Source: a candidate division WS2 bacterium ADurb.Bin280 (lineage in GTDB: Bacteria; Patescibacteriota; UBA1384; DTJR01). From it: a stretch of DNA of 34,443 bases. The notes beneath the pieces were generated by a model. That model searched no databases. It saw only the letters and a list, made by a program, of their open reading frames with translations, and had not been told where the DNA came from. The stretch lies in assembly GCA_002071685.1 (NCBI GenBank), contig MWBO01000028.1, positions 1 through 34,443 on the forward strand, read 5' to 3'. Shown one piece after another: positions 1 through 34,443 of this stretch. The position numbers and the translations under genes are program-made. Position 1 is the stretch's first letter; every line of letters begins with the position of its first letter.

Positions 1-1
1 A

Positions 2-601
2 ATCGCCATCCACCTGATCAAGGAGATCGGGCCGGTCGCTGTCCTATCTCTCGGCTATGCCAGCCGAAAAGAAGCCATAACGGTAGAGACGAAAGGGCGC
101 AACCGGCAAGACAGTTACCACCTCGATTGCGACAGATGCCTGAGAGACGGACAGCGGATTCTGGTGGGCGGTCCGGAAGAGGTCGCCACTACAGCACCGA
201 ACTGCCTCATCTCTCAGTACTTGCGCGCCGAGGGACTAGAGGTCGGTATTTCCGACAACGCCGAGGCCTTCGTCTGCAACACCCTGATCTACTGTATCGC
301 GTTGCACCTGCGAGAGCTCTCGGCCGACTCCCCGATTCCCTTCACCTACATTCACACCCCCACCACCGACCAGTTCCCCCACCTCGTCTTGGGCACAGGC
401 AAGACGATCATTTCCCACCGCAATCTGGTCACAAGCGCGATGGTCGCCCTCCGGGTCATGATCGATCCGGACGGCTGTGATGGCGAGATCCAATCAGCAG
501 GAAGCGCTTCGACCCCAGCTCTTCACATCCCCTTTGGTACACCAGGGCCGGGAGTCATCAGGCGGAGTACGCGCATGATCGGAAGCGATCCGACCGGATA
601 A
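2..601 (+). CDS. pcp: Pyroglutamyl-peptidase I-like protein (family C15), 5' end outside window
   Basis: This reading frame is open from base 2 to the stop at 601, about 199 residues, and its start lies before the window. Pyrrolidone-carboxylate peptidases remove N-terminal pyroglutamate using a Glu-Cys-His triad. All three can be placed here: the Glu in ITVETKGRN (codon 86-88), the Cys in AFVCNTLIY (codon 275-277) and the His in TYIHTP (codon 353-355). The surrounding sequence matches the family pattern: a glycine-containing hydrophobic strand before the Glu, and VCN..Y around the Cys. The C-terminal part past about base 480 has no family pattern I recognise. The gene is GC-rich, unlike the AT-rich genes after 1842, and ends just before a strong terminator at 637. 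Internal starts such as the GTG at 164 would remove the catalytic Glu, so a longer protein is preferred. Function is inferred from the triad. Confidence 0.72.
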   Translation: MAIHLIKEIGPVAVLSLGYASRKEAITVETKGRNRQDSYHLDCDRCLRDGQRILVGGPEEVATTAPNCLISQYLRAEGLEVGISDNAEAFVCNTLIYCIALHLRELSADSPIPFTYIHTPTTDQFPHLVLGTGKTIISHRNLVTSAMVALRVMIDPDGCDGEIQSAGSASTPALHIPFGTPGPGVIRRSTRMIGSDPTG

Positions 602-636
602 ACGCCAGCGCGCAGAACACCAGCACGACTCTACTC

Positions 637-669
637 GGGGGCGACGACACGTCGCCCCCTTGTTTTTTT
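637..669 (+). terminator. Rho-independent terminator after the pcp-like gene
   Basis: A perfect 9-bp stem pairs 637-645 with 651-659, closed by a 5-base loop. A near-continuous T run follows at 660-669. It lies 36 bases after the stop at 601. Confidence 0.9.
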
Positions 670-676
670 GTATTTA

Positions 677-705
677 TTGACAAAATAATATGCAAAATAT
701 ATTAT
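677..705 (+). promoter_or_regulatory. Sigma70-type promoter upstream of micro-ORF and HD-domain gene
   Basis: A perfect TTGACA (677-682) and TATTAT (700-705) are separated by 17 bases in an AT-rich spacer just after the upstream terminator. Transcription should start near 712, immediately before the ATG at 713. No other good promoter is visible before the gene at 831. Confidence 0.75.
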
Positions 706-712
706 TTTTAAA

Positions 713-748
713 ATGAGAAAAATTATCAAAAACAAACCATACCGCTAA
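713..748 (+). CDS. Possible leaderless 11-codon leader peptide
   Basis: An ATG lies 7 bases after the -10 box at 700-705 and opens 11 sense codons (MRKIIKNKPYR) ending in TAA at 746-748. The -10-to-ATG distance is the same as at the apparently leaderless genes in this window (ruvB, the FtsA-like gene, the discoidin gene). A terminator hairpin begins 10 bases after the stop, so the arrangement is promoter, micro-ORF, terminator, gene. That resembles a transcription-attenuation leader. I see no run of one regulatory codon type and no clear antiterminator. Translation is unproven; the region may instead simply make a short RNA. Confidence 0.28.
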   Translation: MRKIIKNKPYR

Positions 749-757
749 ACAATAAGC

Positions 758-780
758 GACCCCTCACGGGGTCTTTTTTT
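758..780 (+). terminator. Terminator or attenuator hairpin before the HD-domain gene
   Basis: A perfect 6-bp stem pairs 758-763 with 768-773 around a 4-base loop, followed by at least eight T from 774. It lies between the only good promoter (677-705) and the HD-domain gene at 831. Transcripts must therefore read through it, or the gene has another start that I cannot see. Confidence 0.8.
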
Positions 781-830
781 TAATGCTCCGCAAAGGAGTT
801 CCAAAGCACCTTGAAAGGTAGGTGAGAGAG

Positions 831-1454
831 ATGGCCGCAATGGGTACACATGTTGAAATCAGCGCCACTATCATTGGTCATCATCTCGAACGCTTCACGA
901 CTTTGCAGAGAGGATTGTTGCTGACCGCACTCCATACCGCAGGATCCATGCACAATGGCCAAGTACGAGACGACGGCTATCCCTATCATACTCATGTCCT
1001 CAGTGTTCACGACTACCTCCTGCAGATCGAATGGCCCGCTTGGGCGGGCATCGACATTCATCTAGCCGCGCTTCTGCACGATGTCCTAGAGGATTGCCCC
1101 AGTGCCAATCTCAACATGCTCTCCGACAACTTCAGCCCACGCCTAGCAGCAATCGTCTTGTCGCTGACCAAGCTGGACAAACAGAGACGCTTTACACAGA
1201 TCGTCGAAGCTGTGTCGAGGGGTCTCTGGGAGAGTATCTTCGTCAAGCTCGCCGACCGCCTCCACAATCTCTCAACAATCGACGGCCTTGAACCACGGAG
1301 GATTACCAAAAAGCTACACGAGACGCTCGGGCCTCTTGTCAGTTGCGCGAGAGAATGCCACCCCTACCTCCACAGCGATCTTCAACCGGCCTTTGACGAA
1401 CTGCTCGAAGAGGTCGTGCTTCTGGCTCGGATCAAAGCAGACATCTATTGCTGA
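831..1454 (+). CDS. Stand-alone HD-domain (p)ppGpp hydrolase-like protein
   Basis: This 207-residue protein matches the hydrolase domain of RelA/SpoT and the small alarmone hydrolases (MESH1 type). Those enzymes remove pyrophosphate from the 3' position of (p)ppGpp and need Mn2+. Motifs in order are: HNGQVRDDGYPYHTH near residues 41-55, with the family H, Q, R, G, PY and H; LLHDVLED near 81-88, the HD metal ligands plus the catalytic ED pair; and FVKLADRLHN near 137-146. There is no synthetase, TGS or ACT domain, so a hydrolase-only role is inferred. ATG 831 is preferred over the in-frame GTG at 822 because a purine-rich AGGTGA-like site lies just before it. The gene is GC-rich and sits behind a promoter-terminator leader. 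It could act on another nucleotide. Confidence 0.8.
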   Translation: MAAMGTHVEISATIIGHHLERFTTLQRGLLLTALHTAGSMHNGQVRDDGYPYHTHVLSVHDYLLQIEWPAWAGIDIHLAALLHDVLEDCPSANLNMLSDNFSPRLAAIVLSLTKLDKQRRFTQIVEAVSRGLWESIFVKLADRLHNLSTIDGLEPRRITKKLHETLGPLVSCARECHPYLHSDLQPAFDELLEEVVLLARIKADIYC

Positions 1455-1469
1455 CCGAGCCAAAGACAA

Positions 1470-1494
1470 GGGCCCCCGCACATCGCGGGGGCCC
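1470..1494. terminator. Shared hairpin between convergent genes
   Basis: A perfect 10-bp GC-rich stem pairs 1470-1479 with 1485-1494 around a 5-base loop. It lies between the convergent HD-domain gene (stop at 1454) and lipoprotein gene (stop at 1512). On the minus strand a T-containing stretch follows it; on the plus strand there is no T run. It probably works mainly for the minus-strand gene. Confidence 0.6.
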
Positions 1495-1511
1495 GTTCGC
1501 GTTCAGGCGCG

Positions 1512-1835
1512 CTAAATGACCACGCGCCAAGTGACCACATCCCCCTTTTTCAAGACGCAGTCCTTCGCCGGCATTAGTACAAGGCGATCGTTCACTAGAT
1601 ACTGCAGATCGCCCTGGAGTTCACCAACCTCGACGAAAATCGGACCGCTTCCCAAACGACACGAGTAGCGCTTCGTGGTTGCACTAGCGACTGACTCGCC
1701 CCTTTCGGCCACGAATTGCAACGACCGACCGTAGCGTCGTTCGACAACGTCGCCGCTCCCTCCGCCACATCCGAAGAGGGAAAGCACGGCTCCAGATGCA
1801 GCAAGCAGTTTCCCCAAGAACCCTTTTCTGGTCAA
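1512..1835 (-). CDS. Small lipoprotein with a DUF4430-like C-terminal motif
   Basis: This is a 107-residue protein. A basic N-terminus and hydrophobic stretch lead to a lipobox, LFGC, with Cys23 as the expected lipidated residue, then a GGGSG spacer. The C-terminal half is predicted beta-rich and ends in YLVNDRL...LKKGDVVTW (about residues 79-103). This resembles the end of DUF4430/transcobalamin C-terminal domains, where a VNG turn is followed by a GD.(I/V).W strand. That is a pattern match by eye. The start is a TTG with AAAGGA 8 bases upstream, inside the 3' end of the preceding gene, whose stop is only 6 bases away. It may therefore be the third gene of the B12-riboswitch operon. It is GC-rich while its two operon neighbours are AT-rich. 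Cys59 and Cys93 could form a disulfide. Confidence 0.6.
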   Translation of the reverse strand: MTRKGFLGKLLAASGAVLSLFGCGGGSGDVVERRYGRSLQFVAERGESVASATTKRYSCRLGSGPIFVEVGELQGDLQYLVNDRLVLMPAKDCVLKKGDVVTWRVVI

Positions 1836-1841
1836 ACGCCA

Positions 1842-2657
1842 TCATCCTTTCGATTGTTTCACGCGGTTATTGCGTTTACGTCTTGAAGATAAAATTTTGA
1901 AAAATACAAGTATTAAAATCAAAGAAAAAACCAACACACTAACAAACAGTAAATTTTTTAAATTAAATTGAGGCACTAAATCATTTTCAAAAGTGGTGTC
2001 TTGACTGGAAACATTTTTTTGTGCCCGAGGATTATCCTGATCTTTATTTTCTTCAGGCAGATCTTCGGATGTTGTAGCTTCGTTTTCACGTGGCAATATT
2101 TTTTCAGTATCGCCTGAATTATTTTGAGCAGTGCCTTGCTTTACATCAGATGAAAAACTGCCTTTTTCCGATTCGGACACTCGCACATCGTCACCTTGCT
2201 CGGTGGCACTTAAAACAACGGCCTCTTCCTGCTCGAAACAAATATCTGAAAATTTGATATTCGGCAAGCTCGACGATCCGTCGCCAAAAATCCAGCCCTC
2301 AACATCACCATTTTTTACATTTGAGTAATTTACGCCAATATTTTGGAACGACCAAGCTCCATCTTTTTTCCAATATGACCAAAAAAAATCGCCGCTACTC
2401 ATCTGATGGCTTTCTTTTTCACCTTCCTGATCGATACTTACCACAAAGCCGTTTTTTTCAATAATGGTAAAAGGAGATTTTTTCAAAATCGACATACCAG
2501 AAATAGTTTCCTGTTCAAATTCGACACATGCAGTTTTAATCTGCCCATCGCTTTTTTTGACAACAAGACCGGTTTTTGAAGCCAAAGCAATATTTGGATA
2601 AAAAATAGCAAATAAAAAAGCGGGTAGTAAAAAAATGAAAAAATTAGTTATTTTCAT
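1842..2657 (-). CDS. Secreted, membrane-anchored DUF4430 (transcobalamin C-terminal-like) protein
   Basis: This 271-residue envelope protein has a signal peptide (about 1-26, ending NIALA) and one beta-rich domain (about 28-140). A long acidic Ser/Glu/Asp-rich linker follows (about 145-225), then one membrane segment (about 228-250) and a basic tail. The domain shows the DUF4430 order: GLVV strand, FVVSI near 71-75, FFWSYWKKDG near 91-100, and VNYSNVKNGDVEGW near 109-122. This family is related to the beta domain that closes over cobalamin in intrinsic factor and transcobalamin. Cys44 and Cys140 bracket the domain and may pair. It overlaps the toroid gene by 14 bases and has no clear Shine-Dalgarno, so translational coupling is likely. 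The cobalamin riboswitch upstream supports a B12-related role; ligand binding itself is inferred. Confidence 0.7.
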   Translation of the reverse strand: MKITNFFIFLLPAFLFAIFYPNIALASKTGLVVKKSDGQIKTACVEFEQETISGMSILKKSPFTIIEKNGFVVSIDQEGEKESHQMSSGDFFWSYWKKDGAWSFQNIGVNYSNVKNGDVEGWIFGDGSSSLPNIKFSDICFEQEEAVVLSATEQGDDVRVSESEKGSFSSDVKQGTAQNNSGDTEKILPRENEATTSEDLPEENKDQDNPRAQKNVSSQDTTFENDLVPQFNLKNLLFVSVLVFSLILILVFFKILSSRRKRNNRVKQSKG

Positions 2658-3999
2658 ATTTTTTTATCAAGTATTTTGCAAGAATTCCGGCAATCAAACC
2701 TATAACTGCAATACTGAAAATCCAATACCACAAATCATCTGATTTAGATGAAACTGACGAAAGGACTTGCCCGCCCGAACCAACTTTCGACTGATTTGTT
2801 CCGGCCTCTTCCTCATCAAGAGATTTTTTTTTGTCCAAAGCGTCCGCTCGCGATAAGTTGCCAATTTCTTGTTCAGTTGGTTTGTCAGACTCTCGCTGAT
2901 TTGCCATGTCTGTCAAAGTGTTTGCTTCAGGACCGACAACACAATTGGTAGATTCGGCGGTCGGTGAAAGACTGGAAGTTGCCGCAGGACTTGGCGAAAC
3001 AATTGGCGTGGGAGTTGCCAAAGGAGCTGTTGATTTCCATGAAAATAACGCCCCCTCCATAACAGGCAAGAAGGCCTCGTTTTGCGCCAAGAGCACTATC
3101 GAAGTAGTCCACACGGGATTAATCCGTCCGTAGCTCCTGTTAAAATTATAAGATCCATCGGCATTTGCCAGATCGCCAAGATCGTCAAAAATACTTCTTG
3201 AATTTTTTCGCCAAAATAAATCTTCCGGATTTTCGCCCATCGAATATATCGCTTGAATAACAAAAGAATCGGAGAAAGCGTCGCTTTCGGTGGACCACTG
3301 ACCACCGTCATATTTAATCCCACCGGTTGATGTTTGCAAACTTTTCAAATAATTTTTCGCTTGGAGCAAAACATTTACATCAATTTTTTTGCCCGATGAA
3401 ACTAAGGCCATAATTGTTTGCGCTGTAAAATTGCTTTCGGCTCCATAGCCGGAATTCCAGCCACCGTTTTTTTCTTGTCTTGAGACTATGAAGTCAACTG
3501 TTTTTTGCTCGATTGCTCGGCCAGCCGACTTGAGAGATAAGACGCCAAAAACTGTCGAGACGAGATCGCTTCCGATTTGACCATCACTCTTGATTTGCGA
3601 AATTATTTTTTCCGGTAAATTACAGTTTTTTAGTTTTGAACTATCTATAGACGAAGATTCAAGCGCCAAAACCCGCCTCTCTATGTCAGTCAAATTTGTC
3701 AAAGAACAGGCGTCTGATGATGCAAAATCAGCCAAGCTCTTATGGGATCCGACAGTTTTTGCATCATAATGCGATGCGCCAAAGGCAAGCATCGCCCAAT
3801 CCGTTCTAAGAGATCCGGGTGCCTCCTCCCCCGATTCGACAATTCCACCGGTAGATAAATTTTGAAAAGAATAAATGTAGTTTAAAGATTTTTCAATCGA
3901 AGGCGTCGCCTCGGCATCAAGGGGAAAACAAAAACAAGCCGTGAAAAAAACAAAAAACGCTACAAAAAACGTTTTTAAATTTATTGAAAAAAAAGACAC
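2644..3999 (-). CDS. Secreted, membrane-anchored alpha/alpha-toroid protein under B12 riboswitch
   Basis: This 451-residue protein has a signal peptide (about 1-31), a prenyltransferase/squalene-oxidase type alpha/alpha-toroid (about 33-315), a Pro/Ser/Thr linker (about 325-350), a charged spacer and a C-terminal membrane segment (about 425-445). Toroid repeats show as GGWNSG (179-184), GGIKYDGGQW (216-225) and DGSYNF (281-286) between helical pairs. The same fold forms the alpha domain of animal intrinsic factor and transcobalamin. Cyclase DXDD or DDXXD catalytic motifs are absent, which argues against a soluble terpene enzyme. The start is GTG at 3999, with GAGGAGG 3 bases upstream; no better in-frame start exists before the signal peptide. 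It is the first gene after the riboswitch. I infer cobalamin capture outside the membrane, jointly with the DUF4430 protein. An adhesin or glycan-binding role remains possible. Confidence 0.72.
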   Translation of the reverse strand: MSFFSINLKTFFVAFFVFFTACFCFPLDAEATPSIEKSLNYIYSFQNLSTGGIVESGEEAPGSLRTDWAMLAFGASHYDAKTVGSHKSLADFASSDACSLTNLTDIERRVLALESSSIDSSKLKNCNLPEKIISQIKSDGQIGSDLVSTVFGVLSLKSAGRAIEQKTVDFIVSRQEKNGGWNSGYGAESNFTAQTIMALVSSGKKIDVNVLLQAKNYLKSLQTSTGGIKYDGGQWSTESDAFSDSFVIQAIYSMGENPEDLFWRKNSRSIFDDLGDLANADGSYNFNRSYGRINPVWTTSIVLLAQNEAFLPVMEGALFSWKSTAPLATPTPIVSPSPAATSSLSPTAESTNCVVGPEANTLTDMANQRESDKPTEQEIGNLSRADALDKKKSLDEEEAGTNQSKVGSGGQVLSSVSSKSDDLWYWIFSIAVIGLIAGILAKYLIKKYENN

Positions 4000-4000
4000 T

Positions 4001-4017
4001 TTCCTCCTCGGGAATTA
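4001..4017 (-). promoter_or_regulatory. Ribosome-binding site in a small hairpin after the B12 aptamer
   Basis: The strong GAGGAGGAA site of the toroid gene lies directly after the aptamer. TTCC just upstream can pair with the GGAA at its end. No T-run terminator is visible, so control is most likely at translation. Pairing between this loop and aptamer loop L5 is possible but not convincing by eye. Confidence 0.45.
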
Positions 4018-4021
4018 TTTT

Positions 4022-4127
4022 GCCATGCTGGTTTTCTGACTCTCCGCCTGCTGGCGAATTTACAGTAGCGGGACTGTCGCGGAATCTAACCGCAGTTCCC
4101 TCCCGCAATAAAGCGGGATTGCGCATG
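4022..4127 (-). ncRNA. Cobalamin (adenosylcobalamin-type) riboswitch
   Basis: Read on the minus strand, the region carries the conserved order of cobalamin aptamers. P1 is CATGC (4127-4123) pairing with GCATG (4028-4024). A P3-type hairpin has CCCGC/GCGGG arms. The core follows, GGGAA..GCGGTTAGATTCCGC. P5 is ACAGT/ACTGT (4077-4062) with loop CCCGCT, and another hairpin has CGCC/GGCG arms (4056-4045). The B12 box is GAGTCAGAAAACCAGCATGG (about 4043-4024). The aptamer starts at the predicted transcription start and ends about 23 bases before the GTG of the toroid gene. Cobalamin binding would be expected to lower expression of the downstream genes. Confidence 0.93.
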
Positions 4128-4134
4128 TACTGAG

Positions 4135-4163
4135 AACTTACCGCCTTTGCAAAAAGCTGTCAA
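4135..4163 (-). promoter_or_regulatory. Candidate promoter of the riboswitch operon, overlapping the sipW stop
   Basis: A perfect TTGACA on the minus strand (4163-4158) contains the stop codon of the upstream signal peptidase gene. It is followed after 17 bases by TAAGTT (4140-4135), a weak -10. The predicted start near 4128 falls exactly where aptamer stem P1 begins, which supports the call. Confidence 0.5.
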
Positions 4164-4711
4164 GCAGATCTTCGCTTTCTCCCGCTTGCCACCGCTTTTT
4201 TAACTTTTGAGTGAATTTTTTTCATTTCTTCATAGACAATAATAGTTGACGGAATAATGATTATGATAATTAGCCCGGGCAGAGTCTTGGTGGCTCCCAA
4301 TACGTACCCGATTTTTGGAGCGACAAATACCACCCTTCCGCGCACAGCACTACTTGGTATGAGTATTCCGTCAGCATAATCGTTGGCATCACCCTTTGTT
4401 TTAAACAAAAACAAAGGGCCATCCCCGACTATCTCTACGATTCGGTGAGTTACGATTTGAGTTTTTGAGCTTTGATCGCTATCAAAAGAAACGATGTCGT
4501 TGATTTGATATGTTTTTTGCTCTCTAGCAAAAACCAAACTACCCACATCAATGGTCGGCCTCATAGAGCCGGACATCACGGCAAAAGTTTTGTAATTTCC
4601 CTCAAAAGGCAACAGAGAGAACAGCAAGACAAAGCCAATTGATAAAACGAAAATTATTACTATCGCCTCAATAGACTTAGCGAGAAACCTAAGTATTGCG
4701 AATTTTTTCAA
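4160..4711 (-). CDS. sipW: SipW/ER-type signal peptidase I
   Basis: This 183-residue membrane protease has a first membrane segment near 14-35 and a second near 140-160. The catalytic Ser sits in VMSGSMRPTI. The second catalytic residue is the His of THRIVEI rather than the Lys of the usual LepB type. KGDANDYAD matches the later conserved box. The Ser/His form defines the archaeal, ER and SipW branch (S26B). In Bacillus SipW processes TasA and related fibre proteins, and a TasA/camelysin-like gene lies immediately upstream. The start is a TTG with no good Shine-Dalgarno; no better in-frame start exists after the preceding stop. Lower translation than its substrate is plausible, helped by the hairpin at 4742. 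The basic tail is rich in Lys and Arg. Confidence 0.85.
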   Translation of the reverse strand: MKKFAILRFLAKSIEAIVIIFVLSIGFVLLFSLLPFEGNYKTFAVMSGSMRPTIDVGSLVFAREQKTYQINDIVSFDSDQSSKTQIVTHRIVEIVGDGPLFLFKTKGDANDYADGILIPSSAVRGRVVFVAPKIGYVLGATKTLPGLIIIIIIPSTIIVYEEMKKIHSKVKKAVASGRKRRSA

Positions 4712-4741
4712 CTTAACTATGCGCTTCTATTTTTGCACCAG

Positions 4742-4764
4742 AATAATCTTTGATTAAGATTATT
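4742..4764 (-). other. Intercistronic hairpin between tasA-like and sipW
   Basis: A perfect 9-bp AT-rich stem (742-750 with 756-764 of the 4000 block) with a 5-base loop covers the stop of the tasA-like gene. No T run follows, so it is more likely an RNA-stability or partial-termination element than a full terminator. It could keep the protease mRNA below that of its substrate. Confidence 0.5.
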
Positions 4765-5302
4765 TTACGCCTTCGGTTGTAGCGTTGGCAATGAATTCAA
4801 ACTCAGCACTTTTGCTCTGCATTTCGTTGCCATAAGAGGCGGGAAGAGTCAATTTGACAGTAAATCGATTCATCTCTCTAAGAACGGTATCACCGAGAAA
4901 CTCGGGTGAAAAAACTTCTCCCATGTCTTTGAGTTTACCCTTGTAAATAGTGCTGTAGTTTTCTACTTTGACAATTTCGGCATCCAGCGCATTCCAAAGG
5001 GCATCATCACCGGAAGTTTTAACTATTTGCATAGAAACCTTTGTCGGCGCAGTCCCGAAATTTCTAATACCAAACATTCTGGTGATGGTATCACCCGGCT
5101 TCATATTGGCGGCGGATATTTGATACTCACTGGCACCATTTCCCCAGCCCTTCACCTCGTCGCTTGCCCTCAAGTCAACATTCCCTGTTCCAAAAGTCAC
5201 ACCTTTTACCGAATCTGTGTCGGTAAAGTATGCTTGAGTTGCCCCTACAGCAATCGCAGAAACGGCCAAGACCGTTAAGACGCTTTTTGCTATTCCCCAC
5301 AT
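4760..5302 (-). CDS. tasA: TasA/camelysin (CalY)-family secreted fibre-like protein
   Basis: This 180-residue secreted protein has a hydrophobic signal sequence with the pattern GATQAYFTDTDSVKG near 20-34. This is the alanine-then-AYFTD signature of SipW-processed proteins. The beta-rich body includes FGTGNVDLRAS, KPGDTITRMFGIRNFGTAPTKVSM and a closing strand EFEFIANAT, consistent with the jelly-roll fold of TasA and camelysin. Family members form biofilm fibres or act as surface metalloproteases; no metalloprotease motif is visible here. The start is ATG 5302 with GGAGG five bases upstream; an upstream in-frame TTG at 5317 would swallow that site. A perfect consensus promoter sits 36 bases upstream, suggesting strong expression. 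The next gene encodes its likely peptidase. Confidence 0.78.
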   Translation of the reverse strand: MWGIAKSVLTVLAVSAIAVGATQAYFTDTDSVKGVTFGTGNVDLRASDEVKGWGNGASEYQISAANMKPGDTITRMFGIRNFGTAPTKVSMQIVKTSGDDALWNALDAEIVKVENYSTIYKGKLKDMGEVFSPEFLGDTVLREMNRFTVKLTLPASYGNEMQSKSAEFEFIANATTEGVK

Positions 5303-5337
5303 AAGTCCTCCAATCAATAAATTTTGACTATACGAGT

Positions 5338-5366
5338 ATTATAGCACAAAAATGCCTTTTTGTCAA
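5338..5366 (-). promoter_or_regulatory. Perfect consensus sigma70 promoter for tasA-sipW
   Basis: On the minus strand TTGACA (5366-5361) and TATAAT (5343-5338) are separated by 17 bases. Transcription should start near 5331, giving a leader of about 29 bases with a Shine-Dalgarno. Confidence 0.92.
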
Positions 5367-5420
5367 TTTTTCAGGTCTATTTTTTGATATTTGTCCGCCA
5401 ATCTTAGCAAACTCAAAGAC

Positions 5421-5448
5421 TTGAATTTAAGGAGATAATTGCTAATCT
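5421..5448 (+). promoter_or_regulatory. Weak candidate promoter for glyS
   Basis: TTGAAT (5421-5426) and TAATCT (5443-5448) are spaced by 16 bases, 24 bases before the glyS start. It is the best match in the divergent tasA-glyS spacer. Confidence 0.35.
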
Positions 5449-5471
5449 TTAATAAGTAAAAAAAGGAAAAA

Positions 5472-6857
5472 ATGACTCAAGACAGACAAAAATTTGAAAA
5501 AATTATTTCTCTATGCAAGAGAAGAGGATTTGTTTTTCCATCATCAGAGATATATGGGGGGTTCGCCGCTGTTTATGACTATGGTCCATATGGCGTCGAA
5601 TTGTCCAACAACATCAAATCGGCTTGGTGGAAAGAGATGGTTCAATACCGCGAAGACATTGTCGGACTTGACTCGGCAATTTTCATGCATCCTAAAATAT
5701 GGGAAGCAAGCGGACACGTCAAGGGATTTTCCGATCCCTTAACAGAATGCAGAAAATGCAATCAACGTTTTCGAGTAGATACTTTACTTGATGACGCTGG
5801 CGTTTTTGCCGATGAAAAAATGTCTGAAGATGAGATAAACAAAATTTTTGACGACAACAAAGAAAAAATCGCCTGCCCTAATTGTTCGGCGAAAGACTTC
5901 GCTCGAGCAGAAAAATTTAATTTATTGGTTCAGTCAAATCTGGGAAATCTCACTCAAGATTGGACCAAGGACCCCACTTATCTTCGCGGCGAAACCTGTC
6001 AAGGAATTTATGTCAATTATAAAAACGTTCTCAATTCTTCCAGAGTAAAAATTCCTTTTGGCATTGCTCAAATCGGCAAGGCCTTTCGCAACGAGATAAC
6101 AGCCAGACAGTTCATCTTCAGAACAAGAGAGTTCGAACAGATGGAAATGCAGTATTTCGTTCACCCAAGCGAGGAGATGGATCATTACGAAAAGTGGCGA
6201 GAGCGCAGATGGAAATTTTATCTTGACATTGGACTAAAAGAAGAGAATCTCAAATGGCACAAGCACGAAAATCTGGTTTTCTACGCCAAGGAAGCTTATG
6301 ACATTGAATATAATTTTCCTTTTGGCTTCAAAGAGCTTGAAGGAGTGCACGCAAGGGGAAATTATGATTTGACGCAACATTCAAAATTTTCGAAAGTCGA
6401 ACTAGACTATCTCGATCCTGTATCGGGAGAAAAATACATTCCCCACATCGTCGAGACTTCCGCTGGAGTCGCTAGAACGTTTTTGGCGATAATCTCCGAC
6501 GCTTATACCGAAGAAGAAAATGAAGGAGAAATCAGAGTGGTTCTAAAGCTACCCTTTAAACTCTCGCCGATAAAGGTGGCGGTTTTTCCGCTTTTGAAGA
6601 ATAAACCGGAATTAGTAGAAAAGGCAAAAGCAATTTTTGACGACCTAAAACTCTCGCTGATGTGTGAATTCGACGACAATGGAAATGTCGGAAAAAGATA
6701 TAGAAGACAAGACGAGATAGGAACACCCTTTTGCGTGACAATTGACTTTGAGACTCTTGAAAACGACACGGTTACCATTAGAGATCGCGATTCCATGAAA
6801 CAGGAACGAATCGCAATAAAAGAACTAAGCAATCACTTGCAACAAAGAGTTAGCTAG
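5472..6857 (+). CDS. glyS: Glycyl-tRNA synthetase, class II alpha2 (GRS1) type
   Basis: This 461-residue cytoplasmic enzyme charges tRNA-Gly with glycine. The N-terminal class II motif is GGFAAVYDYGPYGVELSNNI. Two Cys pairs, CRKC and CPNC, frame an insertion that may bind zinc. Motif 2 surrounds GKAFRNEI..R..RTREFEQMEMQ, and motif 3 ends in ETSAGVARTFLA. The last about 95 residues form the HGTP anticodon-binding domain (KVAVFPLL ... KRYRRQDEIGTPFCVTID). The length is normal for the homodimeric type found in Archaea, eukaryotes and many bacteria, not the alpha2beta2 type. ATG 5472 has AAAGGA upstream. It is the only plus-strand backbone gene, and its 3' end overlaps the convergent parvulin gene by 4 bases. 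Confidence 0.97.
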   Translation: MTQDRQKFEKIISLCKRRGFVFPSSEIYGGFAAVYDYGPYGVELSNNIKSAWWKEMVQYREDIVGLDSAIFMHPKIWEASGHVKGFSDPLTECRKCNQRFRVDTLLDDAGVFADEKMSEDEINKIFDDNKEKIACPNCSAKDFARAEKFNLLVQSNLGNLTQDWTKDPTYLRGETCQGIYVNYKNVLNSSRVKIPFGIAQIGKAFRNEITARQFIFRTREFEQMEMQYFVHPSEEMDHYEKWRERRWKFYLDIGLKEENLKWHKHENLVFYAKEAYDIEYNFPFGFKELEGVHARGNYDLTQHSKFSKVELDYLDPVSGEKYIPHIVETSAGVARTFLAIISDAYTEEENEGEIRVVLKLPFKLSPIKVAVFPLLKNKPELVEKAKAIFDDLKLSLMCEFDDNGNVGKRYRRQDEIGTPFCVTIDFETLENDTVTIRDRDSMKQERIAIKELSNHLQQRVS

Positions 6858-7831
6858 ATATAGCTATTGATGTGATATCTGTTCTCCGCCTGTTCGTACC
6901 ATTGCGTCGGTTTTTCATCGATAGAACCGCTTTTTTGTTCAACTTTGAGTAAGTGGTATCCGAAAGATGACTTGACCACGCCACTCATCTCACCGGCATT
7001 GAGTTTGAAAAGTTCATTTTCCATTTCTTCAGGTAAGCCCGAAAGCTCCCTGAAAATATATTCGCCCTCTGCCAAGAGTCCACCACTCTCCTTTGTTTCC
7101 TGATCGGTACTTTCCGACTTTGCAACTTCTTCAAAATTTGCTCCTTCGCGGATTTTTTGTTCGAATTCTTTAGCTTTGTTCTCGTCTGTGAAAAGAATGT
7201 GTCTAGCGATAACTTTTGAGAATTTTTCCTCCCTGATTCTCTCTAGGGCAATTTTTGGTAACATCAGCTGTTTGAATTGGGTAACGTTCATACCATAACT
7301 GTTTTTGATAAAAGCAATCGCTTGCTCCTCTCCGCCGACGCCTCCAACCGCCTGTTCAAAAGCAGTATCGAGATCACTCCTCGTCACCACCACTCCAAGC
7401 CGTCCGGCTTCTTGCATAATGACGGCATCGTTTTGCATGTCCTCCAGAATACTTCTTTCGATGTCTTCCGGAACCTCAAGCTGCATTGCTTGGGCAAATG
7501 TTTTTGACCAAAGAATTTTTTGATTCAAACCCTTCGAGATAATGAATGTCCTGCCAACATTTGAAACCGGGAAGGGATAAACATAAGAAGCCCAAAAGTC
7601 GATCTTTTCGAATTTTTTTTGTTTATATAGACGAACACCGAAAGCAACCGCACCGATGACATAGAGCATACAGATAGATATTAGCGCAGTTTTGGCAATC
7701 GTTCGCCACCTTGGTCTTAATTTTTGGACAATGAGATTAAAGTATTTCTTGAAAAACGATCCCAGATTAACAAAGAATTTTAACAAAAACCTCTCCACAA
7801 CTCTAATTTTCGAGACTATCTTATTAAACAT
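6854..7831 (-). CDS. Membrane-anchored parvulin-type peptidyl-prolyl isomerase (PpiC/PrsA/SurA-like)
   Basis: This 325-residue protein has a long basic N-terminal cytoplasmic part, one membrane segment (about 44-68) and an extracellular portion. The parvulin core begins at IARHILFTDENKAKEFEQKI and continues through GANFEEVAKSESTD, SGGLLAEGEYI and VVKSSFGYHLLKVEQ, the usual order for rotamase domains. A SurA-N-like helical chaperone region lies before it. It would assist folding of secreted proteins outside the membrane. It is the last gene of the ruvB operon, 13 bases after the preceding stop, and meets glyS tail to tail with a 4-base overlap. The client proteins are unknown; the LCP, lamin-tail and fibre-like proteins nearby are candidates. 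Confidence 0.85.
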   Translation of the reverse strand: MFNKIVSKIRVVERFLLKFFVNLGSFFKKYFNLIVQKLRPRWRTIAKTALISICMLYVIGAVAFGVRLYKQKKFEKIDFWASYVYPFPVSNVGRTFIISKGLNQKILWSKTFAQAMQLEVPEDIERSILEDMQNDAVIMQEAGRLGVVVTRSDLDTAFEQAVGGVGGEEQAIAFIKNSYGMNVTQFKQLMLPKIALERIREEKFSKVIARHILFTDENKAKEFEQKIREGANFEEVAKSESTDQETKESGGLLAEGEYIFRELSGLPEEMENELFKLNAGEMSGVVKSSFGYHLLKVEQKSGSIDEKPTQWYEQAENRYHINSYI

Positions 7832-7844
7832 TTAGATACTCCAA

Positions 7845-8426
7845 TTAAATTCTGTAAAAAACTATCGACAACAAAAGTATACTTATCAACGATAGAAATG
7901 CAAACCGCTTGCCATCTATTTTTTGACTCAATACATCCCTCGTTATGGAATGAAAATTAAAAAACAAAACAGCCGTGATCGCCCCTTTGGAGATCTGGCT
8001 GGCATTAATAAAGCTGATCACCCAAAAAAGTTCGGTGAATATTAGCGAGAGAATTATCTTATAGAATATTTTTTCGGGGTTATTGAAGGGCCTGACGAGA
8101 TTTAGAAGGTAATTTGTCAACACAAAGGAAAGCAGAGCGAAGCCACCAATGGAAATCGCCTTGAGATATTCTTCGACAACAAAATCAGAAAAGAGAAAGA
8201 AACATGCAGTGGTTGAAAAAAAGAAAATTAATAGCGAAATAGCATCAGAGTCTTCATTGAACCAGATCAAATACAAGGAAGCCAGAAGCATCAGCGTTGA
8301 AACAACCATTACGATAGTCGTCCTGTCAATTGAAAGAAAAAATGCCACAAGAGCACAAACGGACAAAAACGAGATAATTCCGCTTGATACAATTTTTAGA
8401 TTTTTTGCCGAAAGTTTACTCTCCAT
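7845..8426 (-). CDS. Small multi-pass membrane protein of unknown function
   Basis: About 193 residues with six apparent membrane segments: ISFLSVCALVAFFL, TTIVMVVSTLMLLASLYLIW, AISLLIFFFSTTACFFLF, ISIGGFALLSFVLTNYLL, a segment around IILSLIFTELFWVISFI and a C-terminal FAFLSLISILLLSIVFY. I see no catalytic motif and recognise no family. The start is taken as ATG 8426 (MESKLSAKN), which overlaps the end of the LCP gene by 11 bases. An in-frame upstream start at 8444 would lengthen that overlap. It sits between an LCP ligase and a parvulin, so an envelope role is likely, but no more can be said. Confidence 0.75.
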   Translation of the reverse strand: MESKLSAKNLKIVSSGIISFLSVCALVAFFLSIDRTTIVMVVSTLMLLASLYLIWFNEDSDAISLLIFFFSTTACFFLFSDFVVEEYLKAISIGGFALLSFVLTNYLLNLVRPFNNPEKIFYKIILSLIFTELFWVISFINASQISKGAITAVLFFNFHSITRDVLSQKIDGKRFAFLSLISILLLSIVFYRI

Positions 8427-9810
8427 AGTCACTGCCAATAACAATCTTGATTACATTCTTTTCAGAGTAGCTCTCAATTTTGGCATTTGTCAATAGAGAG
8501 GATATTTCGTCAAAGGTTATGGAGCTTCCGCTTCCGTTGTAGATCGTCGTTCTGGATAAGCGCTCATCGTTTGTGTCAATCTTGTCAGGATATATTCCAT
8601 AAGCTTCAAGTCGTTTGGCAAATTTCGTAGCCAGTCCGACAGTGCCAGAACCGTTATAAAGTTCCACCGTAGGTTTTATCTCATCTTCTTGCTTAAAAAT
8701 ATTTTGCACGAATTTTTGAACTTGGCTGAAATCACCGGCTTTTGGCTTGATATAATAACCGTTTTCATTCACCGAATAGAGAAGGCCGTCCTTCGAATCA
8801 GTAGATAAAACTTTGCTGATAATTTTTGATGTGTCGAGGTCCTTCAGATGACTTATAAAATCTTTAAACTCAGGGATGCCCATATCGGTCTTGACGTGAT
8901 CGCCCAAACTTTCAAGAAGATTAGAGATTTTTATAGGATTTGACAAAAAGCCCAACGAAAGAGCCTTTTCCTTAATAGCCATCACCACCTGTTGTTGCCT
9001 GGCTGCTCGCGCAAAATCCGAACCCTCACCGTTGCTACCATGACGCGATCTAGAATATTTAAGGGCGGTAACCCCGTCCATCTTTTGCTCGCCCGCCTTG
9101 ACCGAAAATGGCTCGTAACCGTCAGTCTTAACATACTCTCCAGACTTTGTGAAATAATCCTTGGGATATTGTGGATCATAAAATGCAGTTTCAACATTTA
9201 CCGTAACGCCACCGAGGGAGTCCACTACACTTTTTAATCCCACAAAGTCCAAAGACACGTAATAATGAATCGGTACACCGACAACTTCTTTGATGGTTGA
9301 TTCAAGTAATTTTACACCATCAGCTTCTTTGCCCTTTTTGTCGCTGGCTTTAGACTGTGAGTATCCGGTTTTATATACAGCGTTTATTTTTTCCTTGCCG
9401 TTGCCTGGTATTGTTACCTGTAAATCTCTTGGCACAGAAACCATCGCAACCTTGTCGTCATCGGTTCTAATCCGTACAATCTGTATCGTATCAGTTAATC
9501 CGGCCGCTTGATCTTTTCCCAGCATTAGAATATTGGTCACACCATCTGTCTGCTTGAGACTGGAACGGCTAATGATGTCTCTGAATGAAATGCTATCGGG
9601 CAAGACTTCGTTGGCCGCCGAAATGGCCGAAAAACCAATAGAGCCAAAATAAAACAAAATAGCTCCCAAAATCAAAACAATTGAAAGAAAAATAAACTTT
9701 TTGTTTCGCTTCTTCTTCTCCTTAACTGTTTGATATTTTGTCGAGCCCTTTAACTTTGTCTCGTATAAAACGCCATCTTTGTGGCTGATGCTATGCCTTC
9801 TTCTCACCAT
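8416..9810 (-). CDS. LytR-CpsA-Psr (LCP) family ligase with LytR_C domain
   Basis: The protein has about 464 residues from ATG 9810; ATG 9846 would add 12. A basic cytoplasmic tail precedes one membrane segment (FIFLSIVLILGAILFYFG). The LCP domain has the usual order: NILMLGKDQ, TDTIQIVRI with the metal-binding Asp, MVSVPRDLQVTI, GGVTVNV and the Arg-rich ALKYSRSRH...DFARAARQQQVV. The C-terminal LytR_C domain runs from PTVELYNGSG to IKIVIGSDY. LCP enzymes transfer polyprenyl-linked glycans to peptidoglycan or surface proteins outside the membrane. The 9810 start limits overlap with the preceding short gene to 20 bases. Neither start has a clear Shine-Dalgarno. The substrate is unknown. Confidence 0.92.
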   Translation of the reverse strand: MVRRRHSISHKDGVLYETKLKGSTKYQTVKEKKKRNKKFIFLSIVLILGAILFYFGSIGFSAISAANEVLPDSISFRDIISRSSLKQTDGVTNILMLGKDQAAGLTDTIQIVRIRTDDDKVAMVSVPRDLQVTIPGNGKEKINAVYKTGYSQSKASDKKGKEADGVKLLESTIKEVVGVPIHYYVSLDFVGLKSVVDSLGGVTVNVETAFYDPQYPKDYFTKSGEYVKTDGYEPFSVKAGEQKMDGVTALKYSRSRHGSNGEGSDFARAARQQQVVMAIKEKALSLGFLSNPIKISNLLESLGDHVKTDMGIPEFKDFISHLKDLDTSKIISKVLSTDSKDGLLYSVNENGYYIKPKAGDFSQVQKFVQNIFKQEDEIKPTVELYNGSGTVGLATKFAKRLEAYGIYPDKIDTNDERLSRTTIYNGSGSSITFDEISSLLTNAKIESYSEKNVIKIVIGSDYGE

Positions 9811-10057
9811 CGTTATATTGTGGAAAAACTTGTTTCCCCTCCCCATTAAAATAATTCATCAAGTTTGCAAAAAGGTAAACCTGCCGTTTAAAAGTATAAG
9901 AGCCACAGTCACCACTTATTTGCACTCTTTTTATCATTGTCCCATATTTTCGAGCAAGTGACAAAAGGTCGCCGAGCTCTCCATCGGAAACCAAGACTTT
10001 ATCGCCGTCAAAAACGCTAACCAGTCGAGGATTTTTTATCTTTACAAGCAAGTTCAT
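9791..10057 (-). CDS. Very short TsaB-like protein
   Basis: This 88-residue protein follows tsaE with an ATGA overlap (10054-10057). TsaB partners TsaD and TsaE in making the t6A base of tRNA and is normally about 200-240 residues. The sequence ISGDCGSYTFKRQVYLFANL near 47-66 resembles the TsaB signature GPGSFTGLRIG...A..LA. The N-terminal VSVFDGDKVLVSDGELGDLL resembles the opening strands and helix. It would be only the first TsaB lobe, with the second actin-like lobe missing and the GPGS loop altered to GDCGS. The genomic position next to tsaE supports the assignment. This is recognition by eye; an unrelated small protein cannot be excluded. Confidence 0.5.
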   Translation of the reverse strand: MNLLVKIKNPRLVSVFDGDKVLVSDGELGDLLSLARKYGTMIKRVQISGDCGSYTFKRQVYLFANLMNYFNGEGKQVFPQYNDGEKKA

Positions 10058-10485
10058 AAATCAGTTACCTCCACTTGTCGCTCGTATTTTTGGCCAACCT
10101 TAATCTTAATATGAAAATCCATCAGCTCAAAAAGCTTCGGCATATTCTCAATCCACTCAACGGCTATCAGACCGTTTTCCAGATTAATAATCTCCGAAAT
10201 CTCTTCTAAATCTCTTTTACTAATATCATCAAACCTGTAAAGATCGAGGTGACGCAAGATCGGCCATTTGTTGTCGTTCGTATTGTACTGCTTGGAAATT
10301 GTAAAAGTCGGACTCGTCACTGGTTCTTTTATACCGAGTTTTTGCGCAAGACCTTTGACCAAAGTAGTCTTTCCGCTCCCCAGATCACCGGTTAGACCAA
10401 TTTTAATAGAAGGAGCTACTTTTTTAGTAAGCACGCTCCAGATATTTTCAACCAATTCATTCTCGTTCCTTGCCGTAAATTTCAT
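10054..10485 (-). CDS. tsaE: tRNA t6A biosynthesis ATPase TsaE
   Basis: This 143-residue P-loop protein has Walker A GDLGSGKTTLVKGLAQKLG near 34-52. SPTFTISKQY follows, with the conserved T of switch I, then LDLYRFDD and the closing strand AVEWIENMP. TsaE works with TsaB and TsaD, using ATP to reset the complex that makes threonylcarbamoyladenosine in tRNA. Its length is typical. It overlaps the lamin-tail gene by 29 bases and the TsaB-like gene by 4, so the three are surely co-transcribed. No tsaD is in the window. Confidence 0.95.
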   Translation of the reverse strand: MKFTARNENELVENIWSVLTKKVAPSIKIGLTGDLGSGKTTLVKGLAQKLGIKEPVTSPTFTISKQYNTNDNKWPILRHLDLYRFDDISKRDLEEISEIINLENGLIAVEWIENMPKLFELMDFHIKIKVGQKYERQVEVTDL

Positions 10486-12289
10486 ATAACATTACCACTA
10501 ATACGAAGCTCAAAATGCCAGATAATTGTAGCATAAACAGGGCATTTTTTAAACTCTGCGATGGCATTTTACTGCTAGAACCCAAAACAGCGCTTGCTAA
10601 CTTTTTCGATCGTCTAGTAGTCGTAGTTCTTTTTTCTACCTTCGTTTCCAGAATGTAGTCGTTTGTAGGGTCGCTGTCTTGACTGGCGCCACCGCTTTGC
10701 GGTGAAATTTCAGATGACGACTGGATTGAAATTTTGCATGCTGTTATAAAAAGGGGCTTTGTATTTTCTATCCGTCCTTCAACCGCCAAAGTATCACCAT
10801 TTTGGACAACGTCATTGTTCGTGTTTGCGACATCCACCCTCCCGTAGGGCAACTCGACGGCAAAAGAAGACCTCTCCACCTCGACAACCCTAGCCGATAA
10901 AACAACCTGCAACCCGAGAGATTTTTGCGCCTCCTCTTGCGAGATATCACTAAGCTTTCCAGCTTGCATTATAATATTTTCTGATTTGGGCGTCGGAATT
11001 TGCGACCAATACCAGAGATCTGCCCACTTACTATAACTTAAATTCTTTTTTGATGAGGATGACAAAATAGACACTTCATCAACTTTCTCATCTTCGCCAT
11101 TATAAAGAGTCAAGACATCACCAGAATCATTGATAGAAATATTGCTTTCGTTTTTAAAAAAAACCGCATACTGCCCGAACTCAAGTTCGGTATTGGAAAA
11201 ATAAAAACGCTTCCCGGAAGCATCTGCAATACTCCAAGAATCTAGATTTATTGTATCCAGCGACGCATTAACAATTTCGAAATATTCGTCGTCCGAGTCC
11301 TTCAAGCCGTCTTGATTATAATCAAAGTCGTAAGGATGGGGCATCACTTCGCTAATAAAAACATCTTTTGAATCTTGATAAAAAGCTATCTCAAATAGAC
11401 TCTCGTCAAAAAGACCCGTTTTATCAACAAAAATTAACTTTAGGGTTGAATTTTTTGAAAACTTACCTAGATTAATTTTCTTGGTTTTGGCGGAAAAATT
11501 CCAAGATTTGCCCTCACTATCTTCCACGACCAACGATTCAAGATCACTAAAAAAATCATAAATATCGGAGTCAATTTCAAAGACGACCGGATCTCCTTTT
11601 TTAAATTTTGTCTTGGACAAAACAAGACGATTTATCTTAGGCCTACCCGACTGATTTGGCGTAGCGCATTCGACTGCCAAATCATCAAGATTTTCTCTTT
11701 GTGTGCAAAAAGAGTTAGGGTCTCCCTCTTGCTGATATACTCCCCAAGAACTATCTTTATCGCCGGCCAAGCGGTCAAATACTTTTCTGAAAATAGAACT
11801 CTTTTTGTAGTCATAAAAAAACGGCTTTCCGCCATCACCGGCAACATCGACCTTATTACCATCTTTATCAAGAAGTTTGATCTGAAAATTTGAATTGGAA
11901 AGAGAGAGGGAGGGGTCTACAATATCCGGAATGACATTTAAGATCGACTGGCCTTTCGTAAATGAATGATCCTCGCTATTGTTTGAGATCAAAAAATACC
12001 CCTTTGGAGCAATTTGACCGACTTCAATTGTCAGAATTGTTTCATCTTTGACTCCATCATAGAGTGAGTAGCCCTCGAGATTTACGATTTGCGCTCCATC
12101 ATTATAAAGCTCCACCCATTCATCGCTTGAAGATGCCAGAGATCCGTTCCACATTATCTCACTAAAATAAATTCCGCCCTCGCTTGCCAAAACCGCCTTG
12201 GGGGCAAAAAATTGGAGAACAAAAATCAGCAAACTCGCACAGAATGCAAAATAAAGATTAAAGATTTTCTTTCGTCTTCGCCCCACCAT
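10457..12289 (-). CDS. Secreted lamin-tail-domain protein with C-terminal membrane anchor
   Basis: About 610 residues from ATG 12289 (an in-frame ATG at 12310 adds 7). A signal peptide ends near AVLASEGG. Two lamin-tail domains are visible: IYFSEIMWNGS...DEWVELYND...LEGYSLYDG (about 45-150) and VFISEVMPHPYDF...DEYFEIVNAS...LDSWSIADASGKRF (about 300-400). Between them is a beta-rich module with an ion-binding-like acidic stretch DYNQDGLKDSDDE near the second domain. A small OB-like segment (VVLSARVVEVERSSFAVEL) follows, then a Thr/Arg-rich linker and a membrane helix near the end. Lamin-tail domains in bacteria occur in surface proteins and with nucleases, but no nuclease motif is seen here. 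It overlaps ruvB by 32 bases and tsaE by 29, an unusual site for a surface protein. Confidence 0.82.
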   Translation of the reverse strand: MVGRRRKKIFNLYFAFCASLLIFVLQFFAPKAVLASEGGIYFSEIMWNGSLASSSDEWVELYNDGAQIVNLEGYSLYDGVKDETILTIEVGQIAPKGYFLISNNSEDHSFTKGQSILNVIPDIVDPSLSLSNSNFQIKLLDKDGNKVDVAGDGGKPFFYDYKKSSIFRKVFDRLAGDKDSSWGVYQQEGDPNSFCTQRENLDDLAVECATPNQSGRPKINRLVLSKTKFKKGDPVVFEIDSDIYDFFSDLESLVVEDSEGKSWNFSAKTKKINLGKFSKNSTLKLIFVDKTGLFDESLFEIAFYQDSKDVFISEVMPHPYDFDYNQDGLKDSDDEYFEIVNASLDTINLDSWSIADASGKRFYFSNTELEFGQYAVFFKNESNISINDSGDVLTLYNGEDEKVDEVSILSSSSKKNLSYSKWADLWYWSQIPTPKSENIIMQAGKLSDISQEEAQKSLGLQVVLSARVVEVERSSFAVELPYGRVDVANTNNDVVQNGDTLAVEGRIENTKPLFITACKISIQSSSEISPQSGGASQDSDPTNDYILETKVEKRTTTTRRSKKLASAVLGSSSKMPSQSLKNALFMLQLSGILSFVLVVMLYEIYGKERE

Positions 12290-13280
12290 AATTGCTTTGA
12301 TGTGGAACAAAATTTATATCGCAGGCCGGCGTTGTCATTCTTCCCTTTGGTGTTCTTTTGATAAAACCGATCTGCATAAGATATGGCTCAATAACCTCTT
12401 CAATGGTATTTCTATCGATTGAAGTTGCGGCCGACAATGTTTCGACACCGACCGGACCGCCGTCAAATTTATGAAGAAGGGTCGAAAGATATTTTCTATC
12501 TGTTTCGTCAAGCCCCAAATGGTCAACGCCAATATCGCTTAGCGCTTTTGAGGTAATGTCAAGACCGGCAACTCCTTGTTCGTAAACCGTAGCAAAATCT
12601 CTTACTCTCTTAAGAAGTCGATTGGCTATCCTAGGTGTTTTTCTGGCTCGCTTGGCAATTTCTTTGACACTTTGTTGATCGATCTTGATATCAAGTATTT
12701 TTGATGATCTCTCGAGAATTTTCCCAATCTCATCATCGCTATAAAAATCTAGGGCGTGAATAATTCCGAATCTATCACGCATGGGCGAGGAAAGCAGACT
12801 GATTCTGGTGGTGGCACCAATTAAAGTAAATTTGGGCAAATCGACTCTCAAAGTCTTGGCGCCAGGCCCCTTGCCTACGACAATGTCAACAGCATAATCC
12901 TCCATGGCCGGATACAAAATTTCCTCAACAACTTTCCCCAGTCGATGAATTTCATCAATGAAAATAATATCTGATTCTTCAAGAGAGGTTAATATCGAAA
13001 CTAAATCACCGGCCCTTTCAATCGCCGGCCCAGAAGTAATTTTCAAATTTGACCCTGTTTCACTGGCCATCACGTGAGCAAGTGTCGTTTTGCCAAGACC
13101 GGGAGGGCCGTAAAACAATATATGCTCAAGTGGCTCCTTTCTAATCTTGGCTGCTTCAACAAAAACCCTCAATGCGTCCTTGGTTTTCTCCTGACCGATG
13201 TATTCCTTGAACTTCCTCGGACGCAGAGTATTCTCCAGAATATCTTCTTCAATTTCAATAGGTTCGCCTATATTTTGCAT
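12258..13280 (-). CDS. ruvB: Holliday junction branch-migration ATPase RuvB
   Basis: This 340-residue AAA+ motor drives RuvA-bound Holliday junctions. Walker A is GPPGLGKTTLAHVMA, Walker B is IIFIDEIHRL, sensor 1 is TLIGATTR and the arginine finger region is LSSPMRDRFG. The C-terminal winged helix runs through VGVETLSAATSIDRNTIEEVIEPYLMQIGFIKRTPKGR. The full typical length is present. ATG 13280 lies 7 bases after a TATAAT box with no room for a Shine-Dalgarno, so translation is probably leaderless. It heads the operon that continues to the parvulin gene. Confidence 0.98.
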   Translation of the reverse strand: MQNIGEPIEIEEDILENTLRPRKFKEYIGQEKTKDALRVFVEAAKIRKEPLEHILFYGPPGLGKTTLAHVMASETGSNLKITSGPAIERAGDLVSILTSLEESDIIFIDEIHRLGKVVEEILYPAMEDYAVDIVVGKGPGAKTLRVDLPKFTLIGATTRISLLSSPMRDRFGIIHALDFYSDDEIGKILERSSKILDIKIDQQSVKEIAKRARKTPRIANRLLKRVRDFATVYEQGVAGLDITSKALSDIGVDHLGLDETDRKYLSTLLHKFDGGPVGVETLSAATSIDRNTIEEVIEPYLMQIGFIKRTPKGRMTTPACDINFVPHQSNYGGAKTKENL

Positions 13281-13286
13281 GAGGCA

Positions 13287-13315
13287 ATTATAGATTAAAA
13301 AAAACCAGTAAACAA
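13287..13315 (-). promoter_or_regulatory. ruvB promoter giving a leaderless mRNA
   Basis: TATAAT (13292-13287) is preceded by 17 bases and TTGTTT (13315-13310). The expected transcription start coincides with the A of the ruvB ATG at 13280. Confidence 0.72.
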
Positions 13316-13322
13316 ATTTTCC

Positions 13323-14474
13323 TTAATAAATATATGAGTGTCCACCGTAATCAGAGGGCGTAACATTGTGTCTGTAGCTATATGATTCCTTGACCCAGTT
13401 GTATTCCGAAATATCTATTGTTCCATCTGAATTAACCGCCTCGACAATAGCAACATGCCCGTGAGATGAGGTGATGGAAGACCCGAGCCAGCTTATTATC
13501 GCCCCGACGCGAGGGCTTGAAGATACATTATAACCCTGATCCCGAGCCAGTGTTGGCCAATTTTTGGCGTCGCCGCTTCCCGGACGAGTATTGGTCCAGC
13601 TCTTTCCCAAAACTACGTTCCAATACCAAGCCGCGTAAGAAGTGCACTGGCAAGTATAAAATCTCCAAGGGTCAACGTTTCCACAGGAATACGGATACCC
13701 CCCGCTCCCTCCGGTAAGGGTTTCCTTGCCACCACTGACCCTCCTCTGCCTTTCTGCATAAATGGCGGCGGATACCTGAGAGACCTCCTTCTGAAGCTTC
13801 TTTACCAGAGCCTCATATTCCTTTTGCTGTTGCAAAGTCATGCTCTTGAGGTTTTCTTTTTGGGAAACCTGATTTTCAGCACTTTTTTTGTAAGAAATTT
13901 GTTGATTATTTAGTTGATCAAGTTCGGCTTTTTTCGCCTCTTGGTCGGATTTTCTTTGCTCCATGTCTTTTTTTGCCTGTTTCACTTGAGCATAAACGCT
14001 TTTCACCTGATTTTCGACCGATTGAATATATTTTGACTGATTGATAATGTCAGAAAAATTACTGCCGCTCAAAATAAGCTCGTAATCGGATTTATTAGAT
14101 GCTTTGTATATCTCTCTTATTGAGTCGTCAAGGCGCGCCTTGAGAGATTCGAGCTCTTTTTGCTTTAATTCAATATCTCCCGAGAGCGATTCGATAGTTT
14201 TCGAGGCTTCGTCAATTTGCGTCGATGTTTGCTCAATCTTCTGTTGAGTACTGGAGATATCAGATTCCAGAGAGCCGATCTGTTTTGACAGACTGTTTGC
14301 CTCGGCCGCTTTACTTTCAGCCGCCGATTCATATTTTTCTACTTCCTGATTGAGAGAGTTCCTTTTGTTGAGCAAGTCGTCAAGCGATGCTGCTTGTGAT
14401 TGTCCAAATGAAAATGAGGTAATCAGCAGAACCGATAAAACCTTAACCGCTCTTTTTACAATCCCTTCCTTCAT
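13323..14474 (-). CDS. PcsB-like secreted coiled-coil CHAP peptidoglycan hydrolase
   Basis: This 383-residue protein has a signal peptide (about 1-28, ending SQAAS) and a long coiled coil with heptads rich in K, E, Q and S (about 30-245). A short Gly-rich hinge leads to a CHAP domain (about 265-383). The catalytic Cys is in TCQCTSYAAWYW and the His in SHGHVAIVEAV, followed by ISEYNW as the acidic partner strand. CHAP enzymes cut peptidoglycan as amidases or endopeptidases. Immediately upstream are ftsE and ftsX. The FtsEX complex activates such coiled-coil hydrolases (PcsB in streptococci) during division, so the same pairing is inferred. A TATAAT 8 bases before ATG 14474 suggests it also has its own leaderless transcript. 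Confidence 0.92.
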   Translation of the reverse strand: MKEGIVKRAVKVLSVLLITSFSFGQSQAASLDDLLNKRNSLNQEVEKYESAAESKAAEANSLSKQIGSLESDISSTQQKIEQTSTQIDEASKTIESLSGDIELKQKELESLKARLDDSIREIYKASNKSDYELILSGSNFSDIINQSKYIQSVENQVKSVYAQVKQAKKDMEQRKSDQEAKKAELDQLNNQQISYKKSAENQVSQKENLKSMTLQQQKEYEALVKKLQKEVSQVSAAIYAERQRRVSGGKETLTGGSGGYPYSCGNVDPWRFYTCQCTSYAAWYWNVVLGKSWTNTRPGSGDAKNWPTLARDQGYNVSSSPRVGAIISWLGSSITSSHGHVAIVEAVNSDGTIDISEYNWVKESYSYRHNVTPSDYGGHSYIY

Positions 14475-14482
14475 AGCTTTGT

Positions 14483-14491
14483 ATTATACCA
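14483..14491 (-). promoter_or_regulatory. Extended -10 promoter for the pcsB-like gene
   Basis: TGG-TATAAT on the minus strand (14491-14483) fits an extended -10. There is no good -35. The start would fall 1-2 bases before the ATG at 14474, giving a practically leaderless mRNA. Confidence 0.55.
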
Positions 14492-14508
14492 CAAATAAAT
14501 TTTTTCAC

Positions 14509-15417
14509 CTACTTGGCATGGCGGCGCAAGCTCAAATAACTTGCTCCAATCCCGATAAAGGTTCCGATTATTACCATTATCAAAGTAATAAGTAAAAAAT
14601 TTTCATAAAAAATGGGGGTAATCCTCTGCATAAACTTTTCAAAAACCGTTCCAGAGGCAATTTCCTCGCTCAAGAGCACTCCGCCAAAAATTACACCTTG
14701 AGACACTATGAGAGCAAACAGGCCGTAGAGAAATCCTTCGATAAGAAAAGGAATTTTGACAAAGGACTCGCTGGCGCCGACAAGGCGCATAATCTCGATT
14801 TCTCTTGATCGAAAAACCAAAGCGAGACGCACCGTGTTGAAAACGACCATTATGGCAATCAAAATGAACAAAACTGATAATCCGATGCCGACCCTCTCGA
14901 CGAACCTGACCGACTGGTTGATATTTTCTATCAAAGTCTTGTTGTCGTCATAACTTGAAGAATCAATATAGGGCGAGTAAGTGGGTTTTTTTATAATATT
15001 TGAAACATAATCGTATTCCTTGAGATCAACCGACTGTATCCTCAAGCTCCGCGGAAGAGGATTGTCCTCGGCCGTGACAATGTCTCTGACTTCTTGCTTG
15101 ACACTTGCACGCGCCTTAAACTCCTTGAGCGCATCTTCTTTGGAAATATATTGAACAGACTTAATCTCCGGCCTGATCATCAGATCACTCTTGAGCTGGT
15201 AAATTAAGGCTTCGCTGGCACTGTCTTTGAAATTAACTACTATATCAACCTTGTCCTTGAGTTCATGAACTATTTTGTTGGTCGAAAGAGCAAGGACCAA
15301 GAAAATACCGACAGTCAAAAGCGCTAGAGACATTATCAGGGTAGTCGTAACTGAAAGCCAACCATTACGAAAGAAATTTACAAACCCCGCCTTTAAAATT
15401 CTTTTAAACCTGATCAT
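14509..15417 (-). CDS. ftsX: Cell-division ABC permease FtsX
   Basis: About 302 residues with the FtsX topology: a cytoplasmic N-terminus beginning FKRILKAGFVNFFRNGWLS, a first membrane segment, and a large extracellular loop (about 50-165, with VDIVVNFKD and YISKEDALKEF). Three membrane segments and a short basic tail follow. FtsX transmits FtsE ATPase activity to peptidoglycan hydrolases outside the cell. ATG 15417 lies two bases after the ftsE stop. A TTG at 15426 is a possible alternative, with GGAAGG 8 bases before it. The gene lies between ftsE and the CHAP hydrolase, exactly as expected for a working FtsEX-hydrolase unit. Confidence 0.95.
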   Translation of the reverse strand: MIRFKRILKAGFVNFFRNGWLSVTTTLIMSLALLTVGIFLVLALSTNKIVHELKDKVDIVVNFKDSASEALIYQLKSDLMIRPEIKSVQYISKEDALKEFKARASVKQEVRDIVTAEDNPLPRSLRIQSVDLKEYDYVSNIIKKPTYSPYIDSSSYDDNKTLIENINQSVRFVERVGIGLSVLFILIAIMVVFNTVRLALVFRSREIEIMRLVGASESFVKIPFLIEGFLYGLFALIVSQGVIFGGVLLSEEIASGTVFEKFMQRITPIFYENFLLITLIMVIIGTFIGIGASYLSLRRHAK

Positions 15418-15419
15418 TT

Positions 15420-16124
15420 TTAACAACTATTATACCTTCCTTGTTTTTGGTCTGATACAACCTGACCCTTTTTCATCGTCACCACTCTTTTGCGCATTTG
15501 ATCAACCAATTCCTTATCATGCGTCGCTAGAAGAACAGTGGTCCCTTGGCAATTTATTTTCTCCAAAATATCGGCAATTTCACGGCTAGCAGCCGGATCA
15601 AGATTGCCCGTTGGCTCATCGGCAATGAAAATTTTTGGTGCGTGAACAAGCGCTCTTGCAATACAAACTCTTTGCGCCTCCCCTCCTGAAAGCTGATTTG
15701 GATAAGCGTTTTCTCTGCCTGTTAGATTAACTGCTTGCAAAACTTTTGGAACTCTTCTTGATATTTCGCTGTCGGGTAAATCGCAAACCTCCAGAGCAAA
15801 AGCAACATTCTCCCAAACGGTTTTGTTTGGAAGTAGCTTGTAGTCCTGAAAGACTATCCCAATATTTCTTCTCAAAAACGGCAACTCGTATTGTTTGAGT
15901 CTAGTAATATCGCGACCGGCTATCCTGACAGAACCCTTTTCCGGCTTCTCCTCTCTGATTAAGAGTCGAACAAGGGTGGATTTGCCAGCACCGGAAGGAC
16001 CAACAAGTATGACAAACTCCCCCGGCATAATTTTAAAATCAAAGTCTTCAAGTATTGTAGTGCCCGAGTATTTTTTTTCTACACCTTCGGTTTCGATGAT
16101 GGGTTGCTTTTCTTTATCCAGCAA
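15420..16124 (-). CDS. ftsE: Cell-division ABC ATPase FtsE
   Basis: This 234-residue ABC ATPase has Walker A GPSGAGKSTLVRLL, Q-loop FQDYKLLP, signature LSGGEAQRVCIARAL, Walker B IFIADEPTGNLD and switch His LLATHDKELV. FtsE forms dimers under FtsX at the division site. The start is a TTG at 16124 close behind a strong AAGGAGG; the next codon, CTG, has more usual spacing, so the exact start is uncertain. A TATAAT lies about 30 bases upstream. Confidence 0.96.
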   Translation of the reverse strand: MLDKEKQPIIETEGVEKKYSGTTILEDFDFKIMPGEFVILVGPSGAGKSTLVRLLIREEKPEKGSVRIAGRDITRLKQYELPFLRRNIGIVFQDYKLLPNKTVWENVAFALEVCDLPDSEISRRVPKVLQAVNLTGRENAYPNQLSGGEAQRVCIARALVHAPKIFIADEPTGNLDPAASREIADILEKINCQGTTVLLATHDKELVDQMRKRVVTMKKGQVVSDQKQGRYNSC

Positions 16125-16154
16125 AAGCCTCCTTGTTAACGCTTTCAGAATACT

Positions 16155-16160
16155 ATTATA
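16155..16160 (-). promoter_or_regulatory. -10 box of the likely ftsE promoter
   Basis: A perfect TATAAT lies on the minus strand between the secA stop and the ftsE start. The matching -35 (TGGCAA at 17 bases) is poor. Confidence 0.45.
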
Positions 16161-16201
16161 AAGTATTTACGCCTTCCTTGCCAGAGTCCAATAATACCCA
16201 G

Positions 16202-18838
16202 CTACTTACCGCAACATTTTTTATATTTTTTGCCGCTTCCGCACGGACAGGGATCGTTGCGGCCGACTTTTGAATTTGTCGTAGCTTTGTTTTGTGAAGA
16301 TTCGACTTCTCTGTTCATTTTTTCGCCTACCGATCTGATTGTCGTTATAACTTCGCTCGGAGAAGCACTTTTAAGCGAATTGTCGGGTTTTTTGACAAGT
16401 GATTTTTCTTGAGATTGCGCCACTTCTTCAAGAGACTCTCCACTGTCGACGCCATCAGGGCCACTTAAAACAATCGGCTTTTTTTCCTCGGGGACTCTAC
16501 TGGTACTCGCGACTCCCGAAAAATCTATTCTCGAAAGAATTGAAATTATCTCATCGTCGATGGTTCTCAAGAGTCGTTCGAACAATCTAAAAGATTCCTC
16601 TTTGTAAGCAATCAGGGGGTCTACCTGACCATAACCCCTCAGTCCAATTGAATCACGCAAGCCATCCATTGTGTTTAGGTGCTCTATCCAGAGCTGGTCG
16701 ATCACAGATAAACAAACCTTTCTTTCAACTTCTTGAAAAATTTCTGCCTCAACATTTTTTATATTTTTTTCATATTGCGTCTTTTCGCCATCCTCCATTT
16801 TTTCAATAATCTCTTGATGCAACTCGTTGCTCTTGGACCCCTCAAGCTCAAGGATTTTGCGCCTTCTCTTGTAAATAACTTCCCTCTGCTTATTCATCAC
16901 GTCGTCATACTCCACCAAGTGCTTTCTGATATCAAAATTGTGTCCCTCGACTCTTTTTTGAGCTCCCTCGATTGATTTGGAGATCATTGCGTGCTCAATT
17001 GGCTGATCATCAGGCAGACCAAGGCGCTCCATCAAGTTTTTCAGCTTATCTCCTCCGAAAATCCTCATCAAATCATCTTCCATCGATATGAAAAACTGGC
17101 TCTGCCCTGGGTCGCCCTGTCTGCCACTGCGCCCCCGAAGTTGATTGTCAATCCTTCGCGACTCGTGTCTTTCCGTACCCAAAACAAATAACCCGCCCGC
17201 ATCAAGCACTGCCTTTCTTTGGTTATCGTCAATTGGATTTCCACCAAGAATTATATCGACTCCTCTACCCGCCATATTTGTCGCAACCGTAACTTTGCCG
17301 GGCTGTCCCGCTTGAGCAATAATTTTGGCCTCTCTCTCATGATTTTTGGCATTTAATACTTCGCATTTTAGTCCGGATTTTTTCAACAATTTTGCAAGAT
17401 ACTCCGATTTTTCCACAGAAATAGTTCCTACCAGAACCGGCTGATTTTTTTTATTTAGCTCCAAAATCCTTTCGACAATGGCATTGTATTTTGCTTGAGT
17501 AGTTTTGTAAATTTGATCGTTTGAATCAATTCTAACCATTGGTTTATTGGTCGGAATTTCCACAACATCAAGTTCGTAGATTTTCGAAAATTCTTCTGCT
17601 TCGGTAGCCGCTGTTCCGGTCATTCCCGAAAGTTTGTCGTAAAGTCTAAACAAATTTTGGAAAGAAATCGTGGCTAGGGTTTCCGACTCTCTTTGAATTG
17701 CAACACCTTCTTTTGCCTCAATCGCTTGATGCAGACCCTCGCTATAGCGCCTGCCATGCATTAGCCGTCCGGTAAATTCATCAACAATGACAACCTCTCC
17801 ATCTTTGACTATGTAGTCTTTGTTTTTCTTGAAAAGCGCCTTTGCTTTGAGTGCTTCTTCCAAGTGATGAACAAGCGTCACAGAGTTCGCTTCATAAAGA
17901 CTCTTTATCCCAAGCGCTTTCTCTACCGCACTAATACCCTCATCGGTAATGGAAACTGCGCGAGCTTTTTCATCTATTTCAAAATGAGCTCCTTCGTTTA
18001 GATTTTTGGCGATCAGGGCAAATCTTCCGTAAAGATCCGCTGACTCTTCAGCGGCTGACGAGATGATTAAGGGTGTCCTCGCCTCATCTATTAAAATCGA
18101 GTCTATTTCGTCAACGATGGCGTAATTAAGACCTCTCTGAACAAGCTGGCGCTGACTTTGCGCCATATTGTCCCTCAAGTAATCAAAGCCAAATTCATTA
18201 TTGGTTCCATAGACGATGTCGGCACCGTAAGCTTCCTTGCGCGTGCAGGGTTTTAGATTTTCATACTCAACTGACGCCGCCGTCTCTTGAGACAAATCAT
18301 CAGAAGAGCTATTACTTTGAAAATTTTTCTCGAAAATAAAACTGCTTCCCTGACTTTGAATAATTCCTGTAGTAAGTCCGAGACGATCATAAACACGCCC
18401 CATCATTTCGCCTTGGTATTTAGCCAAATAGTCGTTGACAGTCACGAGGTGAGCACCCTTGCCGCCAAGAGCATTCAAATACAAAGAAAGCGTAGCAACC
18501 AGTGTCTTTCCCTCTCCAGTTCGCATCTCGGCAATTTTTCCCTCGTGAAGAACTACGGCACCAATTAGCTGAACGTCAAAGTGTCGCATCCCCAGCTCCC
18601 TTTTGGCGACTTCACGCACAAGGGCAAAGGCCTCGGGCAAAACATCGTTTAGCACTTCCTTGCTGGCATTTTTTTCACCAACAAGGCATTTCAGATCATC
18701 GGTTTTTTTCTTGATCTGCTCATCAGTCAATTTAGAAATAGATTCTTCAAGAGAATTTATCTGTTGAACGATCGGCTCAATCTTTTTTATCTCCGAAGCA
18801 TTGCCTTTCCCAAACAAACGCTCGAGTATCTTTTTCAT
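16202..18838 (-). CDS. secA: Preprotein translocase ATPase SecA
   Basis: This 878-residue motor pushes secreted proteins through SecYEG. MRTGEGKTLVATL is Walker A, and VDEIDSILIDEARTPLIIS holds the DEAD-box-like Walker B. TVATNMAGRGVDIILGG and QLRGRSGRQGDPG are the second helicase-domain motifs. The end, DPCPCGSGKKYKKCCGK, is the zinc-binding SecB/membrane contact tail. A short insertion rich in S, N and D near 175-195 interrupts the usual N-terminal motor region. The gene starts within the last bases of hpf (4-base overlap) and belongs to the serS-hpf-secA operon. The many signal-peptide proteins in this window are its likely substrates. Confidence 0.98.
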   Translation of the reverse strand: MKKILERLFGKGNASEIKKIEPIVQQINSLEESISKLTDEQIKKKTDDLKCLVGEKNASKEVLNDVLPEAFALVREVAKRELGMRHFDVQLIGAVVLHEGKIAEMRTGEGKTLVATLSLYLNALGGKGAHLVTVNDYLAKYQGEMMGRVYDRLGLTTGIIQSQGSSFIFEKNFQSNSSSDDLSQETAASVEYENLKPCTRKEAYGADIVYGTNNEFGFDYLRDNMAQSQRQLVQRGLNYAIVDEIDSILIDEARTPLIISSAAEESADLYGRFALIAKNLNEGAHFEIDEKARAVSITDEGISAVEKALGIKSLYEANSVTLVHHLEEALKAKALFKKNKDYIVKDGEVVIVDEFTGRLMHGRRYSEGLHQAIEAKEGVAIQRESETLATISFQNLFRLYDKLSGMTGTAATEAEEFSKIYELDVVEIPTNKPMVRIDSNDQIYKTTQAKYNAIVERILELNKKNQPVLVGTISVEKSEYLAKLLKKSGLKCEVLNAKNHEREAKIIAQAGQPGKVTVATNMAGRGVDIILGGNPIDDNQRKAVLDAGGLFVLGTERHESRRIDNQLRGRSGRQGDPGQSQFFISMEDDLMRIFGGDKLKNLMERLGLPDDQPIEHAMISKSIEGAQKRVEGHNFDIRKHLVEYDDVMNKQREVIYKRRRKILELEGSKSNELHQEIIEKMEDGEKTQYEKNIKNVEAEIFQEVERKVCLSVIDQLWIEHLNTMDGLRDSIGLRGYGQVDPLIAYKEESFRLFERLLRTIDDEIISILSRIDFSGVASTSRVPEEKKPIVLSGPDGVDSGESLEEVAQSQEKSLVKKPDNSLKSASPSEVITTIRSVGEKMNREVESSQNKATTNSKVGRNDPCPCGSGKKYKKCCGK

Positions 18839-19200
18839 TTTGCCCTTTTCCTGAAACGAATTTTGGGCAATTTAATAGATGGCATCTTGAATCTAATTCC
18901 CTTTTTTCGCTCCTTTATTCTAACAACTTGCCTCTGAATTTTATCTTCAGCTTTGGCGATAGTATCGGCAAGCGTGTTCGCAAAAGTTCGAACATAAAGC
19001 GGTTTTTTGACATTTTGCAGTGTCAAATGAAGAATAATTTCGTAGGCCTGATTGCTTTTTTTGGTAATGTGTTGCTTGACACCGACCGTCAAAACCGAAC
19101 TCTCCGGCAAGTGTTTTTCAAGCCAAAGAATTCTTTTTCGCAAAAATTTTTTTTGATCTTCCTCAAGCTCTCCGGAAAGTGATTTTATCTGAAATTTCAT
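18835..19200 (-). CDS. hpf: Ribosome hibernation-promoting factor, short form
   Basis: This 121-residue protein has the HPF/RaiA domain: beta strand MKFQIKSLSGELEEDQKKFL, VGVKQHITKKSNQAYEIILHLTLQ and an amphipathic helix TFANTLADTIAKAEDKIQRQV. It continues into a very basic tail. HPF binds the 30S decoding region during slow growth. The long-form C-terminal dimerisation domain is missing, so it is the short type or a CPR-specific variant with a basic extension. GGGAG lies upstream of ATG 19200. It is 9 bases after serS and overlaps secA by 4. Placing HPF just before secA is a common bacterial arrangement. Confidence 0.86.
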   Translation of the reverse strand: MKFQIKSLSGELEEDQKKFLRKRILWLEKHLPESSVLTVGVKQHITKKSNQAYEIILHLTLQNVKKPLYVRTFANTLADTIAKAEDKIQRQVVRIKERKKGIRFKMPSIKLPKIRFRKRAK

Positions 19201-19209
19201 CTCAACTCC

Positions 19210-20517
19210 CTAATCATCTTTTTTTTGAATTTTTTCAAAACCGCACAAAGGCCTCAAAGCTTCAGGTACGTCGATACTCCCATCGCTGTTTTGATAATTT
19301 TCGAGAATTGCAATCAAGATGCGCGGGCTAGCAATGGCCGTGTTGTTCAAAGCATAAACGTATTTTTTATTGCCGTCTTTGTCGCGATATTTAATATTTA
19401 AGCGTCTCGGCTGCCAATCAGTCAAGTTTGAGTCGGAATGAGTTTCGCCGTAGCCCTCCCGAGATGGCATCCAAGTCTCAATGTCATACATTTTTCTTTT
19501 TCCGGCACCCATGTCGCCAGTACAAATTTGCAGAACCCTGTGGGGCAAATTCAAATCTTTGAGAATTTCTTGGGATATTTCCCTCAAATATTCCAGATAT
19601 TCATCGGATTTTTTTACATCATCCTCACACAAGATTACTTGCTCTACTTTCATAAATTCGTGGATTCTATAGAGACCCTTGGTATCTTTGCCGTACGAAC
19701 CCACTTCATTTCGATAACATTGCGAAAACCCGCAAACTTTAACAGGAAGATCTTTCTGCTCAAGAACACTATCGGAGAAATAAGACAAAAGCGCCGGCTC
19801 GGAAGTTCCTGCCAAATACAAACTTTCTCCGACAGTTTCGCCGTCCTCGTTTTTTCCGGTATTGGCAAGCTCATATATGTCATCTTTTCCAAAAGGAAAG
19901 TGACCGCTACCTATCAAGGCAAAGTCCTTCAAGATAGTCGGTGTCACCATAAACTCAAAACCTTTTTCTCGCAGTTTCTTGACTGCATAATTTAGGACCG
20001 CTAAATGCAAAACGGCCGCTTCGTTTTTGAGATAGTATCCGCGAAAGCCCGAAACCTTGACTCCTTTTTCAAAATCTACGAGATTGAGATCTTCAGCAAG
20101 CTCAATATGACTTTTAAATTCAAAATCAAATTCCCTTGGCTCTCCCCATTTTTCAACTTCGACATTCTCCTTATCGTCCTTGCCGACAGGGGTGTCTTCG
20201 GACTGTATGTTGGGAAGCTGTAGATAAAGACCCATCCAGTCTTGCTCGACTTGCTTCAATTCCTCTTCGATTCTTTTGAGATCGACAGAAAGAACTTTCA
20301 TATCGGCAATGGCTTTGTCTTTTTCGCTTCCGCTAAGACCTACGATCTTTTTATTAAATTCGTTTTGTCTCTCACGCATCGAATCAACGGAGCCGATTAA
20401 TTCACGGCGCTTTTTGTCAAGTGAAATAAATTGATCAAGATCAATTTTCAATCCTTTTTTCAAAATCGTGTCTTTGACTTTTTCGGCGTTCTCTCTCACA
20501 AAATTTAGATCGAGCAT
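19210..20517 (-). CDS. serS: Seryl-tRNA synthetase
   Basis: This 435-residue class II enzyme charges tRNA-Ser. The N-terminal antiparallel coiled coil that grips the tRNA long arm occupies about 1-105. The catalytic core has LAGTSEPALLSYF, motif 2 CGFSQCYRNEVGSYGKDTKG..R.HEF.KVEQ, and motif 3 ALNNTAIASPRILIAILENYQ. The SNLTDWQPRRLNIKYR segment contacts serine and ATP. The length is normal. It heads an operon with hpf and secA, driven by the promoter at 20553-20581, divergent from pyrF. Confidence 0.98.
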   Translation of the reverse strand: MLDLNFVRENAEKVKDTILKKGLKIDLDQFISLDKKRRELIGSVDSMRERQNEFNKKIVGLSGSEKDKAIADMKVLSVDLKRIEEELKQVEQDWMGLYLQLPNIQSEDTPVGKDDKENVEVEKWGEPREFDFEFKSHIELAEDLNLVDFEKGVKVSGFRGYYLKNEAAVLHLAVLNYAVKKLREKGFEFMVTPTILKDFALIGSGHFPFGKDDIYELANTGKNEDGETVGESLYLAGTSEPALLSYFSDSVLEQKDLPVKVCGFSQCYRNEVGSYGKDTKGLYRIHEFMKVEQVILCEDDVKKSDEYLEYLREISQEILKDLNLPHRVLQICTGDMGAGKRKMYDIETWMPSREGYGETHSDSNLTDWQPRRLNIKYRDKDGNKKYVYALNNTAIASPRILIAILENYQNSDGSIDVPEALRPLCGFEKIQKKDD

Positions 20518-20552
20518 GTTTTCCCCGCAAAAAAATTTAATTTGTTGGATTA

Positions 20553-20581
20553 ACTATAATCTTTTACAGGTAAAAAGGCAA
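20553..20581 (-). promoter_or_regulatory. serS operon promoter
   Basis: On the minus strand TTGCCT (20581-20576), a 17-base spacer and TATAGT (20558-20553) precede serS by about 36 bases. Confidence 0.55.
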
Positions 20582-20635
20582 TAGAACAAACCTAATAAAT
20601 CAGATCTCCACTTCGGTGTTTTTGATCCAAAGCTC

Positions 20636-20663
20636 TTGAAAGAAGCTCCAAAAAGCGTACAAT
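20636..20663 (+). promoter_or_regulatory. pyrF operon promoter
   Basis: TTGAAA (20636-20641), a 16-base spacer and TACAAT (20658-20663) precede pyrF. The expected start near 20670 gives a leader of about 44 bases with a good Shine-Dalgarno. Confidence 0.65.
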
Positions 20664-20713
20664 CACCTCGACTCGTAAATTGACAGCAAATACGAAGGAA
20701 GAGGGAGCCGGAA

Positions 20714-21718
20714 ATGATTGAGATGAACTTCGCCGAACGATATGCCGGAGCGGCGAAAATGGCGCAGTCAATCCTGTGCGTAGGACTTGATCCGACGCCG
20801 GAACTGACCCCGCCTGAGTTCGGGCAGGGCATTGACGGGTACTACGCCTACATGTACGCGGTGGGCGAGGTTGCCGCCGCAAAGGTGGCGATCGTCAAAC
20901 CGAACATCGCGCACTACGAGGCAGAGGGCCACGAAGGTGTCGAGATGCTTGGCTTACTGACAGGGGAGCTCCAGAACATGGGGCTCATGGTCATCCTCGA
21001 TGCCAAGCGCGCCGACATCGGGCGCACGATGGAGATGTGCGGAAAGTACCTGTTCGGGCAGTTCTACGTCGATGCCGCCACTTGCCACAGCTACTTCGGG
21101 GCAACATTCCTGCCCTCGCAGGACGGCAAGTCACAGGGCTGGCTGAAGTATCTCGAGCAGGGGAAGTGCGCCATCGCCATGGTCCGCACCTCCAATCCCG
21201 AGGGAGACGACCTGCAGGAAAGCCGCCTCGAAGACGACAGGCCAGTCTATGAACTGCTGGCCTCCAAGGTGGCAACATGGAACAAGTGGGCGCAAGACTT
21301 GACCCGAGGAGTCGGTGGTGTCGGGGCGGTAGTTGGCGCCACAACTCCGGAGCAGGCCATAAAGTGTCGGGCGACAGCTCCCGACGCGTTCTTTCTGGTA
21401 CCTGGTTTCGGAACCCAGGGCGCCGGACCCTCCGCCGCTGTAGCGGGTATGCCTCGCGACGGCAAACTACTGCTGACCGTGAACAGCTCGAGCGCCATCA
21501 CCGGTGCTTGGCGCAACAAGGACGGTACACGCAAAGGGGGCGATGTACTCGAACACGTCGCAAAAGCGATCGACGAGGCTAACGACCAGCTCAACCAAGC
21601 CCTCGTCGAGTCACTGGGGTTTGATCCGTACACGGACACTCCGTCTGGAGTTCCGTTCTACGAGCGACTCAAGCCGGTAGACAAGATTGGAGGAAAGTCA
21701 TGCACAACGCAGGAGTAG
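20714..21718 (+). CDS. pyrF: Orotidine-5'-phosphate decarboxylase
   Basis: This 334-residue TIM-barrel enzyme converts OMP to UMP. Strand 1 is LCVGLDPTPE (21-30) and the substrate Lys is in VKPNIAHYE (61-69). The catalytic array is DAKRADIG (96-103), with the family K..D spacing. MVRTSNPEGDD follows, then VPGFGTQG as the phosphate-binding loop. The length fits the longer PyrF type (about 270-330 residues) rather than the E. coli short type. ATG 20714 has GAGGGAG 6 bases upstream; ATG 20723 is less well placed. It is strongly GC-rich against AT-rich serS and greA neighbours, which suggests transfer. It overlaps the OPRTase-like gene by 19 bases. Confidence 0.95.
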   Translation: MIEMNFAERYAGAAKMAQSILCVGLDPTPELTPPEFGQGIDGYYAYMYAVGEVAAAKVAIVKPNIAHYEAEGHEGVEMLGLLTGELQNMGLMVILDAKRADIGRTMEMCGKYLFGQFYVDAATCHSYFGATFLPSQDGKSQGWLKYLEQGKCAIAMVRTSNPEGDDLQESRLEDDRPVYELLASKVATWNKWAQDLTRGVGGVGAVVGATTPEQAIKCRATAPDAFFLVPGFGTQGAGPSAAVAGMPRDGKLLLTVNSSSAITGAWRNKDGTRKGGDVLEHVAKAIDEANDQLNQALVESLGFDPYTDTPSGVPFYERLKPVDKIGGKSCTTQE

Positions 21719-22422
21719 ACGGCGAACTTCGAAGGCTGCTGAACCTGTTCCAAGGAGTCTACGAAGTCCGCAGAGGCAGTGCCGGAGAACGCCTTTCCCC
21801 GCTGGTTGGCTACGCCGGCAAGTACGTTGACGGTGACTGCGGAACAAAGGCGTATATCGGCGAGGTTTACTACAACTTCGCCATGATCGAGCAGCACCCG
21901 AGGACGCTGAAGCGTTTCGCCGAGGCAGTCAAGCCACAGATCCATTTTGACGTGGTGGTAGGCATGCCGATGGGCGGAATCGCATTCTCGTTCGCCCTCA
22001 CGGACGAAATAGGTTGCCGTTTCACCTTCGCTGAAAAGAAGGTGGCGAGAGTCGCGACCGGTCTGGAACGGGAAGAGACGCAACTGGTCATCTCTCGACA
22101 CATCATCGCAGAGGGGTCGCGGGTTCTGATCGGCGAAGATGTCTGCCACAACTTCTCGACAATCGCCGATGCCATCGGCCTGATCGAGAACATCGGCGCC
22201 AAGGTTGTTGGGATCGTCTGCGCCATCAATCGCTCGTGTGAAAATGGCACAGTGATTCGCAACTATCTTGACGTTCCGGTCTTTGGCGCCCTCAGCCTGC
22301 CGACCGAGGAGTACCGCCAAGACGACCCCTACGTCGCCTCCGACATCGAGGCCGGCAACGTCATCTGGAAGCCGAAAGAGTGCTGGAAGCAGATGATCGC
22401 CTCCATGCACGGCACATGGTAG
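21700..22422 (+). CDS. Orotate phosphoribosyltransferase-like protein with altered PRPP loop
   Basis: This 240-residue type I phosphoribosyltransferase is coupled to pyrF by a 19-base overlap and a GGAGGA site inside pyrF. OPRTase makes OMP from orotate and PRPP, the step before PyrF. FDVVVGMPMGGIAFSFAL and FTFAEKKVARV match the OPRTase core, including the conserved basic pair. The PRPP loop reads VLIGEDVCHNFSTIADAI (142-159). The acidic ED pair is kept, but the usual TTG(G/T)S becomes CHNFS. That alters the diphosphate-binding glycines, so activity or substrate may differ. The pyrF partner is the main reason to call it PyrE-like. The gene is GC-rich and followed by a strong terminator. Confidence 0.72.
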   Translation: MHNAGVDGELRRLLNLFQGVYEVRRGSAGERLSPLVGYAGKYVDGDCGTKAYIGEVYYNFAMIEQHPRTLKRFAEAVKPQIHFDVVVGMPMGGIAFSFALTDEIGCRFTFAEKKVARVATGLEREETQLVISRHIIAEGSRVLIGEDVCHNFSTIADAIGLIENIGAKVVGIVCAINRSCENGTVIRNYLDVPVFGALSLPTEEYRQDDPYVASDIEAGNVIWKPKECWKQMIASMHGTW

Positions 22423-22438
22423 GGCAAGAACGCAACCA

Positions 22439-22475
22439 CCGGCGCCCGCTCGAAAGGGCGGGCGCCGCCTCATTT
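22439..22475 (+). terminator. Terminator of the pyrF operon
   Basis: An 11-pair stem (22441-22451 with 22456-22466, one G-T pair) is closed by a GAAA tetraloop. A T-rich tract follows. Confidence 0.85.
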
Positions 22476-22502
22476 TATAAACTAAAGTCTCAATAATATG
22501 CT

Positions 22503-22542
22503 AAAAAATAAACGGCTCACTTGAATGAGCCGTTTATTTTTT
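22503..22542 (-). terminator. Bidirectional terminator after greA
   Basis: A perfect 17-bp stem pairs 22503-22519 with 22526-22542 around a 6-base loop. A run flanks one side and T run the other, so it can end greA on the minus strand and read-through from the pyrF side. Confidence 0.92.
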
Positions 22543-22556
22543 GTTGTATTTTTAAG

Positions 22557-23021
22557 TTATTTTATCTCAAGAACCTTGATCTTGAGAACCCCGCCCGGAG
22601 TATTGGCGCTACAGACATCGCCAACCTTGGCGCCAATTAACGCCGATCCTATGGGAGAGATATTGGATATCTTGCCCTCAAGAGGATTGGCTTCGTTTGA
22701 ACTGACTATTTCATATGTCATTTTATCGCCATCCATATCCAGCAGAACAGTAGATCCTAGCGCTACTTCAGTTCCACCTTTTTCGTTTTCGAACACTTTG
22801 GCATATTTGAGCAAGTACTCAATTTCCTTTATTCTTCCTTCGATAAAAGACTGCTCATTTCTGGCATCTTCGTATTCGGCATTTTCACTCAAATCGCCGT
22901 ATTCCTTGGCTCTTTTGATTCGATCAATCACATCAGGACGCTTGATTTCTTTCAGCGTCTTCAATTCGTTCTCTAGTTTTTGCGCACCGGAAGCGGTCAA
23001 CTTCACAACTTTATTACTCAT
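22557..23021 (-). CDS. greA: Transcript-cleavage factor GreA
   Basis: This 154-residue protein rescues backtracked RNA polymerase. The N-terminal antiparallel coiled coil (about 1-75) carries NAEYEDARNEQSFIEGRIKEIE, with the acidic tip D and E that stimulate RNA cleavage. The C-terminal FKBP-like domain runs through VALGSTVLLDMDG to NISPIGSALIGAKVGDVCSANTPGG. The length is typical. It is a single-gene unit with its own promoter (23074-23103) and a strong terminator. Confidence 0.97.
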   Translation of the reverse strand: MSNKVVKLTASGAQKLENELKTLKEIKRPDVIDRIKRAKEYGDLSENAEYEDARNEQSFIEGRIKEIEYLLKYAKVFENEKGGTEVALGSTVLLDMDGDKMTYEIVSSNEANPLEGKISNISPIGSALIGAKVGDVCSANTPGGVLKIKVLEIK

Positions 23022-23073
23022 TTTCTGATACTTAGGTTGATATTGTTAATTTTATTTAAATTCCACGCTCGAA

Positions 23074-23103
23074 ATTATAGCAAAAAATCACTTGCAAAAT
23101 CAA
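23074..23103 (-). promoter_or_regulatory. greA promoter
   Basis: TGC-TATAAT (extended -10, box 23079-23074) is preceded at 18 bases by TTGATT (23103-23098). The start near 23067 gives a leader of about 46 bases. The -35 end lies just beyond the PBP2 stop at 23112. Confidence 0.75.
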
Positions 23104-23111
23104 TAGTATTG

Positions 23112-24995
23112 TTAACCTCTGTGTTCACTCCACCATCTGATGATGTCGCTGGCAATCGGGGCAGACACCCTGCTCCCCTCTCCAGCCCCCTCAACAAGCA
23201 CTGTAACAGCAATTTCCGGATTTTCATAAGGAGCATAGGAGATAAACCAAGCATGAGTTTTGTCTTCATTACCAAATTGAGCCGTACCGGTTTTGGCTGC
23301 CACAGATACCGGAAAGTTATTGGCAAATGGGGAACGAGCCGAACCGGAAGTGACCGTCTGTCTCATTCCCTCTTGAACTATTCTGATCGTGTCGCGAGGC
23401 ATCACTTCCTTACTGATGACAAAATCGCTATCGCTAAAGGATGAAATCAATTCATCTTCTTTCTTTATTTCACTAATCAAATGAGGTCGATAAAGCGTTC
23501 CGCCATTTGCGATCGAAGCGGTAGCGGCAGTAATTTGCAAGGGCGTGACGTTGAGATCTCCTTGTCCGATCGAAAGATTGTATGTGTTACCTATGTACCA
23601 TTCCTCTCCAGTCGCTTCCTTTTTCCACTCTTTTGTGGGCAAAAACCCCGATCTCTCGCCAATAAGATCAATTCCCAGTATTTTACCAAAGCCAAATTTC
23701 TCAAGCCCATTTTTAATTCTTTCAGGTCCAAGACCGTTTTTTATCGGCCCCCACCCTCCACCAAGGGCATAGAAAAAAATGTTGTTTGATTCAGCAATTG
23801 CCGTTCTAATATCGGTCATTCCATGATCCTTCCAGTCAGGAAAAGACCATTGTCCGAGCTCTATTTTTGCCGGAGTATCAAAAGCAATCTTGTCATCAAC
23901 GACTTTTTCAAAAAGAGCAGTTGAGGCAATAAATGGCTTGATTGTTGAACCAGACGGATATTCGCCTGCAATAGCCCTGTTCAGAAGGGGGTTTGATTTA
24001 TCGCTTAAAAGCTCTTGATATTCCTCGTTGCTGATGCCGCCAGACATTTTGCTATTGTCATAATCCGGAATACTGACCATCGCCTTGATGGCACCATTTC
24101 GCGTATCCATGACAACGGCAACCGCATTGGTCTTCATTTCGCTTGCCACTTGACTCAATTTTTCACTGACAAAGTTTTGCAAATCTAGATTAATGCTGGT
24201 CTTAACGGTCGCCCCAACCTTTGCGTCTTGTTCAGAAAGATATCTGATCAGTTTGCCGGATGCATCAACTTCCGATTTTTGCGATCCGGGCTCCCCCTGC
24301 AGATATTCATCGTAGGCCTCTTCAATCCCCGACTTACCGGTCATTTTGTTTACTATTAACGACGGCCTGTCTTCCACTTCTTTGGGAGAAATTTTTCCAA
24401 TATAACCAAGCAGATGAGACAAGTTTCTGTATGGATAGGTTCTAATAAACATAGGGGTTATCTCAAAGTCTTGAAACAAAATGAGTGATTTTTTCAATAT
24501 CAGCGCCTCATCCTTTTCTATCTTTTCTTTCAACACTACATTTCCAGTGTAATCAGAGTTTGAAATTTGCTTCCAAACTTCTTCTCTTGGAATATCGATC
24601 AGTGCAAAAAGACTGTCATCGACTTTGTCCAGATCTCTTTTTTTATTGATGTGACAAACTAACTGATAAGAATAATCGTTTTTGACCAGTGCTCTGTCTT
24701 TTTCATCAACAATCATTCCTCTGGGCGCTGGTGTCAAAATGTTCCTAGTTCTATTCCCCTCCGCTATTCTGTTGTTTTCAATTCCTTCTTCTACTTGCAA
24801 AAAAAACAATCTAGAAAGCAAAACTACAAAAAATAAAATAGCAAGAACCACTCCCAAATTGACAATCGGCGACTTATGAGTGATGACGTCAAAATCTCTA
24901 TCATCTTTGTCAAAGTATTCGCGATCATTAATTTTCTGCCGAAAATCACCAATCGGTCTATTTCTTGAAAAAATATTATTGAGTGCTTTTTTCAT
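23112..24995 (-). CDS. mrdA: Penicillin-binding protein 2 (elongasome transpeptidase)
   Basis: This 627-residue class B PBP has an N-terminal membrane segment (about 48-70) and a pedestal domain with RNILTPAPRGMIVDEKDRALVKN. The transpeptidase domain has SGSTIKPF as the active-site SxxK, ESNNIFF as SxN and AAKTGTAQFG as KTG. It crosslinks peptidoglycan during side-wall growth with the MreBCD scaffold. Its position right after mreD (20-base overlap) supports PBP2 rather than the division enzyme PBP3. No rodA is in the window. Confidence 0.95.
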   Translation of the reverse strand: MKKALNNIFSRNRPIGDFRQKINDREYFDKDDRDFDVITHKSPIVNLGVVLAILFFVVLLSRLFFLQVEEGIENNRIAEGNRTRNILTPAPRGMIVDEKDRALVKNDYSYQLVCHINKKRDLDKVDDSLFALIDIPREEVWKQISNSDYTGNVVLKEKIEKDEALILKKSLILFQDFEITPMFIRTYPYRNLSHLLGYIGKISPKEVEDRPSLIVNKMTGKSGIEEAYDEYLQGEPGSQKSEVDASGKLIRYLSEQDAKVGATVKTSINLDLQNFVSEKLSQVASEMKTNAVAVVMDTRNGAIKAMVSIPDYDNSKMSGGISNEEYQELLSDKSNPLLNRAIAGEYPSGSTIKPFIASTALFEKVVDDKIAFDTPAKIELGQWSFPDWKDHGMTDIRTAIAESNNIFFYALGGGWGPIKNGLGPERIKNGLEKFGFGKILGIDLIGERSGFLPTKEWKKEATGEEWYIGNTYNLSIGQGDLNVTPLQITAATASIANGGTLYRPHLISEIKKEDELISSFSDSDFVISKEVMPRDTIRIVQEGMRQTVTSGSARSPFANNFPVSVAAKTGTAQFGNEDKTHAWFISYAPYENPEIAVTVLVEGAGEGSRVSAPIASDIIRWWSEHRG

Positions 24996-25467
24996 TTATA
25001 AAAAAATTATCAAGTCTATTTACAGCAAAACTCCAAAGAGGGAAAAAAGCGGCATGAATTAAAAGCGTAACGATCGTAAATTTTGTAAATGAATAGAAGC
25101 TTACAAAATCCGACGACAAAACAATAGATGCAGCGCAAATCAAAAAGTTGACCGTCACGTAAACGAAAAAAACTACCGCCTGATTTTTTAAGTCAACAAA
25201 CTTTCCTCTTATCAAATAAGAGACGCAAATTACAAAAAGGACAAAAAAACTTACATAGGGAATTTGCGAGCTCGAAGAAATGTCATACAAAAAAGAATAG
25301 ATAAGTCCCGACAGAACTGCAATTTCGATTTTATAGCGCGTTGAAATAATAAACAAAAATGCTGGAAAAAGAAAAACGAAGCGCATTAACTCAAATTTTC
25401 CCGATAAAGCCAGATCAATTACTGCAAAAAATACTGACAATATTATAAAAAAAATTTTACTGTTCAT
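24976..25467 (-). CDS. mreD: Rod shape-determining membrane protein MreD
   Basis: This 163-residue protein has about five to six membrane segments (for example FFIILSVFFAVIDLAL, FVFLFPAFLFII, AVLSGLIYSFLYDI). The motif GLIYSFLYDISSSSQIPY resembles the MreD GL..D..S...G pattern. MreD links MreC to the wall machinery. The assignment rests on topology plus its place between mreC and PBP2, with 11- and 20-base overlaps. Confidence 0.88.
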   Translation of the reverse strand: MNSKIFFIILSVFFAVIDLALSGKFELMRFVFLFPAFLFIISTRYKIEIAVLSGLIYSFLYDISSSSQIPYVSFFVLFVICVSYLIRGKFVDLKNQAVVFFVYVTVNFLICAASIVLSSDFVSFYSFTKFTIVTLLIHAAFFPLWSFAVNRLDNFFINEKSTQ

Positions 25468-26233
25468 TGGCCAAAATTGTAATTACTTCAACACCCGACA
25501 AGGCAAAGGGTGATTTTATTTTTATATCCTGAAATAGACCCGTTCCCTTTTTACTCTCCGCAACTTCTCCGATCAAAAGCCCTTTTGGCAGGTCCCCGCC
25601 CAGACCACTGGTTAGGACCTTCTCGCCCAAAGAAACCTCGACCCAAGCTGGAACATCCGTCATCACAAGGCCTTCTAGACTGCCTTGAATCATGCCTGTT
25701 TCTCGACTCGTATCAAGAATAGAGGGTGTCAAATAGTTGTGATTAGTTATCAGAACAACTTCGCTTGTTTTCTCTTCTACTTTTTTCACTTGACCAATCA
25801 AGAAGCCGTTGGACAAAACTGCGTCAGAAACCTTCACCCCGTCACTTGAACCCTTGTCAACAATGATGGAGCGATTAAAATTTTGCGGGGTTCTGGATAT
25901 AATGCGCGCAAATAATTTCTCATAATTTAAATCGAGATTCTGCTCCGATAAAACCTGCTGATTCAACACGTCTCGCTCCTGCATTGCGACAATTTGCGAT
26001 TTGAGCTGGGCATTTTGCGCCTCAAGCTCCTTATTTTTTTTGTATAACAAGTTAAGCTCGCCAATAAATCTAATTGGATAAAGCGCCCTGTCTACAGTGT
26101 CAGCAACCACTCGCGACGAGGGCAAGATTACTTTGCTGGTAAAAATTTCAAAGGGCAAACTCCATATACGATAAAGAATAAACAGCATCAAAAAAGAGCA
26201 AAAAACTAAAATCAAAAAGTATGTCCTTTTCAT
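25457..26233 (-). CDS. mreC: Rod shape-determining protein MreC
   Basis: This 258-residue protein has one N-terminal membrane segment, a coiled coil (about 60-95, ELNLLYKKNKELEAQNAQLKS) and two beta domains. ARIISRTPQNFNRSIIVDKG and VVLITNHNYLTPSILDTSRETGMIQGS match the conserved MreC core, ending in VLTSGLGGDLPKGLLIGEV. MreC organises PBP2 outside the membrane. It lies 3 bases after mreB and overlaps mreD. Confidence 0.96.
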   Translation of the reverse strand: MKRTYFLILVFCSFLMLFILYRIWSLPFEIFTSKVILPSSRVVADTVDRALYPIRFIGELNLLYKKNKELEAQNAQLKSQIVAMQERDVLNQQVLSEQNLDLNYEKLFARIISRTPQNFNRSIIVDKGSSDGVKVSDAVLSNGFLIGQVKKVEEKTSEVVLITNHNYLTPSILDTSRETGMIQGSLEGLVMTDVPAWVEVSLGEKVLTSGLGGDLPKGLLIGEVAESKKGTGLFQDIKIKSPFALSGVEVITILANEQ

Positions 26234-26236
26234 TTT

Positions 26237-27280
26237 TTAACCTTTCAGCGCGCTCGAGAGCAAAACTTCACGAAGCTTATCGAGATCCTCGATGACAACT
26301 CCCGTACCGCGCACAACACATGTTAAAGGATCGTCAGCAATGATGGTTTTGGTTTGGGTTTCGTGCATCAGTAATTTATCAAGACCTTTCAAAAGAGCTC
26401 CACCGCCCGAAAGAACGATGCCCTGAGTATAGATATCTGCAACCAGCTCTGCGGGAGACTCCTCGATAGTATTTTTGACCGCCTTAACTATGGCCTTGAT
26501 TGATTTACCAATCGCTTTTCTAATAGCTTCATCATCCACTACTATTTCCTTCGGTAAACCGGAGACAAGATCCTTGCCTCTCATTCGGCAAGTCGCTCCT
26601 TCGCCAAACTCAATCGCGCTACCGATCGCAATCTTTATTTCTTCAGCTGTTTTAAGCCCCAAGTCTAAATTAAATTGATCGCGAGCGAAATCTACAATGT
26701 CCTCGTTCATTTCATCGCCGGCAATTCTCAGGGATTTACTGCTAACAACTCCCCCCAGTGCCATCACCGCCACTTCAGTCGTTCCACCACCAATATCGAC
26801 AATCATCGAACCGCTTGATTCCTGAACTGGAAGGCGCGCACCAATAGCCGCCGCAAGGGGCTCTTCTATCAGATAAACTTCTCTGGCACCGGCATTTAAA
26901 GCGGCCTCTTCAACCGCCCTTCTTTCGACTTCGGTCACACCGTAGGGAACCCCAACAACCACTCTGGGTCTTGGCGAAATACTAAAACGATTCGTTTGTG
27001 TTTTGGAAATATAATACTTGAGCATCTGTTCCGTTATTTCAAAATCGGAAATTACGCCATCACATAGCGGCCTAACAGCAATAATGTGCGAGGGGGTTCG
27101 CCCGACCATCTCCCTTGCTTCACTTCCAATTGCTAATACTTGTTTGGTTTTTTGATTTATCGCCACCACAGAAGGTTCGTTGAGGACAATGCCTCTGGAT
27201 CTGACATAAACCAGAGTATTGGCTGTGCCTAAATCTATGCCAATGTCTTGCGAGAATGAACCAAAAAATCCTTTGAACAT
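26237..27280 (-). CDS. mreB: Actin-like rod-shape protein MreB
   Basis: This 347-residue actin-fold protein has phosphate loop 1 DIGIDLGTANTLVYVR, the second nucleotide motif MIVDIGGGTTEVAVMALGG and the adenosine motif GIVLSGGGALLKGLDKLL. It forms membrane filaments that guide side-wall synthesis. The start at 27280 has no Shine-Dalgarno and follows an AT-rich leader of about 25 bases. It is first in the mreB-mreC-mreD-PBP2 operon, so the cell is probably rod-shaped or elongating. Confidence 0.98.
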   Translation of the reverse strand: MFKGFFGSFSQDIGIDLGTANTLVYVRSRGIVLNEPSVVAINQKTKQVLAIGSEAREMVGRTPSHIIAVRPLCDGVISDFEITEQMLKYYISKTQTNRFSISPRPRVVVGVPYGVTEVERRAVEEAALNAGAREVYLIEEPLAAAIGARLPVQESSGSMIVDIGGGTTEVAVMALGGVVSSKSLRIAGDEMNEDIVDFARDQFNLDLGLKTAEEIKIAIGSAIEFGEGATCRMRGKDLVSGLPKEIVVDDEAIRKAIGKSIKAIVKAVKNTIEESPAELVADIYTQGIVLSGGGALLKGLDKLLMHETQTKTIIADDPLTCVVRGTGVVIEDLDKLREVLLSSALKG

Positions 27281-27312
27281 ATTAAATTTAAATTAAAAAA
27301 GCTACAGAGCTG

Positions 27313-27340
27313 ATTTTATCAGTCCGCTTCGTTTAGTCAA
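27313..27340 (-). promoter_or_regulatory. mreB operon promoter
   Basis: TTGACT (27340-27335), a 16-base spacer and TAAAAT (27318-27313) are on the minus strand. A 5-bp hairpin (27310-27322) overlaps the -10. The rest of the spacer to 27405 shows no clear mltG terminator. Confidence 0.68.
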
Positions 27341-27405
27341 ACGTCGCAACAACTATTTAAAAAAATCTATATTATTCTAAATTGCAAAAAAATTGATGTT
27401 GACGG

Positions 27406-28470
27406 CTAAGTCGAAACACCAAATTGAGAAATTGCCTTTAGATGTTCGCTGTAAGTTTTGGAGAAATGAATTTGACCGTTTTCATCGTGGAAGAAATAAT
27501 AATAATCAAAATTTTCTTCCGGCTTAACCGTCGCCTCTATACTTTTTAATCCCGGATTACAAATTGGAGCCGGAGGTAAACCCTTTTGTTTATATGTGTT
27601 GAACTCACTATTAAGAGAGTTTATGTCATTTCTGGTAATTGGTGTCCAAAAATCAAAATCTACGTTTTTTTTCTCCAAAAATTTTTTCGAGTCGAGAGCA
27701 TATCTGATTGTCGGATCTGCCTGCATCAGCATATTTTCTCTGATTCTATTTTTGTAAACAGCGGATATTTTGCGCCTTTCGTCGTCGTTTTTCGCCTCCC
27801 TCTCTACGATCGAAGCGACGATCAAATCATCATCGCTCACCGTCAAGCCACTGATCCTTTTTTCAAAATTTTCCTGCATCTCGCGAACAATTTTTGAAGG
27901 TTCGTATCCCCTTGGAAATAAATAGGTGTCGGGAAAAAGAGTTCCCTCTTTTCCGGTAGCCGACTCAACAAAGTCCATTACATCAAGACCCTGTAATCGA
28001 TTTAAGACCTTGGCAATCTGCAACGACCTAAAGCCCTCGGGAATAGTGACCGAATAAGCATCTGTGTTGGCGTTTTTTATCTTTTCCAATATCTCATCGA
28101 GCGTCATCGCTCTTGAAAGTTTGTAATGACCGGCCTTTATCGACCTAGAGTCGGACCGGCTCAAAAAATAAAAGGCCCATTTTGACCTTATCAAGCCCTC
28201 CTGCTCTAATTCATCACCAACTTTCAACGCACCATAGCCCTCTTCAACTTCGAAATAGGCAAACTCCGAAGCATTTTCTTCGATTGGACGTTTGGCGAAA
28301 TTTACCCAAGCAAAAACTATCAGTACAAGCAGTACCAGAAGAAGCAAAAAACTCAAAAGAATTTTGTAAACTCCGCCTTTCTGAACGGGGCGAAGACTTG
28401 GCAAGCGGATTTGTAAATTTCTTGCCGGTCTTTTTTCCTTCTTATAATCATTGACTTGCAGATTCTTCAT
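27406..28470 (-). CDS. mltG: Endolytic murein transglycosylase MltG
   Basis: About 354 residues: a basic N-terminus, one membrane segment (about 33-55), a LysM-like region and the YceG catalytic domain. The catalytic Glu is in VASIVEREAKNDDERRKISAVYKNRI, followed by MQADPTIRYAL, TYKQKGLPPAPICNPGL and FDYYYFFHDENG, all in family order. It cuts nascent glycan strands outside the membrane and sets their length. ATG 28470 is preferred to the TTG just before it. It overlaps ruvX by 23 bases; mltG next to ruvX is a widespread pairing. Confidence 0.96.
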   Translation of the reverse strand: MKNLQVNDYKKEKRPARNLQIRLPSLRPVQKGGVYKILLSFLLLLVLLVLIVFAWVNFAKRPIEENASEFAYFEVEEGYGALKVGDELEQEGLIRSKWAFYFLSRSDSRSIKAGHYKLSRAMTLDEILEKIKNANTDAYSVTIPEGFRSLQIAKVLNRLQGLDVMDFVESATGKEGTLFPDTYLFPRGYEPSKIVREMQENFEKRISGLTVSDDDLIVASIVEREAKNDDERRKISAVYKNRIRENMLMQADPTIRYALDSKKFLEKKNVDFDFWTPITRNDINSLNSEFNTYKQKGLPPAPICNPGLKSIEATVKPEENFDYYYFFHDENGQIHFSKTYSEHLKAISQFGVST

Positions 28471-28864
28471 CAATGTACCTCTGGAGAATCAAAGATGCAC
28501 TACGGGCATCAATCTCTCCCTTTTTCTTTATTTTTCCAAGCTCCTCTAAAGCTTGAGTGGATGTAAAAGATTCTTCTTGAAATACGATTGGAATTTGCGC
28601 TCGGTCAGCTATCTCCTTTGCCGCCTCCCTGGTCCATCTGCTCTGCATCGTTTCTTCGCCGTTTTTTGCAAGAGGAAGCCCAACGACACATAGCTGGACC
28701 TTCTGCTCATCAACAATCTCCTTTAGCTTCTTAAAAAACTCATCTTTCCTTGAAAAATCTAAATAGCCCAAGGATTCGGTCGCAAAACCATGACTAATAG
28801 CCAATCCTGTTCTTTTTTCCCCCAGATCAATTCCCAGAAGCGTTTTTTGAAGAATATTCGACAT
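28448..28864 (-). CDS. ruvX: RuvX/YqgF RNase H-fold protein
   Basis: This 138-residue RNase H-like protein acts in 16S rRNA 5' maturation and possibly as a Holliday-junction resolvase. LLGIDLGEKRTGLAIS holds the first catalytic Asp, VVGLPLAKNGEE the Gly-rich strand, VFQEESFTSTQA the middle Glu and DARSASLILQRYID the last Asp. It overlaps the preceding gene by 38 bases, longer than usual, and has no good Shine-Dalgarno, so translation is probably coupled. Confidence 0.95.
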   Translation of the reverse strand: MSNILQKTLLGIDLGEKRTGLAISHGFATESLGYLDFSRKDEFFKKLKEIVDEQKVQLCVVGLPLAKNGEETMQSRWTREAAKEIADRAQIPIVFQEESFTSTQALEELGKIKKKGEIDARSASLILQRYIDEESASQ

Positions 28865-30644
28865 TTATTTTTATATTAGATTTTAGAATTGGTGAAATTG
28901 GCAAAACCCACGAAGGACTTAGATTGACTTGGCCAATCTCGACACCCTCTAGTTCGCCAAGCTTTTGCTTGACGGTTTTTAAAGGTTTGGCGCGCAATGC
29001 CAAGGACTGACGTGCGATGTCTATCTTTGGACCAACATGGCTTTTTACATCAACAGAAAGCTTCATCTTTCCAACATTTATTTGATTTTCGGTAATGCTT
29101 GGATTTACTTCATCACTTTCGGTTTTCACCAAACCTTTTTCACCCTCGAGATCGCTTTCGACTTTGGCGAAAGCCGCCTCCCTTAGGTCGTTGACATCAA
29201 AGACAAGCACACTATATCTCAATTTTCCTTTGGCGACAAAATTGTCGGCTTCATCGTCAACGCTTTTGCTGACAGAGTATTCAGTAAGCTCGACAGTGCC
29301 CGCCTCGTCAAGAAAGGTTTTGCCCTGATTTTCACTTTTTGCGTCGTTTATCAATTTGTCTTTGTTGGCGTCTTGAAGCTCGCTCTTGCCCCTTTCGATA
29401 TCCGACTTTGTCACAATCTTAACTTTTTTTGTGACACCACCGCTGGTAGAACCGCTGACGGTTATTTTTGATTTACCAACTATTGCATATGTAGTCGAAG
29501 AACTCATATTTGCCTGCGCGCCAGCTTCTTTAGCAGTAATGGCACCACTGGCTTGACCTAGCACTTTGTCTCCGGCACTGTTTAGCGTAGCTTTTGGCAC
29601 TGTAATACTCGAATCCAAAGTGAACTCAACCGAATTGGAGCTTTTTAGCGAGGTTCCGCCGGCAATCTCTTCATCAACTCCCGACTCGTTTTTGAATACC
29701 ACGATTCCCTTGGCTTTTTCGCCAACGTTTTTTTCTCCGGAAGATGAAATGGTCTTTTCAAATTCCGACTCTTTTGAAACAAGCGTGCCCGGGATGATTC
29801 CTTCTGAAGCAGAGATCTCTTTCCTGTCTTTTTCAACGACCAGCTCGACGTTCTTATTTATCTCATCTGCATCAACTTTGATCGTCACGACCAATCTCGC
29901 TATGAGTAAATCAGTCAAAAGCAAAAGTGCCAAAAAAGCGATTGAGGCGACAGCAATGTAAATTACTCTTCTGCGATCAACTCTATTTCGTTTTGTGCGA
30001 GAATTTTTGATGTCTTCATAACGAATTGGTCTTGCACTCTCTTGCTCGTGCCTGTCCGCCTCTTGTTTGAGATCGCCAACCGGCCTTTTTACAAACTCTT
30101 CTTCAGACGGTTGGGGCGATGCATCAGATGGGGTCTCAACTGAGCTAGCAGGTAAGCTGTCGCTTGGGGGTTCCTCTTCTTTTTCCGGAGGACTGTCGTC
30201 TTCGTCATATCTGTGAATAGTAAATTCTTTGGGCAAACTTTCCCTATCAAACTCCTCCGCCTCATCTTTTTGCGCTAATTCTTCCTTGCTTGTTTTTTCC
30301 TCTGATGCAACCTCATTTTTTGAGTCTATTTCGATCGGTTCTTTGCTTTGGTCTTCGTCAAAGTCCTGCTTTATAACAAGAGGTGTTCGGCTTTTGACAT
30401 CTGAATAAACATCGAGACCGACCTGCGCCGCCAAATTTCTGCCTACCTCATCAGATGTCACGATAGCGATTTTTTTGCTCAATTTTTTGGCTTCTTTTTG
30501 TAATAGTTTCAAGCTAACCAATGACTGGGCAATCATAGAACCCTTGGGAATAACAAGACCAACCGAAGCCGTCTCCAGGCCTTTGAGTTTGTCGATAACG
30601 GATGTTATCTCTTCGTCTGCCTCTAAATATAAAAATTCATCCAT
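28827..30644 (-). CDS. Membrane protein with baseplate-J-like extracellular region
   Basis: This 605-residue protein starts with a cytoplasmic alpha/beta domain (about 1-95, VGLVIPKGSMIAQSLVSLKLL and KIAIVTSDEVGRNLAAQ). A long acidic, Pro-rich disordered stretch follows (about 100-215), then one membrane segment (YIAVASIAFLALLLLTDLLIA). The extracellular part is rich in Ser, Lys and Gly. The segment KAKGIVVFKNESG...IAGGTSLKSSNSVEFTLDSS resembles baseplate J/gp47-type domains, which are frequent in CPR genomes in this context. No contractile tail genes are nearby. The FtsA/PilM-like gene starts the same operon with no gap, so this may be a partner that anchors an actin-like filament or envelope machine. 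The function is unknown. Confidence 0.72.
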   Translation of the reverse strand: MDEFLYLEADEEITSVIDKLKGLETASVGLVIPKGSMIAQSLVSLKLLQKEAKKLSKKIAIVTSDEVGRNLAAQVGLDVYSDVKSRTPLVIKQDFDEDQSKEPIEIDSKNEVASEEKTSKEELAQKDEAEEFDRESLPKEFTIHRYDEDDSPPEKEEEPPSDSLPASSVETPSDASPQPSEEEFVKRPVGDLKQEADRHEQESARPIRYEDIKNSRTKRNRVDRRRVIYIAVASIAFLALLLLTDLLIARLVVTIKVDADEINKNVELVVEKDRKEISASEGIIPGTLVSKESEFEKTISSSGEKNVGEKAKGIVVFKNESGVDEEIAGGTSLKSSNSVEFTLDSSITVPKATLNSAGDKVLGQASGAITAKEAGAQANMSSSTTYAIVGKSKITVSGSTSGGVTKKVKIVTKSDIERGKSELQDANKDKLINDAKSENQGKTFLDEAGTVELTEYSVSKSVDDEADNFVAKGKLRYSVLVFDVNDLREAAFAKVESDLEGEKGLVKTESDEVNPSITENQINVGKMKLSVDVKSHVGPKIDIARQSLALRAKPLKTVKQKLGELEGVEIGQVNLSPSWVLPISPILKSNIKINVEYSSKNASGN

Positions 30645-31901
30645 TTAACTCCTTAGGGTTTTTACTACTTTGGACAATATCCCTTCGACGACCTTTTCCT
30701 TGCCGGAAACATCTATCGCTAAATTAGCAAGGGCCATGGGAGTGACGTCTTCAATATTTTTCAACTCACCGGTGTCGTCAATAATCGACGAAACATTGTT
30801 TGGTTTCAAAAAAGAAACGGTCGGTTTTTTGGAAAAAGGCAAACCCTTATACCATTTGTCGTCACTTAAAACTCTCTTGATATCGGGAAGATTCGAACCG
30901 CCTCCACAAAGTAAAATTCTCGATGGGAGAAGATCAAGTTCGGTAAATTCCTCAAGCGTCAGCTGAACGCCTGAAAGCCAAACCTCACTGTCAGTTTTTA
31001 TGGCTTTCTCGACTTTTTCTTTTTTCTCGGTGGAAATTTCGTTTGATGAATAGTCTAGTTTATCGCGCTCGGCTTCTAGAAATGATTCTCCCAAAACGCT
31101 GGCGATCCTCTTGGTAAATGCCCTGCCCCCGAGAGCAAACATCTTTGTTCCGACCAACCCTCCCTGACTGACGACTGCAATATCGGTCGTCCCGCCTCCA
31201 ATATCCACAAAAATAGCAGAAAAATCATTGCCTTGATCAGACCCCATACACCTTGCCACCGCAAACGGCTCGGCAACGATTGAGAGTAGGTCGAGGTCTA
31301 AGCTCTCGGCGATTGTTTGAAGCGCGCCAAGATGAACATTCGGAGCAAAGCAATTGAAAACGCTCACTTCAACTTCCTTGCCCTGAAAACCAAGTGGGTT
31401 GGTAATGTGATATCCGTCAATTTTGACATCGACAATGGCCGCATTGACAAGCTTGACGTTGACTTCCTTGTGGCCGGTTTCAAACGCCAAGATTTTTCTG
31501 GCCCGCTCGAAAGTTTGCTTTTGAACCTTGTGAACGATCTCTTCGAGCTCGTTCATGGAAATCTTCGCCTCCTGATCCGGCCTGATGTATTTGACATCGC
31601 TTGTGATACCTTTGACCAACTCACCGGCAATACCGATGATCACCTGTTCGGGCAGAATTTTGGCTTGAGTGGCCGCCTGATCAAGAGCCGCTTCGCAATT
31701 TTTTATAACACCATAAATATCGGTGACGACGCCCCCCTGAATGTCGGCCAATCTCTGGCGCTGCTTACCGACACCCAAAATCCTTGCCTTGTCACCTTCG
31801 ATTTTGAAAATTAGTGTTTTGACAAATTCCGTACCAATATCAAGAGATATGGCATAATCATCAAAACTTATCTTACTCTTAAAAGAAGAAAAAATTCCCA
31901 T
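30645..31901 (-). CDS. FtsA/PilM-like actin-fold ATPase
   Basis: This 418-residue protein has the actin phosphate 1 motif YAISLDIGTEFVKTLIFKIE and an FtsA-type inserted SHS2-like region (about 85-175). Phosphate 2 is SAIFVDIGGGTTDIAVVSQGG and the adenosine motif is ILLCGGGSNLPDIKRVL. The short C-terminal helix (KEKVVEGILSKVVKTLRS) could be an amphipathic membrane-targeting tail, as in FtsA. It could serve cell division (FtsA) or type IV pilus assembly (PilM). No ftsZ or other pil genes are in the window, so the choice is open. Its ATG follows TAAAAT by 7 bases, implying a leaderless mRNA. It heads the operon to mltG. Confidence 0.85.
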   Translation of the reverse strand: MGIFSSFKSKISFDDYAISLDIGTEFVKTLIFKIEGDKARILGVGKQRQRLADIQGGVVTDIYGVIKNCEAALDQAATQAKILPEQVIIGIAGELVKGITSDVKYIRPDQEAKISMNELEEIVHKVQKQTFERARKILAFETGHKEVNVKLVNAAIVDVKIDGYHITNPLGFQGKEVEVSVFNCFAPNVHLGALQTIAESLDLDLLSIVAEPFAVARCMGSDQGNDFSAIFVDIGGGTTDIAVVSQGGLVGTKMFALGGRAFTKRIASVLGESFLEAERDKLDYSSNEISTEKKEKVEKAIKTDSEVWLSGVQLTLEEFTELDLLPSRILLCGGGSNLPDIKRVLSDDKWYKGLPFSKKPTVSFLKPNNVSSIIDDTGELKNIEDVTPMALANLAIDVSGKEKVVEGILSKVVKTLRS

Positions 31902-31908
31902 TTAGTTT

Positions 31909-31917
31909 ATTTTAGCA
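31909..31917 (-). promoter_or_regulatory. Extended -10 promoter of the FtsA-like operon
   Basis: TGC-TAAAAT on the minus strand (31917-31909) lies 7 bases before ATG 31901. No good -35 is seen. The rest of 31918-31999 shows no gene. Confidence 0.55.
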
Positions 31918-31999
31918 CTTTTGAAACAATCAAACCACGTTTCACGCAAAATCATCATCTTTGCATATTTATTATTGGCAGAGCGTCTCTAGAGAAGGA

Positions 32000-33052
32000 C
32001 TATTGCCCCACCACCGCCGTCATCGCCGTCGGGGTCGAGGGAGCAACATTGGTGTGGTAGCCGACGGTGTATTCGGAGAGGGTTGGGGTGGAAACGCCGT
32101 CAGATGAAGTGAATTTGGATTCTACTTGCAAGTATCGGTATTTATCCTCTCCGCTAACTGATGTGACGAGCTCTGAAATATCAATAGCTGATCCGGAATA
32201 TGTTTGATATTCGCTCCAGCTGTCCCAAGCAGCTCCATCGGTAGATGATCTGAATCTGTAAGTGAGCGTTGTGTTTTCCGGAACGCTTTGACTTGGAGTA
32301 AACGTTTCCCACTCAATGAAGTTATCCCCTCCATCTATTTGCGTGGCAGCACTGGTGTGGGTGGCGGAGGTCGAACCTCCGTAAACTTCGAATTCATGAA
32401 CTTTAGTTACCCAGGTTAGTCCTTCTCCTGCACCGGCCGCTCCTACTGACCTTAATCTAATGAAGGTTGCTGTAACGTCACTTAGTGTAAATTCCTGCCA
32501 CCCCTCTTCGTGCATTCCGGAAGTAGTCCCCCTGGATGTGAAATTTATTCCATCAGATGATGTCTCCAAGTACAGAGCGCCTAGCATAACCGTCCTTATT
32601 ACTCTTAATTTTGATATTGAATATGCGCTATCTAGATGAATGGTCCAAGTAATTGTTACAAAATCTGGTTCTTGATTACTTAAATCGGATCCCCAATAAT
32701 TATCTATTGACGTATTTCCATCAAAAACATTTAATTTATCAATATCGAAGTCGCTAACAGTCAGTCTAGAGTTGTCAGCATTGTAAATTCCTTGTATATC
32801 AATTTCTAAATCTTCTGATAGGTTTATCTTCGCCTCCCCTGGCGATGAAGCAAGGTCGGTATTGACATTCGTTCCTATGTTAAAATCTTCAAAAGAAGAT
32901 ATTTGAGTTATCGCAGAAGCACCATTTACCGGATTTGAAATTTTAGAAAAAATATTACTTTTATTAAAATAGAAAATAACGTAAAAAGATGTTCCTACTA
33001 AAAGAAAAAGGCTTAAAAATATTATACTAAAAGCTTTAAGATCATTTTTCAT
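32000..33052 (-). CDS. Secreted discoidin (F5/8 type C) domain protein, possibly C-terminally truncated
   Basis: About 350 residues from ATG 33052 (MKNDLKAF). An N-terminal hydrophobic anchor or signal peptide (about 5-28) leads to a discoidin-like jelly-roll. The span WGSDLSNQEPDFVTITWTI to KVHEFEVYGG shows the typical FIRLR strand and ends in the EFEVYG motif. A second beta module covers TLTYRFRSSTDGAAWDSWSEYQTY to LSEYTVGYH. Such domains bind glycans or other surfaces. The protein stops at NVAPSTPTAMTAVVGQ, a linker that in related proteins usually introduces another fibronectin-like or Big module, so it may be cut short. The 36 bases upstream of ATG 33052 that also read open overlap the upstream terminator and are not coding. 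Confidence 0.72.
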   Translation of the reverse strand: MKNDLKAFSIIFLSLFLLVGTSFYVIFYFNKSNIFSKISNPVNGASAITQISSFEDFNIGTNVNTDLASSPGEAKINLSEDLEIDIQGIYNADNSRLTVSDFDIDKLNVFDGNTSIDNYWGSDLSNQEPDFVTITWTIHLDSAYSISKLRVIRTVMLGALYLETSSDGINFTSRGTTSGMHEEGWQEFTLSDVTATFIRLRSVGAAGAGEGLTWVTKVHEFEVYGGSTSATHTSAATQIDGGDNFIEWETFTPSQSVPENTTLTYRFRSSTDGAAWDSWSEYQTYSGSAIDISELVTSVSGEDKYRYLQVESKFTSSDGVSTPTLSEYTVGYHTNVAPSTPTAMTAVVGQ

Positions 33053-33059
33053 CTTTTTA

Positions 33060-33088
33060 ATTTTACAAACAGAACGCCCCTGACACAA
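33060..33088 (-). promoter_or_regulatory. Promoter of the discoidin gene, nested in a terminator
   Basis: TTGTGT (33088-33083), a 17-base spacer and TAAAAT (33065-33060) are on the minus strand. The start falls on ATG 33052. The -35 lies in the loop, and the spacer in one arm, of the terminator hairpin of the upstream gene. Confidence 0.55.
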
Positions 33089-33107
33089 GTTTTTGCGCAG
33101 GGGCGTT
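33073..33107 (-). terminator. Terminator hairpin of the 33120-33611 gene
   Basis: A 10-bp stem (33073-33082 with 33098-33107) with a 15-base loop lies just after the stop at 33120. Few T follow on the minus strand, so efficiency is uncertain. Confidence 0.62.
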
Positions 33108-33119
33108 TGGTGGAAAAGG

Positions 33120-33611
33120 TCAGTTAGCGATCTCTACAGAATCGCCGTAGATCATTCCCATGGGTGGGGCAGGGGTGGTCCAGACCGCGATTGTCCCGAA
33201 GGATGTATCGCGGACTGCCCTCACGATAGCGAGGGTTTTTCCCCTAACCCTGATGACGTCGCCCGACTTAACGTCCAACCCGGCGACACCGAAGTGGTCT
33301 TCGGCCATCGGGGAGGCCACTGATGGTGGAGCCTGTGAACCGATCTTGGGTAGCATGCTTTGCTCCCTTTCGATCCGAGACTTCTCATCCGCCGACAGTT
33401 GTGCCCACTTCGGCAGTGTATAGTCGGCGCCGTTGTCAGCGCGGGCCATCATTGCCGACTCTCTGGCGCTGGCGATGATCGCCTGCCCGAAGATGGTCAG
33501 TACCACCAGCCCAAGCAGGACCAACAGCATCACTCCAATGGGGCGGTTGGATCTTGGCTTGGATACGACTGTGGGGGTGTGGCCCCCAGCGGTAGCTACT
33601 CTCGGAGCCAT
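33120..33611 (-). CDS. Single-pass membrane protein of unknown function, GC-rich
   Basis: This 163-residue protein has a basic N-terminal tail (about 1-24), one strong membrane segment (PIGVMLLVLLGLVVLTIFGQ, about 25-44) and an outside portion. A helical, charged region (LPKWAQLSADEKSRIERE) is followed by a small beta domain: VKSGDVIRVRGKTLAIVRAV...FGTIAVWTTP...IYGDSVEI. That domain could be an OB or SH3-like barrel. I recognise no family. The start is secure: GAGGAGGG lies 5 bases before ATG 33611, and a near-consensus promoter sits at 33724-33752. It is GC-rich, with its own promoter and terminator, like the other GC-rich units here. Confidence 0.75.
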   Translation of the reverse strand: MAPRVATAGGHTPTVVSKPRSNRPIGVMLLVLLGLVVLTIFGQAIIASARESAMMARADNGADYTLPKWAQLSADEKSRIEREQSMLPKIGSQAPPSVASPMAEDHFGVAGLDVKSGDVIRVRGKTLAIVRAVRDTSFGTIAVWTTPAPPMGMIYGDSVEIAN

Positions 33612-33723
33612 GATAGCCCTCCTCGACCCGCGGGCTACGCGGATCTGATGTCAATGATCGCGTGCGGAGGTCAAGGTCTTGCGCAAGCAAGTCTCCTTGT
33701 CTCGTCCGCATACTGATCCGGTG

Positions 33724-33752
33724 ACTATAGCACATCTGAAGGTGAAAGTCAA
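33724..33752 (-). promoter_or_regulatory. Promoter of the 33120-33611 gene
   Basis: TTGACT (33752-33747), a 17-base spacer and TATAGT (33729-33724) are on the minus strand. The expected start near 33717 gives a GC-rich leader of about 106 bases before ATG 33611, long for this window. Confidence 0.82.
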
Positions 33753-33832
33753 GATCATAGGACACACTAGATCCACACAGCAGACAGCAGATCTGCGTAC
33801 CAGATACACGTAGGTCTCAAGCAGAGTGCTCA

Positions 33833-33861
33833 ACCATTTACACCTCGTAGGTGTAAATGGT
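33833..33861. repeat. Near-perfect inverted repeat, 13-bp arms
   Basis: Arms 33833-33845 and 33849-33861 are exact complements around a 3-base CGT centre. There is no T run after it. It lies between the divergent promoters, about 80 bases upstream of the minus-strand one. Repressor operator or stable RNA/DNA hairpin are both possible. Confidence 0.85.
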
Positions 33862-33890
33862 GGTTGTGGGTAGTTGAGAGTGGTTGAGAG
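33861..33890 (+). repeat. Three tandem 10-base repeats
   Basis: TGGTTGTGGG, TAGTTGAGAG and TGGTTGAGAG follow one another without a gap, directly after the inverted repeat. A 10-base period places each copy on the same DNA face, as in cooperative protein-binding sites. Confidence 0.65.
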
Positions 33891-33894
33891 TGTG

Positions 33895-33929
33895 GCTTCG
33901 TTCTTTCACCCGAAGCGATGTCAAAGAAC
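33895..33929 (+). other. Possible H-type pseudoknot
   Basis: GCTTCG (33895-33900) pairs with CGAAGC (33911-33916). GTTCTTT (33900-33906), starting at the last base of that arm and running into its loop, pairs with AAAGAAC (33923-33929). The two helices share one base and cross. It may be chance, but both helices are perfect. Confidence 0.35.
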
Positions 33930-34041
33930 TTGTATTCAGCTTGTCACTGCCGGCGCAATAGAGCTACCAACGCCCGCAGACTTACAGCTTTTCTGTTGGC
34001 ACGATTATAACATACAGAAATTGCTTTTTAAAACTGCCGGA

Positions 34042-34071
34042 TTGACAAATGAAGTAAAACTGTTCTATTAT
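34042..34071 (+). promoter_or_regulatory. Sigma70 promoter of the 34133 gene
   Basis: A perfect TTGACA (34042-34047), an 18-base spacer and TATTAT (34066-34071) are on the plus strand. The expected start is near 34078. Confidence 0.8.
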
Positions 34072-34078
34072 TAATATT

Positions 34079-34094
34079 CAGCCCGATAGGGCTG
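34079..34094 (+). other. 5'-end mRNA hairpin
   Basis: A 6-bp stem (34079-34084 with 34089-34094) with loop GATA forms at the very 5' end of the predicted transcript. Such hairpins protect mRNAs from decay. Confidence 0.55.
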
Positions 34095-34132
34095 GAATGT
34101 TGCAAATTGACACGAGAGGAGAGAACCACGCC

Positions 34133-34357
34133 ATGAGGTCAGCTGCGAAGATCAAGGCACGGTGCTCGCTGATTGTCGGAAATGATGAGATCGTGAGAAT
34201 CGTTGCCGAGAGCTCGAGCCCTACAGCTGCGCACGAAATGGTAAGCAAGAGGTTTGTCGACGACGAGACACGCAAGGCAGCAAGGTGGCTCGCGGTCTTG
34301 CGTCGCGATTACCCCAGCGATTACGACGAACTCATGAAGTCGCGTGAGTGCCGATAG
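34133..34357 (+). CDS. Small helical protein of unknown function, GC-rich
   Basis: This 74-residue, charged, mostly helical protein contains EIVRIVAESSSPTAAHEMVS and RKAARWLAVLRRDYPSDYDE. I recognise no family and see no signal peptide. ATG 34133 is chosen over the in-frame ATG at 34097 because GAGGAGAG lies 10 bases before it, inside the longer version. It has a strong promoter and a 5' hairpin, and is followed 58 bases later by another start, so the two are probably an operon. Confidence 0.65.
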   Translation: MRSAAKIKARCSLIVGNDEIVRIVAESSSPTAAHEMVSKRFVDDETRKAARWLAVLRRDYPSDYDELMKSRECR

Positions 34358-34415
34358 ATGAGAGCATCTACCCCTAAGCCAAACCACTACGGTAAGGCAA
34401 AGAGAGGAACGGAAA

Positions 34416-34443
34416 ATGAAGCGGAGAACTCTAGCCATTGATG
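34416..34443 (+). CDS. Start of a further gene, cut by the window end
   Basis: ATG 34416 follows a purine-rich AGAGAGGAACGG site and opens MKRRTLAID before the window ends. The alternative frame from ATG 34358, right after the previous stop, gives 27 codons ending at 34441 but lacks a ribosome site. Too little is visible for a function. Confidence 0.45.

Follow-up and report, generated by a model that had tools for sequence, protein, structure and literature searches.

We report here a riboswitch-linked gene pair in a candidate division WS2 bacterium (ADurb.Bin280, Patescibacteriota) that probably represents the capture stage of a route by which B12 (corrinoid) is salvaged for class II ribonucleotide reduction. 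The pair lies in a stretch of 34,443 nucleotides (hereafter, the window), which is the complete contig C28 of a genome assembly of 786,719 bases in 65 contigs. Because this genome is 88% complete, the absences reported for it, which are the outcome of family searches, are provisional. For comparison, 287 sampled genomes of the phylum were used; these are small throughout, ranging from 0.4 to about 2 Mb, and 172 of them encode a clear B12-dependent ribonucleotide reductase. An initial annotation had proposed a B12-linked surface system composed of a toroid and a DUF4430-type protein, and the data below support this proposal in an organism in which BtuC, CobS, and EcfT were not detected. Searches of open-licence papers for DUF6580, SCO2321/2322, transcobalamin-like bacterial proteins, and B12 in the phylum yielded no description of such a system and no mention of DUF6580.

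The riboswitch and the gene pair

A cobalamin aptamer had been predicted at positions 4022-4127. A covariance-model search bore this out, with that interval forming the core of a full-length match (model positions 1-189) to the cobalamin riboswitch family RF00174 at 4009-4143 on the reverse strand. The match scored 36.7 bits and exceeded the gathering score of 31.5; its E-value was 5.7e-6 when the whole window was searched and 6.7e-8 when a 401-base region was searched. This element is the sole cobalamin riboswitch in the genome. The aptamer begins about 17 nt past the stop codon of an upstream SipW-type signal-peptidase gene, so that transcription may arise either by read-through from the upstream operon or from a promoter inside that gene. 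RF00174 elements also precede the loci of three relatives (L003, L004, and L009), and AdoCbl-II switches precede further toroid or DUF4430 genes (L008, L125, and L144).

Directly 3′ of the aptamer, a short hairpin (UUCC-CGAGGA-GGAA; 4001-4014, reverse strand) holds the Shine-Dalgarno sequence of the first gene (GAGGAGG, 4003-4009) and constitutes a candidate expression platform. The sequence UUCCCGAGGAGGAA has the same letters in the window and in the relatives L022 and L023, whose proteins are only about 40% identical. The stem is weak when considered alone (-2.5 to -3.8 kcal/mol), and no terminator-like site was found between the aptamer and the start codon of the toroid gene. The placement of a Shine-Dalgarno hairpin directly 3′ of the aptamer, together with its conservation in L022 and L023, points to control of translation. 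We infer that the riboswitch works by translational switching and, from its position and this hairpin, that it governs both downstream genes.

The two genes behind the aptamer overlap, as the initial annotation had stated, by 14 bp (2644-2657, reverse strand), and this overlap probably couples their translation. The first (2644-3999, reverse strand; GTG start) encodes a protein of 451 aa with an export segment, an alpha/alpha-toroid domain (residues 30-319; 3043-3912), a linker, and a C-terminal transmembrane segment (residues 427-445; 2665-2721). The second (1842-2657, reverse strand; ATG start) encodes a protein of 271 aa with a signal peptide, an SCO2322-type domain (residues 27-150; 2208-2579), an acidic linker, and a C-terminal transmembrane segment (residues 237-255; 1893-1949). 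In both proteins, a hydrophobic export segment at the N terminus is thus combined with a transmembrane segment at the C terminus. A possible third gene, located 6 bp downstream of the pair (1512-1835, reverse strand), encodes a lipoprotein-like ORF of 107 aa that ends in a DUF4430-like stretch; it matched Pfam DUF4430 with an E-value of 0.068 (under the cut-off), its GC content is 0.56 compared with 0.36-0.42 for the pair, and its membership of the unit is uncertain. Behind it lies a terminator-like stem-loop of 11 pairs, 10 of them G-C (1470-1494, reverse strand). Besides the SipW-type signal-peptidase gene, TasA/camelysin-like surface genes are neighbors of the locus.

In L022 and L023, two relatives from the taxonomic order of the window genome and its closest fused homologues, the two modules occur on one chain, joined through two transmembrane segments: the toroid is followed by a transmembrane helix, a short basic loop, a second hydrophobic segment with a signal-peptidase-like end, the DUF4430-type domain, and a final transmembrane helix. 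This fusion is a sign that the two genes of the window act together and on the same membrane face. The division into two proteins, which the initial annotation had emphasized, is real in the window but not special to it; split, fused, and mixed layouts alternate across relatives, and splitting was dropped as a novelty.

Relationships of the two encoded proteins

When each window protein was searched singly against the PDB, nothing useful was obtained, and profiles were needed. The profile of the toroid family (A1) matched squalene-hopene cyclases (E-values down to 1e-38), prenyltransferases, and complement TED domains. The window toroid alone matched SQHop_cyclase_C at 1.2e-5, slightly under the cut-off; its best NCBIfam match was SCO2321 (NF053823), at 31.4 bits far under the cut-off of 300, and PF01122 gave no match. 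By profile similarity, the protein is a member of the terpene-cyclase/prenyltransferase/TED toroid superfamily, and the predicted exported, membrane-anchored alpha/alpha-toroid was upheld by these matches and by the two hydrophobic segments. Homologues were found in 18 other genomes among the 287; an NDD motif that other family members carry is absent from the window clade. A scan of genome contigs with the toroid as query found no relatives. A second match of the toroid search, on contig C65, was rejected as the low-complexity tail of an unrelated repeat protein.

For the second protein, the export and anchor segments and the GDVEGW signature that had been predicted were present, but the assignment to DUF4430 itself proved weaker. 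Pfam DUF4430 (PF14478; cut-off 23.8 bits) did not match the protein, and NCBIfam SCO2322 (NF040672) matched it with an E-value of 1.4e-5 and 25.5 bits, far under the cut-off of 85. One split relative, L024, came closer to DUF4430 (4.1e-4, 21.2 bits against the same cut-off of 23.8). When a profile of the domains of the window, L022, L023, and L024 was aligned with the DUF4430 profile by hhalign, the probability was 93.9% and the E-value 1.6e-7; the window domain carries GDVEGW and the two Trp residues that are conserved in the DUF4430 alignment. A DUF4430 profile, for which proteins of the phylum linked to a riboswitch or a toroid had been used, in turn matched gastric intrinsic factor (E-value 2e-6) and transcobalamin-1 (5.5e-5) in the PDB, both in their C-terminal domains. 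The comparison with intrinsic factor that had been drawn from the sequence therefore holds for the riboswitch-linked DUF4430 proteins of the phylum as a family. For the window domain the support comes in two steps rather than one, because this domain reaches intrinsic factor only through the DUF4430 profile; when the four window-type domains were combined into a profile and this was searched directly against the PDB, nothing relevant was found. AlphaFold models of the window domain reached a pLDDT of 79.9 and a pTM of 0.73 for the best model (about 71 pLDDT for the other four), and a structure search of the PDB with this prediction returned no fold match. Given a link at the profile level and a negative fold search, an intrinsic-factor fold is not claimed for the window domain, and ligand residues could not be mapped onto the window proteins at such divergence. 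We regard the second protein as a remote, SCO2322-type relative of DUF4430.

A candidate importer and the B12 machinery outside the window

As had been noted, the window itself contains neither a transporter nor a B12-dependent enzyme; a genome search nevertheless found a candidate importer and enzymes on contig C8. There, genes on one strand form the operon nrdR - nrdJ - cobA - DM13 lipoprotein - DUF6580 - trxA. The class II ribonucleotide reductase (1079 aa) scored 1205 bits with NF005122 (cut-off 859) and 598.7 bits with TIGR02504 (cut-off 399.95), and the CobA/CobO/BtuR corrinoid adenosyltransferase scored 178.5 bits. A second NrdJ-like protein, on contig C16, fell below the cut-off. In this genome, the window pair and the DUF6580 gene are on separate contigs (C28 and C8). 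Family searches of the genome (88% complete) did not find EcfT/CbiQ, a BtuC/FecCD permease (PF01032), CobS, or enzymes with the B12-binding domain PF02310 (MetH-type enzymes and mutases).

The DUF6580 profile (PF20221) matched only one chain in the PDB, 6FNP chain A (E-value 1.3e-5), which belongs to ECF-CbrT, an ECF transporter for B12 from Lactobacillus delbrueckii (PMC5997447). The nearest named relative of the DUF6580 protein is from a Berkelbacteria genome, in which the order nrdJ, cobA, DUF6580 is conserved. When a Berkelbacteria homologue was modeled by AlphaFold (pLDDT 91.5), ECF S-components occupied PDB ranks 1-3, with probabilities of 0.96-1.00 and a TM score of about 0.6, and with weak E-values (0.1 or more). 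Judged from profile and model, DUF6580 is an importer candidate and a putative relative of the B12 S-component CbrT. With the pair, DUF6580, CobA, and NrdJ all present, B12 capture, import, activation, and use would each be represented, import being without a recognizable energy module.

Across the phylum, the toroid search identified carriers in 19 of the 287 genomes, under 14 family labels. A DUF4430-type domain was fused or adjacent at all 19 toroid loci; the DUF4430 hits there are in part training sequences of the model, and others are independent (e.g., L026, L027, L030, L033, L034, L035, and L039). Same-strand RF00174 elements were located no more than 2.5 kb upstream of eleven toroid genes, against an expectation of about 0.02. 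A cobalamin riboswitch was present in 13 of the 19 toroid genomes compared with 45 of the 268 others (p 3e-6), and DUF6580 in 19 of 19 compared with 63 of 268 (Fisher p 9e-12); both p-values overstate independence, because the sampled genomes are related. The toroid and DUF6580 genes are adjacent in six other genomes (named loci L025, L031, L032, L034, and L036). Moreover, a cobalamin riboswitch is found at most 4 kb upstream of 15 DUF6580 genes (about 0.08 expected), and in 34 genomes NrdJ and DUF6580 are encoded on the same strand no more than 6 kb apart. Runs of riboswitch, DUF4430, and DUF6580 genes without a toroid were found at L080, L085, L086, and L100, two of the four being located behind nrdJ-cobA.

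This constant partnership with DUF4430-type domains and with DUF6580, itself riboswitch-linked and found beside NrdJ and CobA, argues against a role of the pair in binding some other ligand or surface, such as a cell partner or a protein that carries a corrinoid. On that reading, the riboswitch would merely couple expression to B12 status, for example in attachment to a B12-supplying host. It would accommodate the enzymes and complement-like proteins of the toroid superfamily, the signal-peptidase and surface genes that adjoin the locus, and the absence from the window clade of the NDD motif present in other members; we nonetheless consider it distinctly improbable. Hardly credible is the proposal that the copy in the window is decaying or redundant and that uptake proceeds through the C8 DUF6580 and DM13 lipoprotein alone. 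A same-family genome (G275) does have DUF6580 and a riboswitch-linked DUF4430 lipoprotein of 123 aa with no detectable toroid, which indicates that some relatives can do without the toroid, but both ORFs of the window are intact and overlapping, have kept their export and anchor segments, and share the identical Shine-Dalgarno hairpin with fused homologues despite the divergence of the proteins.

We return to capture of B12 by the pair as the preferred, likely reading, and the following sequence of events is proposed. At low intracellular cobalamin, the riboswitch would be unbound, the Shine-Dalgarno sequence in the 3′ hairpin would be free, and the two coupled genes would be translated. Both products would be exported and held by their C-terminal helices, placing the toroid and the small beta-domain on the outer face, where, by analogy with intrinsic factor and transcobalamin, they may jointly hold a corrinoid and transfer it to the membrane protein DUF6580. 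This protein would then move the corrinoid across the membrane without a recognizable EcfT; the CobA/CobO/BtuR-type enzyme would adenosylate it, which would both trap it and supply the cofactor for NrdJ; and thioredoxin would re-reduce NrdJ after use.

As an alternative, the pair could be an accessory of a conventional, ATP-driven ECF transporter for B12 with an EcfT and ATPases that have diverged beyond recognition or lie outside the assembly. Such a transporter has precedents: in Streptomyces sp. SAT1, a riboswitch is followed by an SCO2322/SCO2321-type toroid, a hypothetical gene, a CbiQ-type EcfT, and an ABC ATPase, and CbrT in E. coli depends on its ECF module (PMC5997447). Against it, CbiQ/EcfT was not found in the genome itself, and the EcfT (CbiQ) model gave matches in only 5 of the 287 genomes of the phylum, compared with above-cut-off matches in 9 of 14 control genomes; just one of the five matches, weak and stop-containing, was in a DUF6580 genome. 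We consider this alternative rather unlikely. The chances seem evenly balanced for the full form of the preferred reading, in which a two-part, membrane-anchored, transcobalamin-like clamp passes B12 to an S-protein of ECF fold (DUF6580) working without an ECF module, so that import free of an ATP module would be widespread in this phylum of ultra-small bacteria and would feed class II ribonucleotide reductase. If this is true, the DUF6580 family, to which no function has yet been assigned, would transport B12. No description of the cofactor source of the phylum's B12-dependent ribonucleotide reductases was found in the literature; the locus and DUF6580 offer a concrete route, and a likely function would be assigned both to DUF6580 and to SCO2321/SCO2322-type proteins.

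Comparison with known systems

Intrinsic factor, transcobalamin, and haptocorrin (PF01122 plus a C-terminal DUF4430-type domain) combine an extracellular alpha/alpha-toroid, as in the window, with a small beta-domain of which the second window domain is a putative counterpart; they do so on one chain, whereas the window encodes two membrane-anchored chains for which B12 binding is predicted. The Streptomyces proteins SCO2321 and SCO2322 are the best NCBIfam matches of the window proteins and share with them a cobalamin riboswitch in front and the YWSYW and G-x-V-x-x-W signatures. The related cluster of Streptomyces sp. SAT1, located on a plasmid, differs in possessing EcfT and the ABC ATPase, with EcfT undetectable in the window genome.

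Lactobacilli display a common logic, in which a B12-dependent ribonucleotide reductase, an S-component, an adenosyltransferase, and a nearby DUF4430 gene are brought together. The CbrT cluster of L. delbrueckii is nrdJ-cbrS-cbrT-pduO (PMC5997447), and in L. rhamnosus a DUF4430 gene adjoins rtpR (PMC9963975). The CbrT system employs an ECF module and PduO, whereas in the present system an ECF module was not found, a toroid is added, and the adenosyltransferase is of the CobA/CobO/BtuR type. According to the available text of one report (PMC6072759), BtuM is a solitary S-like protein that supported B12 uptake in E. coli and is encoded adjacent to btuR; it shares with DUF6580 a likely S-component fold, an organism without EcfT, and a nearby adenosyltransferase gene. 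The same text gives BtuM as without sequence relatives and describes no capture proteins for it, whereas DUF6580 is CbrT-like. BtuM is thus a precedent for EcfT-free uptake, and CbrT is a counter-precedent, because in the same type of assay CbrT needed its ECF module and the solitary protein did not support B12-dependent growth of E. coli (PMC5997447). The arrangement described here is a variant of transcobalamin-like/CbrT uptake rather than a new category, with anchored two-part toroid/DUF4430 capture, a CbrT-like DUF6580 protein, and no detectable EcfT. These comparisons suggest that the two-domain design of the animal B12 carriers has bacterial counterparts, which are split, fused, membrane-anchored, and under the control of B12 riboswitches.

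Genes flanking the riboswitch-linked pair

The minus-strand genes directly upstream of the cobalamin riboswitch (4160-5317) encode a signal peptidase of the SipW type and a protein resembling camelysin/TasA; between the stop codon of the signal peptidase and the aptamer lie only about 17 nt. Directly downstream of the toroid/DUF4430-type pair lies a lipoprotein-like ORF of 107 aa (1512-1835, minus strand), followed by a strong predicted terminator (1470-1494, minus strand). The C-terminal stretch of this ORF was DUF4430-like; its match to Pfam DUF4430 had an E-value of 0.068 and did not reach the family cut-off. Small GC-rich ORFs with twin-arginine-like leaders were also observed adjoining the toroid or riboswitch in four loci (L026, 5559-6077; L035, 5207-5761; L039, 7678-8016; L105, 1665-2138).

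GC-rich stretches in the genome

The genome has a GC content of about 41%, but certain lone genes or short segments reach 54-60% (window positions 2-1835, 20714-22473 and 33120-34441; contig C16, locus L046, 604-1068). One of them holds two genes resembling PyrF and PyrE, located between serS and greA. Such stretches may have been acquired recently by transfer or may reflect joins made during assembly.

B12-related genes in the genome, the phylum and beyond

On contig C8, the adenosyltransferase and DUF6580 genes flank one for a DM13-domain lipoprotein (locus L045, 9662-10243; PF10517, 28.3 bits against a cut-off of 25), which may act as a redox protein at the cell surface and help to reduce cobalamin. 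Contig C16 of this small genome encodes a second NrdJ-like ribonucleotide reductase of 579 aa (L046, 2356-4095), which scored below the TIGR02504 cut-off.

The range of DUF6580, the candidate B12 importer, reaches far past this phylum, to Bacteroidota, Omnitrophota, Ignavibacteria and Planctomycetes (loci L106-L185), and in several of the Omnitrophota loci a CobA-type adenosyltransferase gene is directly followed by DUF6580. Within the phylum, cobalamin riboswitches also adjoin genes without assigned function, in L096, L101 and L104 (proteins of about 300 aa each) and in other loci; the B12 regulon of the phylum may therefore extend beyond uptake.
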